Positions 1-50,712 of a stretch of 50,712 nt of DNA are shown here, one piece after another; within the stretch, counting starts at the first letter, position 1, and the number at the start of each line of letters is the position of its first letter. This DNA comes from Candidatus Woesearchaeota archaeon (GTDB lineage Archaea > Nanobdellota > Nanobdellia > Woesearchaeales > GW2011-AR9). The translations under genes and the position numbers were made by a program. The stretch is from positions 1-50,712 of the forward strand of contig JAGVYE010000002.1 in NCBI GenBank assembly GCA_018303445.1, read 5' to 3'. The notes below the pieces were generated by a model that did not search any database, was not told where the DNA came from, and saw nothing but the letters and a program-made list of their open reading frames with translations.

Positions 1-20
1 GCTGTACGTGGCATAGTATC

Positions 21-55
21 ACCTCTTTGTTGACGATGAACGTCAATGAAGAGGT
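21..55 (+). terminator. Long hairpin at the left edge
   Basis: ACCTCTT (21-27) pairs with AAGAGGT (49-55) and TTGACG (30-35) with CGTCAA (41-46) around the loop ATGAA. The intervening TG/TG (28-29, 47-48) can form two G-U wobbles in RNA read on the + strand, giving a 15-bp stem. On the opposite strand these become A-C mismatches, so a + strand transcript is favoured. It could be the 3' end or terminator of a gene left of the window, or a processed small RNA. No T-run follows, so the terminator label is tentative. Confidence 0.4.
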
Positions 56-90
56 AAACAAAGCAAGAATATAAAGTTTACTATTTTAGG

Positions 91-822
91 TCAATTCGAG
101 GTTTTACCCTTCTTCAAAGAAAGCTGCACAAAAATTTCCGCAAAGGCTTTTTCTTGAAGCATCTCTACTTTGTGCTCATTCTCTAAATGTAGCAAAGGCA
201 TAAAAGTATAAACTTTTTCTTCCCTTCCTGCTTGGGGTGGAAGAAGGCGGGTAAAGGGTAATTTTTCACTTTTTTCTTTCTTTGAATAGTAAATAATCTT
301 CTGGTACATTTCTTCAATAACTTCAATGATGTCGGCTTTTTTCTTGGGAATGTCGAACTTCACGGGCCGCATCTTTTCCAGGAGACGTTTCTTGGACGCC
401 AAAGCCTGCTGCAAAGCATTCACAAGGTCATGAATAGACACTTTCCTATTCCTCGGTTGAGGATTACGAGGGATAAGGGCAAATGGTCCTTGTTTTTGTT
501 TCTTGCCTGAGAGGGCTTGATAAAACTCGTCTTCTTCTGCTTCTTCACCTTGGTTTATAAGGACATCAAGCTTGGAAATATCATTATCGACTAAATGAGT
601 TGATTTAAGCTTAAGAAGGATGGCCGCAGCTAACAAGACTTTCCCAGAGATGCGAAAATCGTGTTCCTGCATGGTTTTAATGACCTCAATATATTTTTTA
701 GTGAGAAGGCTGACATTGATATCCCAAGGGTCCATTTGTTCGTTGCGAACTAAGTCGTAGAGGATCGTTTTCCAGGAAATTTCCTCTTCTTTTAAGAGCA
801 TCTGTAAGATTTCTTCTTGCAT
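91..822 (-). CDS. scpA: Segregation and condensation protein A (kleisin ScpA)
   Basis: This 243-aa protein matches the archaeal/bacterial ScpA kleisin family, which bridges the heads of an SMC dimer in chromosome condensation. The N-terminal half has the typical signature (WKTILYDLVRNEQMDPWDI around residues 17-35, then a helix with AAAILLKLKS near 65-74). The middle is acidic and low-complexity (EEAEEDE), as expected for the linker. The C-terminus (residues 200-240) reads as the winged helix that binds the SMC head. Length is normal for the family. A TATA-like CTTTAAAAAG lies about 23 bp upstream of the ATG, so the mRNA is probably leaderless. No smc or scpB is seen within the window. Confidence 0.88.
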   Translation of the reverse strand: MQEEILQMLLKEEEISWKTILYDLVRNEQMDPWDINVSLLTKKYIEVIKTMQEHDFRISGKVLLAAAILLKLKSTHLVDNDISKLDVLINQGEEAEEDEFYQALSGKKQKQGPFALIPRNPQPRNRKVSIHDLVNALQQALASKKRLLEKMRPVKFDIPKKKADIIEVIEEMYQKIIYYSKKEKSEKLPFTRLLPPQAGREEKVYTFMPLLHLENEHKVEMLQEKAFAEIFVQLSLKKGKTSN

Positions 823-882
823 GAGAAGAAGAATATTCTCATCTTTTTAAAGATGGTGGTTTTGCGAGGTTAAAAGAGGATG

Positions 883-1602
883 TCAACGAAAAGAATGGAA
901 GCGTTCCAGTGATGCACGATGCTCTCCCCATTTTCTCATGGCTTTTTCATATTCTGCTTGATGCTCTTTTTTATTTGTAAGTTTAAAGAAACCGAAAGGA
1001 TTGAGTCTACGAGAAGAAACAAAAGGGTTAATTTTTCTTCTTAAATCATCAGAAGCGTAATCAACGGGAATAACTTTAGATGCTTTCGGCCAAGATGTCC
1101 AGTCGTAATTGACGTAGAGAAATTTGGTACCATACGAAGCCATCAGTTCGGTAGAAACCAATTCAAGTGTAGCAGTGGCGAGACCTCTCCGGCGAAACTG
1201 GGCGTGATCAGCATAACGACGCAATTCGACAAATTTGCACTGATCCGAAGTCGTACGTCCTGACTCAGGGAAGGGAAGTGTCCTTAAAACTAAAAGAGGG
1301 GAATAGCCATTTAATCCTTCCTGTTCTTCGGTCATCCTTGTATAAATGTTTCCTTCACCAACGATGAAAGTGTTTGTGGAATCACGAAAATCTAATTTTG
1401 TCTTCTTTTCTTTACGAAGAAAATGATCCTCAACAAGAGCCGCCAAATATAAAGACCGGAGAGTAATTTCGAACGTTTTGTTTTCGGCAATACCAAAATA
1501 CTTTAGCACTTCGGAAGGGAATTGAACAATATCAGCAAGATTCGCTGGGAAGAATCGCCGAACTTCGTCACCTTCCATTAAACGTTTTGTAAAATCACTC
1601 AT
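883..1602 (-). CDS. Probable GNAT-family N-acetyltransferase
   Basis: A 239-aa soluble protein. Residues about 125-150 contain ELRRYADHAQFRRRGLATA, which resembles GNAT motif A (R/Q-x-x-G-x-G/A, the acetyl-CoA pyrophosphate loop), followed by a helix and a beta strand (KFLYVNYDW). The N-terminal third is not recognised and the last 40 residues are basic and helical. The substrate cannot be told. An A/T-rich TATA-like stretch (TTTTTTAAATGA) lies about 30 bp upstream of the ATG. It is co-directional with scpA but separated by 60 bp, so co-transcription is possible but not shown. The family call is moderate because only one motif is clear. Confidence 0.5.
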   Translation of the reverse strand: MSDFTKRLMEGDEVRRFFPANLADIVQFPSEVLKYFGIAENKTFEITLRSLYLAALVEDHFLRKEKKTKLDFRDSTNTFIVGEGNIYTRMTEEQEGLNGYSPLLVLRTLPFPESGRTTSDQCKFVELRRYADHAQFRRRGLATATLELVSTELMASYGTKFLYVNYDWTSWPKASKVIPVDYASDDLRRKINPFVSSRRLNPFGFFKLTNKKEHQAEYEKAMRKWGEHRASLERFHSFR

Positions 1603-1716
1603 TTAATACTACTTATGAAGATCATTTAAAAAATTTTAGGAGGCAGAGGTTGTTACGAAACTTTCTTCACAAGAAAATAGATTCACCACAACACCGATTT
1701 TGAGAATGTGATAAAT

Positions 1717-3213
1717 TCACACCGCCTTCCTTTCATTAAAATCCATTACATACTTAACATAGAATGGAAAAATAAGAGTGGCATCAAACAGTACTTCCGC
1801 AAATTGACCTTTTTCGAGGTCCATTTTCCCCCAAGAACCTCCTTCGCGATACGTACAACCACTGAGATGGCCATATTTAGGAGCATCGGGGCATATTCTT
1901 GTTCCATAGCTGAACTTTCGTTCTGGAATATCTTCACCTAATCTTTTGTTACGTAAAGTAATGTAAGGGGCAATGTTTTGGGGCCAATTTCTCGGGACGC
2001 CTCCACCTAAGGTAAAAATGCCGATTTTTTCTGAGTTAACAACAAGGTCCATAAGATGAAGGGTATCTAATTCAGTATTTACGATTATAGGACGTCCAGC
2101 ACTTTTTTCAATTTCTCTATTATGCACATTAACATCATTTCCTAATTCAGAATCAACAAAGGCAGGAACATAGACAGCAACACCTCGATCATATGCCGCA
2201 CGTAAGATAGCACGTTCGGAGCCGGGATGATGATCATGCAAAAATTGACCAATAGCTCTATTTACTTCCCAACTTGCGATAGGCCTTTCCCCATTAAACG
2301 TTTTGAGCGCATGTCTCATCGCATCATCAATCTGGTCAAAATTAGTTTCAGGTTCAAGAGTGTCGGTAACCCTGTTCAATCCGTGAGCAAGCAAAACCTC
2401 GTCGGTTAATCGTGGATCGTATTTATAGTGTCGTAAATCTAAACCTTGCGCCAAGCCGTGAGCCATCAATGCTCCGGTGCTGGCAATGGCTTTAACTCCG
2501 TTTGGAATTCTTACCATGTCAGAGATACATAAACTCAATTGGGCAATAGTCATTGCTCCACTGATGGTCATAATGACACTACAGGCAGGATCATGTAGCA
2601 TTTTGTTTAAAATGTAGGCACCATGAGCAGCTTGATGTGTATGTTCACCCGCTGTTTCGAGTCTTCTTAGGAGTTCGTATACTTTTGTTTCCTGTCCTTC
2701 TACTCTTTCTTGTAATGCGGCTTCAATAACAGGAATGACAAAGTCTGGATGACTGAAGACGGCGTCAGGATAATATCCATCTTTAATTTGTCCTGGTTTT
2801 GCTTTGTCTTGATTATTAATAAAAAGGGCACGATCTGGTTTTGTGAAAATGGCATCTTCATGTCTCTCTGAGAATGGACCAACAACGATAACATTTCCTC
2901 CTAGAGGTTCATGTGCTGCATATTCTTCTGGTAAGATCACTTTTGAGAACCAGCCTTTTTCTACCATTCTTTGTAAGGCCTGGCCCAAAGGTATTTCTCT
3001 TTTTCCATCATAAACAAGAAGCGGTTTTTTCTTTTCGCAGATCATCGTTTCAAGCGTCGAGGTAACTTCTCCTAAACAACGCGCTCCAAAGGAACTTTGC
3101 TCCATACCTTGTACAACCTGAGAAACGGTCCTATATTTCCCTAAGTCTAATGGTTCTAAAGGCTGAAGTTGAATGCCGTTAACAATTAATGGTTCCGAAG
3201 TTATGATGTCCAT
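1717..3213 (-). CDS. Deoxyhypusine synthase-like protein with an insertion
   Basis: The C-terminal two thirds match the deoxyhypusine synthase (DHS/SpeY-like) fold: SGAMT and STGALMAHGL in the NAD-binding region, IFTLGGGVPRNW, and SGCTYREGGSWGK, whose final Lys aligns with the catalytic Lys of DHS. True DHS transfers the aminobutyl group of spermidine to a Lys of aIF5A; relatives use other amines, so the substrate is open. The start is set at the internal ATG (3213) because the frame upstream (to 3366) looks unlike the family. From this Met the protein is 498 aa, against about 310-370 usual. The excess is a stretch of about 130 residues between SFGARCLGEV and the second helix HGAYILNKMLHDPAC. 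Confidence 0.72.
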   Translation of the reverse strand: MDIITSEPLIVNGIQLQPLEPLDLGKYRTVSQVVQGMEQSSFGARCLGEVTSTLETMICEKKKPLLVYDGKREIPLGQALQRMVEKGWFSKVILPEEYAAHEPLGGNVIVVGPFSERHEDAIFTKPDRALFINNQDKAKPGQIKDGYYPDAVFSHPDFVIPVIEAALQERVEGQETKVYELLRRLETAGEHTHQAAHGAYILNKMLHDPACSVIMTISGAMTIAQLSLCISDMVRIPNGVKAIASTGALMAHGLAQGLDLRHYKYDPRLTDEVLLAHGLNRVTDTLEPETNFDQIDDAMRHALKTFNGERPIASWEVNRAIGQFLHDHHPGSERAILRAAYDRGVAVYVPAFVDSELGNDVNVHNREIEKSAGRPIIVNTELDTLHLMDLVVNSEKIGIFTLGGGVPRNWPQNIAPYITLRNKRLGEDIPERKFSYGTRICPDAPKYGHLSGCTYREGGSWGKMDLEKGQFAEVLFDATLIFPFYVKYVMDFNERKAV

Positions 3214-3455
3214 TTTTTGGAAAAAAGTGGGCCTGCTCGGAAAGTCAGACGAAGAGTTTTCCTCTACGTCATTTGAACCGAGGACTAACGCCTTACTTCT
3301 CACGAAGAGTGTAAGGGCGCTGTCATATGCAGTCTTATGAAGATAACCGCTAGACCACAGGCCCAATAAAGAACGTAGGGAAGCTATTTATTTAAAAAAG
3401 TTTCTTGTTGTTTCATCTCTACCGGCTCTGGTGTAAACTTCAAGTTTAAAGCAAA

Positions 3456-3465
3456 GTATATAAAC
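3456..3465 (+). promoter_or_regulatory. TATA box of the AMP phosphorylase gene
   Basis: GTATATAAAC is centred about 38 bp ahead of the ATG pair at 3499/3502, predicting a transcript start near 3487 and a leader of roughly 12 nt. That leader contains the ribosome binding site AGAGGA (3491-3496), so this mRNA, unlike many here, is not leaderless. Confidence 0.55.
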
Positions 3466-3498
3466 TTATGAAAAGATATCTAGAATCAAAAGAGGAAG

Positions 3499-4992
3499 AT
3501 GATGAAATTTAAAGTCAAAGATATGGACATTCATACTGGGGGCACATTAATCGCGATTCTGAATGAGAAAGATGCCAGAGAGCTTGACATTTATTCCAGT
3601 GACCGTATTGTTGTTAAGTATGGAAATAGAAAAATAACTTGTATTTTGGATATTTCTGAAAGTCAAAGAGCCGTGCCTGAAGGCCATATCGGCTTGATGG
3701 AAGAAGTTCTGGATAAGCTCTGCCTTCTCAAAGGAAAGTGCCTCATTCGTGGCGCACTGGTAGACGTTTCACCAAATGGAAAGCCTGAATCAGTGAAACA
3801 TATTCGAGATAAGCTGCATGGAAAAGAATTGAGTTATGAAGAGTTGTATCATATTGTTGATGACATTACCAATGACCGGCTTACCGATATCGAAAAAACT
3901 TACTTTGTCGCAGCAGGATTTACCCATGGTTTTAGCAATGAGGAAATTGTCCATTTAACGAGAGCAATGGTGTACACAGGATCGCGTCTTAAATTTGGGA
4001 AGATTACTTTAGATAAACATTGTGTCGGAGGTGTTCCAGGAAATAGAACGACAATGCTAGTCATCCCCATCATTGCCGCGGTAGGTTTTACGATACCAAA
4101 GACGAGTTCCAGGGCCATAACCTCTCCGGCAGGAACAGCAGATACAATGGAATGTCTGGCAAAAGTGGAACTTACAGAGAAGATGATAAAAGAAGTGGTG
4201 AGAAAGACAGGAGCTTGTATCGTGCATGGAGGATCGATGAATTTAGCGCCTGCGGATGATAAAATTATTGACATTGAACATCCTCTTTCGATTGATGCTG
4301 AAGGACAACTTCTCGCTTCGGTTATGGCCAAGAAATATTCTGTGACGGCAAATCACGTGTTAATTGATATTCCCATGGGAAAAAGCACCAAAGCGACAAC
4401 AAAAAGAGAAGCACGTCATTTAAAGAGAATGTTTGAAATGCTTGGAAAAAGCTTGGAGATGGATGTGAAAGTGGTTATTACTGATGGTTCCCATCCTATT
4501 GGCAATGGAGTGGGGCCTTTACTGGAAGCACGCGATGTTATGGCCGTGCTGCATAATGATCCCCTTGCGCCACAGGATTTGCGGGAGAAAGCGTTAGATA
4601 TGGCCGGAATTCTTCTGGAGATGGCAGGATCGTATCGTGACGGGCGTAAGGTTGCAGAAGAGATCTTAGCTACGGGAAAAGCTCTGAAGAAAATGGAGGA
4701 AATTATCAATGCCCAAGGGCGGCAACAGAAAAGTGAATTAGGATCTTATCGCTCAGAAATTCATGCCCTAAGAACAGGAAAAATAAATGAAATAGATAAT
4801 GAAATTATTGCTAAGTTAGCTCGTCTCGCAGGTGCTCCGAAAGATAAGGGAGCCGGTCTTTATCTTCATAAAAGAATACATGACTACGCTGAGAAAGGTG
4901 AAATTCTGTATACTTTATATGCTGAAAGTAAGTTTAAGTTAGATTCAGCGAAAGAGTTGGCGAGAGAAAATAATGGGTATGTTATAAAATAG
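3499..4992 (+). CDS. deoA: AMP phosphorylase (archaeal DeoA family)
   Basis: This 497-aa protein is a full-length archaeal nucleoside-5'-monophosphate phosphorylase. It converts AMP and phosphate to adenine and ribose-1,5-bisphosphate, the entry reaction of the archaeal AMP degradation pathway (with R15P isomerase and type III RuBisCO). An archaea-specific N-terminal domain (about 1-85) precedes the thymidine-phosphorylase core, with DKHCVGGVPGNRTT (phosphate binding), SSRAITSPAGTADTME and HPIGNGVGPLLEARD. Two adjacent ATGs are possible; the second (3502) is better spaced from the AGAGGA site. The TAG stop abuts the stop codon of the convergent dut gene with no gap. The kinase and SAH hydrolase at 17.6-20.1 kb could supply AMP. 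Confidence 0.92.
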   Translation: MMKFKVKDMDIHTGGTLIAILNEKDARELDIYSSDRIVVKYGNRKITCILDISESQRAVPEGHIGLMEEVLDKLCLLKGKCLIRGALVDVSPNGKPESVKHIRDKLHGKELSYEELYHIVDDITNDRLTDIEKTYFVAAGFTHGFSNEEIVHLTRAMVYTGSRLKFGKITLDKHCVGGVPGNRTTMLVIPIIAAVGFTIPKTSSRAITSPAGTADTMECLAKVELTEKMIKEVVRKTGACIVHGGSMNLAPADDKIIDIEHPLSIDAEGQLLASVMAKKYSVTANHVLIDIPMGKSTKATTKREARHLKRMFEMLGKSLEMDVKVVITDGSHPIGNGVGPLLEARDVMAVLHNDPLAPQDLREKALDMAGILLEMAGSYRDGRKVAEEILATGKALKKMEEIINAQGRQQKSELGSYRSEIHALRTGKINEIDNEIIAKLARLAGAPKDKGAGLYLHKRIHDYAEKGEILYTLYAESKFKLDSAKELARENNGYVIK

Positions 4993-5415
4993 TTATCTCC
5001 CTGTGCTGCCAAAAGCACTCTCACCACGGGTTGTGGCATCTAAGTCTTTTACTTCGATAATTTTTCTCTGTTCAACAGGTTGAATAAGCATTTGGGCAAT
5101 TTTCTTTCCTTTCTCTACCGTAAATGGTTCAGTAGAAAGATTATGAAGAAGGATCTTAACTTCCCCCCTGTATCCTGAATCGATGACTCCGGCCATAGTC
5201 TTAAGACCATGCTTAGAAGCAATTCCCGATTTATCCCAGATTAAACCCACATATCCTGAAGGAATAGCCATGGCAATTCCGGTGGGAATTAATTTCCGCT
5301 CCTGCGGCTGCAAATTAATAGTCTCATTAGAACACAAATCCATCCCCGCGTCTCCAGGCAAGGCATATTGGGGAAGAGTTGCTTCTGGATGTAATTTTTT
5401 TACTTTAATGACCAT
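4993..5415 (-). CDS. dut: dUTP diphosphatase
   Basis: A 140-aa trimeric dUTPase that hydrolyses dUTP to dUMP and pyrophosphate, keeping uracil out of DNA and supplying dTMP synthesis. The five family motifs are visible: PGDAGMDLCS (motif 1), WDKSGIASKHGL (motif 2), AGVIDSGYRGEV (motif 3, with the catalytic Asp), KGKKIAQMLIQPV (motif 4) and RGESAFGSTGR (motif 5, the flexible C-terminal lid). Length is typical. It is transcribed toward the AMP phosphorylase gene and the two stop codons are directly adjacent. Confidence 0.95.
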   Translation of the reverse strand: MVIKVKKLHPEATLPQYALPGDAGMDLCSNETINLQPQERKLIPTGIAMAIPSGYVGLIWDKSGIASKHGLKTMAGVIDSGYRGEVKILLHNLSTEPFTVEKGKKIAQMLIQPVEQRKIIEVKDLDATTRGESAFGSTGR

Positions 5416-5477
5416 TCTTTGAAATGAAGATGGCGAGATTTTTAATGATTGTTATGGTCTGATAGATGAATACTCCC

Positions 5478-5644
5478 GGCTTCATCCAATAAATGGGCGG
5501 TACTAATGCATGAGCGATAGAATCTTCTCTCAACTCTTTATTGCGGGGAGGGTTGATCCTACGGAAGGGAACCCACACTTTAATAATAGAAGTAGAAGAG
5601 CGAGTTGGTACTACCTGAGCGTTAGCGAATTATTGGATGAAGCC
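5478..5644. mobile_element. MITE-like element with terminal inverted repeats and 9-bp target duplication
   Basis: GGCTTCATCCAATA (5478-5491) is the exact reverse complement of 5631-5644; one more A/T pair (5492/5630) extends it to 15 bp. The 167-bp unit is flanked by identical 9-bp direct repeats AATACTCCC (5469-5477 and 5645-5653) exactly abutting the inverted repeats. This is the layout of a transposed non-autonomous element. It has no coding capacity. The parent transposase is not in the window; 9-bp duplications occur in, for example, some IS1 and IS4 relatives, but I cannot assign a family. It sits between dut and a hypothetical gene whose TATA box begins 6 bp beyond the right direct repeat. 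Confidence 0.82.
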
Positions 5645-5689
5645 AATACTCCCAAAAAATATTTATAAAATCTTGATTCTGGGAGAATA

Positions 5690-6208
5690 GTGGGAAAAAA
5701 ACTAATAGTATACCTTCGAAATAATGAAGAAATATGGAAAATTATTACAATAATTCAAGGTTCCAAAGGAGATTTCTATATTCACACGCCTTTTTCCACC
5801 TCAAAATTTTCAAGACATGTTAGTGGTCAAACACACATTAAGTCGACAATCAAAAATCTACCTGACCCTTTTGGGCTTCAGAAAGAAGATGATTATATTT
5901 TTCCACCAATGTGGAGACAAAAGCTCACCGAATTTAATGGTTTTGAATCTATGTCAACTGTGGGTATTAATATAAATGCACTGAAAGGTGCAACCAAAGC
6001 TATTTCTGTTGAGAAATTTACCCAAAATGTGATCTTTGATATAACCAGATATGAAAATTGGGTAAATGTCGCTTTGTGTCTTACTAGTAAAAATTACCCA
6101 TTACCGGATTTTAGCTCTCAATTTCTGAATCCGCAAATGTTTATATTTAAAAATGTAGAACCTTGGATACTTTTAGTTACAGGTACAGTACCAAAGAATG
6201 AATTATAA
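5690..6208 (+). CDS. Hypothetical protein
   Basis: A 172-aa soluble protein that I do not recognise. It starts with beta-rich sequence (KKLIVYLRNN, then GDFYIHTPFS), has a short aromatic motif FPPMWRQKL near residue 77, and shows no signal peptide, membrane segment or Cys cluster. The GTG start at 5690 is supported by a TATA box (ATATTTATAAAAT, 5659-5671) about 25 bp upstream, predicting a leaderless transcript. Its promoter lies immediately next to the MITE-like element. The A+T content is higher than that of neighbouring housekeeping genes, so it could be a recently acquired or lineage-specific gene. Confidence 0.6.
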   Translation: MGKKLIVYLRNNEEIWKIITIIQGSKGDFYIHTPFSTSKFSRHVSGQTHIKSTIKNLPDPFGLQKEDDYIFPPMWRQKLTEFNGFESMSTVGININALKGATKAISVEKFTQNVIFDITRYENWVNVALCLTSKNYPLPDFSSQFLNPQMFIFKNVEPWILLVTGTVPKNEL

Positions 6209-6218
6209 TTTAAAATTC

Positions 6219-6953
6219 TTACATTTTTCTACAAAATGTCAAAAAACCAGTATGTCCGAGCATTTCAAATTCTGGGCGCATGATTTTGTCTTCGATTTTC
6301 CATTTTCTTTCCAGTAATTCGAGAGTTTCCAAGATTTTAAGAGATGTTCCTTTCGTTGATTCAATGAAATTTTTAACTTGAGTTAAATTGGGTACATAAA
6401 CAACGAGAAAACCTCCTACTTTTAGAGATTTTTCTGCATGAGGTACTACATTCCACGGCTCGGGAAGGTCTAAAGTTATAACGTCAACATCTTTTTCTCC
6501 TATTCCTTCATAAACGTTTTTCTTTTTTAGAATAACATTCTTCAGCGCAAGGTGTAAGATATTTTTCTCTAACAAGGGATAATGCTGAGGATTGATTTCA
6601 TAAACTGTGATTTCTTTACAAAGATTAGCCAGGGCGAAGCATAACGCGCCGCTTCCACCGCCAGCATCAACAATTTTAGTAGCAGAATTGATCCCCGTCT
6701 TCGCAAAAATAATCCCAATATCTTTTTGCCGCAGAGCTTGGGGGCCCCTTTCAATGGACTCCCAAAAGTCAACAAAAGAAGGGGCGAAAGCGATAAACTT
6801 TTTTCTCTTGGATGAGAAGAAAGACGATTCTTTTCCCTTTAAGTTTTCTTTGGCAATAATCCCAAAAGAAGTATGGAAATCTTCATCAAGATCTTTAACG
6901 TAAAATTTCTTGCCTGTACTCTCTTCAATTAAGATTTTCTGTATCGTTCTCAT
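6219..6953 (-). CDS. trmI: tRNA (adenine-N1)-methyltransferase TrmI
   Basis: Class I SAM-dependent methyltransferase that methylates A57/A58 in the T-loop of tRNA. The archaeal TrmI pattern is clear: an N-terminal beta-barrel, RGPQ linker, the SAM-binding IVDAGGGSGALCFALA, VYEINP (motif II), the catalytic-region motif LDLPEPWN, and the C-terminal MRPEFEMLGHTGFLTF. The start is set at Met 6953 (MRTIQKIL) rather than the first Met of the frame (7007), because 6953 lies 28 bp from the TATA element shared with the divergent taw3, and the extra 18 residues are not like the family. The length from this start (244 aa) is normal. Confidence 0.9.
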   Translation of the reverse strand: MRTIQKILIEESTGKKFYVKDLDEDFHTSFGIIAKENLKGKESSFFSSKRKKFIAFAPSFVDFWESIERGPQALRQKDIGIIFAKTGINSATKIVDAGGGSGALCFALANLCKEITVYEINPQHYPLLEKNILHLALKNVILKKKNVYEGIGEKDVDVITLDLPEPWNVVPHAEKSLKVGGFLVVYVPNLTQVKNFIESTKGTSLKILETLELLERKWKIEDKIMRPEFEMLGHTGFLTFCRKM

Positions 6954-6975
6954 TCTAAGATAGAAAGAGGAATGA

Positions 6976-6987
6976 TTTTTAAAGTTT
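6976..6987. promoter_or_regulatory. TATA element shared by trmI and taw3
   Basis: TTTTTAAAGTTT is the only TATA-like sequence in the 52-bp gap between the divergent trmI (ATG at 6953) and taw3 (ATG at 7006). Its centre (about 6981) is 28 bp from one start and 25 bp from the other, the distance expected for leaderless transcription in both directions. Confidence 0.55.
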
Positions 6988-7005
6988 CTGAGAAAAAAAT
7001 AGAAC

Positions 7006-7578
7006 ATGATGATAAAGATAGCGGCAAATTTTCAGAACAACAAGAAAACCTTTCTTACCAAAATGGACAAAAGCAAAAAAGGAGATATAGATGCGAAAGC
7101 TTTACCGATTATCAACATTATAAATTCTCTTCCGGAATATTACACCACCTCTTCTTGTTCTGGACGCGTCTATTTTTGGCGAAGTAAAGGGAGAAAAAAT
7201 GAAACGGAATGGCTTAAAGTGAGCCACGATAGTATTGAAACTTCTTTTTTTGAGTTAGAAGATACAGAAGGGGTGATATTCCTCCGCGTAGAGGATTTTA
7301 TTATCCATGTCGCTTGTAAAGATTTGCCGTCGGCAAACAAATTGATGATGGTAGCACGCCAAATGTATAAAAAAAGTTGTTTTTTAAGTGTGAGCAGCAA
7401 AATCGTGGTGGAAATAAAAGGAAGCGAATTTATGGATATGCCTTTTTACAGCAATGGTAAGCCATTGTATGCGGGAGATTTGCCATTTTTAATGGATATG
7501 ATCCAGCAAAAATTGAGAAAAATCTGGGAAAGAAGAGAAAAATTAGAAGAAAAAATAAAGAAGCTCACTTCTTCTTAA
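7006..7578 (+). CDS. taw3: tRNA wybutosine-synthesizing protein Taw3 (TYW3 family)
   Basis: This 190-aa protein matches the TYW3/Taw3 methyltransferase, which acts on the wyosine-type base at G37 of tRNA-Phe. The N-terminus has F-x-x-x-K-x-x-x-L-x-K-x-D-x-S-x-KG-x-ID (residues about 9-28), then YYTTSSCSGRVYFW, the family hallmark, and later FLRVEDFIIHVAC. The C-terminus is a charged helix. The first ATG at 7006 is favoured by the TATA element 25 bp upstream. Its divergent neighbour trmI is another tRNA methyltransferase, so the pair forms a tRNA-modification unit. The last 14 bp overlap tail-to-tail with the surface-protein gene on the other strand. Confidence 0.88.
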   Translation: MMIKIAANFQNNKKTFLTKMDKSKKGDIDAKALPIINIINSLPEYYTTSSCSGRVYFWRSKGRKNETEWLKVSHDSIETSFFELEDTEGVIFLRVEDFIIHVACKDLPSANKLMMVARQMYKKSCFLSVSSKIVVEIKGSEFMDMPFYSNGKPLYAGDLPFLMDMIQQKLRKIWERREKLEEKIKKLTSS

Positions 7579-10500
7579 CAACTAACAAAACCAAAGCCAG
7601 CACCAAGGCAATAAAGACTAAAACAACGAGGCCAGCTAATAATAAAATATACTGGTCGCTTCCCCGAAAGGAAGCGCGGACAACGTTATCTTGTTGTTCT
7701 TGCTGCCGTGCGGCTAATTGCTGTTGTAATTCTGTGGATGTTATCTGACGCACTGGTTCTGTTCCTACGACTGTCGTCTTATTCTCTCTCTGGAGAGAGG
7801 CACATTCCTGGATAGTCAGAGGAATTTCCTGTTTCTCATCTGTTTTACCATCCCGAGAAACTTCTAGGGCCAGTTGGTAATTTCCCGGCTCAGCATCTGC
7901 AAAGTCAAGATTGAAGGTGAGCCGCTCTTCATTATCACTGCCAGAGAAGTCATCAAGTTCAATTCCGGTGCGGCGGAGGTTTAAGCCTAAAGCGCTATTG
8001 GCAACGGTAACTTCGAGGTCTTCTTCATCGCTTTTACCGACATTTTTAATGGTAACTTGTAAATTCGTTTCTCTGGAACATTGCAAGGTTGAAGCTCCCA
8101 GTGACGTTCTGGTGATAATGATGTTATGATTTTCACGGTCAACCTTAATCGTAATTTCTTGCTCATCTTCATGCTCTGTTCCATCGTCTGCTTCCCCTTG
8201 CACTTTGACTCTTACTTTATATTTTTCTTCCTCAAGATCTTCACCGCGCAAGTCAAAGATTAACGTCACTTCTTCTTCGTCTCCTTTATTAAGGTCAAAT
8301 TCGTCTGATTCTTTTTCTAAATCTTCTCCATCAACATCAAGGATTTCAACGGTGACAGAAACATCATCAATATCTTTAGTGTACTTATTTTCTAGTTCTA
8401 CCTTGATTTCATTTTCCTCCTCAAATTGGAGGTCACCACTTGTTTTTCCGTTAATCTCAATACTTTTGATGGAAAGAAAACTCTGAGTTTTGACAAAGAG
8501 AGGCATCGTTTTGCTCAGGGGCGTGCCAGTGCTATTTGCGGCCGTTACTTGTATGTCGCCAATTATACGCTTTCCCGCAGCTTGATTACTGGGAACAGAA
8601 ACTTTAAGTCCGATCGTGGCTTGCTCTCCAGCATTAAGATTCACCGGCGCATTTGTTATTTGAGCGCTGAAACGGCTGTCAACATTCATAAACTGAATTT
8701 GAATATTGGTGAGCCTTTCCGTCGTTCCTACATTTTTCACCGTAACATTGAGATTAGCATCTTGACCTCGCACCGCATTATCAAAAACAGCTTCCGCTGG
8801 CAGTTGAAGATCGGCAGGCTGAACAGCTACAACACGATAGGTTGAAAAACCAGTTACGTTGAAAACGAATTCTCCATTAGCATTTCTCACGAGCATACAT
8901 CGTGTTGCAGGACAATCGGCAAAGCCGCTCTGGGCATTAAAGCCATTGGCAACTTGAATAACCGGATTAGTAAAAGCTCTTTTGAGGGTAATAGCAGCAC
9001 GTTCTCCGGTAAACGGATTAGTCGCAGAGTTAACGGAAGCGATGCCGTCACTGATGGTTATCAGATTATCCAAATTAAGTAAATCCGCAGTTACCAAAGC
9101 ATCAAGGTTAATTCCGTCAGTGAAAAGTATTTTTCCAAAATTATTTTCTACTTGGAGATTAAAATTAGTGCGATTGTTAATTGTTCCCGTGGGCGGGATA
9201 TTAGTCTGTAAGTTTGTGGCTGCCGGTCGGTCTGTTACACGCACTTGCCAGACTCTTTCTTCACCAGGCATGACGGCTTTAACGGTATACATTCCGGCCA
9301 TGTTTTGCTGGAACGTGAAAATATCTCTTCCAGCGGCGGCGGCAACTTCAACGTTATCAACAAACCAGCGAAGATTATTAATGAAAGCCGCGTCAACGAG
9401 AATGGCGCGAAATTGTTTACTGACGCCTAACCCCACAACAACATTTGGCGTCGCTGGTTCAGCACTTTGAATGCAAGGTCCTTTAGCAATAGTGGTGGTT
9501 TGCGTAGCTTGCTGTGAATTGCTCCTGTAGGAAGCGGTAACGGTAAGTTGGTTTGGTCCATTGGATAAGTTTCCAGCAGGAATAACAAACGTAAACGTTT
9601 GCTGGGCATTGCTGCTAATGGTTGCGGAAGGTAAGGATAGATTTAGACCGTTCCCGCCTCGTACACTAACCACGACGTCGTTTTCTGTATTGCTTCCTCT
9701 ATTTGTAAGTTCAGCAATTAAATTTGTCGAAGGTTTACAGGTAATGCCGTTAGGATCGGCTAAAATAATATTGGTAATGGCAACATCTGCAGGATTTTGT
9801 TGCACCATCAGATTAAAGGCAAAGGCATCACTGTAGGTTCTTCTATTGTCAATGAAATCTCTTCCTTGTATTTGAATCTGAACAGGATACGTCCCTTGTA
9901 GAGTTGTAAAATGAACTGCTCCAGTGAGAGTTATACTTTGGCTCGCACCTGCGGCAAGATTTACAGGAGTTTGAGTTTGAGCGGTAAAACCGGAAGGCGA
10001 ACTCACTTGTGCAGTTATTCCCGTAATAAGATGTGGCAGGTTATTGATCACATTAAAAGCTAAAGAAATTTGTTGCTGCGGCTGCACGGGTTGACTATTG
10101 CCTCCTGCCGTTACAGCATTTTGATTTAGGCGCACATTATTAATGGCCAAAGCCGGAAGCACCGTGATGCTAAGATTTGCAGGAGCGGATAAATCTTGTC
10201 CATCTGTTACGCGTACAGGGAAGCGACTTGCTCCAACATCAGTTTGTCGTGGTGTTCCTCTGAAGCGCAAGGGATTATTTGGATCGACGGTCAGCCAGCT
10301 TGGCAAGGAAGAACCGGTCGAGGAGATTGCCAATTGAGCCTGAGTATTATCTACGTCTGTGGCAGCAACTAAAAGTCCGGTAAATGGCACTCCTTCCACT
10401 GCTTGGGCTGGTGGAGGAACAGTAGCGATAACAGGAGCATCATTAACCGCATTAACGTTTACGGTAATAACAGCAGAGTTACTATTTGCCTCTCCATCAT

Positions 10501-11563
10501 TGACGGTAAACTGGGTGCTCATGGCACTATTGCTATTAGCACTTGGTGTTAGACCTACAGTACAAACTCCATTCGTGCAACTGGCAGGAGCGGTAATGCT
10601 GCCATTAGTAACATTCGTTACGGTAGCAGTTTCGGCTCTGTCTCCTACATCCGGATCAGTGTATTGAAGAATTACCGTTACCGCAGTATCTTCATTGGTT
10701 ATAGCGAGCGCATTCTGGGCAACAGGGGGATCGTTAGTATTGATGACAGTAACACTAAATTTTTGTCTGGCAGCGGGAGCTCCGCCATCACTTGCGGTTA
10801 TGGCGAGAAGGATAGTTGTTCCCACCTCACTATTCGTGGGAGTACCACTCAGAACTCTCGTAGTAGGATTGAAGGTTAACCATGAAGGTAAACTTTGGCT
10901 TCCAAAGGTAACGGGGTTATTTTCAGGATCTGTTGCAGTTACAGTATATGAGTACTGGGAATCTTCGTTTATCTGTGTAATGGGAGTAGATGTAAATACA
11001 GGAGGTCGATTGTTTTGAGTTCCTGGCGTCCCTCGATCTCCCGCGCCAAAAGTTGTAAGAGCAACTCCCCATCTATCGCCGTCATCATTAGATATTACAA
11101 AAGGAGTTTTTACTTGAGAAAATTCCATGGAAACACCGATAAGGTTAGGAAAAAATCGGTTATTGTATTCGACTCGATCTATTTCAGTCACACCATCACG
11201 CAGAATTATTTCATCCCCAGCATTCCCTAAGGTAAATCCGCTATATTGATAGGCGCAGATTACCCCCCCATTTGCCGCAGAATTGGAATTGCGGCATAAC
11301 ACTAGGTAGCCATTAGTGGGAATAAGAAGAGGACCGGCATTGTTTATAACATGGGATTCACCGCCGTTATCACTTATTGTCCAGCCATTAACATTTACGG
11401 CACTGGGGGCATCATTGTATAATTCAAACCATTCGCCATTAGAGTCAGATACAGCATTAGGGTCTTTCATGATTTCATTAATGAAAACCTCTCCCCAAGC
11501 AGCGGGAGCGGTAATAATCCCTAAAAGAAAAGCAATAAATAAAAGATTTAGGTGGTTTCTCAT
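7565..11563 (-). CDS. Large anchored surface protein (lamin-tail, cadherin-like and Ig-like domains)
   Basis: A 1332-aa secreted protein. It has a signal peptide (MRNHLNLLFIAFLLG.., cleavage after about residue 24) and a lamin-tail domain at about 25-160 (VFINEIMKDPN.., GEWFELYND). Three putative-Ig/cadherin-like repeats follow (about 190-475; PSWLTFNPTTRVLSGTP and PSWLTVDPNN are He_PIG-type), then beta-sandwich repeats like those in CARDB/NEW3 proteins, with a very acidic stretch near 1090-1180. One C-terminal membrane helix (YILLLAGLVVLVF..) ends in VVKKK, so the bulk faces outside. The start is set at ATG 11563; the upstream GGAGG (about 11 nt) is a plausible ribosome site, although a TTG at 11581 is also open. 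It lies 30 bp after the next gene, so the two are probably co-transcribed. It may be an S-layer or adhesion component. Confidence 0.8.
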   Translation of the reverse strand: MRNHLNLLFIAFLLGIITAPAAWGEVFINEIMKDPNAVSDSNGEWFELYNDAPSAVNVNGWTISDNGGESHVINNAGPLLIPTNGYLVLCRNSNSAANGGVICAYQYSGFTLGNAGDEIILRDGVTEIDRVEYNNRFFPNLIGVSMEFSQVKTPFVISNDDGDRWGVALTTFGAGDRGTPGTQNNRPPVFTSTPITQINEDSQYSYTVTATDPENNPVTFGSQSLPSWLTFNPTTRVLSGTPTNSEVGTTILLAITASDGGAPAARQKFSVTVINTNDPPVAQNALAITNEDTAVTVILQYTDPDVGDRAETATVTNVTNGSITAPASCTNGVCTVGLTPSANSNSAMSTQFTVNDGEANSNSAVITVNVNAVNDAPVIATVPPPAQAVEGVPFTGLLVAATDVDNTQAQLAISSTGSSLPSWLTVDPNNPLRFRGTPRQTDVGASRFPVRVTDGQDLSAPANLSITVLPALAINNVRLNQNAVTAGGNSQPVQPQQQISLAFNVINNLPHLITGITAQVSSPSGFTAQTQTPVNLAAGASQSITLTGAVHFTTLQGTYPVQIQIQGRDFIDNRRTYSDAFAFNLMVQQNPADVAITNIILADPNGITCKPSTNLIAELTNRGSNTENDVVVSVRGGNGLNLSLPSATISSNAQQTFTFVIPAGNLSNGPNQLTVTASYRSNSQQATQTTTIAKGPCIQSAEPATPNVVVGLGVSKQFRAILVDAAFINNLRWFVDNVEVAAAAGRDIFTFQQNMAGMYTVKAVMPGEERVWQVRVTDRPAATNLQTNIPPTGTINNRTNFNLQVENNFGKILFTDGINLDALVTADLLNLDNLITISDGIASVNSATNPFTGERAAITLKRAFTNPVIQVANGFNAQSGFADCPATRCMLVRNANGEFVFNVTGFSTYRVVAVQPADLQLPAEAVFDNAVRGQDANLNVTVKNVGTTERLTNIQIQFMNVDSRFSAQITNAPVNLNAGEQATIGLKVSVPSNQAAGKRIIGDIQVTAANSTGTPLSKTMPLFVKTQSFLSIKSIEINGKTSGDLQFEEENEIKVELENKYTKDIDDVSVTVEILDVDGEDLEKESDEFDLNKGDEEEVTLIFDLRGEDLEEEKYKVRVKVQGEADDGTEHEDEQEITIKVDRENHNIIITRTSLGASTLQCSRETNLQVTIKNVGKSDEEDLEVTVANSALGLNLRRTGIELDDFSGSDNEERLTFNLDFADAEPGNYQLALEVSRDGKTDEKQEIPLTIQECASLQRENKTTVVGTEPVRQITSTELQQQLAARQQEQQDNVVRASFRGSDQYILLLAGLVVLVFIALVLALVLLVVKKK

Positions 11564-11593
11564 TTTATATGATGCCTCCAATTAATTTTCAAA

Positions 11594-12985
11594 TTATTTT
11601 TTTACAAGCAAGATGATAAACAAGGCGATTAAGACAATAATGATAATGATCCCAACAATTAACATAGCGACGAGAACGTCTTCAGTCGTGTAAGGTTCTT
11701 CGACACTGCGAATGACGCCGGAAGAAGTTTCTGTAATCTTAGTGTTGGTTTCTTCCGTCCTTGTTTCACCATTTCCCCTCGCCGTGGCAGCTATTGTCGC
11801 GGTTTCACGTTGGGTTTTATTTTCATTTTCCTTATTTTCCGGCACTATTGGTTTTTCTGGAGATGTTCTCTCTGGGCATTTTTTAACTACAAGATTGAGA
11901 AACTCTTCATTAATTTCCTTAGTGCGGTCAATGAAAGGGATAAGGTCTAAACGATAAGTCTTGGCTTCAACATTCTTAGGCAAGTTGAAAGTAAAAGTTC
12001 TTCTCCAGGTATCATCGCCGTCATCAAATTCATCCAACTCGATATCAGGGATGTTTTCGTTAATTTTTAGTTCGCTGTTAAAGATAGCAAAACCGGCGTG
12101 TTCTTGATTGTCTGTACCATAATTTTTCAATTCGACATCCAGAGTAAAGCTCTCATCACAAGCTGTTAAAGAACTGGGAGATACCAGAGCTTTTGTAACA
12201 CGAAGATCATCACGGGCTCGACGGACATCAAGGCGTATTTTCTTTTCGATTTTGTATTTCACGTCCTTGCCATCTTCCCCTTCTAAGGTAAGTTCGATTT
12301 TGTAATCACCGACATCGGCATCTTCAGGGATTTTCCAGACTACAGTTACGGTTTTCTTTTCTTTTGCCGGTAAATCATCTAATTCATATTCTTCCTCAAA
12401 ATCGCGAGGGAAGAGGTCACTATCGTCAGCATCAACCGTTAATTCCATATTCTCGATCTCGCTTTCTTCATAATCTTCGTCATCAAATCGATTTTCAATT
12501 TCTATTTCGAGCGTAATTTCCGAGCCTGGTCTCACTTTTCGATCGAGGGAAAATTCACTGGTGTTGCCGTCAGCATCAAAATCTTCGTCGCGCTCATCAC
12601 CATCTTCATCAACATATTCGGCTTTAATTTCTTTTATAACGAGCATAGAAGCAGTATTTTGGACTAAAGCAGCACGATCGATTTCAGTATTATTTGTTTC
12701 TTTGATAATGATGTTCCCGATGTTAGCTGTTCCCGGGTTTTGACGGTGAGTTACATTGATGCGAAAGGGCACGGTTTGGGTTGAACCGGCAGTTATCGTT
12801 ACATTTGGGACTGGTTCTGCGCTATAGCCTGTGGGAAGTCCTTCCAGTGAAACTTGAACAGTGCGGGCTGTAGCATCTGTATTTTGAATGACAAAATTGG
12901 AAGCTATGGGAATTGTTCTTTCGTCTTCTTGATCAAACTCTTGATAATCAACATTAAGAGTCAAGGAATCTTGCTGAATAGTCAC
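11594..12985 (-). CDS. Surface protein with C-terminal anchor; signal peptide out of frame with its ATG
   Basis: A 463-aa protein of CARDB/NEW3-like beta sandwiches, acidic repeats (DEDGDERDEDFDADG), a Ser/Thr/Glu-rich linker and one C-terminal membrane helix followed by VKK. It resembles the co-directional 1332-aa protein 30 bp downstream. The coordinates start at the first in-frame GTG (12985), but this is probably not the true start. The same frame continues upstream to 13056 with a good signal peptide (KIKLLLITILTLLLI...SFSSA) yet has no ATG, GTG or TTG before a TAG. An ATG exists at 13064 one base out of frame; removing one G from its run of five Gs restores a start reading MGSVKIKLLL. 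A homopolymer indel, in the assembly or real, is likely. Confidence 0.72.
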   Translation of the reverse strand: MTIQQDSLTLNVDYQEFDQEDERTIPIASNFVIQNTDATARTVQVSLEGLPTGYSAEPVPNVTITAGSTQTVPFRINVTHRQNPGTANIGNIIIKETNNTEIDRAALVQNTASMLVIKEIKAEYVDEDGDERDEDFDADGNTSEFSLDRKVRPGSEITLEIEIENRFDDEDYEESEIENMELTVDADDSDLFPRDFEEEYELDDLPAKEKKTVTVVWKIPEDADVGDYKIELTLEGEDGKDVKYKIEKKIRLDVRRARDDLRVTKALVSPSSLTACDESFTLDVELKNYGTDNQEHAGFAIFNSELKINENIPDIELDEFDDGDDTWRRTFTFNLPKNVEAKTYRLDLIPFIDRTKEINEEFLNLVVKKCPERTSPEKPIVPENKENENKTQRETATIAATARGNGETRTEETNTKITETSSGVIRSVEEPYTTEDVLVAMLIVGIIIIIVLIALFIILLVKK

Positions 12986-13210
12986 AACTGCAGAAGAAAA
13001 ACTAGTAATTAGTAACAGAGTTAAGATCGTAATGAGTAATAATTTAATTTTAACCGACCCCCATTTGTTTTTCTATTTTCAAGTAGTTACTCTTATTTAA
13101 ATGTTTTGGAAATTTCAGAAATTTGCCAAGTTATTGTGTTATCAGATAGTAGTGAATAGAACGTTATTGAAAAAATAAAAAAGGGAGTTTATGGCGTTCC
13201 TTTCTCTTCT

Positions 13211-13741
13211 CTACTTACTCCCCATATAGAAAAACTTCTCAATGGAAACGTCTTCCGCTTTGAAGTTTCCAGAACGAGGATGGGAAGATTTAGAGGCCGC
13301 TTCAGTAGGCGTTCGGGGATTGCCTTCCACACTTACTTTTTCTTCTTTCTGTATCTGAGACTGCTGTTTTACTTCTTCTACAGTGGGAAGACGATGATAT
13401 GTTACTTTTGTACGTAATTCGGCCATCTCTTTTTCTAAGGACATTACTTTCTCTTGAAACTCTTTAATTTTTTTAACCATAAAGTCGGCATTTTGTTTCA
13501 GAATTTCTTTTATTTCATCAGGATTTAAACTCACATCGCTTCTTTCTTCTTTTGATTCTTTCGGCTGCTGCTCTTTTCCTACTTCCTGCCAGGTTTCCTT
13601 AAAAGAATCATATTCGCTTATTTCCTGCCGGCGGAAAACCTTCTCGGCCTGGGTTACGGCCTCATCTCTGGATGTTGCCAAACCTTGGCGCATTAAATCC
13701 AGAGCGAGTTTGTTTATTTTTTGAATTCGTTCAACATCCAT
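13211..13741 (-). CDS. Hypothetical coiled-coil protein
   Basis: A 176-aa protein not recognised by function. Residues 1-45 are helical (MDVERIQKINKLALDLM...AVTQAEKVF). Residues about 74-112 form a heptad-like coiled coil (ILKQNADFMVKKIKEFQEKVMSLEKEMAEL). The next 40 residues are Pro/Ser-rich and probably disordered, and the C-terminus ends in the compact motif VSIEKFFYMGSK. There is no signal peptide or membrane segment. A GAGG lies about 10 nt upstream of the ATG. It may be an oligomeric adaptor, but nothing nearby shows a partner. Confidence 0.6.
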   Translation of the reverse strand: MDVERIQKINKLALDLMRQGLATSRDEAVTQAEKVFRRQEISEYDSFKETWQEVGKEQQPKESKEERSDVSLNPDEIKEILKQNADFMVKKIKEFQEKVMSLEKEMAELRTKVTYHRLPTVEEVKQQSQIQKEEKVSVEGNPRTPTEAASKSSHPRSGNFKAEDVSIEKFFYMGSK

Positions 13742-13898
13742 AGGTAATCGCCTCTTTTCCTGAAATTTGTGAAAAAGACGAGCAACAAGGAAGTTATAAT
13801 ATTTTCTATTCTGGCAGATATATATCTTATCTTGGTTAAAAAGTAAGTCTCTGCTGATATCTTTCCAAGATCAGGATCCTTTCTCTACTCATAAAGTT

Positions 13899-14042
13899 CT
13901 ATTTATAGAGAAAACTGAGGAAATCTGGAGTGACGCCTTTCGCTCCCAAGAAGACGAGGGCCAGCGCAACAATAATCCCTAAAATCATGCCCATAAGGAA
14001 GAACTTCAGTTCAATGGCACCTAATTGACCTTTTTTTTCCAT
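13899..14042 (-). CDS. 47-aa single-pass membrane protein
   Basis: A short ORF starting at ATG 14042 and ending at TAG 13899. It encodes a basic start (MEKKGQLGAIELKFF), one membrane helix (LMGMILGIIVALALVFLGA) and a short tail ending FLSFLYK. A TATA box on the same strand (CCTTTATATA, 14066-14075) is centred 28 bp from the ATG, the leaderless spacing, which argues that the ORF is expressed. The KKGQ...E preceding the helix resembles a class III (type IV pilin-like) signal, although the Glu is one residue later than usual. The function is unknown. It diverges from tfb. Confidence 0.6.
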   Translation of the reverse strand: MEKKGQLGAIELKFFLMGMILGIIVALALVFLGAKGVTPDFLSFLYK

Positions 14043-14103
14043 GAAAGAGAGAAAAGTTTTCTGGTATATAAAGGTTTCTATCTTCTCTGCCAGAACCGAA
14101 AAC

Positions 14104-14113
14104 TTTATAAAGC
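14104..14113 (+). promoter_or_regulatory. TATA box upstream of tfb
   Basis: TTTATAAAGC, preceded by an A-rich stretch (GAAAAC) that could serve as BRE, predicts a start near 14135 and a leader of about 33 nt. A weaker TATTTTTATACTTT (14129-14142) is closer to the ATG and would give an almost leaderless mRNA. Both lie upstream of the gene for the factor that itself reads such elements, so autoregulation is conceivable but not shown. Confidence 0.45.
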
Positions 14114-14167
14114 AAACTCCAAACTACTTATTTTTATACTTTACCAAGTGGTAATAATTTCCCGACC

Positions 14168-15094
14168 ATGATTCGAAAAACCACGATTAAAGAATGCCCG
14201 GAATGTGCCAGCAAGAATATTTTTCGAAATGTGGAAAGGGGTGAAACCATCTGCCGTGATTGTGGTTTAGTTATTGAAGATCGCATGGTGGATTTTTCTC
14301 AAGAATGGCGTGATTTTGAAGAAGATGGAGAAGGCAGTAAAAGAAGAACAGGAGCACCATCCTCTCAAACGCAGTTTGATCAAGGATTAGGAACAGAGGT
14401 AGGAACAACTTCAGACTTTTATAAATTAGGCTCTGATAGAGAAAGGGATAAGTTTTTCCGGCTTCGTAAATGGAACATTCGTATTAGTACGGCGATCGAG
14501 CGAAACTTGAAAGTAGCATTGGCAGAATTGAAACGCGTAAGCTCCTTCTTACGATTGCCTCGTTCTGTAGAAGAAGAAGCGGCACGAATTTATCGTTTAG
14601 CGGTTCAGAAAGGATTAGTGCGAGGAAGGTCTATGGAATCAGTCATTGCGGGTGCGTTATATGCTGCTTGCAGACGACATGAAATTCCGCGTACCTTGGA
14701 TGAGATGGGAGAAGCATCAGGAATTGAAAAGAAGGAAATTGGACGGACGTATCGCTTTGTTACCAGAGAATTAGAGATTAGCATTAAACCTAGCAATCCG
14801 GCAGATTATATCCCCCGCTTTGCTTCCGCTCTGAAATTAAGCCCAGAGACGCAGTCAAAGTCTGTAGAAATTCTGGAGATGGCACGTGATATTGAACTAA
14901 CTTCGGGGCGAGGACCTACCGGAATTGCCGCCGCGGCATTATATGTTGCATCTTTAATTCATGGAGAGAAAAGAACGCAGCGGGAAGTGGCAGATGTGGC
15001 GGGAGTGACAGAAGTCACAATACGAAACAGATATAAAGAATTGATTAAGAAATTAAAGTTAACGAAGCAAGTTGAGAAAGTAAAGAAGAAGTGA
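14168..15094 (+). CDS. tfb: Transcription initiation factor B (TFB/TFIIB)
   Basis: A 308-aa archaeal TFIIB homologue that binds TBP-TATA and the BRE and recruits RNA polymerase. The N-terminal zinc ribbon is intact (CPECASKN...CRDCGLVI, residues about 10-33), followed by the B-reader region (SQEWRDFEEDG..RRTGAP). Two cyclin-fold repeats follow (about 110-205 and 215-300), the second with the GRGPTGIAAAALYVA and VTIRNRYKEL signatures. Length is normal. The window shows many canonical TATA boxes, consistent with TFB/TBP-driven transcription. Confidence 0.95.
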   Translation: MIRKTTIKECPECASKNIFRNVERGETICRDCGLVIEDRMVDFSQEWRDFEEDGEGSKRRTGAPSSQTQFDQGLGTEVGTTSDFYKLGSDRERDKFFRLRKWNIRISTAIERNLKVALAELKRVSSFLRLPRSVEEEAARIYRLAVQKGLVRGRSMESVIAGALYAACRRHEIPRTLDEMGEASGIEKKEIGRTYRFVTRELEISIKPSNPADYIPRFASALKLSPETQSKSVEILEMARDIELTSGRGPTGIAAAALYVASLIHGEKRTQREVADVAGVTEVTIRNRYKELIKKLKLTKQVEKVKKK

Positions 15095-15126
15095 AGAAGA
15101 GTTTCTGATAGCTGTTGTTTTTAGCA

Positions 15127-15834
15127 ATGAAATTTACATTACAAGAAGCTTTGGATCATTATGAATTGTTTGTATTTAACTATACACCAAAATTACGTAT
15201 TGTTGGAGCTTATCACGCTTTAAACGAACAAGATAAAAGAGATTTAGAACAACTCGTTTCTGAGAGTAGTTTCGTAGCTTTAGAATACGATAGAGACAGG
15301 TTAGAAAATACACACCCAGTGTTAGTCGCAAGAAGAAGACAACTGGCCGCACAGCGTGGGTTAGTACTTCCTCCCTATGAGGCAAGCGTAGGGAGATTAG
15401 ATACAGGATTTTTCGATGATCTCTTGCTAAACTTTTTTGTTAAATATAATTATAGATGCGCTAGACAATATAATAAGAAACTCGCAAGAGAGCGAGAGGT
15501 GAAAGATGATAGTGAGAATGAAGTTTTTTTTTGTTACGATACGGCAATGAGACAAGGAAAAAGAATACATCTCGTAGATATGCCTTGGAATGAATTATTT
15601 CAGAGACTAATAGACCTTCCTCTCGAAATCAGAATTAATTGGATGTGGACGATGATGAAAGGTGGATCATATCCTCCAGAAGTTCAGGAGATTATACGAA
15701 AAGATCGGGAAGAGTATATACTCACAAAGATCGAACAAGAAGGGGGATGTCCCCTCTATGAATTGGAACAAGGAATTTTTGTAGTGGGCATGACGCACGC
15801 AGAAAATTATTATAAATCTCTACCACAAATGTGA
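15127..15834 (+). CDS. TraB/PrgY-like protein (divergent)
   Basis: A 235-aa protein with features of the TraB/PrgY/GumN family: an early ALEYDRDRLE (the acidic E-x-D...R signature), HLVDMPWNELFQRL in place of the usual I-D-R...TL-x-R, EEYILTKI, and the closing IFVVGMTHAENYY, like the family's VVGxGH. TraB-type proteins are thought to be membrane-associated or peptidase-like, and their role in archaea is unclear. This copy shows no C-terminal membrane helices. I chose ATG 15127 over the TTG at 15115. It lies 32 bp after tfb in the same direction. The similarity is partial, so the call is moderate. Confidence 0.45.
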   Translation: MKFTLQEALDHYELFVFNYTPKLRIVGAYHALNEQDKRDLEQLVSESSFVALEYDRDRLENTHPVLVARRRQLAAQRGLVLPPYEASVGRLDTGFFDDLLLNFFVKYNYRCARQYNKKLAREREVKDDSENEVFFCYDTAMRQGKRIHLVDMPWNELFQRLIDLPLEIRINWMWTMMKGGSYPPEVQEIIRKDREEYILTKIEQEGGCPLYELEQGIFVVGMTHAENYYKSLPQM

Positions 15835-15871
15835 CATAAAAATTATAAAAGAAGTTAAAATAAGACTTCTT

Positions 15872-16921
15872 ATGCAACTCACTCCTGAAATCAAAGCGCA
15901 AATCGAAGAACAAAAGAAGCAATGCGTTTTCTGTAAAGTTATTAGCAAAGAAATGGAAGGACAGATTGTCTTTGAAGATGATAAGACTATTGCTCTTTTA
16001 GATATTTATCCTGCTGTTAAAGGCCATACTGTGTATATGTTGAAAGAACATTATCCTCTCCCTTCATTTATTCCGGCAGAAGATTTCATTCATAAATTTG
16101 GACTGATACCGCAGCTGGCAAAAGCGGTGAAGGAAGGAATACTTACCACAGGAGTGAATGTTTTTATTTCATTAGGCGGAGTAGCCGGGCAACAATCACC
16201 GCATTTTCTGGCTCATCTCCTACCGAGAGAACGAGACGATAAGTTTTACAATTTTGAATTTAAGAAGGGAAAACAAATCGAAGAAGAGAAAGGGAAAGTG
16301 TTAGTTCAGAATTTTCCTTTGATGATGGCCAATTTCTTCCAACGTTCCCCTGCGCCATGGCATCAGGGACCAGGAAATGTGCCTGGATTTCTTACACCCA
16401 TCTACGAAAAGGCGAAAGTTCTTTACGAAGATGAAAGAGTTCTTTGTCTTCTTTCTTCTTTGCCAGCCGTTCCTGGCCATCTCGAAATATACAGTAAAGA
16501 AGCGGAGCGCAACATTGAAGAATTATCGCCGGAAAGTTCAGCGCATCTTTTTTTCACCGCTTCTTTAGCCGCAACTCTGATTTTTGAAGCCTTGGGGGTG
16601 CAAGGAACTAATATTCTTCTCAAGTCTGGATTTTCAGACGATAATCCAAAAGGAAGACTGGTTATTAATATTCTACCGCGAAAACAGAATGATGCTTTAC
16701 AGAATATAATCTGGCAACCACAGCAGCCAACCTATGATGTCAAGGAAATCGCCAAAAGAATTAAAGATTATTCCTGGAAAGTTAAGTATAAGAAAAAAGA
16801 ACTGGAGAGGAAACCAGGAATGATAAGCACGAAGCCGATAGTTTTTTCTGAAAGAAAAGAAGAGAAGAGAATTTATAGTGTTGACGAGGAAATAAGGAAG
16901 GCGATTGAAAGAGTTAAGTGA
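15872..16921 (+). CDS. Tandem HIT-domain protein
   Basis: A 349-aa protein with two histidine-triad domains. The first (about 17-130) starts with CVFCKVI, includes DIYPAVKGHTVYMLK and ends with SPHFLAHLLPR. The canonical HxHxHxx is altered: the first and last His of PHFLAHLL are kept and the middle one is Leu. The second domain (about 180-280) has LPAVPGHLEIYSK and NPKGRLVINILPR, which lacks the His triad and is probably not catalytic. HIT proteins usually hydrolyse or transfer nucleotidyl groups. The C-terminal 60 residues are basic. A TATA box (AATTATAAAAGAAG, 15839-15852) is 26 bp from the ATG, giving a leaderless transcript. Confidence 0.82.
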   Translation: MQLTPEIKAQIEEQKKQCVFCKVISKEMEGQIVFEDDKTIALLDIYPAVKGHTVYMLKEHYPLPSFIPAEDFIHKFGLIPQLAKAVKEGILTTGVNVFISLGGVAGQQSPHFLAHLLPRERDDKFYNFEFKKGKQIEEEKGKVLVQNFPLMMANFFQRSPAPWHQGPGNVPGFLTPIYEKAKVLYEDERVLCLLSSLPAVPGHLEIYSKEAERNIEELSPESSAHLFFTASLAATLIFEALGVQGTNILLKSGFSDDNPKGRLVINILPRKQNDALQNIIWQPQQPTYDVKEIAKRIKDYSWKVKYKKKELERKPGMISTKPIVFSERKEEKRIYSVDEEIRKAIERVK

Positions 16922-16960
16922 AGAAGTTACGGAAGAAATAGAAAAGAGTTTTCCTCACTT

Positions 16961-17527
16961 TTGATAAGAGGTTTTCGTGAGAGACCAGAAGATTATGCAC
17001 AAGCATGGTTAAGTGGAGATGGTTATCAAGTTTGGTCTTTTCAAGCTCCAAAAATATTGCAAGCTTTGTGGAGTAACCAATACACTGCGTGGGGAGAAGA
17101 TGGTATGCCATTTGATAAATCTCTTCCAAGAGCTGGATTTGTAACAGATAAAGTTCGTGAGCTTTATAGAGAATTTGTTGCTGGTTTAGAAATTAACGAA
17201 CGATCTTTGAATCTAGTAGTTGCTCCTATTCATAGCGGGGGACAGAAAGGGTTGTATGGAACTTGGAGAATGTTTACTGGAAGTGAAGGAGACTTCTTTT
17301 TTGTTGTTGAAGAACATAGAAAAGACGAAGGAACTTTAGTTATTCCATCAGCATACTTTGTAAAAGGTCGTGTTAATGAATTCTTGAGCTTTGAAAAAAT
17401 TAGGAAAATTTGTGCTTCTAACAACGTTGAATTAGGAGAAGAAAGAAAAAAAGATTATGCTCGAGTTGATCAGGCTATTAATTTGAGAGACTTTGGAAGA
17501 GCATATGAAACGTTAGTAGATAGATAG
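16961..17527 (+). CDS. Hypothetical protein
   Basis: A 188-aa protein, not recognised. It is soluble, with mixed alpha/beta composition, aromatic-rich stretches (GDGYQVWSF, ALWSNQYTAW) and no Cys clusters or membrane segments. The only usual start near the top of the frame is TTG 16961; no ATG or GTG precedes it. The frame is the same as that of the HIT gene, and only the HIT TGA stop (16919-16921) and 13 open codons separate the two. The next Met lies 48 residues in. Either a TTG start is used, or the gene is read through or coupled with the HIT gene. Confidence 0.5.
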   Translation: MIRGFRERPEDYAQAWLSGDGYQVWSFQAPKILQALWSNQYTAWGEDGMPFDKSLPRAGFVTDKVRELYREFVAGLEINERSLNLVVAPIHSGGQKGLYGTWRMFTGSEGDFFFVVEEHRKDEGTLVIPSAYFVKGRVNEFLSFEKIRKICASNNVELGEERKKDYARVDQAINLRDFGRAYETLVDR

Positions 17528-17639
17528 TGGGATCCCTTAATTTCTTTTATTTTTTGGAAGTGCCATTATTTTACTGAGATTAATAAAAAAAGTAGGCTTT
17601 AATCGCTGTTTACTCTCACTCCTTTGTGAACACTACCAA

Positions 17640-18632
17640 TTATTCTTGGGTAATCAGCTTCTTTACGACTTCAATATCTTTTTTCACAAACCGAACCCCT
17701 TTCCGTTCCACGATTTTTGAGGCTAGTAATGATCCTAAGCGCCCTGCTTTTTCTAACGGCCAGCCTTGACAGTACCCATAGAGAAATCCGGCCGAATAGG
17801 TATCTCCAGCGCCAGTAGTGTCGATGGCTTTTGTAGGTACAGCATCGATGTTCAAAATTTGAGAATGGTGATGAATGAGAGAACCTCGTTCACCTCGTTT
17901 TATAACTGCAATGTCAACGTCTTTTCCTAATGCTACAACCGCGCTCTTTTCTGCCAATCCTGTAAAATCGCGGGCTTCCAGCTCATTGGCAAATAAAATG
18001 CCAACATATTCCGTCACAAATTCATGGAGAAAAGTTTCATTTCGGCGAATTACGCCGCTATCAGACAAATCAAAGGCAATTTTAGTATGATGTTTCTTCG
18101 CCAGTTCAGCGGCGTAAAGAAGAGTTTTCCTAGTTTTGCCTTCAACTTGATATCCTTCCAACAATAATACTTTACTTTTCGAAATGTCGTCTTCCAGAAT
18201 GTCTTCTTGGTATAATTCAACGGAAGCGCCAAGATGGACAGAAAAAGTTCTTTCGGCATCAGGAGTGATAAAAGTAAAGGTGTGGCCAGTAACTTTAGAA
18301 ATACTCTGCACTTTCGTTTTCACGCCGTGCTTTTTCATTTCCTGCAGATAAATTTTTCCATGAATATCTTTTCCAATCTTGCCGCAGAGAAGAACGTGAG
18401 CACCTAATAATCCAAGACAGCGGGAAGTATTTCCTGCTGATCCGCCAGGAAGACGATCCATTTTTAATTTCTGCCGCTGTAAATTATCTAAGATTCTTTT
18501 AGCTTGGTCTTCATCAACGAAATGAGTTTCGCCTTTCTTGAGATTCATCTCCAACAGTTTTTGATCATCGATTTCAGTAATAAAATCCATTAACGCGTTT
18601 CCTAAGGCGAAGACGTCGGTTGTTTTTTCCAT
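17640..18632 (-). CDS. PfkB-family kinase, probably adenosine kinase
   Basis: A 330-aa ribokinase/PfkB-fold kinase. It shows the N-terminal GNALMDFI, the substrate motif PGGSAGNTSRCL (about 62-73) and the C-terminal active-site signature DTTGAGDTYSAGF (about 279-291), containing the catalytic Asp. The next co-directional gene upstream is S-adenosylhomocysteine hydrolase, which releases adenosine, so adenosine is the most likely substrate and AMP the product; a sugar or another nucleoside cannot be excluded by sequence alone. The gap to that gene is 165 bp and contains a weak TATA-like CTTAAAAGC, so it may have its own promoter. Confidence 0.82.
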   Translation of the reverse strand: MEKTTDVFALGNALMDFITEIDDQKLLEMNLKKGETHFVDEDQAKRILDNLQRQKLKMDRLPGGSAGNTSRCLGLLGAHVLLCGKIGKDIHGKIYLQEMKKHGVKTKVQSISKVTGHTFTFITPDAERTFSVHLGASVELYQEDILEDDISKSKVLLLEGYQVEGKTRKTLLYAAELAKKHHTKIAFDLSDSGVIRRNETFLHEFVTEYVGILFANELEARDFTGLAEKSAVVALGKDVDIAVIKRGERGSLIHHHSQILNIDAVPTKAIDTTGAGDTYSAGFLYGYCQGWPLEKAGRLGSLLASKIVERKGVRFVKKDIEVVKKLITQE

Positions 18633-18797
18633 TTCAAATGACCGGAAAATACCTTATTGAGGAGAGGCTTTTAAGGATTTCGTTGGACAATTATCTCTTT
18701 TCGTGTTTCTCAAGGAGGTTTTGTATTCTTTCTCTTTCTTTTCTTGAAAATTTGGAAAAAAATCCAGATCAGAAAAATCTTTAAAGAATATTTAGTC

Positions 18798-20057
18798 CTA
18801 CGTCCCTTCCTGCCAACTCTCCAAATATTTTTTCTGTTCTGAAGTGAGAGTATCTATCTTTACACCTAAAGCTTCTAATTGTAATTTGGCGATGGTTTCA
18901 TCAATTTCTTTCGGCAGTTCATTCACGCAAATTTTCAATGCTAATTTATTCTTTAATCCGTACTCTACAGCTAAGGCTTGCCCACAAAAAGACATGGCCA
19001 TGACCATGGAAGGATGCCCTTCGGCAGCAGCTAAATTAATTAATCTTCCTTCACCGAGGACAAACAATTTTTTTTCATTCAAGACGAATTCATCCATAAA
19101 CGGCCTGATCCTACGCTGACTGGAAGCTGCTTTTTGTAAGGAGGCCATGTTTATTTCAGCATCAAAATGACCAGCATTTGCCAAAATTGTTCCTTCTTTC
19201 ATGGCTTTCATATGCGGGATGTCGATAACGTTCTTATTTCCCGTTACGGTCACAAAAATTTCTCCTTCATGTATTGCTTCTACGAGAGGCATAACTCTGT
19301 ACCCGTCCATTTTTGCCTGCAGGGCTTTGAATGGATCTACTTCACAGACGATAACATCAGCGCCTAACCCGCGAGCTTTAAGAGCGACGCCTTTCCCGCA
19401 AGGGCCATACCCACAGACAACAATTGTTTTTCCGGCAAGAAGAATATTTGTCGCTCTGATAATTCCGTCCCAAGTACTCTGTCCCGTACCATAATAATTA
19501 TCAAAAAGATGTTTCGTCTTCAAATCATTTATCGCCAAAACCGGATATTTCAAAGCCTTATCTTTGTCCATAGCCTTTAAACGAATAATTCCTGTTGTTG
19601 TTTCTTCGTTACCAAAGAAAATTAAAGGAATCAGTTCAGGGTGATGTTTATGAATTTCTGTTACCAAGTCGCAGCCATCGTCAATAGTGATTTGGGGTTT
19701 AAAGGCAATAACCCGACGGAGGTTTTCATAATATTCTTCACGGCTTTGCCCTTTTTTTGCATATACTTTTACGCCTTCCTTTGCCAAAGACGCAGCAACA
19801 TCATCTTGAGTGGAAAGAGGATTACAAGAACAAATCGCAACATCGGCACCGCCGGCGATGAGAGTCCGAACCAGAACAGCCGTTTCTTTTGTCACATGCA
19901 AGGCGATGCCGACTCTGACGTTCTTCAAGGGCCTCTCACGAGCGAAACGCTGACGTACATTCATTAGTGCGCCCATTTGCTTTTCCGCCCATTCGATGTT
20001 CTTTTTACCTTGGTCGGCTAAAGAAAGATCTTTTACAGTATATTCTTGACCTGTCAT
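18798..20057 (-). CDS. ahcY: S-adenosylhomocysteine hydrolase
   Basis: A 419-aa cytosolic enzyme that splits SAH to adenosine and homocysteine with a tightly bound NAD. Visible landmarks: IALHVTKETAVLVRTL, DDGCDLVTEIH, GNEETTTGIIRL, FDNYYGTGQSTWDGI, the Rossmann motif VVCGYGPCGKGVA, VTGNKNVI, ILANAGHFDAEI, and LINLAAAEGHPS. All are typical of the archaeal/Thermotoga-type, which lacks the long insertion of many bacterial copies. It removes the inhibitory product of the SAM methyltransferases encoded nearby (TrmI, Taw3, the UbiE-like enzyme). Downstream lies the PfkB kinase that could convert adenosine to AMP. It diverges from gatD, and the two may share the TATA element at 20092-20104. Confidence 0.95.
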   Translation of the reverse strand: MTGQEYTVKDLSLADQGKKNIEWAEKQMGALMNVRQRFARERPLKNVRVGIALHVTKETAVLVRTLIAGGADVAICSCNPLSTQDDVAASLAKEGVKVYAKKGQSREEYYENLRRVIAFKPQITIDDGCDLVTEIHKHHPELIPLIFFGNEETTTGIIRLKAMDKDKALKYPVLAINDLKTKHLFDNYYGTGQSTWDGIIRATNILLAGKTIVVCGYGPCGKGVALKARGLGADVIVCEVDPFKALQAKMDGYRVMPLVEAIHEGEIFVTVTGNKNVIDIPHMKAMKEGTILANAGHFDAEINMASLQKAASSQRRIRPFMDEFVLNEKKLFVLGEGRLINLAAAEGHPSMVMAMSFCGQALAVEYGLKNKLALKICVNELPKEIDETIAKLQLEALGVKIDTLTSEQKKYLESWQEGT

Positions 20058-20091
20058 TCTCGCATCACACTGGATTTGCCGCTAAGCATAA

Positions 20092-20104
20092 TCTATATAA
20101 ACTT
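20092..20104 (+). promoter_or_regulatory. TATA box for gatD (possibly also ahcY)
   Basis: TCTATATAAACTT is centred about 28 bp from the second gatD ATG (20125) but only 19 bp from the first (20116), which favours the second as a leaderless start. On the other strand it is about 40 bp from the ahcY ATG. Confidence 0.5.
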
Positions 20105-20124
20105 TTAGTAATTTAATGCCCCTA

Positions 20125-21414
20125 ATGCCACAATCAGGAGATACCGTAAAGATCATTATCAAAAAAGAGGCCATTACAGGGGTACTTATTCCGAGCCCTA
20201 AGAAAGAAGTAGTGCTTCTTAAATTAGACAATGGATACAATGTTGGTTTTCCCGCAAAAGAGGTTAAGAAAATAGTAATCGTAGATAAAGGGAAAGCCTT
20301 GCCTTTAGTAGCGCAAAAGCTTTCCAAAAGGAAAGATCTACCAACAATAGCGATTCTTCATACTGGTGGAACCATTGCTTCAAAAGTGGATTATCGCACG
20401 GGCAGTGTCACCAGCAAATTTTCTCCGGAAGATTTAGTGAATATGTTTCCTGAATTAAAAGATATTGCCAACATTGAGTCAGAACTTATCTCTCAGATGT
20501 GGTCTGATGATCTCCGCTTCAAGCATTTTTCGTTAATTGCAAAGAAGATCGAAGAATATGTTAAGAAAGGCGTGGCGGGAATTATTATGGGCATAGGAAC
20601 AGACAATCTGGCAGTAGCGTCGGCAGCCCTGGCGTTCATTGTCGAACAGTCTCCGATACCAATTATTCTTGTTGGGGCACAGCGCTCTTCCGATCGAGGA
20701 AGTTCCGACGCGGGGATGAATCTTCTTTGTGCCGCGACGTTCATTGCGAAAACTGATTTTAGAGGAGTGGCGATATGCATGCACCAAGGAAGCAGTGACA
20801 CAAGCTGTGCGATATTGACAGCGACAAAAACGTATAAATTACATTCGTCCCGCCGTGATGCTTTCAAACCAATTAATGATGAGATTATCGCGACTATTGA
20901 TTCCGTGACCAGGAAAATAACGTATGTAAAGAAAGAATATCCCAAAAGTGCGAAACCGCTTCTTCTGAAGCCAAAAATGGAAGAAAAAGTTGGTTTGTTA
21001 AAAATTCACATTAACATGTTTCCAAAACAATTCGAATTTTTTAAAGGCTATAAAGGCCTGATCCTGGAAGGCACAGGTTTAGGCCACACACCTGGTCAAG
21101 CACCAAATGCGGAAGCAGCGATTCATAAAAAAATATATCCGGCAATGAAAAAAATAATGGCCTCGGGCTGTGTCGTAGTGATGACCACCCAGTGCCTTTT
21201 TGGAAGCGTGAATATGAATGTTTATGATAAAGGCCGTGACCTTCTAGACTTAGGGGTAATTCCAGGAAAAGATATGTTAGCGAACACGGCGTTTGTAAAA
21301 TTATCCTGGTTATTAGCCAACTATCCTAAAAAAGAAGTTGAGAAAATGATGCAAGATAATTTACGAGGAGAAATTAACGAAAAGATCGCGTATGCAGAAG
21401 ATTTCCTAAAATAA
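20125..21414 (+). CDS. gatD: Glu-tRNA(Gln) amidotransferase subunit D
   Basis: GatD is the archaeal-specific asparaginase-like subunit of GatDE; it releases ammonia from Gln for conversion of Glu-tRNA(Gln) to Gln-tRNA(Gln). The N-terminal SH3-like barrel (about 1-70; SGDTVKIII..GVLIPSP) is followed by the L-asparaginase core with HTGGTIASKVD, GIGTDNLA, GAQRSSDRGSSDA (catalytic Thr, Asp and Lys region) and a C-terminal half with EGTGLGHTP and TTQCLFG. A second in-frame ATG lies at 20116; 20125 fits the TATA spacing better. Its partner gatE is not in the window. The downstream lipoprotein and VIT genes follow within a few bases and are likely co-transcribed. Confidence 0.94.
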   Translation: MPQSGDTVKIIIKKEAITGVLIPSPKKEVVLLKLDNGYNVGFPAKEVKKIVIVDKGKALPLVAQKLSKRKDLPTIAILHTGGTIASKVDYRTGSVTSKFSPEDLVNMFPELKDIANIESELISQMWSDDLRFKHFSLIAKKIEEYVKKGVAGIIMGIGTDNLAVASAALAFIVEQSPIPIILVGAQRSSDRGSSDAGMNLLCAATFIAKTDFRGVAICMHQGSSDTSCAILTATKTYKLHSSRRDAFKPINDEIIATIDSVTRKITYVKKEYPKSAKPLLLKPKMEEKVGLLKIHINMFPKQFEFFKGYKGLILEGTGLGHTPGQAPNAEAAIHKKIYPAMKKIMASGCVVVMTTQCLFGSVNMNVYDKGRDLLDLGVIPGKDMLANTAFVKLSWLLANYPKKEVEKMMQDNLRGEINEKIAYAEDFLK

Positions 21415-21429
21415 AAAAAGGTGGTTTTG

Positions 21430-21690
21430 ATGAAGTTATATTTTGTGTTGCTGATAGTGTTATTATTTTTAATTGCCGCTTGTACACCAGAAGAGAAACA
21501 ATGTACTGTTAATGAAGACTGCATCCCTTCACAGTGTTGCCATGCCACGGAGACCGTGAATAAAAAAAATGCTCCTGACTGCCGCAATGTGCTATGTACA
21601 TTGCAATGCGAGCCTGGAACTTTGGACTGTGGGCAAGGGGAAGTTAAGTGTGTTGACAACATCTGTACAGCAGTTATCAAGGAAAAATAA
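21430..21690 (+). CDS. Small Cys-rich lipoprotein
   Basis: An 86-aa secreted lipoprotein. Its signal sequence (MKLYFVLLIVLLFLIAAC) ends in a lipobox, with the Cys as the expected lipidation site. The mature part contains about ten Cys in patterns such as CTVNEDCIPSQCC and LDCGQGEVKC, resembling small disulfide-rich cluster domains, so it should fold only outside the cell. The start is ATG 21430, behind the ribosome site AAGGTGG; a GTG at 21421 overlaps that site. It lies 15 bp after gatD and its stop overlaps the start of the VIT gene (TAATG). Confidence 0.72.
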   Translation: MKLYFVLLIVLLFLIAACTPEEKQCTVNEDCIPSQCCHATETVNKKNAPDCRNVLCTLQCEPGTLDCGQGEVKCVDNICTAVIKEK

Positions 21691-22382
21691 TGAGAAATGC
21701 AAAATTATTTCATAAGACCAAAGGACTGATACGTGATTTTGTTTTTGGCATGCAGGATGGGCTGATCTCTAATCTTGGACTAGTGCTGGGCGTATGGCAA
21801 GGCGGCGGCGGGAAAATTGCGATTGTTCTGGCGGGATTGTCAAGCATGTTTGCGGGAGCTTTTTCCATGTCCACTGGTTCGTATCTTTCTGCGAAATCGC
21901 AGCGAGAAGTATACGAACAGGAGATTAGAATGGCACAGGAAGATGTAAAAAATAACCCTAATAGAAATCTTAAGAAAATGCAGCCGATCTTGCAACAAGA
22001 AGGATTTGATAAAGATGAAGTTCAAGCCTTGCTCAACCATTTTAAAAACCATAACCAGTCTACATTTACCATAAACTATATTCAAAAAAAATTAGGTCTT
22101 TCGGAACAGCGTCTGGATCTACCTTTAAAGAATGCGTTCACCATGTTTTTATCTTTTTTAGTAGGTTCATTGTTTCCAATACTGCCCTTTGCCTTTTTAG
22201 AAAATTCTACGGCCGTTTTTGTGGCTAGTAGCATAACAATAGTAGTATTATTCATGGTAGGATGGACTAAATCATTATATACAAAAATGAACTTTATTAG
22301 GTCTGGATTGGAGATTGTTACCGTAGGAATAATTTCAGGGATAATTGGATATATAGTGGGGTATATTTTTAGTATCATCTAG
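21690..22382 (+). CDS. VIT1/CCC1-family iron/manganese transporter
   Basis: A 230-aa membrane protein of the VIT1/CCC1 family, which exports Fe2+ or Mn2+ from the cytoplasm. The start RDFVFGMQDGLISNLGLVLGV is the family hallmark, followed by helices with AGLSSMFAGAFSMSTGSYLSAKSQ (family Gly/Met motif). A cytoplasmic helical hairpin (about 75-135, where metal-binding Glu are usual: EQEIRMAQEDV) and three C-terminal membrane helices follow. Five helices in total are expected and seen. The start overlaps the lipoprotein stop by one base, indicating translational coupling. Confidence 0.9.
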   Translation: MRNAKLFHKTKGLIRDFVFGMQDGLISNLGLVLGVWQGGGGKIAIVLAGLSSMFAGAFSMSTGSYLSAKSQREVYEQEIRMAQEDVKNNPNRNLKKMQPILQQEGFDKDEVQALLNHFKNHNQSTFTINYIQKKLGLSEQRLDLPLKNAFTMFLSFLVGSLFPILPFAFLENSTAVFVASSITIVVLFMVGWTKSLYTKMNFIRSGLEIVTVGIISGIIGYIVGYIFSII

Positions 22383-22477
22383 TCCTGGTGTCAAAATCGT
22401 GAGAAATAAGTCGTTTCGAGGAATTAAGCTACTTTTGTGTCATCATATTTAAATTAAGGCTTTGGCGGGAGAAGAGT

Positions 22478-22786
22478 ATGGTAAAAGCTTTTACGCTGGA
22501 TGATATTTTACCTGCTTTTATAATTGATGATTTGAGAAAGCAAGAAGAAAGAAGACGCCAGGAAGATTTCTGGAGGCCACGAGTGGAAATTTCTGAAAAG
22601 TTGCCTCGCTATCAACCTGAACAACCTGCTGCTGATGAGGAAGGGCAGCCATGGCGAGAGGTGATTACTCCAGACGATAGAGATGATGAAGATTCTTTTA
22701 ACTTAGGGAGTGGGTATATGGCAAGAAGCGCTGAACAGAGAGTTAGATATGACTCTTCTTCGGCAAGTGGAGGATATAGAATATAA
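22478..22786 (+). CDS. Small charged protein with an EEGQPW motif
   Basis: A 102-aa protein, mostly charged and probably disordered after residue 30. The first 25 residues could form a helix (LDDILPAFIIDDLRKQEERRR). It contains DEEGQPWREV (about 53-62), matched by PEEDQPWKKV in the next small gene. Its C-terminus is Gly/Ser-rich (SSSASGGYRI). The start is supported by a TATA-like ATATTTAAATTAAGG (22445-22459) at leaderless distance. A T-run terminator follows. No function can be assigned. Confidence 0.6.
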   Translation: MVKAFTLDDILPAFIIDDLRKQEERRRQEDFWRPRVEISEKLPRYQPEQPAADEEGQPWREVITPDDRDDEDSFNLGSGYMARSAEQRVRYDSSSASGGYRI

Positions 22787-22792
22787 AAGCAC

Positions 22793-22805
22793 TTTTTCTT
22801 TTTTT
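22793..22805 (+). terminator. T-run terminator
   Basis: TTTTTCTTTTTTT lies 6 bp after the stop of the small charged protein, on its coding strand, with no strong hairpin. This is the usual form of an archaeal intrinsic terminator. Confidence 0.5.
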
Positions 22806-22854
22806 ATGAATTTTTGAAAGTAAGTTTTTTAAATATATATTTAATAACAAGAAT

Positions 22855-23094
22855 ATGATTGTTAGGATTAATATTGACGGAGTTACTGTCGATGTAGATT
22901 TAGGTGAAACTGAAAGACTTTATATTCCTGTCCCACCCGTCGATGAAGGAGACAAAAAGAAAAGAATAGTACCTGAAGAAGATCAACCATGGAAGAAAGT
23001 TCCTGAAATACATCCCCACATTCCTCCTCCCAAAGAACCTCCGCGCCCAGAAGCTCGTATTTATGATTTAACTTCCCGCCTTTATAGGACATGA
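22855..23094 (+). CDS. Small proline-rich protein with an EEDQPW motif
   Basis: A 79-aa protein. A short N-terminal beta region (MIVRINIDGVTVDVDLG) leads into a charged linker and a Pro/His-rich tail (HPHIPPPKEPPRP). It carries PEEDQPWKKV (about 40-49), the same short motif as in the preceding small protein. A TATA box (AAATATATATTTAAT, 22829-22843) lies close upstream of the ATG. The last 4 bp (ATGA) overlap the start of the AAG glycosylase, so the two are translationally coupled. The function is unknown. Confidence 0.65.
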   Translation: MIVRINIDGVTVDVDLGETERLYIPVPPVDEGDKKKRIVPEEDQPWKKVPEIHPHIPPPKEPPRPEARIYDLTSRLYRT

Positions 23095-23642
23095 AACTTC
23101 TTTCTGAAAACTTCTTTGCACGGGATACCGTCGCGGTAGCACGTGATCTTCTCGGGAAAGTTGTGATGGTTAATGGATGTTCTGCCCGCGTTGTGGAAAC
23201 TGAGGCCTATAAACAGGACAAAGCCTCTCATGCGTACAAAAAAACGGAGCGGAGTTTATTGATGTATGATACCTATGGATATGTTTATGTCTACCTTATT
23301 TATGGAATGTATTGGTGCTTGAATTTCACGACAGAGAAAAAGGGAGTTGGAGCCGTCTTAATACGTGCTGTGGAACCACTTTCAGGGATAGAAGAAATGA
23401 AAAAAAGGAGAAAAGAAGAAATAATAGCAACAAATCTTTGTTCTGGTCCTGGAAAAGTATGTATGGCTTTGGGTATTGACAAGAGATTAAATGGTCTCAA
23501 AATTGGAAATGAAGTTAAATTATTTGAGGACAATTATCTCGTAAAAGAAATAAGGAAATCTTCCCGCATTGGAATTAAAGAAGCACAGCATCTTCCTTGG
23601 AGATTTTTTGTTGAAGGAAATAAGTTTGTGAGCCGAGGATAA
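23091..23642 (+). CDS. 3-methyladenine DNA glycosylase (AAG/MPG family)
   Basis: A 183-aa AAG-type glycosylase that removes alkylated and deaminated purines from DNA. The family features are intact: FFARDTVAVARDLLGK, the catalytic region ARVVETEAY (the Glu activates water), DKASHAYKK, YGYVYVYLIYGMYWCLNF (with the Tyr that wedges into the helix), VLIRAVEP, and SGPGKVCMALGI. The length is typical for prokaryotic members. It starts inside the stop of the small proline-rich gene (ATGA), so the two form an operon with its promoter at about 22829. Confidence 0.93.
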   Translation: MKLLSENFFARDTVAVARDLLGKVVMVNGCSARVVETEAYKQDKASHAYKKTERSLLMYDTYGYVYVYLIYGMYWCLNFTTEKKGVGAVLIRAVEPLSGIEEMKKRRKEEIIATNLCSGPGKVCMALGIDKRLNGLKIGNEVKLFEDNYLVKEIRKSSRIGIKEAQHLPWRFFVEGNKFVSRG

Positions 23643-23730
23643 TTCGCCAAGATTCTATGCGTGTCGTCGCCTTCAAAAGCACTAACTGAGAGATAATCTT
23701 TTAAAGTAATCTTTAATTTTGTAACGGGAT

Positions 23731-23854
23731 GCGGGGGTGGGAGAGCCTGGTCAAATCCGCTAGCTTGAGGCGGCGAGAAACTCTGTTTTAATGGTTTGCG
23801 CGGCAAACGGCTAGTCCCTTAGTGGGTACGCGTGTTCGAATCACGTCCCCCGCA
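23731..23854 (+). tRNA. tRNA-Leu (GAG) with a predicted 38-nt intron
   Basis: The acceptor GCGGGGG (23731-23737) pairs with CCCCCGC (23847-23853), with discriminator A. A short D-arm has the Leu-type loop GAGCCTGGTCAAA. The anticodon stem is CTAGC (23760-23764) with GCTAG (23810-23814), and GAG is at 23767-23769. A long variable arm (CCC TTAGT GGG) confirms class II. The T-arm loop is TTCGAAT. Loop and stem are split by an intron, predicted at 23771-23808 after position 37. A relaxed bulge-helix-bulge supports these sites: TTG of the loop pairs with CAA at 23804-23806 between two 3-nt bulges. The mature tRNA would be 86 nt. Confidence 0.88.
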
Positions 23855-24001
23855 TTTATTCCTAATTTGGAGCGTATTACGCTTCAAAGTATCAATTTCT
23901 TCTGGATCTTCATTCTTCTGTGCCGTAACCGTTCTCTTCCATTCCTGACTTCCTTTGGTATTAGTTTTTGTTTTTCTATTCTACATAATAGAAATATCTA
24001 T

Positions 24002-25111
24002 TTAACTTTCTTCTACTTTTATTCTTATTCCCATTTTCTTCAGATCTTCAAACAATTTCTTGGTATTGACAATATGCCCCATAAAATGTAATCCTGGTTT
24101 TTTAATCGTTCCTGCAAGGTACTGTTTAATGCAAGCGACAATAGGCGCAGCTGTAAAAAGGAAAGGATCATCATGTTCCGCGATAATTTTGACCTTCTTT
24201 ATTTGGCCGTCCTTAAGGCCCTCGGCTTCTAATAGAAAGACAACTTTATGCTGTTTTGGCGAGAAGGTATTAACTCCCCAATAAATTAACTTTGTAAACA
24301 ACACCGTGCCACTGTTTTTTTTAACTTTATGAAAAAGCATAATCAAAGGAAAAACGAAGTTATCCACAAACCAATTAAATCCTGCCACGTAGGTTCCAAG
24401 TTCTTTTAAATCATATCGTTTGGGGAGAGATTTCAACTCTTCCATCCTTAAAGGGAAACATTTCTTCTTTCCAAACGGCGGTGGAAACTGAAAGGTCTGA
24501 AAGTCTCTAAAAGTTGCTTTCCTCCAATTTTCTCCGTCAAAAATTTCCGCGTCAAATTCCCTTGCAACTTTAACTAAATCAATGGTTGATTCCGGTTTCT
24601 CAAAACGGGCATTCATGGCCATACCAATAACCGCCGTATCATATCGATCAAAATAATTCGCTCCTTCTCTCACGAAAACAGCAGGCAGTCCGGGATGAAA
24701 TCCAGCTTGGGTAATAAAGATCCGTTTCGCTTTCACTATTTTCTCTTTGAGAGGCGAAAGCCTGGCAAACGTTTCTTGGTTAAACAGGAAATCCAGATAA
24801 TCGATTCCGGCGTTTAACGCCGCTTCGGCAACCATAAAACAAGATTCCGGCGTCGTTGTCGCGAGAATGACTAAATCAACATTAGGCAAAGCGGCGGTGA
24901 CGCTTTCTTTATTATCAGTGTCCACAAAACAGGCGGAAGCTCTCCCGTCGTGGAATTCTTGATTTAACAAAGCGCTGATTTCTTCCGCTTTTTCTTTCCT
25001 TCGCCCGGCTATAACGACATTAACAGAAGTTTCTCTCAATAAGGTTCTGGCAACAATTTTTCCTGTTCCCCCATAACCACCGATGATGAGAATTGTTTTT
25101 TTTTTGATCAT
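24002..25111 (-). CDS. Saccharopine dehydrogenase-like oxidoreductase
   Basis: A 369-aa protein with an N-terminal Rossmann domain: TILIIGGYGGTGKIVARTL (NAD(P) binding), VIAGRRKEKAEEI, then DLVILATTTPES and AGIDYLDFL as in saccharopine-dehydrogenase/trans-acting enoyl-reductase-type proteins. The C-terminal half is specific to this subfamily and contains hydrophobic stretches (FVFPLIMLFHKV) that may contact lipid. The substrate cannot be inferred. Its ATG overlaps the end of the upstream radical SAM gene by 4 bp, so the two are coupled and likely act in one pathway. Confidence 0.75.
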   Translation of the reverse strand: MIKKKTILIIGGYGGTGKIVARTLLRETSVNVVIAGRRKEKAEEISALLNQEFHDGRASACFVDTDNKESVTAALPNVDLVILATTTPESCFMVAEAALNAGIDYLDFLFNQETFARLSPLKEKIVKAKRIFITQAGFHPGLPAVFVREGANYFDRYDTAVIGMAMNARFEKPESTIDLVKVAREFDAEIFDGENWRKATFRDFQTFQFPPPFGKKKCFPLRMEELKSLPKRYDLKELGTYVAGFNWFVDNFVFPLIMLFHKVKKNSGTVLFTKLIYWGVNTFSPKQHKVVFLLEAEGLKDGQIKKVKIIAEHDDPFLFTAAPIVACIKQYLAGTIKKPGLHFMGHIVNTKKLFEDLKKMGIRIKVEES

Positions 25112-26289
25112 ACAAAATCAACCTCTATTTCTAATTGATCTGCTGTGGGGTATTCTTTAACTATGGCTAGAAGGAAGTGATACTTTTTAAAAGTAGCGTG
25201 ATACTTTCTAAGATTTTTAGCAGAGAGCAAAAGACGTATTTTGTTCTGATCTACAAAAAAGTCTTCATCAGTAAAAGATAATTCCCGCTTTATTTTACTT
25301 TGGATATCAAACAACTGGGAAAGGAGCTTTTCTTTGGGCGCTTCCGCAAGCTTTTTTCGATAGCTAAACCCAGGCGCGAGTTCCGGCAAATACAAAGCGC
25401 CCCGTATCAACATTCCTTCTGGCGTGACAACGTCAAACTTTTTTTTCACGTTTTTTCCTTCTCTTTGAAGCCTATTCGTAAGTTGAATGCCATCTTTTAG
25501 TTTTGCGGTGCAAAGATGCGCTGGTAATTTCCAGGGAAGTTTTTTTATGTACTCTAACAGTCCTAATCCTACTTCTAAAGAACCTTTCACAGCGTAGCTT
25601 AAAGTATCTTTGGTCTCAAATCCCATCTCACATAACTTTGATTGACTATTATCAGCTATTTCTAATTCATTGAGAACGAGAAAATCAACTTTTCTGCCAA
25701 TAAAATCAATTACTTCTTTTAATTCCTTTTTCTTTGACGGGAGAAGCGGAAGTTCAACCCCAGTCTTCCAGGGAAATTCTTGGGCAATTTCTAAATTTTT
25801 CCAGAATAATGTTGAGTCTAAATCAAAGTGAAAACGAATCTCATCTAAGCCGGCATTACAAAGCCTTTGCAGCTTTTCTCTGGTAACAAGATTTAAAGAG
25901 GTGTATAAATGAATATGAAATTCGGACCCATAGCTCTCTTTTAATTTTCTAATATATTGGATCGTTCTTTCGATTTTTGTTAAAGGATCGCCTCCTGTAA
26001 AGCCAGCCCCAAAAGCGTTCATGGCCTTTGCTTCTTCCAAAAGATCCTCTTCCTTTTCAACTTTACGTTCATTGGCAAAAGTTACATCTTGATCAAATTT
26101 AGCGTCTGAAACAGGACAAAAGTAACAGCGTCGCGGACATAATCCGGTGACAAAAAGAACTAGTTTCTCTCCTTTTACACAATACCGGCAACCTGAGGGA
26201 AGTTCTCCGAGATTAAAAGAGTGATACTGGTTCTGGGCAATCATAATAAATGCTAAATTGCTAACTTCTTTTAAATATTCGCTTAACAT
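25108..26289 (-). CDS. Radical SAM protein
   Basis: A 393-aa radical SAM enzyme. The cluster motif CPRRCYFCP (Cx3Cx2C) lies at about residues 51-58, preceded by an extra pair GCRYC (about 33-37) that may bind zinc or iron. The SAM-binding GGDP follows (FTGGDPLTKIE), and the C-terminal half is a long uncharacterised region. The family occurs in archaea without an assigned reaction, as far as I can judge. It overlaps the saccharopine-dehydrogenase-like gene by 4 bp. The start is the first ATG of the frame; a second Met lies 15 residues in. Confidence 0.82.
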   Translation of the reverse strand: MLSEYLKEVSNLAFIMIAQNQYHSFNLGELPSGCRYCVKGEKLVLFVTGLCPRRCYFCPVSDAKFDQDVTFANERKVEKEEDLLEEAKAMNAFGAGFTGGDPLTKIERTIQYIRKLKESYGSEFHIHLYTSLNLVTREKLQRLCNAGLDEIRFHFDLDSTLFWKNLEIAQEFPWKTGVELPLLPSKKKELKEVIDFIGRKVDFLVLNELEIADNSQSKLCEMGFETKDTLSYAVKGSLEVGLGLLEYIKKLPWKLPAHLCTAKLKDGIQLTNRLQREGKNVKKKFDVVTPEGMLIRGALYLPELAPGFSYRKKLAEAPKEKLLSQLFDIQSKIKRELSFTDEDFFVDQNKIRLLLSAKNLRKYHATFKKYHFLLAIVKEYPTADQLEIEVDFV

Positions 26290-26388
26290 ATGCGATCGCC
26301 GTTATGTGCCCCGAACGGAAAGAAGTGGAGTGATAGTGCAACAGGGTCGAGCGACTGAAAGGAGCGAAGAAGTCTGACGGAGTGGTTC
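26290..26388. other. GC-rich intergenic segment, possible dispersed repeat
   Basis: Between two leftward genes lies about 95 bp of purine-rich sequence with recurring words (GGAGTG, GAGCGA, GGAGCGAAG). CCGTT (26300-26304) can pair with AACGG (26315-26319). The style differs from the A+T-rich spacers elsewhere in the window, and it shares the word CGAACGGA with the reverse strand of the structured-RNA candidate near 41 kb. It may be a copy of a dispersed repeat; a single copy does not prove this. Confidence 0.3.
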
Positions 26389-26832
26389 TTATTCATTAAA
26401 TATCTCATTCAATCCATAAAGTGATTTTCTAATATAATCTTTTACAATCCATTTAATCAAAAGAAAGTCCATAAATTCTCCACCAAGATAAATCGGAACT
26501 TTGTATTTTATGGAAACAGTCAAGATTGTCTGCTCTTGCTTTATCTCTTTGACATCCATTGAAGAATTAAATGCAACTCCAAACAATTTACCAGTATATG
26601 CAACATATTTCTGTTCTTGCCAACGGATAATTTTCTCTGTTGATTTTAATTTGAATGGACCTAATTTTCCATACCATTCATAGCTCGCACCAATTCCTGT
26701 CGAATTTGGGCTGGTAGTTTTTCCGTCGGCATAGCCATAGACATATTTGGGGAAATTTTCCGGTTTTGTTATGAACTTCCAAATGTCTTCTAGTTTACCA
26801 TTAAGTGTAATTTTTTGACTTACACTTCCCAT
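26389..26832 (-). CDS. SRPBCC/polyketide-cyclase-like protein
   Basis: A 147-aa single-domain START/SRPBCC protein: an N-terminal strand (VSQKITLNGK), the helix EDIWKFITKPENFPKYV, a run of antiparallel strands (GASYEWYGKLGPFKLKSTEKI, MDVKEIKQEQTILTVSIKY) and a long C-terminal helix. Such proteins bind hydrophobic ligands in a deep cavity. It sits 3 bp after the methyltransferase gene in the same direction, so ligand and methyl acceptor may be related. No catalytic residues can be named. Confidence 0.7.
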   Translation of the reverse strand: MGSVSQKITLNGKLEDIWKFITKPENFPKYVYGYADGKTTSPNSTGIGASYEWYGKLGPFKLKSTEKIIRWQEQKYVAYTGKLFGVAFNSSMDVKEIKQEQTILTVSIKYKVPIYLGGEFMDFLLIKWIVKDYIRKSLYGLNEIFNE

Positions 26833-26835
26833 ATT

Positions 26836-27501
26836 TTATCTCTCTCTTTTAACAGATACAGCAATAAAAAATGTGCCCAAATTAAGATTTTCCGCTTCCA
26901 CATTCCCAAAGATTTCTTTCATTTTTTCCGGTATGTTTTTAGAATGGTCCCACGCTGCAAATTTTGAGTAAATTAATCTAATCAACGGATTAAGGATTTT
27001 TAAAAATCCAGTAAAAAGACGGGCATCGCAAATAACCAATTTTCCTTCATAGCGAAGAACATCATGGCATCTTTCAAGTGCTTTTTCCCACTCGGGAATT
27101 GCACTAATTCCAAGAACACTTAGAATACCATCAAAATTGTTTTCAGTTATTTGAAGCTGTGCTGCATCGCCCTGAACTGATTTGATATTCCAACCATTTT
27201 GTTTACATAGTCGTTTTGCGGCATCAAGCATTTCTCGGCTGTAATCAAAACCAAGGATAAAACCGCCTTTGCCTACGGCTCCAGCCAAGTAAGGGAAATT
27301 TCTACCTGAACCACAGGCAACTTCTAAGGCTTTGTCACCTCTTTTCAACCCCATCTTTTGGATGGCTTGGCTTCTTATGGTTTTTGCTCTCCCTAAAAAG
27401 GTGATTGCATCTTGCGCACTGTAAAGAGAGGGGAATCTTCCCCAAAAGGAATACACTTTTTTTACTTTCTTTAATTTATCAGTTTGTGAATCTTTTGTCA
27501 T
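26836..27501 (-). CDS. Class I SAM-dependent methyltransferase (UbiE-like)
   Basis: A 221-aa methyltransferase with the SAM-binding core intact: ALEVACGSGRNFPYL (motif I), ILGFDYSREML (motif II), VQGDAAQLQ (motif III), FDGILSVLGIS (motif IV) and YEGKLVICDARLF. The N-terminus (VKKVYSFWGRFPSLYS) resembles UbiE/COQ5 and phosphatidylethanolamine methyltransferases, so a lipid or quinone-like acceptor is possible but unproven. A clear TATA box (ATTTATATAAAC, 27521-27532) is centred 26 bp from the ATG, indicating a leaderless transcript that also covers the SRPBCC gene. Confidence 0.85.
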   Translation of the reverse strand: MTKDSQTDKLKKVKKVYSFWGRFPSLYSAQDAITFLGRAKTIRSQAIQKMGLKRGDKALEVACGSGRNFPYLAGAVGKGGFILGFDYSREMLDAAKRLCKQNGWNIKSVQGDAAQLQITENNFDGILSVLGISAIPEWEKALERCHDVLRYEGKLVICDARLFTGFLKILNPLIRLIYSKFAAWDHSKNIPEKMKEIFGNVEAENLNLGTFFIAVSVKRER

Positions 27502-27675
27502 TTTTTATATTGATGGAATGATTTATATAAACTTTCTTATAAGAACTCCGTAGCCATATTGCGCTTAACAACCGTGAAGGATGAACAATGGTGGATGAAG
27601 AATGGCTTATTGCTCATTTCTGAAATCATTAAATCTAAGAGAAAAATTATTATATAATCTTCTGAAAAAGAAACT

Positions 27676-28728
27676 ATGGATACTTTAAATTTTAACTTAA
27701 CCAGGTTAATAGAATTGGCCCAGGTAGAATACAAAAAACAGTTTTCTTCCACCGTCAGCTTTGAACGCGCCGTATTCTTCAGCTGGGGTTGTACGATCGG
27801 AGATTGTGCGTTCTGTTATATGAGCACGCAACCACCAGATAAACCACTGAGAGAAACAAAGCGCAGCCATGCTTCCATTTTAGCAGAATTTCTTTTGGCA
27901 AAACATTTAGGATGGGATATTGGTTTCTTTACCGGTGGAATTGGCGTTTTGAAACCAGAGGAACTAGAATTTTTGCTGAAAGCAATTATAGAAATTATTA
28001 ATGATAAATTATGGTTATCTGTCGGGCCTTTATCAAAACCTTTACTAGAGCGATATAAACCATACCTTAAAGGCGTTGTAGGTTCAACGGAAACAATTAA
28101 CTCTAAATTACATAAAATGGTCTGTCCTTCCAAACCATTGGTTCCATATGAGAGAATGTTTGAGTTCGCTCAGCAAATGGGATTCCAGAAGGCGATGACC
28201 TTTATCGTCGGATTAGGAGAGATGAAAGAAGACTTGGTGTTACTTATTGATTTTATTAAAAAATATCAAATTGATAAAATCCATGTTTATGGATTAATTC
28301 CGGAAAAAGGAACTTGGTATGAGAAAGCTGCTATTCCTTCTCAGGAAGATCAAGCCTGGTGGATAGCGCAGTTACGAATTCATTTTCCTACTTTAGACAT
28401 TCAATGCGGGGTGTGGGAAGATAGAGTGGAGAGAATTGCCTTCTTGCTTCAAGCCGGGGCTAATTCTATCTCTAAATTTAAAGCGCTGAAGTTATTTGGC
28501 ACAAAGAGAGCGGCAGAAATAGAAAAGCAAGTGCTAGCCGCGGGAAGGGTGTTCAAAGGAACATTGACGGAAATACCTGATGTTAACTGGGATGCAGAAG
28601 TGCAAAAATTATCTTTTTCAAATGAATTGAAGGAAAGAATTAAAGAGAAATTAGGGCTTTATTTGGAAGGAATGAAAAAAAATCAGAAGAAAAAGACCTG
28701 CCCTACAATGGGGGCAGTTCTGGTTTAG
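27676..28728 (+). CDS. Radical SAM protein with CX4CX2C motif
   Basis: A 350-aa radical SAM enzyme with the cluster motif CTIGDCAFCYMS (about 38-49), where the first two Cys are four residues apart, as in biotin-synthase-like archaeal proteins. FTGGIGVLKPEE follows, then a TIM-barrel-like pattern (VVGSTETIN, AMTFIVGLGEM, KIHVYGLIP). The product is unknown. A TATA box (TTATTATATAATC, 27645-27657) is 25 bp from the ATG. The end of the gene can form a hairpin (CTGCCC...GGGCAG, about 28699-28718) followed by a T-run at 28734-28741. Confidence 0.78.
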   Translation: MDTLNFNLTRLIELAQVEYKKQFSSTVSFERAVFFSWGCTIGDCAFCYMSTQPPDKPLRETKRSHASILAEFLLAKHLGWDIGFFTGGIGVLKPEELEFLLKAIIEIINDKLWLSVGPLSKPLLERYKPYLKGVVGSTETINSKLHKMVCPSKPLVPYERMFEFAQQMGFQKAMTFIVGLGEMKEDLVLLIDFIKKYQIDKIHVYGLIPEKGTWYEKAAIPSQEDQAWWIAQLRIHFPTLDIQCGVWEDRVERIAFLLQAGANSISKFKALKLFGTKRAAEIEKQVLAAGRVFKGTLTEIPDVNWDAEVQKLSFSNELKERIKEKLGLYLEGMKKNQKKKTCPTMGAVLV

Positions 28729-28801
28729 ATCTTCTTTTTTTGCGAAAAATGATAAAAATGTGTCAAAACAATCTTAAAGAGATTTGTTCTTAAGTTTAAT
28801 A

Positions 28802-29104
28802 ATGTTAGGCTATCAAAAACTTGCTGCTTTCTGTGCACCTGTGCTTTTATCGGCCTGTGCCCATTTTCCGAGCCGTGAAGAATGTGTTCTTATCTATCAG
28901 CAAATTACGTTCGGCGTCATACAAGAAGAAATGCTAGGTTGCGATTATGATAATGATGGGTCACTTGATGCTATTGTCATAACAGCAGGAACTAATCACT
29001 CCTGTCCTGCGGGAATTATTAATCGCTATAAATCTGAGCCTGGATGCGAACTTTCTAAAGAAGCTTGGGAAAAAATACAAAAAGGATATGATTCTACGAG
29101 ATAA
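28802..29104 (+). CDS. Small lipoprotein, paralogue 1
   Basis: A 100-aa lipoprotein with signal MLGYQKLAAFCAPVLLSAC ending in a lipobox. The mature part has the acidic loop GCDYDNDGSLDAI, like a single Ca-binding DxDxDG loop (EF-hand/dockerin style), then CPAGIINRYKSEPGCELSKEAWEKIQK. The gene 7 bp downstream encodes a protein with the same plan, so they are a tandem duplicate. ATG 28802 is chosen over the upstream TTG because it starts directly before the signal helix. The function is unknown. Confidence 0.65.
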   Translation: MLGYQKLAAFCAPVLLSACAHFPSREECVLIYQQITFGVIQEEMLGCDYDNDGSLDAIVITAGTNHSCPAGIINRYKSEPGCELSKEAWEKIQKGYDSTR

Positions 29105-29111
29105 TAGTTTT

Positions 29112-29435
29112 ATGCCGCTTACCACAAAAATCACCGCCCTTTTCTTCCCCTTTGTTTTCTCTGGATGCGCTTCTCTCGTTGCCGCAGAATGTAAACCATT
29201 GTATAAAACAAATTTTGCAGGAATCACGGTAGGTGAAATTCAAGCTTGTGATCCTGATAGAAATGGAGAAGTTGATAAAATCATCGCCTCGGGAATATAT
29301 TTTTCTTTAGAATGCCCTCAAGGCGAATATCAACGAACAAATAAAAGATCTGGATGTACTCTTTCTGAAGAAATATGGGAAGAAGTGCAGAAGAAACATG
29401 GCGGAAAGAGGAATCTATATTGGGAAAAGCCTTGA
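29112..29435 (+). CDS. Small lipoprotein, paralogue 2
   Basis: A 107-aa lipoprotein. Its signal MPLTTKITALFFPFVFSGC ends in a lipobox, then ACDPDRNGEVDKI corresponds to the acidic loop of paralogue 1 and CPQGEYQRTNKRSGCTLSEEIWEEVQK to its C-terminal Cys region. Conserved Cys positions suggest shared disulfides. The start at 29112 is preferred; an upstream Met (29088) overlaps paralogue 1 and would spoil the signal peptide. Confidence 0.65.
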   Translation: MPLTTKITALFFPFVFSGCASLVAAECKPLYKTNFAGITVGEIQACDPDRNGEVDKIIASGIYFSLECPQGEYQRTNKRSGCTLSEEIWEEVQKKHGGKRNLYWEKP

Positions 29436-29516
29436 ACTGAAGAGATTAAAGAAAAATAGTTGTTTGGGAAGAGAAATCCAAAACTATTTAAACTATGCCA
29501 TCACCAAGAATAGGGT

Positions 29517-30323
29517 ATGACTACAACGTGGGAAATTAGCCCAGATAGTAAAACTATACCTACACTTCATAATCCTTTGTTTATTGAAGGCCTCCCGGGA
29601 ATAGGCAATGTGGGAAAAATTGCCACGGATTTTCTTATTGAGGAATTTAAAGCGAAGAAAGGGTTTTCTTTTTTCTCGCATAAATTTCCTAATTCGGTAT
29701 TCGTAAATGAAGCTAATCTTGTGGAAATGCCCAAGATAGAGCTGTATTTCAAGAAGTTTAACGATGCCAAAAAACGAGACTTGCTCCTCCTAACAGGGGA
29801 CATCCAACCTATCGATGAAGAAAGCTGTTACACGTTCTGCGAAGAGATTATTAAAGTAGCCCAGAATTTTAAATGCCAGGAGATTGTTACTACTGGAGGA
29901 ATAGGATTGCAAAGTATTCCTGAAAAGCCGAGGGTATTTGTGACCAGTAATGATCCACAATTGCTGAAAGAATACACCAAGAAAGGACTTCCCGTCGAGG
30001 AAAAAATTTTTGGGGTGGTAGGGCCGATTATGGGTGTATCTGGAATCCTTTTGGGACTAGGAAAAATACGAGGAATGAAAGCTGTTTCGCTTCTGGCAGA
30101 AACGTTTGGTCATCCCCTGTTCTTAGGAATTAAAGGGGCAAAAGAATTGCTGCGAGTCTTGGAAGCAAAATTTTCTCTAGGAATTAACATTAATAAAATG
30201 AGCAAAGAGATTATTGAAGTGGAAAAAGAATTAATGAAAAAGACGAAAGAATGGGCAGAAGAAATGACCACCGCGCATGCTGGAGCCAAAGCCAAGAAGA
30301 AGGAAGCGAGTTATATTGGGTGA
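29517..30323 (+). CDS. PAC2-family protein (proteasome assembly chaperone-like)
   Basis: A 268-aa member of the PAC2 family, related to the proteasome assembly chaperone and common in archaea. Signatures: NPLFIEGLPGIGNVGKIATDFLIEEF, LLLLTGDIQPIDEE, IVTTGGIG and the SGILLGLGKIRGMKAVSLLAET segment. The C-terminal tail is helical and Lys-rich. A TATA-like CTATTTAAACTATG (29482-29495) lies about 29 bp upstream. The last 13 bp overlap tail-to-tail with a small gene on the other strand. Confidence 0.85.
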   Translation: MTTTWEISPDSKTIPTLHNPLFIEGLPGIGNVGKIATDFLIEEFKAKKGFSFFSHKFPNSVFVNEANLVEMPKIELYFKKFNDAKKRDLLLLTGDIQPIDEESCYTFCEEIIKVAQNFKCQEIVTTGGIGLQSIPEKPRVFVTSNDPQLLKEYTKKGLPVEEKIFGVVGPIMGVSGILLGLGKIRGMKAVSLLAETFGHPLFLGIKGAKELLRVLEAKFSLGININKMSKEIIEVEKELMKKTKEWAEEMTTAHAGAKAKKKEASYIG

Positions 30324-30556
30324 GTTTTGGCTTGTTTTTTTTCTTCACTATCTTCCAATAATTTTTTAAATTTAGACTGCGTCATATTCTGGTCTCCGAG
30401 AATTCTCTCCCACATCTTTTCATCATGTGTGGCACGATACGGATCACAACATGCTTCTTCTGGAGAGAAGATATCAGCACTTCGGACTAAAGAAATTATT
30501 TTTTTCGCTTCTTTTTCTTTAGCATGAGCGACTTTGGCTAAGATGACCTCTAACAT
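30311..30556 (-). CDS. Small hypothetical protein
   Basis: An 81-aa soluble protein, helical and charged (AKVAHAKEKEAKKIISLV at the start, MWERILGDQNMTQSKFKKLLEDSEEKKQ at the end). It has a central ACCDPYRATHDEKMW with two adjacent Cys. A TATA box on its strand (ATTTATAAAT, about 30579-30588) lies 27 bp before the ATG, which supports expression. It overlaps the PAC2 gene by 13 bp at the 3' ends. Confidence 0.5.
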   Translation of the reverse strand: MLEVILAKVAHAKEKEAKKIISLVRSADIFSPEEACCDPYRATHDEKMWERILGDQNMTQSKFKKLLEDSEEKKQAKTHPI

Positions 30557-30670
30557 TTTAACAACTTATTAATAGTAATTTATAAATTTTCAGGGGAATT
30601 TTAACTTACAGACAAAGACGGTAAGAAAGGAGCTTTTCTAGACTATTTTCTCCTCGAGCATTGGCACAAA

Positions 30671-30681
30671 CCTTTATAAAC
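30671..30681 (+). promoter_or_regulatory. TATA box of the envelope cassette
   Basis: CCTTTATAAAC is centred 27 bp ahead of the ATG at 30703. It is the only clear promoter for the four overlapping genes that run to 40388, which suggests one leaderless polycistronic transcript of about 9.7 kb. Confidence 0.65.
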
Positions 30682-30702
30682 AGTTAAAATCTACTTCAAG
30701 CC

Positions 30703-32685
30703 ATGTACAAAAAGAGGGAAAAGATAGAGGTATGTAGGTCTTTTTCTAACTCTTTCTTCCCTGAAAAACAAGGGCAAGTTACGATTTTCATTATTCTTGG
30801 ACTGATCCTTATTTTTGTAGTTGCGCTTATTTTCTTAACCAAGCAGGAAGTGGTGAAAATTAAGCCGGAAGAACTTATTCCTAGCGAAAAAGGGAAAATA
30901 GAGAATTTCGTCAGAGCCTGCATCAAGAGTGTCGGTGAGGAAGCCTTATTTCAACTGGGCTTGCAAGGCGGTTATATTGAAATGCCTTCTGAAATTAGCA
31001 ATGACGCCAGCCGCCATGTGCGTCTTTCCCCGTTCTTAGTTGTTCCCTATTGGGCTTATGGGGAAGTGAAGGATATGCCTTCGCGAGAAGAAATCAAGCA
31101 GCGTCTTGATGCGTATATGGAAGAACATCTTAGAGGCTGCCTCTTTGATTTAAACGCCTTTAAAGAAACGTACAATCTTATTGAAAAAACAGAGATCACG
31201 GCAAATACGGAAATACTGGACAACAAAGTTATTTTTTATGTCCATTGGGGCCTTGAAGTTCGTGACAAAAATGGGGAAAAAATCAGTGAAGTGATTAACC
31301 ACCAGGGAGAATCGCCGATTCAGCTTGGCAAGGTGTATGAAACGGCAAAAGCAGTTGTTGAACGGGAATTACTTACCTTAAAATTGGAAGATATAACACA
31401 GGATCTTATTGCTTTAGAACATCCTAATGTCCCCTTAACCGGTCTGGAAATGAGTTGCAAACGCAAAACATGGGATGTGAGCACCGTTAAAAAAACACTA
31501 AAGGATATGTTGCGTGTTAATATCAAAAAGCTGCGTGTGAAGGGAACAGAATTTGTGGAATTTCCGGAAGAGCTGCCATATTATCAGAATCATTACGTCT
31601 GGAATATGGGAGAAGGATTTGCCCAACAGGACATTAGTGTCGTGTTTAATTTTGAAAATACGTATCCGTTTACATTTCAAGTAACACCACTTACGGGAAC
31701 AAAAATGGCGAGCAATCAACAAGGAGGAACAGACTTAATTTCCTTTTTGTGCCTGCAAACCTGGAAATTCACTTATGATGTTATGTACCCTGTAGTCGTG
31801 AGAGTGAAAGATGAAAAGACAGGGTATAATTTCAATATGGCTTTTACCGTTCACTTGGTGAGAAATATCCCTAACCGAAAAGTGGCTATTGAAGCGAGAA
31901 ATCCAACTTCGCTTAACTTTCCTACCGATGAGGAATATTGCCGAGATGTGCGCATACCCATGACAGTAGTTACAAATTCCCAAGTTGTTAGCGACGAAGC
32001 AGGAGTTAATGATATTACGCCTCTCGAGGATGTAGAGATAAGTTTTTCTTGCTTGAAATATAGTTGTGAAATGGGCCAAACTGATTTTGATTTTGAAGAG
32101 AGCGGCTACCAAGCGGACTTAACAGTTAACTACCCTTACTGCGTGGGTGGGATTGTCCGGGGAGTAAAGGAAGGATATAAAGAAACATGGCAGAGAGTGG
32201 TAACAGAACATGATAAAATGGTGGAGCTGAATCTTGTTCCTCTTCATACTCTTCCTTTAAAAGCGCTAAAAGTTGTAAAACATGATCTAGAAGATTTGCA
32301 AGAAGAAAATCTGCAGACTGAAGAATTGGATGAAAATGAAGTGGCGCTGGTACGCTTAAAGCGTTTTGTCAATGGAACCCTTAACCATGAAATTCAGCAA
32401 GTGATAAGCGCTAAATTATCTTTGGAAACAGTTGACCGCTTAAAAGTTGAATTTCTGGCAGAAGCGGATTATCAATATGAAGTTGAGATTAACGTCTTTG
32501 ATGAAGAAAATCTCATTGGCGGATATAAAGCCAACTGGACCATTCCTTGGGATACGCTGCAAGAAGCAGAAGAGATTACATTCCATACCCTGACCCTGAA
32601 AAATCCACCGCAAGAAGATCTCTTTCAGCTCCTCCTTAACCTGGGGCCGGAAAGTGGAAAAGTTCCCTTGCCGGAAATTAAATGA
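30703..32685 (+). CDS. Envelope protein with pilin-like N-terminus (cassette gene 1)
   Basis: A 660-aa protein. About 25 basic or polar residues precede GQVTIFIILGLILIFVVALIFL, a membrane helix whose leading KQGQ resembles the class III signal of archaeal type IV pilin-like proteins. This helix type seems common among DPANN envelope proteins (from memory). The rest is predicted outside: beta-rich, with scattered Cys (for example RACIKS, RGCLFD, SCLKYSCEMG), and no catalytic motif that I recognise. The TATA box 27 bp upstream supports the ATG at 30703. Its stop overlaps the start of the giant gene (ATGA), so the two are translationally coupled. Confidence 0.7.
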   Translation: MYKKREKIEVCRSFSNSFFPEKQGQVTIFIILGLILIFVVALIFLTKQEVVKIKPEELIPSEKGKIENFVRACIKSVGEEALFQLGLQGGYIEMPSEISNDASRHVRLSPFLVVPYWAYGEVKDMPSREEIKQRLDAYMEEHLRGCLFDLNAFKETYNLIEKTEITANTEILDNKVIFYVHWGLEVRDKNGEKISEVINHQGESPIQLGKVYETAKAVVERELLTLKLEDITQDLIALEHPNVPLTGLEMSCKRKTWDVSTVKKTLKDMLRVNIKKLRVKGTEFVEFPEELPYYQNHYVWNMGEGFAQQDISVVFNFENTYPFTFQVTPLTGTKMASNQQGGTDLISFLCLQTWKFTYDVMYPVVVRVKDEKTGYNFNMAFTVHLVRNIPNRKVAIEARNPTSLNFPTDEEYCRDVRIPMTVVTNSQVVSDEAGVNDITPLEDVEISFSCLKYSCEMGQTDFDFEESGYQADLTVNYPYCVGGIVRGVKEGYKETWQRVVTEHDKMVELNLVPLHTLPLKALKVVKHDLEDLQEENLQTEELDENEVALVRLKRFVNGTLNHEIQQVISAKLSLETVDRLKVEFLAEADYQYEVEINVFDEENLIGGYKANWTIPWDTLQEAEEITFHTLTLKNPPQEDLFQLLLNLGPESGKVPLPEIK

Positions 32686-35600
32686 AAATGATACAGAAAA
32701 AAGAGATGATTGTACTGCTGATGATTTGGCTAGTTCTGAGCATGCCCATCACTCAAGCCTTCAGTATCTCAAATGTGAAAGCTGACGATGTGACACAACA
32801 TACAGCCAGCATTTCCTGGGAAACGGATGAGCCGGCAAATGGTTTTGTTGAGTATGGTGAAAATAAAGAGCAGTTGCAGAAAATAGGCGATGCTAAGGAA
32901 CTTTTAACTCATGCCTTTCCCCTTTCACAACTGAAGGAGAATACAACATATTATTTTAAAGTGGAAAGTAAGGAGGTTATAGATGATAACAATGGACAGT
33001 TATATTCTTTTGAAACTTTGCCGCCAGATAAAGAAGCTCCTCTTTTAGAAGTTACAATGCCCACAAGTGTGGCAGGAAATAAAGTTGATGTTACCGTAAA
33101 AACAGAAAGAGGAGCGACGATTACGGTTTTTGTGAATAATGTGAATATACGAAGTTCTCTTGCCAGGGAGGAAGTAACAACTATTTCAGCAGTTACGATT
33201 GACGGAAATAAGGAAAATACGATTACCGTTAAAGTTAAGGATAGTGCGGGAAATGAAGCCGCTTTTACAGGAAAAGTTTTTTCTGACAATGCGCCTCCCA
33301 AAATAACGTTACAAAAAATTCCAGAACTTATTGCCGAAAATAAGATCAGACTGCAAGGAACAGTTTCTGAAGATAGCAGCATGGAAGTTTTTGTGAATAA
33401 TCGGTCTGTAAAAACAGTACAAGGAATTTCTCTCAATGAAGAAATACGACTGCAGGAAGGGGCTAATAAGATTCGCGTTGTCGCGAAGGATAAAGCAGGC
33501 TGGGAAAGTGATGAAGAAATTACCGTTGATGCTGATACTGTTCCTCCAAAAGTAGATTTTGAATTTGAAGAAGGGTCTGAATATTATGAAGGAAGAGCGG
33601 ACACAGATATTAAAGGAGAGACAGAAGCAGGGGCAAAAGTATTTCTATACATTTATCAACGTCGGGGGGATCAGTTCCGCGCCGACTTTTCAAGACCAGT
33701 TGACATCGTAACTGCTGACAAAGAAGGAAAATTTACATTCAAAGACGCAAAGTTTCCTCCTTCTGTGTTTACAATCGGCAGAGGAAATGCAACGAGAGTG
33801 ACGCTTGTCCCGCGGCAAGTTCCTACGGGATTAGAGGAAGTGTTAATTTCACCATTAGACAAGTTGACGCAGGAACAGCGCAAGTCTTTTGATGTCATCA
33901 TCATCGCCGAGGATAAAACAGGAAAGAGCGGATTTAAGAAAAGAGTGGTGAATGTCAATTCCTGTTTTTCGTCGAGTTCTGATTTTAATATCATCCCCAT
34001 TCCCGAATTTCAAGCTCCGTTCCGCCTTAATCCCGATTTGATGGAGGAAGGAAGAGAAACTATCCAGGCCGTTTTCAATCTCACTTACCGAGGAAATGGC
34101 ATTCCCCGTTTGAATTCGAGAACTAATCTGCTGGAAAGCCCGTATCAAGTCCAGAGCGTAACCTTTGCCAAAGCCTGCACTCAGGAAACCACAGGCACAG
34201 ATGATTATTCCACTGGATGCCAGCTTCTTCCGTCAGGAGCACTCACATCGCAACCAAATCATGACAAAACGGCCTTCTATGTAACTTCTAATTTACGGCC
34301 GGCGAAAGAATTTCTGCAACGAAAGCCAGATCTTTGGGATGATTTCAAGAATCGTCAATTGAAAATGCCGCTCAAAGTTACAGTGCGCTATCGTGAACGG
34401 GATGCTAACGGCGGGTTTGGGCCAACCAAGACGCAAGTGCAATGCCAGGATTTAGGATATTTCGTTGATATTCCAGCGGAAGTGCAGAATTTTATTCCTG
34501 ACGCTCTGGCGGATACGTCCATCGCTATCTTGAATGAAACCATTAATGCCATTGAAGAAATCAAACCGTCTCTAGAAACGGCGATGATGGCCACGGGAAT
34601 TGGCTGTGTGGCTTCATTCCTTACAAAGTTAATCGCAAAATTTTACCGATTTTTTATCGCCCATTTTGAGCCTTGGTTAACAAAATTTAATCCCACAAAA
34701 AAAGAGGAAGGGTGTCCATTTATTGACGGGCAGCATAACTTGCTGCTTGATGATACGATTGAAAATTGGCAGAATATTGGAGTATTAGGCACTTCTGTTG
34801 ATGATAACATCAGGTTTTCGAAACGATGCCCGCAAACGGCAAAAGCGTGGGAAATGGAAGCCTTCTTAGACCAAGCTTACCGCTGGACATGCGATCGTTT
34901 CTTATGCCGAGCTGTACCAGCAAGATGGACGGAAAGTAAAGAAGAACCAGAAATTAAAGAAGTGTTGCAAAAACAATTGCAATGTTCCGCAACAAGTAAT
35001 GGGGTGTACTTGCAAAAAATCGAGAATTGCCACGAGCAATTAGAAAAAGATCCTAGTGCGAAGGAATTTCTGCGCATCCATAAACAGAGCGTAGTAGAAT
35101 GCTGGCGCGATGTGGAAGGAAATCTCTTTTTTGTTGATAACGCGAAACAAGAAAGCTTGAATGACCAAGGCATCTGGCGGCTTAGCCCTATTCCTACTTT
35201 TGGACAAGTGGGCCGTAAAGCACCTTCAGGAGATTTATTAGTCTATAAGCCCGAAGGTTCTCAAACTTATATGACCAGCGTCGACAAAACGTGTAAACAA
35301 GTGTGCGAAAGTAAGAAAGGATATGAAGCCGTCAGTGATGGTTTTTTCGTCAATGGCGTGAATAGCTGTTATAAGCAAGAAGAAAACGGATTGAAAAGTC
35401 AAACGGATATTCTCCGAGGAGAGAAAATAGGAGCCGGATATACAAACGATTGTTTTATTGACCGAGCTAATCCCAGCGCGGGGTTGTATGAATGTGTATG
35501 TCAGACGAAAGTGAGTCAGGCAAACGTACCAAAGACTAAACCTACTTCGCGCGAAGCGAAGAAGAAAGAAGTAGTGAATAATGTTGAAGTTGTGGAAGAA

Positions 35601-38000
35601 TGGAGTTATCACCAAGATCGTCTCTATAAGGAAACAAATGGAGTGTATGGAACATTATATTCAAAATTGAGGTATTATGGCGGGCGAGATTTAAGCGGCG
35701 CCTTTGGATTAGATTATGGATTAGATAATTTTCGAGATAAGAATTTCACGACCACACAAGTCAATCCGAGCACAGATTGGTTTGGCACGTTTCAAGCAGT
35801 TTGCCTGCCGGGAATTAATGCGCGGTTAACGATGCTGCAAAGTGTCCTGCAGGGCTTGCAAGGATGTATTGTGGAAGCAAAGTATACGGGGCTGAGGGAT
35901 GCGGGAACGTGTAAAACTATTTTCACACAATATTTCTGTGGCTTGATCTATAAAGGAATTGCTCTTCTTGCCAGCAGTTGTTCGCCTTTATCATTTAAAG
36001 ACCTGGGAAAAGGCTTTGAAGATCCAACGGAAGGAGGAGTTCAAGCCTTCTTTGATTCGGGATTTAAGGCCATTCCGGAAGCGATTGAAAGTTCAATTTC
36101 GGAAGTGCAGTCCGATTATGGCAATGCTAAATTTAACCAATTCTTTTCCACGGGAGTGCAAGGATTTGCCGAATCCATTTGCTTAGCAGCCTTTGGTTAT
36201 GATTTCCCATTTGGCATGGATTTCATTCTTGATGCCGCGTATTCATTTCCCACAGCAACGAATGTCTTTTTCCCTGTAGCGAATAGAGAACTGGCAACAT
36301 TTGACCCTGTAAAAGGAACAGCGGTGTATAATTACGAATTAGCAGGCGCGATTCTGCCGGGATGTAACTTTCGCGGATATAAAACAGAATTAAAGTGTGT
36401 AACAATCGAAGATGCAGGGAATCCTGGCCTTTCCTGTTCCGATCAGCGTTGCGATTGCATGCAGGCAACAGGATTACGACCAGAATCAGCAGGAGCACGA
36501 ACACATAAAATAGATGGAGGAACGAGTTTCAGCGGAGTACAGAGAGGAAAATTGTTCGACCTTCCTTTAGTCTCTCCACAAAAAGTCAGCAGTGAGTTCC
36601 GCTATGATCACGTCGTTTTAGATATCATCTTAGATCAAAATGAAGATCCAACAAGATGTTTTGATGAAGGATATAGAACGCCAAATGGAGGAAGATTTTA
36701 TTTCCCCATTAGTGATGTTGGGCCGGAGAGAGTCGGCACTTGTCAAGTTGATGTTCTCACAGGACGGTTTAAATGCCCGGAAATTGCTTCGCTGTTTGGA
36801 GGAGGGCAAACCTATTTTGAACATCCTTTTATCACTTGTTTTGATAAACTGAATAATCAATATGTTGATTGCGAGACGCCAAATCTGTTTATTGTTGGCC
36901 AAGGAAATATTCAAGTGAAACCGCATCTGAATATTGGAAAAGGCGCTTATTGTTTAGAAGTAGCTGATAATCGAGGGTTGCTTACACCACTCACAATTCC
37001 CATTCCAGAAGGCACGCAGGGAACGTACGCCCCACCACTCGATCTTGGTCCTGTATCCCAAGAAATGATTATAGGGGGAACGAGAGCCACAATTGTTCCG
37101 GCGCATGATAGTGATAATGGATGTGGAGGAGAAGGGAGACGAGATTTGCACGTCATTGATTATCCAGGACCGGCACAAGTAATACAAGAGAAATCATTTA
37201 CATTTAAGTACCTGCCACAAGGAGGAGATCAGTATACTATTACTCTTCCTCCTGATGTTGATGTTGTTAAACCAAATCCTCATCATCCTACAGCACAATA
37301 TGAAATAGATGCAACGACGAGAGAATTAACACTGGCAGGAGTAAAAGTGCTCAGTGCTGAGGACATTAACAACGCCGTCTTTCAGTATCAAGGATTTACC
37401 TTTGACAAAGTTCTGGGACATCCTACACCTGCACCAGGGAAAAATGGACAGTGCACATATAGAATTTCAGCAGCACGAACAGGAACAGCGGCAAAGATTG
37501 GATCGCTTTCCATTACCGCGAAACTCTTGCAAGCGCCAACAAGCGGCAGCTGCTTCCAGGCCACACAGCTTGTTGCACCCAGTCAATTAGGAAGGAATTT
37601 AGTTTCTCTGCCCATTCGCGTGCAAGCAGAGACGGTAGAACAAACACAAGCGACAGGGATACATGAAGATTTCACACGGGGAGATTATGACCGTGTTATT
37701 GGCAAAGCTCAGCCTATTGTACAGCGAAAGGAGAGTAATGTAGAACATGTCCGTGGATTATACTATTGGATTGCCAGTTTAATTATGAAAGGGAAAGGAG
37801 TTGAACCGTATAAAGGAGAAATAAAAGGATTATTAGAATTGTTCTTTGACCGAAATTATAATGACAAGGAAATTTTAGATAGTTATGATACGGTGATAAC
37901 AAATGATCCGCAATTTCAGAAAATATGCACCTATCTGTGTGAAGTAGATACAGAGATAGATAATAAATATGCAACAAAGTGTCAAAATGGCTGCACATAA
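32682..38000 (+). CDS. Giant Cys-rich secreted protein (cassette gene 2)
   Basis: A 1772-aa secreted protein. Signal peptide about 1-26 (MIVLLMIWLVLSM..TQA); an Fn3 domain about 27-115 (VKADDVTQHTASISWETDEPANGF); two or three Ig-like domains to about 425 (VTVKVKDSAGNEA, IRVVAKDKAGWES, DTVPPKVDFEF). A long region that I do not recognise follows (about 430-1640) with dozens of Cys, several in CxxC or CxxxC spacing, suggesting many disulfides. A helical C-terminal domain (about 1660-1770: EDFTRGDYDRVIGKAQPIV...) looks TPR-like. Two moderately hydrophobic segments near 635 and 1090 could contact a membrane. It may be a stalk or adhesin of the cassette. Its end overlaps the next gene by 32 bp. Confidence 0.72.
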   Translation: MKMIQKKEMIVLLMIWLVLSMPITQAFSISNVKADDVTQHTASISWETDEPANGFVEYGENKEQLQKIGDAKELLTHAFPLSQLKENTTYYFKVESKEVIDDNNGQLYSFETLPPDKEAPLLEVTMPTSVAGNKVDVTVKTERGATITVFVNNVNIRSSLAREEVTTISAVTIDGNKENTITVKVKDSAGNEAAFTGKVFSDNAPPKITLQKIPELIAENKIRLQGTVSEDSSMEVFVNNRSVKTVQGISLNEEIRLQEGANKIRVVAKDKAGWESDEEITVDADTVPPKVDFEFEEGSEYYEGRADTDIKGETEAGAKVFLYIYQRRGDQFRADFSRPVDIVTADKEGKFTFKDAKFPPSVFTIGRGNATRVTLVPRQVPTGLEEVLISPLDKLTQEQRKSFDVIIIAEDKTGKSGFKKRVVNVNSCFSSSSDFNIIPIPEFQAPFRLNPDLMEEGRETIQAVFNLTYRGNGIPRLNSRTNLLESPYQVQSVTFAKACTQETTGTDDYSTGCQLLPSGALTSQPNHDKTAFYVTSNLRPAKEFLQRKPDLWDDFKNRQLKMPLKVTVRYRERDANGGFGPTKTQVQCQDLGYFVDIPAEVQNFIPDALADTSIAILNETINAIEEIKPSLETAMMATGIGCVASFLTKLIAKFYRFFIAHFEPWLTKFNPTKKEEGCPFIDGQHNLLLDDTIENWQNIGVLGTSVDDNIRFSKRCPQTAKAWEMEAFLDQAYRWTCDRFLCRAVPARWTESKEEPEIKEVLQKQLQCSATSNGVYLQKIENCHEQLEKDPSAKEFLRIHKQSVVECWRDVEGNLFFVDNAKQESLNDQGIWRLSPIPTFGQVGRKAPSGDLLVYKPEGSQTYMTSVDKTCKQVCESKKGYEAVSDGFFVNGVNSCYKQEENGLKSQTDILRGEKIGAGYTNDCFIDRANPSAGLYECVCQTKVSQANVPKTKPTSREAKKKEVVNNVEVVEEWSYHQDRLYKETNGVYGTLYSKLRYYGGRDLSGAFGLDYGLDNFRDKNFTTTQVNPSTDWFGTFQAVCLPGINARLTMLQSVLQGLQGCIVEAKYTGLRDAGTCKTIFTQYFCGLIYKGIALLASSCSPLSFKDLGKGFEDPTEGGVQAFFDSGFKAIPEAIESSISEVQSDYGNAKFNQFFSTGVQGFAESICLAAFGYDFPFGMDFILDAAYSFPTATNVFFPVANRELATFDPVKGTAVYNYELAGAILPGCNFRGYKTELKCVTIEDAGNPGLSCSDQRCDCMQATGLRPESAGARTHKIDGGTSFSGVQRGKLFDLPLVSPQKVSSEFRYDHVVLDIILDQNEDPTRCFDEGYRTPNGGRFYFPISDVGPERVGTCQVDVLTGRFKCPEIASLFGGGQTYFEHPFITCFDKLNNQYVDCETPNLFIVGQGNIQVKPHLNIGKGAYCLEVADNRGLLTPLTIPIPEGTQGTYAPPLDLGPVSQEMIIGGTRATIVPAHDSDNGCGGEGRRDLHVIDYPGPAQVIQEKSFTFKYLPQGGDQYTITLPPDVDVVKPNPHHPTAQYEIDATTRELTLAGVKVLSAEDINNAVFQYQGFTFDKVLGHPTPAPGKNGQCTYRISAARTGTAAKIGSLSITAKLLQAPTSGSCFQATQLVAPSQLGRNLVSLPIRVQAETVEQTQATGIHEDFTRGDYDRVIGKAQPIVQRKESNVEHVRGLYYWIASLIMKGKGVEPYKGEIKGLLELFFDRNYNDKEILDSYDTVITNDPQFQKICTYLCEVDTEIDNKYATKCQNGCT

Positions 38001-38550
38001 AAAAGCAAGTTTGGGAGTAGAAGTGCTGTTGATGTTAATCCTCGTAGTTATGATAAGTGCAGTGATACTGTTCCTTATTAAATCTGGAATGATTAGTGTG
38101 AAAGCTAGTGGGAGTGAAGAGCCTATTCTGAATACGGAGTTTATACCCTTAGAGAGAGAAGGGGTTTTAACTCTTACTTCATTTTCTTTCTGCCGTTATG
38201 TGGACAGTAATTATCGATGCTTGCAACCTTTGGAGCGCTTTCCTCTCGGCGCTGATGTCTACTTTATTTTTACTGTAGAAAGCAGTACAGAAAATGAAAA
38301 AGTTATCCTCATTGAGAATTATAAACTTAAAAATCCACAAGGAATAGTTATTCTTGATGTTGACGCACGAAATGATTTCTATGTGGAAAGTACCAGCGAG
38401 AAAAAAAATGAAGAAATTACATTTAAAGATTATTTTATTACTGATCTTTCATTAGAGGAAGGTGTTTATACTCTAGAATTACATCTAGAAAATCCCATTT
38501 TAGCGAAAAATGTTAAAGCGACAAAAAAAGTAGAGTTGTTTAGAAAATGA
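37969..38550 (+). CDS. Pilin-like anchored protein (cassette gene 3)
   Basis: A 193-aa protein. KKASLGVEVLLMLILVVMISAVILFLI matches the class III (type IV pilin) arrangement: basic n-region, small residue at the cut site, Glu at +5, then a hydrophobic helix. The extracellular part is a beta-rich domain of about 140 residues with two Cys (SFCRYVDSNYRC). Start options are ATG 37969 or ATG 37987; both lie inside the preceding gene, so translation is coupled. The last 4 bp overlap the hydrolase-like gene. It may be a pilin or a membrane-anchored subunit of a surface complex. Confidence 0.68.
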   Translation: MQQSVKMAAHKKASLGVEVLLMLILVVMISAVILFLIKSGMISVKASGSEEPILNTEFIPLEREGVLTLTSFSFCRYVDSNYRCLQPLERFPLGADVYFIFTVESSTENEKVILIENYKLKNPQGIVILDVDARNDFYVESTSEKKNEEITFKDYFITDLSLEEGVYTLELHLENPILAKNVKATKKVELFRK

Positions 38551-40388
38551 AAAAATCCATACTCGTCTTATTCCTAGGAATTTTTCTTATATTGAGCTTA
38601 GTTTCCGCCCTTGATTCTAACTTGGATGGAACTGGAAACGATGATGATCCGTACCGTTGGAAAAATGGAATTCTTGGAGTTAATGAGAACTGTGAGGTAC
38701 GGATTTTTCAGGAAATGCAATGGGTGGAAAGATTACAAGCTTCACCTATTCTCGTTATTGGTTCAGGAAATGTTGATGATCCTTTCACATTAAGTGATAC
38801 AAATAAAGGATTGGTATGCGAGCCGATGTCAGTAGCACGAGAGAGAATCTACGTTGTTTTCCTTGATCTAAATACCAAAAAATGGACTCGAAGTTCTCGA
38901 GTTGGCGCTGGCCAGCCCTCTTCACCAAGTAGTGTACAGGTTGTTCCTAAGGATGTTTGTAGGGACACGCCTTGTCTCCAATTAAATGATGTGTGGCTCA
39001 GGATAAGTACATTTCTCACCAAAGTTGATTCCTCCAAGAAAAGGCAAGTGTGGGATACGTCATTAGGGTGGGTTGATCCATCAAAACTTAAAGAAATAGC
39101 AGCGTCAGTTATAGTGCCGCCTGTAACACCGCCAACTCCAAAACCACCTGTTGGGGTAAGTAAAAAAATAATTGTGGACACTGCTTTGAATGAATTCAGA
39201 AGCTGGAATCAAGGAACTCTCAGTGAAACAGACACAGGAGCGCAAGTTCTTCTTAATAAGTATGCTACTTCTATAAATGCTGCTTCTTGGAATTCAGGAA
39301 CTCCTTGGTCTGCTATCTTTATCTCCTGGGTTATGCAGGAAGCGGGCATTACTGATTTTCCCAGTAATGGTTACCATGCGGGATATTTCAAATCCATTCG
39401 TGAGAGTCCTGGCATATGTACAACGCATCGCATGAGCGAATTTAATTCCATCCAAGCAGGAGATATTCTCTGTGCATGCAGGGGAAATGGTTGTCTTATT
39501 ACTTACGATGATGCAACTTCTCCCAAGGAAAGTCATTGTGATATTATAACTGAAATTTCAGACGATTCTCTTGCCATCGTTGGTGGAAATGTTCATTCGG
39601 CTTCCTGTGGAGCGAATCCTAATGTTGGCTGTACAGTGAACAACCGACCCATAAGTAAATCGAACATTATTAGCAATGCACGTTATTTTGGTTTTATCAG
39701 TTGTGGAGAAACAACAGGAGAACCTTCAGAATTTACAGATTATGATTTTCATCAGACAAAAAAATATGTAGACACGACGCATCTGCAAAAAGTGGAAGAT
39801 AAAGCAGCAGAAGCAGGCATGGATGCTTGTTATCCTTTAGTTACGATTCTTTTTGAGTCCCAAGGAAATCCTGAAGTAATCGGCGTAGATGCAAATGTTC
39901 GTACTTGTAATACCATCTCACGACGGACATTTATTATTAATACTCTTCCTTCAGAATGTGGTAGTTATGCCACGTCGGATGGAAGTACAAGACTGCGTGA
40001 GGATTGTGAAAATGGAGTTAACAATGCATGTGTAAATTCTATAGGTGATAGATCTTATCAATTACCCATACCAACACAGAATGATTTTTGTTCTTCATCA
40101 TATGATCAACGATACACGTATGGTATTGGTTTAGGACAAACTACTCCCGAGGAAGGTTCTACTTCCATTACTATTAAAGGAAAAACATTTACACATTGCG
40201 GTCTCTTTGATGTCGATACCAATATTGAAGCGACAATTAACGAATTGCAAAAGAAAAAAGAAGCAGCAGAAGCTAGTTGTAGAAATAATAAGACCTGTGT
40301 AGTTCGTGAAACATTTAAAAGATATCGTGGGATTCTGGATACAGAAAGAGTTCAAGCTTTTAATAGCTGCCAAACAAAAAAGAAATAA
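38547..40388 (+). CDS. Secreted DUF2272-like plus lytic transglycosylase-like protein (cassette gene 4)
   Basis: A 613-aa secreted protein. Signal peptide about 1-21 (MKKSILVLFLGIFLIL..VSA); an N-terminal domain to about 195 ending in a Pro linker (VTPPTPKPPVG). Then comes a DUF2272-like domain (about 205-390; VDTALNEFRSWN, PWSAIFISWVMQEAGI, AGDILCACRGN, HCDIITEI, VGGNVHS), a family linked to cell-wall amidase folds. The C-terminal domain (about 420-600) looks like a lysozyme/SLT fold: PLVTILFESQGNP supplies a Glu in the catalytic position, and YGIGLGQTTP and DVDTNIEATINELQKK match the GLxQ and N-x-x-A-x-x-x-L elements. Cys are plentiful. Such enzymes cut murein, which archaea lack, so the substrate is open. 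Confidence 0.7.
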   Translation: MKKSILVLFLGIFLILSLVSALDSNLDGTGNDDDPYRWKNGILGVNENCEVRIFQEMQWVERLQASPILVIGSGNVDDPFTLSDTNKGLVCEPMSVARERIYVVFLDLNTKKWTRSSRVGAGQPSSPSSVQVVPKDVCRDTPCLQLNDVWLRISTFLTKVDSSKKRQVWDTSLGWVDPSKLKEIAASVIVPPVTPPTPKPPVGVSKKIIVDTALNEFRSWNQGTLSETDTGAQVLLNKYATSINAASWNSGTPWSAIFISWVMQEAGITDFPSNGYHAGYFKSIRESPGICTTHRMSEFNSIQAGDILCACRGNGCLITYDDATSPKESHCDIITEISDDSLAIVGGNVHSASCGANPNVGCTVNNRPISKSNIISNARYFGFISCGETTGEPSEFTDYDFHQTKKYVDTTHLQKVEDKAAEAGMDACYPLVTILFESQGNPEVIGVDANVRTCNTISRRTFIINTLPSECGSYATSDGSTRLREDCENGVNNACVNSIGDRSYQLPIPTQNDFCSSSYDQRYTYGIGLGQTTPEEGSTSITIKGKTFTHCGLFDVDTNIEATINELQKKKEAAEASCRNNKTCVVRETFKRYRGILDTERVQAFNSCQTKKK

Positions 40389-40403
40389 TCCCGAAAATAC
40401 CCC

Positions 40404-40874
40404 CTACTGTTTATTCTGCTTCACTAATTCTTCAATCATAACTAAGACTTTTTGCGGATGGGTGATATTTCGTATTTCAAAGGTCTCTCCTCCAGTTTTA
40501 ATAAAAACAGTGCCATAATTAAGCGGCCGCTGGACTCTGGACTGATGGATATTTAAATCTGGAACATACGCTAGGGGCTGAAAGTAGACGTTCTTTTTCT
40601 GATGTTTAATCAGCCCATGAATAATGGAGAATTTTGTGTTGTAGATTTTATAACGAGTAGCTAAAATAGAGCTTTCTGCTGAAATGAGAGAAAGCAAACC
40701 AAGAGCTCCGATGAGGTAACTGTATTGCTGCCGAATAGGAACGGCATGAAGGTAAACGGCAACTCCAATTCCCAAAAGCAGAAAACTACAGAAGTATTCT
40801 ACCAAAAAGGCTCTTCTGGTTTGGCGTAATGAGAGCAGGAGGTGATCCTCTTTTTTCTCTTCTTCATGAGCCAT
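40404..40874 (-). CDS. Membrane protein with bacterial PH-like domain (bPH2)
   Basis: A 156-aa protein. Two membrane helices lie at about 22-62 (VEYFCSFLLLGIGVAVYLHA, YSYLIGALGLLSLI), followed by a compact beta domain (about 65-150; TRYKIYNTKFSIIHGLIKHQKKNVYFQPL, then FEIRNITHPQKVLVMIEELV), as in bPH2/YdbT-type proteins. Its role is unknown. The ATG is 27 bp from the TATA element at 40896-40907, so the mRNA is probably leaderless. It faces the envelope cassette tail-to-tail with a 15-bp gap. Confidence 0.72.
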   Translation of the reverse strand: MAHEEEKKEDHLLLSLRQTRRAFLVEYFCSFLLLGIGVAVYLHAVPIRQQYSYLIGALGLLSLISAESSILATRYKIYNTKFSIIHGLIKHQKKNVYFQPLAYVPDLNIHQSRVQRPLNYGTVFIKTGGETFEIRNITHPQKVLVMIEELVKQNKQ

Positions 40875-40895
40875 CTAAAAAAGGAGAAGATAAAT

Positions 40896-40907
40896 CTTTA
40901 TATATTT
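40896..40907. promoter_or_regulatory. TATA element between the bPH2 gene and the RNA candidate
   Basis: CTTTATATATTT is nearly symmetric. Its centre (about 40901) is 27 bp from the bPH2 ATG on the minus strand and 25-27 bp from the 5' end of the structured-RNA candidate on the plus strand, so it may drive both. Confidence 0.5.
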
Positions 40908-40925
40908 TGCGTGGTTGGAAGAGTA

Positions 40926-41110
40926 TTAAGTTTGTGGGCAGTGCCGACTCGCTTTTAGTAGGTGACGAAGAGAGCGTGGCGCCTCCACGTAATGGAGCGA
41001 GTCACTCCGTTCGTGCCTTTCCTCTCCAGTTCGGAAAGCAACCCCCTCCACAAAAAATTTGGGTGTTGAAGAAACGCTCGTGAATGGGCATGGTCCACCC
41101 ACAGACTTAA
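40926..41110 (+). ncRNA. Structured non-coding RNA candidate
   Basis: About 185 nt without a plausible ORF lies between a TATA element and fpg. The ends form a long stem: GTATTAAGTTTGTGGG (40923-40938) against CCCACAGACTTAATAC (41098-41113), with a single G-T wobble. Inside, GACTCGCT pairs with AGCGAGTC (8 bp), CTCCA-CGTAA-TGGAG makes a hairpin, and CTTTCC pairs with GGAAAG. The predicted transcript start falls at the foot of the terminal stem, as expected for a stable RNA. I could not match it to RNase P RNA or SRP RNA. The inverted repeats could instead be those of a small mobile element, but no target duplication is visible. Confidence 0.45.
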
Positions 41111-41132
41111 TACGTACGTGATTGGAGAGATT

Positions 41133-41924
41133 ATGCCAGAATTGCCAGAAGTGGAGACGATTGTACGACAATTGAGAAAGAAGGTCTTAGGACGAAAGAT
41201 AGTGACAATTAAGATCAAAGATACGAAAGTTATTGACAAGAAGGTAAGACGGTTTGTAGGGAAACCGATTAATAGTATAGAGAGAAGAGGAAAAACAATT
41301 ATTATTTCTTCAGATAAGAATTATCTTGTAGCCCATTTGCGGATGACAGGACATTTTTATCATATCGAAAACAAGGAAGATGAGGACTATCAAAAGTATT
41401 TGGCAGGAATATTTTACCTAAATGATAAGTCTTTTTTTACTTTTAACGAAATAAGAAGGTTTGGCAGTGTTAAATTTATGAATAAACTGCAGTTGCAGGA
41501 GTTTCTTCAGTCTTTAGGACAAGAACCATTGGACATACAGAAAGAAGAATTTGTGGAACTGCTGAGAAAATATCCTTCATCGACGATAAAGAACAAACTT
41601 TTAGACCAAAGAATGATCGCAGGGATTGGCAATATTTATGCCCAGGAAGCGTTGTATCATGCGGGTATTGATCCACGAAGGAAAATGAAGGAAGTTTCAA
41701 CACAAAAGTTAGCTGTACTTCATAGAGAAATGCAGCGAATTCTGAAATTAGCAATAGAGAAAAATGGAACTACCGTGAGTAATTATAGCCACCTTGATGG
41801 GAAAGGCAATTTTCAGGATTTTTTAGTTGTCTATCAGAAAGAATTTTGCCCACGAAAGCATCCTCTGCAGCGTCTCGTTATAGGGGGGAGAGGGACGTAT
41901 TATTGTAAGGAATGCCAAAAATGA
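41133..41924 (+). CDS. mutM: Formamidopyrimidine-DNA glycosylase (Fpg/MutM)
   Basis: A 263-aa Fpg/Nei-family glycosylase and AP lyase that removes 8-oxoguanine and related bases. The start is ATG 41133, giving MPELPEVETIV, in which Pro2 is the Schiff-base nucleophile and Glu3 is catalytic; the longer GTG-started frame would bury Pro2. RRGKTIII holds the conserved Lys and the H2TH region is normal (RMIAGIGNIYAQEALYHAGIDPRR). The C-terminal zinc finger is odd: FCPRKHP replaces the first CxxC with C-x3-H, while CKECQK is intact, suggesting CHCC coordination. It directly follows the RNA candidate. Confidence 0.93.
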   Translation: MPELPEVETIVRQLRKKVLGRKIVTIKIKDTKVIDKKVRRFVGKPINSIERRGKTIIISSDKNYLVAHLRMTGHFYHIENKEDEDYQKYLAGIFYLNDKSFFTFNEIRRFGSVKFMNKLQLQEFLQSLGQEPLDIQKEEFVELLRKYPSSTIKNKLLDQRMIAGIGNIYAQEALYHAGIDPRRKMKEVSTQKLAVLHREMQRILKLAIEKNGTTVSNYSHLDGKGNFQDFLVVYQKEFCPRKHPLQRLVIGGRGTYYCKECQK

Positions 41925-41955
41925 AGTAGATGAGTTTGTGATATTTAAATTGGAC

Positions 41956-42660
41956 TTAAATTCTCTTTACATCCTTAACCTTGCCAAAAGAAAATATTTC
42001 TTCTTTACCAACGACAAAAACTTCAAAATTCATAATTTCCTCTAAAAATGGACTTAACACTTCTTCTTTTAAGATATCTGTTCCTTCTAAGAGAGGATTA
42101 AAACTTGGCACGGCAATAATTTCTTTTCTTTTCCATTTTCCTTTGAGGAAACATTTGTATTTCTCCCATTTACCTCCCCGCCTTATAGTAATAGCAGGAT
42201 GTTCGTGGCCAATGATAAGGGTCTTAGCCTTTGTTTCAACTAGTTTATCGCCATGGACGAGTATTATATCCCCAATACCATATTCTTTGACAACTTTTAT
42301 CTTCCGCTTTTCTGCTAGGGGCTTAATGATCGGATCATGATTGCCCTGAATGATAATGATTTCTGTACATTGCTGCGAGAGAAAATGGAGAAATTGCAGA
42401 ACTTCTTTCCATTCTTGTTTGAGGATGGAACCAAATTCGTGTTTTAGGTCTCCATTCAGAATGATAAGAAGAGGCGATGTTTTCTTGGTGATGGCTGTGG
42501 CTTGAGCAATCATTTCTTGAAGTTGGAATTTTGGGACGAGAATTCCTTTGCGATGGAGAGCTTCTTCATATCCAAGGTGGAGATCATTAATTACCAGAAT
42601 CTGTTCTTTTTTTAACCATAAAGCGGTGCCAATAATTTCAATTCCTGGGCTGATTTCCAT
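41956..42660 (-). CDS. Archaeal metallophosphoesterase (TIGR00024/MJ0037-like)
   Basis: A 234-aa calcineurin-type phosphoesterase. The metal-binding motifs are in place: INDLHLGYE (D-x-H), LNGDLKHEF (GD), IQGNHDP (GNHD), VHGDK and GHEHP (GHxH). It is the archaeal SbcD-related family; length and motif spacing differ from Mre11, so it is not the missing partner of the Rad50 in this window. A TATA box (CTTTATAAATC, 42683-42693) is centred 27 bp from the ATG, and AGAAGG also precedes it. Confidence 0.85.
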   Translation of the reverse strand: MEISPGIEIIGTALWLKKEQILVINDLHLGYEEALHRKGILVPKFQLQEMIAQATAITKKTSPLLIILNGDLKHEFGSILKQEWKEVLQFLHFLSQQCTEIIIIQGNHDPIIKPLAEKRKIKVVKEYGIGDIILVHGDKLVETKAKTLIIGHEHPAITIRRGGKWEKYKCFLKGKWKRKEIIAVPSFNPLLEGTDILKEEVLSPFLEEIMNFEVFVVGKEEIFSFGKVKDVKRI

Positions 42661-42682
42661 CCTTCTTCTTTTAGAAAGAAAT

Positions 42683-42693
42683 CTTTATAAATC
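42683..42693. promoter_or_regulatory. TATA element between the phosphoesterase gene and tRNA-Asn
   Basis: CTTTATAAATC is centred 27 bp from the phosphoesterase ATG (minus strand) and 28 bp from the 5' end of tRNA-Asn (plus strand). No other TATA-like sequence of similar quality lies in this 55-bp gap. Confidence 0.5.
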
Positions 42694-42715
42694 AATTGCT
42701 TTAGATATTTTCCAA

Positions 42716-42807
42716 GCCCCAGTAGCTTAGCCCGGTGGAGCGGATGGCTGTTATTCAATTACAGAAAAGATACCATCAGGTCATCGGTTCAAATCCGATC
42801 TGGGGCG
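42716..42807 (+). tRNA. tRNA-Asn (GTT) with a predicted 18-nt intron
   Basis: The acceptor GCCCCAG (42716-42722) pairs with CTGGGGC (42800-42806), with discriminator G as usual for Asn. The D-stem is GCTT/GAGC. The anticodon stem GATGG (42743-42747) pairs with CCATC (42773-42777), and GTT lies at 42750-42752. The T-arm is ATCGG-TTCAAAT-CCGAT. The intron is predicted at 42754-42771, after position 37. A relaxed bulge-helix-bulge fits: CTGT of the loop against AAAG (42766-42769) gives three pairs of four between 3-nt bulges. The mature tRNA would be 74 nt. Confidence 0.92.
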
Positions 42808-42833
42808 CTATTTATTTTTTGATGTTAAAATTA

Positions 42834-43184
42834 TTATCTCTCAAGTTCGAGTCCAGCGTTAACCCAGCCTTGCTTGCCGGCTTTGAAATCAACAGTCTTA
42901 TTGAATCCAGCTTTTAAGAAAAATGTTGTGGCTCTGGTACTGGCATGGCAGCCATAACTCGCACAATATACGACAATTGTATCTGTTATTTTAAGGCCTT
43001 TGGCCTTTGCTGCTTTAATTAATTCTGAAGAGGTCATTTCTTTTGGCACAGGCAGGTTAATGGCTCCGGGAAGATGCCCTTGATTAAATGAGTCTTGCCC
43101 CAGGACCTCGATGACTTTAAACTGGAGGTTATTAGCCTGCATTTCTAAAAGCTGTTCAATGGAGATAAATTGTAGTTTTGGCAT
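42834..43184 (-). CDS. Rhodanese-like sulfurtransferase
   Basis: A 116-aa single rhodanese domain, which moves sulfane sulfur or serves in a regulatory role. FISIEQLLEM, QDSFNQGHLPGAINLP (the conserved H-x-PGA-x-N-x-P) and the active-site loop VYCASYGCHASTRA with the catalytic Cys are visible, with a second Cys in the same loop. The start is set at ATG 43184 (MPKLQF), behind GGTGA at a proper distance; the frame also has GTG 43196 and ATG 43193, but these fall on the ribosome site. Confidence 0.85.
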   Translation of the reverse strand: MPKLQFISIEQLLEMQANNLQFKVIEVLGQDSFNQGHLPGAINLPVPKEMTSSELIKAAKAKGLKITDTIVVYCASYGCHASTRATTFFLKAGFNKTVDFKAGKQGWVNAGLELER

Positions 43185-43281
43185 GATGATCATCACCTTT
43201 AGTATCTGATTCGAGAGATAATATTTAAACCTTGTTTAAATGCGTATCATCCAACATTCTCTAAAAAGATCATATGAAAAA

Positions 43282-43644
43282 TCAGCGTAACAGAAGTATA
43301 ATCACCATAATGAGTAAAAAAAGAGCGCCAAAGACCAAGAACACAATCCGTGGTAGGATAAAAAAGTATTTTTCTAATTTTTTGTCTTTCAAGTCAGCAT
43401 AGACGCTGAAAATTGGGAGAAGATAATGAAAGCGAATCCGGAAATGGTTTATTGCATCTAAAGGTGTTTTTGTGATAAAATAAATTATCAAAAAAGAAAA
43501 AAGTAGGAGGATTATATAGAGAAAAGTCGAATAATTCTTTGGCCATATCAAGAGGAAAGAAATAAGAATGCTGCCAATAGTGAAAATGAACACTAAGAGC
43601 AAGGTAGACCAATACCATAAAGAATAGTATCTGTTCTTGGACAT
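43282..43644 (-). CDS. Hypothetical membrane protein with three helices
   Basis: A 120-aa protein with three predicted membrane helices (WSTLLLVFIFTIGSILISFLLI, YIILLLFSFLIIYFI, VFLVFGALFLLIMVIILLL) and a basic loop between helices 2 and 3. No family is recognised. Its first 50 bp are overlapped by a second small ORF in another frame that has its own promoter; the two could be one frameshifted gene or a coupled pair. Confidence 0.5.
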   Translation of the reverse strand: MSKNRYYSLWYWSTLLLVFIFTIGSILISFLLIWPKNYSTFLYIILLLFSFLIIYFITKTPLDAINHFRIRFHYLLPIFSVYADLKDKKLEKYFFILPRIVFLVFGALFLLIMVIILLLR

Positions 43645-43796
43645 GAGTGATTGAAGAACGTATTTTTTATACTACGTTTTTTCAATTTTTTGGGAAATAT
43701 TCTCAGAAGCATGACAAAGCAGGGAAATAGAAAAAAGTAGTGACTTAAAACTACTAAGAAGAAGAGGACTTCCGCGGTTGATCTAAGATCAATCAT
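43593..43796 (-). CDS. Possible small membrane protein
   Basis: A 67-aa ORF with one hydrophobic stretch (AEVLFFLVVLSHYFFLFPCFVMLL) followed by a basic patch (KKLKKR). The ATG at 43796 lies 26 bp from a TATA-like element on the same strand (AAATATAAACTTC, about 43816-43828), which is the reason to list it. Its 3' part overlaps the start of the three-helix membrane protein gene in another frame. The final 20 residues look random, so a frameshift joining the two is possible. Confidence 0.35.
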   Translation of the reverse strand: MIDLRSTAEVLFFLVVLSHYFFLFPCFVMLLRIFPKKLKKRSIKNTFFNHSCPRTDTILYGIGLPCS

Positions 43797-43840
43797 GATT
43801 GAAAATAATTGGAATGAAGTTTATATTTCTTTGCTTTACC

Positions 43841-45733
43841 TCACTCAAAATACATTTTCATAACTCCCTGCACTTTTTCTACCCTGATAATGAGGTCTTT
43901 CAAATGATTCAAGTCTCGTGGAATAACGGAAAATTGACATTGGGCATGAACAGTGTCAAGCAACTTCGCTTTAGCTTCTTTTACTTCAAATCCAGTTTTA
44001 GCAATGGTATGCAATAAGTCTGCTAATAATCCGCTGCGCTCTTCAGCGTTAACATAAAAGCGGATTTTTTGGTTAAATGTTTTCTTCCAGTACACGGGAA
44101 CCCAGCGATGTTCCTGCTGCAAGGCATAGCGACAGTCATGACGATGGGTGGAAATTATTTTCTTTTTGGTAATGATGCCGATAATTTCCTGGTCAGGCAA
44201 AGGGTTGCAACATTTTGCCAGCAGGCAGATAGCGTGAGGAAATTCTTCGGAATCTACCAAAAGGCCTTGTTCTTCTTGAATTTCTGGTTTGAAGGTGCGA
44301 TAATGGAGAGGAGGGAGCTTTTCATAAACGCGCAAGGATTTGCGAATTTTTTGTTTGGATTTAGGAGAAGTTACGATTTTAAGCCAACTGCGGCGAGGAC
44401 GCTGATTTTTATTGGTAATAACTTCCACGACATCGCCAAACTTAACAAAATGTTTTAAAGGAACAAATTTTCCATTAACTCTTCCCGCTACCGCCGTGCT
44501 GCCAATCTCTTCATGGACACTATAAGCAAAATCTAAGAGAGTAGCGCCTGCAGGAAGTTCTTTAATATCCCCTTTAGGGGTGTAACAATAAATTTTATCA
44601 CCAAAGATGTCAATCTTGAGAGTTTCCAGGAATTCTTTATTCTCAGCATCATTATGAAGTTCAAGGATGCCTTTAAGCCAGGCAATCTTTTTGTCAAGAA
44701 TTTCTCCGGAAGCCATTTCTTTATACCGCCAATGGGCAGCAAACCCTTCATCGGCAAAGCGGTCCATTTCTTCGGTTCTAATCTGGACTTCGACAATGCG
44801 CCCCTGAGGAAAACGAAGACCAGTGTGAATAGAACGATAAAAGTTTGGTTTAGGGTTGGCAATGTAATCTTTTAACCTTCCTTCGAGAGGCTCAAAATTT
44901 TCATGAAGAAGACCTAACACTATGTAACAATCTTTTTCCTCTGGCACAATGATGCGAATGCCGAGAATGTCAAAAATGTCACGAAGATTTCTCCCTTTTT
45001 GTATTTTTTTATAAATGCTGTAAACATTTTTTTTACGCCCTTTTATTTTAGTAATGGCAACTTTCCCCGCACAGAGCTGAGTGATGTCTTGAATAACAAG
45101 GTTAATGCCCTTTTCAAAGGCTTCGGCTGATTCGGCAAGATAACCTTCTATCTCTTCGTATTTCCTGGGATTGATAACTTTAAACGCCGTATCTTCTAAT
45201 AAAATGCGGATTTTGTCCATACCGAGACGATAGGCGAGGGGAGCGTAAATTTCCAAAACTTCTTGGGAGATGCGCTGTTGAATTTCTGAGGGAAAAACGT
45301 GGATAGTCCGCAAGTTGTCCAATTTTGCGGCTAATTTTATAAACAGAACTCTGATATCCTGAAGAGAAGTAAGGATCATTCGCTTCATGGCCTCAGCTTC
45401 AACAGAAGGAGATTTTGATTTTATGGATTGAAGAGATTTCATTCCATCTAAGAGAGAAAAGATACTTTTATCGAACTGGGAAGAGAATTCTTTAAGAGAG
45501 ACATGCTCTAAAACTCCATTAAGAATTCCCGTCATAATGATATCTGGATCAATATTGTTTTCAACGAGAATGATGGCCACGCGAAGATTATGGTCATAAT
45601 AAGAGTCTCCGGCAAGACGTTTTTTTTCTGAAAGAATCTTTTTAGCAAAAGCCAGTGCTTTTTGAAGGCGGAGAAGAATCTTTTCATCATAGCCTTGCTG
45701 CAGGCATAAAGCAAGAAATTGATCTTCAGTCAT
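43841..45733 (-). CDS. RelA/SpoT homologue with degenerate hydrolase domain
   Basis: A 630-aa long-form RSH protein. The N-terminal HD region (about 20-180) keeps the first His (H48) but has Asn72-Gly73 where the His-Asp pair belongs, Glu76-His77 for Glu-Asp, and Ala136-Lys137 for the Asp-Arg of KLADR. The (p)ppGpp hydrolase is therefore probably dead. The synthetase domain (about 215-345) is intact: RDIFDILGIRIIV, GRLKDYIANPKPNFYRSIHT, VEVQIRTEEMD and AAHWRYKE. TGS (about 385-450), zinc-finger-like (AKCCNPLPDQEIIGI, HRHDC) and ACT (about 555-630) domains follow. AAAGGA precedes the ATG. Long RSH proteins are unusual in archaea. Confidence 0.92.
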   Translation of the reverse strand: MTEDQFLALCLQQGYDEKILLRLQKALAFAKKILSEKKRLAGDSYYDHNLRVAIILVENNIDPDIIMTGILNGVLEHVSLKEFSSQFDKSIFSLLDGMKSLQSIKSKSPSVEAEAMKRMILTSLQDIRVLFIKLAAKLDNLRTIHVFPSEIQQRISQEVLEIYAPLAYRLGMDKIRILLEDTAFKVINPRKYEEIEGYLAESAEAFEKGINLVIQDITQLCAGKVAITKIKGRKKNVYSIYKKIQKGRNLRDIFDILGIRIIVPEEKDCYIVLGLLHENFEPLEGRLKDYIANPKPNFYRSIHTGLRFPQGRIVEVQIRTEEMDRFADEGFAAHWRYKEMASGEILDKKIAWLKGILELHNDAENKEFLETLKIDIFGDKIYCYTPKGDIKELPAGATLLDFAYSVHEEIGSTAVAGRVNGKFVPLKHFVKFGDVVEVITNKNQRPRRSWLKIVTSPKSKQKIRKSLRVYEKLPPLHYRTFKPEIQEEQGLLVDSEEFPHAICLLAKCCNPLPDQEIIGIITKKKIISTHRHDCRYALQQEHRWVPVYWKKTFNQKIRFYVNAEERSGLLADLLHTIAKTGFEVKEAKAKLLDTVHAQCQFSVIPRDLNHLKDLIIRVEKVQGVMKMYFE

Positions 45734-45855
45734 ATTTCCTTTAAAAAAGGTTTGTTATTAAAAAAAGTTTGGGAAAGAATCTAAAAACACTAGTTTAGAC
45801 TTGCAATAATTATAAATACTAGAATTTTACTTCTTCTGTTATAAAAGGTGATGAA

Positions 45856-47964
45856 ATGAACATTAGATGGCTGGTCTTGCTTTCAATCATTATACTGTCA
45901 GTTTCAGGCTGTAAACAATTTAGTCTTGATGATCTTAGTGATAAAGATCTTAAAAGAATTTCAGAAAATGCAGTTATCTGCAATAAGCCTTATCTTAGAG
46001 TTGGTCTGGAATGTTGTTTAGATAAAAATGGCGATAAGATTTGTGATGATGACAAACAAATTCCCGGAGATGTTGATGATGTTCCAAAAACAAACCATAG
46101 TACTGATAAACCCCCCGAAACACCGTCAGAAAACAAAACCAATCCAGAACGAGATAATCCCCCTGTAGACAAGAAACCTCGACCGCCACGTGAAGATCCA
46201 GTTAAAGTTCCTAATCCGCCGTCACAAGGTTCAGCAGCCGGAATTTCTAATCCTAACCTGATTATTAAACTGCCGGCTTTAAGCCTGCCACTAGCAGGAA
46301 AAACTTTTACTGACCCTGCTTTTGGAACAAAGCTTAGAAGATTAACTGATGCCGTGAATGGAAATCGCGATCGGCACGTTTATTCTCAATTGCAGGCTTT
46401 TAATAAAGATAATTCACGGATATTGATGGATAATTCTCAAAATTACTTGGTAAGAGAAGTTGATTCACTAAAAATAAGTTATGCTTTTGATACTTTAATT
46501 TATGCGCCGCGCTGGAATCCCCTCAATAAGGAAGAAATAATTTACTTTACCGACTTAGCTACGGAACCAACAGAAGTTGAACTGGAGAAGATCAATGTCT
46601 TTACTGGCATAAAAACTAAATATAATTTTCCCATAAATACCTATCGCTGGGTAAGTCCGGGAAGGGCTATTTCTTATGAAGAAATTTCGCGGGATGGCCG
46701 TTGGTTGACTTTGTTTGTTCAAAAAAGAAGCAACGATCACATGGTCTTTGTGCTGTTTGATTTAATAAATAATAAAGTTGAAAGAGAATTAGATTTGGCT
46801 GGAAGATGCAGTGATATCAACCCTAACTGGGTAGCGCCTTCGCCATTAAAAGGAGATATCGTCATTCAATGGAATCCTGATGGAGAGGGAGCCTGCAATG
46901 GTGTGGAAGTGTATGACCGAACTACCGGACAGTATAAAGGACACGTTGGATCGCATCGCGGACACAGCGATATGGGGATTGATGAAAATAATAATGAAAT
47001 ATATGTAACTTATGGCTTTCAAAACAGCTTATTTATTACTGTAACCAAATTTCCCGGTTCTGCTAACTTTAAAAACAGTTACGACAAAATTATTCTTGAT
47101 GTGGGATGGGGGCATTTCTCCCACCTTTCCTGTCAGGGGCCGAAAGGAGTCTGCGTAGTTACCGCCGATACAAATACTGACGCTCCCGTTGCTGGCGGTG
47201 AACCATTACACAATGAAATTTATTTGGTTTATACTTCAGGAAGAGCTGAAGAAGGCAACAATGCTGGCGCCAAAATAAGGCGATTGGCTCACCATAGATC
47301 GTCAAACTGCGACTATTACCATGAGCCACAGGCCAGCATCTCAGCTGACGGCAGCTATATCATTTTTGCTTCCGACGGCGGAAATTGCAATTCAGGAGCT
47401 GACAGTTACCTTATTGACTTGCGCGGCTCTGATCTTTCTGCGCCGCCTTCTTCTGGAGGGCCAACTGGCGGAATAGTAATTGAACCACCGAATGATGATT
47501 CTGATGAAGAAGAAACCGAACCAGAAAATCAAAACCAGTTGCCTGAAGAAAATCTTGGCGTGAATGGATTGCCAGCACAAACTTATAATTTAGATAACGA
47601 TGATGTTTTTACTTTAGGGATCGCTGAAGGACAATGGTATGCGCCGCCAGTATCGGTTGGTAAGGATTTTGTAAGATTATTAGTTACTAATGAAGTTGGA
47701 ATGATAAGTTGTGAGGCTACAGATTTCACCAATATACGGCTGTTTTATTCACCCAGCAGATCAAACCAATACACAAAAGTTGCTAATTCGCAAATCTTGG
47801 AACATGACGGCGGCGGCTGTAATAAATGGAATCAAATGTATGCAGTATCGCTGCAAGGATCAAATGATATTGTAGCCTGTGTATCACAAGAGGATGATTC
47901 GCAGAATTATTGCACTGAGCCGGTACAGATTACTACTAATCCTAAGGGGGTGGAGTGGGGTTAA
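45856..47964 (+). CDS. Beta-propeller lipoprotein
   Basis: A 702-aa secreted lipoprotein. The signal MNIRWLVLLSIIILSVSGC ends in a lipobox; the small Cys/Asp segment CNKPYLRVGLECCLDKNGDKICDDD follows, which I associate from memory with DPANN secreted proteins. Next come a long Pro/Lys linker (about 75-130), a beta-propeller-like region (about 140-530; RNDHMVF-type strands, SPGRAISYEEISRDGRWLTL, ISADGSYIIFASDGG, as in TolB or oligogalacturonate-lyase-type folds), an acidic linker and a C-terminal beta domain (about 590-700). A TATA box (AATTATAAATACT, 45806-45818) and the ribosome site AGGTGATG precede the ATG, so this mRNA has a short leader. Confidence 0.72.
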   Translation: MNIRWLVLLSIIILSVSGCKQFSLDDLSDKDLKRISENAVICNKPYLRVGLECCLDKNGDKICDDDKQIPGDVDDVPKTNHSTDKPPETPSENKTNPERDNPPVDKKPRPPREDPVKVPNPPSQGSAAGISNPNLIIKLPALSLPLAGKTFTDPAFGTKLRRLTDAVNGNRDRHVYSQLQAFNKDNSRILMDNSQNYLVREVDSLKISYAFDTLIYAPRWNPLNKEEIIYFTDLATEPTEVELEKINVFTGIKTKYNFPINTYRWVSPGRAISYEEISRDGRWLTLFVQKRSNDHMVFVLFDLINNKVERELDLAGRCSDINPNWVAPSPLKGDIVIQWNPDGEGACNGVEVYDRTTGQYKGHVGSHRGHSDMGIDENNNEIYVTYGFQNSLFITVTKFPGSANFKNSYDKIILDVGWGHFSHLSCQGPKGVCVVTADTNTDAPVAGGEPLHNEIYLVYTSGRAEEGNNAGAKIRRLAHHRSSNCDYYHEPQASISADGSYIIFASDGGNCNSGADSYLIDLRGSDLSAPPSSGGPTGGIVIEPPNDDSDEEETEPENQNQLPEENLGVNGLPAQTYNLDNDDVFTLGIAEGQWYAPPVSVGKDFVRLLVTNEVGMISCEATDFTNIRLFYSPSRSNQYTKVANSQILEHDGGGCNKWNQMYAVSLQGSNDIVACVSQEDDSQNYCTEPVQITTNPKGVEWG

Positions 47965-48025
47965 TTTAGATAGATATCCCACTTTCATAATCTATATAAA
48001 AAAAAAGAAACTTTCTAAGTTTTCT

Positions 48026-50434
48026 ATGTTTCTTCAAAGCCTTACTTTGCATAATATCCGCTCCTACAATGAGGCAAAGATAACGTTTCCAGAGGGATCA
48101 ACACTTCTGGCAGGCGACATTGGTTCAGGAAAGAGTTCTATTTTATTAGCTATAGAATTTGCTTTGTTTGGTTCTTCCCGTCCTGATTTACCAGCGGAGT
48201 TATTGCTTAGACATGGATGCACAAGCGGATCCGTGGAACTCACTTTCTTGTTGCAGGATAAGCACATTACAATACAACGTGAACTGAAGAAAGATAAAAA
48301 TGGGATTAAACAGTCTGCAGGCTCTCTTATCATAAATGGAGTGAGAAAAGATCTTATGCCTATTGAATTAAAGACGGAGATTATTTCCCTTTTGGGATAT
48401 CCTGAAGAAATGGCCAATAAAAATAAAAATTACATTTTCCGGTATACAGTTTATACCCCGCAGGAAGAGATGAAACTTATTCTGCAAGAAGATCAGGATA
48501 TCCGATTAGATGTGCTAAGGAAAATCTTTAACGTTGATAAATATAAAGTCATCCGGGAGAATGTCCAAATCTATCTTCGCCAATTGAGAATACGCATGGC
48601 GGTCCTAAGCGCAAAGACAGAATCGCTGGAAGAAGAAAAAAGAAAACAAGAAGAAGTAAATAGAGAGAGGGAAAAGAAGGCGAAAGAGCTCCAAGATATC
48701 GAACCTCTGGTGTTCAAAGCTAGGGAGATAATGAATGGTTTACAAGAGAAATTAGAACAAGCTGAAAAAGAGCAGCAACAATTTGTCTTTTGGCAACAGC
48801 AGCAGAAAGAGGCGAGCTGTCTTCTCCAGGAAAAAGAAAAACAGAACAGAATGGCAACATTTCAGTTACAGGAACTGCAAGAAAAATTACAAAACTTGCC
48901 GAGAGAAGAACGACCGTTAGAGGAAATACAACCAGAAATTCTCTCTCTCGAGAATGAGAAAAAGAAAGCTTTTTCCAAAAAAGCAGAAGTATGGCAGCAA
49001 TGTCAAAGTATACAACAACGCCTCCGTGAATTACAACAAGAAATTAAAACTGGACAGCAAGAACTGGCGCATATCCCCGAAAAAAAGAGAGGGCTTGAAC
49101 TGTTGCAGCAAGAAGTAAAGCAGAAGAAAGAATTTGAGGAAAAAAGAGTTCTGCTCCAAGAATTAGTGGAGAAGACTTCTTATCTGATAACAAAAAATAG
49201 AACTATTTTAGAACAAGCGCGAGAAAAAGAAGAGAAAATGGGACAGCTTGATGTCTGTCCTACTTGTTTGCAGAAAGTTTCTGCGGAACATAAACATCTG
49301 ATACTGGATGAAGAAGGAAAAAAGGCCGCCCAGGCGGAGCATCTCTTAGCGGAGATGGAGAGCCAGAAGAAGCAGATCATGCAGCAAAGAGAAGAGACGG
49401 AGAAGAATTTTCTTGAAATTTTACATAAAGAAAATGGGATAACGAGAATAGAATTTGAACTGGAACATTTGCAAAAGAAACAACAAGAAATGGAAGAAAA
49501 GAAAGAAAAGCTGCGATCTCTTGTACAAGAGAACAATGTGATTATGAAAGAAGTAGAACGAGTAGAAAAAGAGAAAGTTCTGGAAGAGATGGAAGAAGAA
49601 TTACGGCGAAGAAGGGAACTAGTGCAGCTGCTCCGAGAGCGAAGGATACGAGAACAACATCGAAGCGAGATTGAAAAGCAGTTGCAGGAGTACAAGAACG
49701 AAGAAACGCGGCTTATGGAGATGAAAAAAGAGATCGAAGAAAACGTGAAAAAGTTTACAAATCAGAGCCAAAAAATTTTTCAGAGGAAGCAGGAAATTAG
49801 GGTCGCGGGAGAAAATGAGAAGGAAATGGTCCTGAAGAAAGCGGAAATAAAAGCAGCATACGAAGCTCTTTGCCGACAGTATAAAGAGTTTGAAGAAAGA
49901 GTCATTTTACTTGCTGAGGAAAAAAAGAAAAGGGAGGAGTTAAAGGAACTTTCACACTGGCTGGAAGAATATTTCCTGAACGTGACACAAATTATTGAGA
50001 AGCAGGTGATGGTGACCATCTACCGCCTTTTTAATGAACTCTTCAAAGAATGGTTTTCCATCCTCATTGATGATGAAACGGTCTATGCCAGAATTGATGA
50101 TTCGTTCTCGCCAATTATTGAGCAGAACGGGTATGAAACGCCTTTTACTTATTTAAGCGGCGGAGAAAAAACGTCCTGTGCTCTGGCCTATCGCTTAGCC
50201 CTTAATAGAGTTATTAATGATATTATTCAGAATATAAAAACAAAAGATCTTCTTATCTTAGATGAACCAACGGATGGATTCAGTGAAGAACAATTGGATA
50301 AAGTGCGGGAGGTTTTGGAAAAGCTTCAGTTGCGGCAGACAATTATTGTTTCCCATGAGTCCAAAATTGAATCCTTTGTGCGGCAAACAATACGATTGAA
50401 GAAAGAAGGCGATGTGAGTCTCGTTAGGGAGTAA
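48026..50434 (+). CDS. rad50: DNA double-strand break repair ATPase Rad50
   Basis: An 802-aa SMC-like ATPase. Walker A GDIGSGKSS is at about 30-38, long coiled coils flank the zinc hook CPTCLQ (Cys about 411 and 414), and the C-terminal head carries the signature YLSGGEKTS, Walker B LLILDEPTDGF and the H-loop IVSHE. Rad50 works with Mre11 in end processing. The start is ATG 48026 (MFLQSLTLHNIRSY), supported by the TATA box CTATATAAAA (about 47991-48000) at leaderless distance; the frame stays open upstream but overlaps the lipoprotein gene. Mre11, HerA and NurA, often adjacent in archaea, are not next to it here. Confidence 0.95.
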   Translation: MFLQSLTLHNIRSYNEAKITFPEGSTLLAGDIGSGKSSILLAIEFALFGSSRPDLPAELLLRHGCTSGSVELTFLLQDKHITIQRELKKDKNGIKQSAGSLIINGVRKDLMPIELKTEIISLLGYPEEMANKNKNYIFRYTVYTPQEEMKLILQEDQDIRLDVLRKIFNVDKYKVIRENVQIYLRQLRIRMAVLSAKTESLEEEKRKQEEVNREREKKAKELQDIEPLVFKAREIMNGLQEKLEQAEKEQQQFVFWQQQQKEASCLLQEKEKQNRMATFQLQELQEKLQNLPREERPLEEIQPEILSLENEKKKAFSKKAEVWQQCQSIQQRLRELQQEIKTGQQELAHIPEKKRGLELLQQEVKQKKEFEEKRVLLQELVEKTSYLITKNRTILEQAREKEEKMGQLDVCPTCLQKVSAEHKHLILDEEGKKAAQAEHLLAEMESQKKQIMQQREETEKNFLEILHKENGITRIEFELEHLQKKQQEMEEKKEKLRSLVQENNVIMKEVERVEKEKVLEEMEEELRRRRELVQLLRERRIREQHRSEIEKQLQEYKNEETRLMEMKKEIEENVKKFTNQSQKIFQRKQEIRVAGENEKEMVLKKAEIKAAYEALCRQYKEFEERVILLAEEKKKREELKELSHWLEEYFLNVTQIIEKQVMVTIYRLFNELFKEWFSILIDDETVYARIDDSFSPIIEQNGYETPFTYLSGGEKTSCALAYRLALNRVINDIIQNIKTKDLLILDEPTDGFSEEQLDKVREVLEKLQLRQTIIVSHESKIESFVRQTIRLKKEGDVSLVRE

Positions 50435-50462
50435 GGATTATAATGAAACACCTAAGTGTCAA

Positions 50463-50505
50463 CGGAAATCGACCACCGCCAGTCACAGACCGGTGGGAAA
50501 TTCCG
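50463..50505. other. Hairpin downstream of rad50
   Basis: CGGAA (50463-50467) pairs with TTCCG (50501-50505) and CCACCG (50473-50478) with CGGTGG (50491-50496), separated by an internal loop. It lies 28 bp after rad50 in A+T-rich sequence. It may be a 3'-end or attenuation structure; the role is not clear. Confidence 0.35.
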
Positions 50506-50615
50506 ATGATTTTAATAAGATTGTGATGCGTTTCAAATATAATAACACACCAAATAATATTAAAAATATAGGCGTGCTATTATAAATCACTGATTAACAA
50601 CTACAAAATATTTAT

Positions 50616-50690
50616 TTGACATCCTCCTCACCCTAAAGGGTTGCCCTGCGGGGCAACTCCTCCGCTTCGCTACGGAGCGAGGATTCCCTA
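50616..50690 (-). mobile_element. Right end of an IS200/IS605-type (TnpB) element with probable omega-RNA 3' scaffold
   Basis: ATCCTC (50621-50626) pairs with GAGGAT (50679-50684), enclosing three hairpins: CCCTAAAGGG, TTGCCC-TGCG-GGGCAA (50641-50656) and CTCCG...CGGAG (50658-50675). This cloverleaf, with the word GAGGATGTCAA on the minus strand, is the form I know from the 3' ends of IS605/IS1341 tnpB elements. The transposon end would be TCAA (50616-50619 read on minus). tnpB itself would lie beyond the right edge, transcribed leftward, and its omega-RNA guide would be read from the host DNA just left of 50616. Confidence 0.6.
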
Positions 50691-50691
50691 T

Positions 50692-50712
50692 CTAGGAAGA
50701 AAAGCTTTGGCG
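50692..50712 (-). CDS. Possible 3' tip of a tnpB gene (partial)
   Basis: On the minus strand the last 21 bases of the window read six codons (RQSFSS) and a TAG stop at 50692-50694, directly before the structured element end. In IS605-type elements tnpB stops at this position. The frame is too short to confirm; it is listed only because of the adjacent element end. Confidence 0.25.
   Translation of the reverse strand, partial: RQSFSS

Follow-up and report, generated by a model that had tools for sequence, protein, structure and literature searches.

We determined that four genes of a Candidatus Woesearchaeota archaeon, here termed A, B, C and D, make up a unit that is conserved within one Woesearchaeota family, in which (i) A, B and C keep their order and orientation; (ii) the slot after C is nearly always occupied, mostly by a secreted protein with a murein hydrolase; and (iii) the products of this slot share a short constant module, while their enzyme domains are swapped even between genomes of one genus. 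We consider it probable that A and B, with C in this family, form a scaffold at the cell surface, on which a replaceable murein-cutting enzyme directed against bacteria is mounted.

The genes lie in a window (the whole stretch of DNA analyzed) of 50,712 nucleotides, in which an ORF check identified four co-oriented ORFs of 660, 1772, 193 and 613 residues. The head-to-tail arrangement described by a first-pass annotation was confirmed upon re-reading the sequence, including ATGA overlaps between A and B at 32682 and between C and D at 38547. The 32-bp overlap proposed for B and C at 37969 holds if C begins at its first ATG, but is reduced to 14 bp if it begins at 37987 (MAAHKKA followed by SLGVE), the start that better fits the N-termini of C homologues. 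Of the single TATA box placed ahead of all four genes, a weak TTTATAA motif stands, found by eye with the region before A as the sole place examined; its position 24–30 bp before the ATG of A is consistent with a leaderless start. As A, B and C are adjacent and co-oriented in about 25–30 genera, their layout is not due to chance, and the gene order PAC2-A-B-C-slot 4 is maintained throughout the window's family. The earlier suggestion of one conserved envelope unit is thereby borne out.

Table 1. Features of the four-gene unit (positions in the window; aa, amino acid residues)
Feature	Position	Strand	Evidence or remark
TATA-like box TTTATAA	30673..30679	+	24-30 bp upstream of the ATG of A; motif only
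Gene A, 660 aa	30703..32685	+	N-terminal GQVTIFIILGL membrane helix (model helix 24-51), then ectodomain
Gene B, 1772 aa, secreted, Cys-rich	32682..38000	+	Homologue search
B FnIII-like domain, aa 29-97	32766..32972	+	fn3 0.0028; Pur_ac_phosph_N 2.4e-6
B adhesin-type Ig-like domains, aa 139-285	33096..33536	+	Glucodextran_B 5e-9; Ca_tandemer 2.4e-4
B Cys-rich core, aa 1036-1240	35787..36401	+	Best conserved stretch of B; present class-wide
Gene C, 193 aa	37969..38550 (likely true start 37987)	+	Class III signal peptide-type N-terminus
Gene D, 613 aa, variable slot-4 product	38547..40388	+	N-terminal Sec-type signal sequence
D constant module, aa 137-193	38955..39125	+	Family consensus RCxEIDxVW...VW...W
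D DUF2272 domain, aa 248-352	39288..39602	+	PF10030 1.2e-17; TIGR02594 0.04
D SLT-like C-terminal region	39729..40385	+	ESQGNP ... YGIGLGQ ... LFDVDTNI; weak

Homologues of A were found in 59 of 60 relatives, paralogues counted. The ectodomain that follows its helix combines an alpha/beta part with a beta-sandwich and has seven invariant cysteines. No Pfam family was matched in a Pfam scan, a PDB profile search returned nothing usable for A, and a fold search with its model yielded only generic beta-sandwich matches, none of them convincing (at E<=0.001, TM scores were <=0.15, with one short-target exception of 0.20). Matches to B were obtained in 51 of the 60 relatives, the weakest of which cover the Fn3/Ig part only, and a profile search of genome contigs with a conserved B segment led to Woesearchaeota/Nanoarchaeota MAGs. 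The Fn3/Ig-like N-terminus attributed to B is supported by Pfam (Table 1), and PDB profile matches to B are confined to this Fn3/Ig part, the Ig-like region matching a biofilm-associated protein (7dm0, 1.3e-9). The Cys-rich core was modeled with a mean pLDDT of 71 and matched no fold at E<=0.001, and Pfam detects no hydrolase or lytic transglycosylase domain in the window's B. Since the models of A and B match no solved fold, what justifies the label scaffold is their size, anchoring and synteny.

C homologues are confined to the window's family (30 genomes), and a PDB profile search with C gave nothing usable. From its sequence, C is predicted to consist of a class III signal peptide-type N-terminus and one small beta-rich domain. 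Both short motifs singled out in the first-pass annotation, GQVTIFIILGL in A and KKASLGVEV in C, are present, and they might suggest that A and C are the pilins of an appendage resembling type IV pili; in accordance with such a reading, 20 of 26 C homologues have E or Q at position +5 of the signal peptide (read by eye), and 32 of 37 family genomes, the window's included (G000:C38:5444-5782), encode a prepilin peptidase (A24, PF01478). However, the T2SSF/TadC/ArlJ platform (PF00482) is missing from the window genome and from 27 of the 37 family genomes, in a search that was positive for 13 of 14 known genomes used as a control, and A, a 660-residue multidomain protein, lacks the usual +5 Glu. 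The pilus reading is thus largely refuted, and we regard it as very improbable.

A plain sequence search detected homologues of D in only 5 of 60 genomes, suggesting a mostly empty slot, a pattern that the first-pass annotation had named as counting against its own proposal. Reading the gene order overturned this impression: the slot after C is occupied in 30 of 31 readable loci, with a 4-bp overlap between C and the slot gene in many of them. The encoded proteins are secreted, and in most of them a murein hydrolase is present (SLT, M15, M23, M74, Amidase_2 or SleB-type). A wall-hydrolase domain scores above the Pfam cut-off in 20 of the 30 slots (DUF2272 counted) and below it in 5 more; in the remaining 5, Pfam reveals no wall hydrolase. 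Within genera, the slot gene changes while its neighbors persist. The pair G024/G322 is 67, 74 and 83% identical in A, B and C, respectively, and its D proteins have a common stretch of 67 residues only; in G009/G339 (A 77, B 75% identical) about 75 N-terminal residues of D are common, and in G029/G330 the central part of D has been exchanged. Slot 4 thus combines a constant region with a swapped C-terminal enzyme domain. 

Other contents of the slot are GDSL esterases, metallophosphatases, EEP enzymes and, by eye, alpha/beta-hydrolase-like regions. This variety, together with the "vampiristic" consortia with peptidoglycan degradation that have been proposed for DPANN archaea (PMC9723730), would fit a cellulosome-like surface complex that scavenges nutrients by digesting polymers and the walls of dead bacteria. 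Yet each genome has only one, at most two, slot enzymes, which is few for a digestion complex, and the rapid swapping of a single enzyme suggests partner-specific use, so that we consider scavenging decidedly unlikely.

The slot-4 products have in common a new module of about 55 residues, for which a PDB profile search found no solved relative. When 21 proteins were used to build a first model, it retrieved five further slot-4 proteins (E 3e-7 to 5e-12). The module occurs in 26 of 33 family genomes. Outside the family, it was matched in 1 of 302 genomes from the same order, a match rejected as an alanyl-tRNA synthetase, and in none of about 340 genomes of the phylum. In several family genomes the module was not detected; most of these are incomplete or have fragmented loci. 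Hydrolase domains lie C-terminal to the module in 32 of 32 cases, other domains in 9 of 23. The combination of constant module and variable enzymes had been overlooked by the first-pass annotation.

Instead of docking D, the module could be a new domain that binds the wall, in which case D might be released to act freely on competing bacteria, as a murein hydrolase of bacteriocin type, and A-B-C might be merely a neighboring surface operon. Bacteria-killing murein hydrolases are known from archaea, with Nanoarchaeota prominent among the carriers (PMC12352652); the known ones join a catalytic to a binding domain, and the module is placed where a binding domain could be. Moreover, genome G003 (95% complete) retains a module protein while lacking B and C. 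Nevertheless, the overlaps tie the slot to C in many loci, and the module is restricted to one locus and one family, whereas binding domains usually spread. We therefore consider a free enzyme rather unlikely.

In the window, D has a hydrophobic N-terminus that serves, by inspection, as its secretion signal (MKKSILVLFLGIFLILSLVSA), and Pfam detects no known wall-binding domain in it. Its earlier description as a secreted DUF2272-like plus SLT-like protein is well founded for DUF2272, which has a CHAP-like motif with Ser (PWSAIFISW) at the position of Cys in CHAP enzymes. The SLT-like end is weak: Pfam gives no SLT match, and profile-profile comparison aligns 31 columns, including the ES-GNP motif, at P 5.6e-4. 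This region is 40% identical to the corresponding region of L112. Murein may be the substrate of the window's D, although DUF2272 and this weak end are all the putative enzyme parts that it has.

Outside the family, loci from the class's other orders have A next to a giant B-like protein in 16 of 16 cases. SLT, M23, Amidase_6, 3D or NlpC/P60 domains are fused into the B-like giants in 5 of 11 scanned, and L198 and L200 are class-level B-like proteins carrying a lytic transglycosylase (SLT) domain. Such fusions also argue against a free enzyme. They, too, had escaped the first-pass annotation. A broader reading, which we put forward tentatively and at somewhat under even chances, is that of a class-wide surface machine, an A-B pair to which C was added in one family, with exchangeable murein-cutting heads, which in some orders would be part of B itself and in the window's family would dock through the module, and which would breach bacterial walls at contact. 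If true, many of these tiny archaea would be symbionts or predators of bacteria, not only of archaea.

None of 25 family genomes tested has a full murein-synthesis set. Seven of them contain Mur-ligase-like genes, one per genome and two in G022, which are mostly about 420 residues long and, identified by this size, are probably folylpolyglutamate synthases. The producer thus appears, on the basis of its gene content, to lack murein of its own.

In the scaffold mechanism that we favor, A would be anchored in the membrane, B would be secreted as a giant protein of adhesin type, and C, likewise anchored, would bear a small beta-rich domain. D, exported by the Sec route, would be the interchangeable enzyme of the device; the constant module would hold it on the scaffold or at the surface and present its C-terminal enzymes to cut bacterial murein, from which the esterase-type domains of some relatives could first remove protecting groups. 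Most likely, the device would serve to open the wall of a host or prey bacterium upon contact, and domain swapping would exchange the enzyme when the partner or its wall chemistry changes. Of the wall-opening device originally envisaged, a secreted, wall-hydrolase-type fourth product is supported, and the role itself is plausible. These data suggest that tiny, probably symbiotic archaea are equipped with an exchangeable means of breaking into bacteria. For most Woesearchaeota no host is known. A near-universal, fast-swapping wall enzyme makes bacteria the likely partners or prey, and the conserved surface unit and its slot enzymes provide named proteins for testing such a partnership. In addition, the module offers a handle on enzymes missed by surveys that demand known wall-binding domains, and an unexplained giant DPANN protein family is linked to a possible function.

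The unit resembles several known systems. With type IV and archaellum-type pilins it shares the class III signal peptide of C and the presence of a prepilin peptidase, but the platform protein is absent from the window genome. In polymorphic toxin systems, as in slot 4, a constant region encoded at a fixed locus is joined to C-terminal enzyme domains that can be exchanged; however, no consistent immunity gene lies beside D, where the downstream genes are conserved ones such as bPH, Fpg and enolase, the scaffold families are unrelated, and the target here would be extracellular murein, apparently lacking in the producer. In the cellulosome, a surface scaffold (scaffoldin) is combined with a short constant module (dockerin) common to varied catalytic proteins, an architecture similar to that proposed here; in contrast, Pfam finds no cohesin or dockerin in A to D, each genome has one or two enzymes, and the target is likely murein. 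Also comparable are the proteins of fam00969, large murein-like lytic transglycosylase proteins of Pacearchaeota and Woesearchaeota (PMC8204110), which are likewise giant secreted proteins with lytic transglycosylase domains from the same archaea; the SLT-containing B-like proteins of the class probably belong to this family. That work deals with single proteins; neither the pairing of A with B nor gene C, the exchangeable slot of D, the module or further types of enzyme appear in it, and the window's B differs in carrying no hydrolase. Finally, modular archaeal peptidoglycan hydrolases that kill bacteria are likewise secreted and domain-shuffled in an arms-race-like pattern (PMC12352652). That set, for which a known wall-binding domain was required, is patchy and covers about 5% of archaeal genomes, whereas here a new module stands in its place and nearly all members of the family have the locus.

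We recovered the four overlapping genes of the cassette, here called A to D, together with their overlaps, as described in the first-pass annotation, except that the start of C probably lies slightly farther downstream (see the table). A begins with a membrane helix; the ectodomain that comes after it is folded (model mean pLDDT 86), and neither family searches (Pfam, PDB profile) nor a fold search identified a convincing relative. In B, adhesin-type Fn3/Ig-like domains at the N-terminus precede a Cys-rich core, whose model (mean pLDDT 71) matched no known fold in a fold search. C combines a pilin-type class III signal peptide with a small domain containing two invariant cysteines, which we judge from its sequence to be beta-rich. 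D consists of a signal sequence, a new module (see below), a DUF2272 domain (Pfam, 1.2e-17), and a C-terminal end whose weak resemblance hints at an SLT-like nature. In the DUF2272 copies of the window and of three further loci (L116, L136, and L138), the serine of WSAxFIS occupies the place where CHAP-type enzymes have their catalytic cysteine. Upstream of the cassette lie two tandem, related small genes that co-cluster and have lipoprotein-like N-termini.

Coordinates of the features discussed in the text
Feature	Location	Details
Cassette A-B-C-D	window, 30703-40388, + strand	660, 1772, 193, and 613 aa
Start of C	window, 37987	probable
DUF2272 copy in D	window, 39288-39602	
First small upstream gene	window, 28784-29104	
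Second small upstream gene	window, 29088-29435	
Prepilin peptidase	G000:C38:5444-5782	window genome
Protein downstream of B in G048	L137:2736-4163	secreted, 475 aa

Homology searches of 60 related genomes detected A or a paralogue in 59 and B in 51 (the weakest matches covering only the Fn3/Ig part). C was detected in 30, every one of them a member of the window's Woesearchaeota family (37 genomes), and in none outside this family. D itself was matched in only five. Gene order, read in 40 fetched regions, recurs throughout the family as PAC2-A-B-C-fourth slot, followed by bPH/Fpg or enolase genes, and cassette neighbors are usually separated by short gaps or overlap by a few bases. The named records of the group are Candidatus Woesearchaeota/Nanoarchaeota MAGs. 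The family also has a paralogous pair, A' (about 710–840 aa) and B' (about 1030–1490 aa, distantly B-like; L251, L252, L255, L123–L127); in other families this pair often adjoins A-B, with a multi-helix membrane protein of ~270 aa. In L117, L118, L122, L097, L125, and L182, small inserts lie between B, C, and the fourth slot; by eye, these are Schlafen-like ORFs and short pairs of genes resembling MNT-HEPN toxin-antitoxin pairs.

Rather than being empty, the fourth slot varies in its content. Of 31 readable loci (C plus at least one complete downstream gene legible), 30 encode a secreted multidomain hydrolase-type protein there, which in L098 and L118 is preceded by an inserted gene or pair of genes; in the exception, L122, a Schlafen-like ORF (by eye) is followed by the contig end. 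Scored by the best domain per locus, 20 of the 30 have a wall-hydrolase domain above the Pfam cut-off (SLT, M15_4, M23, M74, Amidase_2, Phage_lysozyme2, or DUF2272), five more have one that falls short of it (glucosaminidase in L113, Hydrolase_2 in L115 and L180, SLT in L119, M74 in L181), and five have none by Pfam (L111, L114, L118, L100, which has phosphoesterase-type and DUF218 domains only, and one ambiguous locus); these totals could be wrong by one, as 20 + 5 + 4 loci account for 29 and the thirtieth, from a second-round set, was counted by eye. Among the accessory domains are GDSL esterases, metallophosphatases, NodB deacetylase, EEP, FGE, and DUF218.

Almost all fourth-slot products share a module of ~55 aa with the consensus RCxEIDxVW...VW...W (alignment A1). 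When about 560 proteins were searched with a first HMM, built from 21 slot products, five further fourth-slot proteins emerged (E 3e-7 to 5e-12); later rounds included these five in training. At the whole-genome level, 30 of the 60 relatives gave a module match at E<=0.01: 29 are family members, some with matches that are weak (G028, 0.006) or on contig ends, and one is a weak match outside the family (G053, 0.0085). In the wider order it occurs in 26 of 33 family genomes versus one of 302 others, the latter match being an alanyl-tRNA synthetase, and in the phylum sample no genome outside the family contains it. Several family genomes lack a detected module, most of them having incomplete or broken loci, and the 0.7-Mb family genome G003 (L183) encodes a module protein and a neighboring D-like gene without B or C. 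In G048, from another family, the protein downstream of B has no Pfam domain and possibly contains a distant module (E 0.006).

Each of the 32 Pfam wall-hydrolase domains in the 34 module proteins is positioned on the C-terminal side of the module, while domains of other kinds occur on either side (9 C-side, 14 N-side). These counts come from a table compiled by hand from Pfam outputs; because related proteins do not contribute independent domains, no p-value is used. Furthermore, in same-genus pairs D differs while A, B, and C mostly remain alike. G024 and G322 share 67, 74, and 83% identity in A, B, and C, but only 67 aa of D (at 67%), with EEP and GDSL versus M15 enzymes. In G009 and G339 (77, 75, and 35%) only the signal and module of D are common, with Amidase_2 versus a weak M74, and in G029 and G330 (86, 77, and 69%) the center of D is replaced and its flanks kept.

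Outside the family, A directly precedes a giant protein (1709–3217 aa) in all 16 loci from other families or orders of the class; as these loci were picked by their B match, what is informative is that A is present and paired with the giant. A profile of the B core connects the giants, those of other orders weakly (E 1e-6 to 1e-12 over about 50–145 residues). Five of 11 giants scanned from other orders contain wall-hydrolase-type domains by Pfam: SLT (L198, L200), M23 with Amidase_6 (L199), NlpC/P60 (L209), and 3D, below the cut-off, with GDSL (L196). Another has only SH3_3 (L203), and five gave nothing.

The cassette is a conserved unit with a swapped enzyme, a constant module, and, elsewhere, fusion of enzyme to B. 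We propose that the module would dock D onto an A-B-C scaffold, that D would cut bacterial murein at contact, and that enzyme swapping may track the wall chemistry of the partner. Alternatively, D could be a free antibacterial enzyme and the module a new wall-binding module; joint action of D and B is best supported by the wall hydrolases fused to B-like giants. The cassette might also be a scavenging complex, but each genome has only one or two slot enzymes, which favors a dedicated tool over general digestion.

The cassette is very unlikely to encode a conventional pilus. The platform protein T2SSF was not found in the window genome or in 27 of 37 family genomes, and prepilin peptidase is kept in most family genomes, including ones without T2SSF. 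No full set of Mur ligases was found in the family genomes searched. G041, from another family, has three Mur-ligase matches on C2 and C7 (best 5e-52), possibly reflecting a murein-like pathway.

Earlier publications describe giant murein transglycosylase proteins from this group of archaea (PMC8204110), archaeal enzymes that hydrolyze murein and kill bacteria (PMC12352652), and 'vampiristic' DPANN (PMC9723730). Our search of an open-access library turned up no account of the A-B pair, of the fourth slot, or of the module, and there is a fair chance that the cassette is more than a variant of a published kind.
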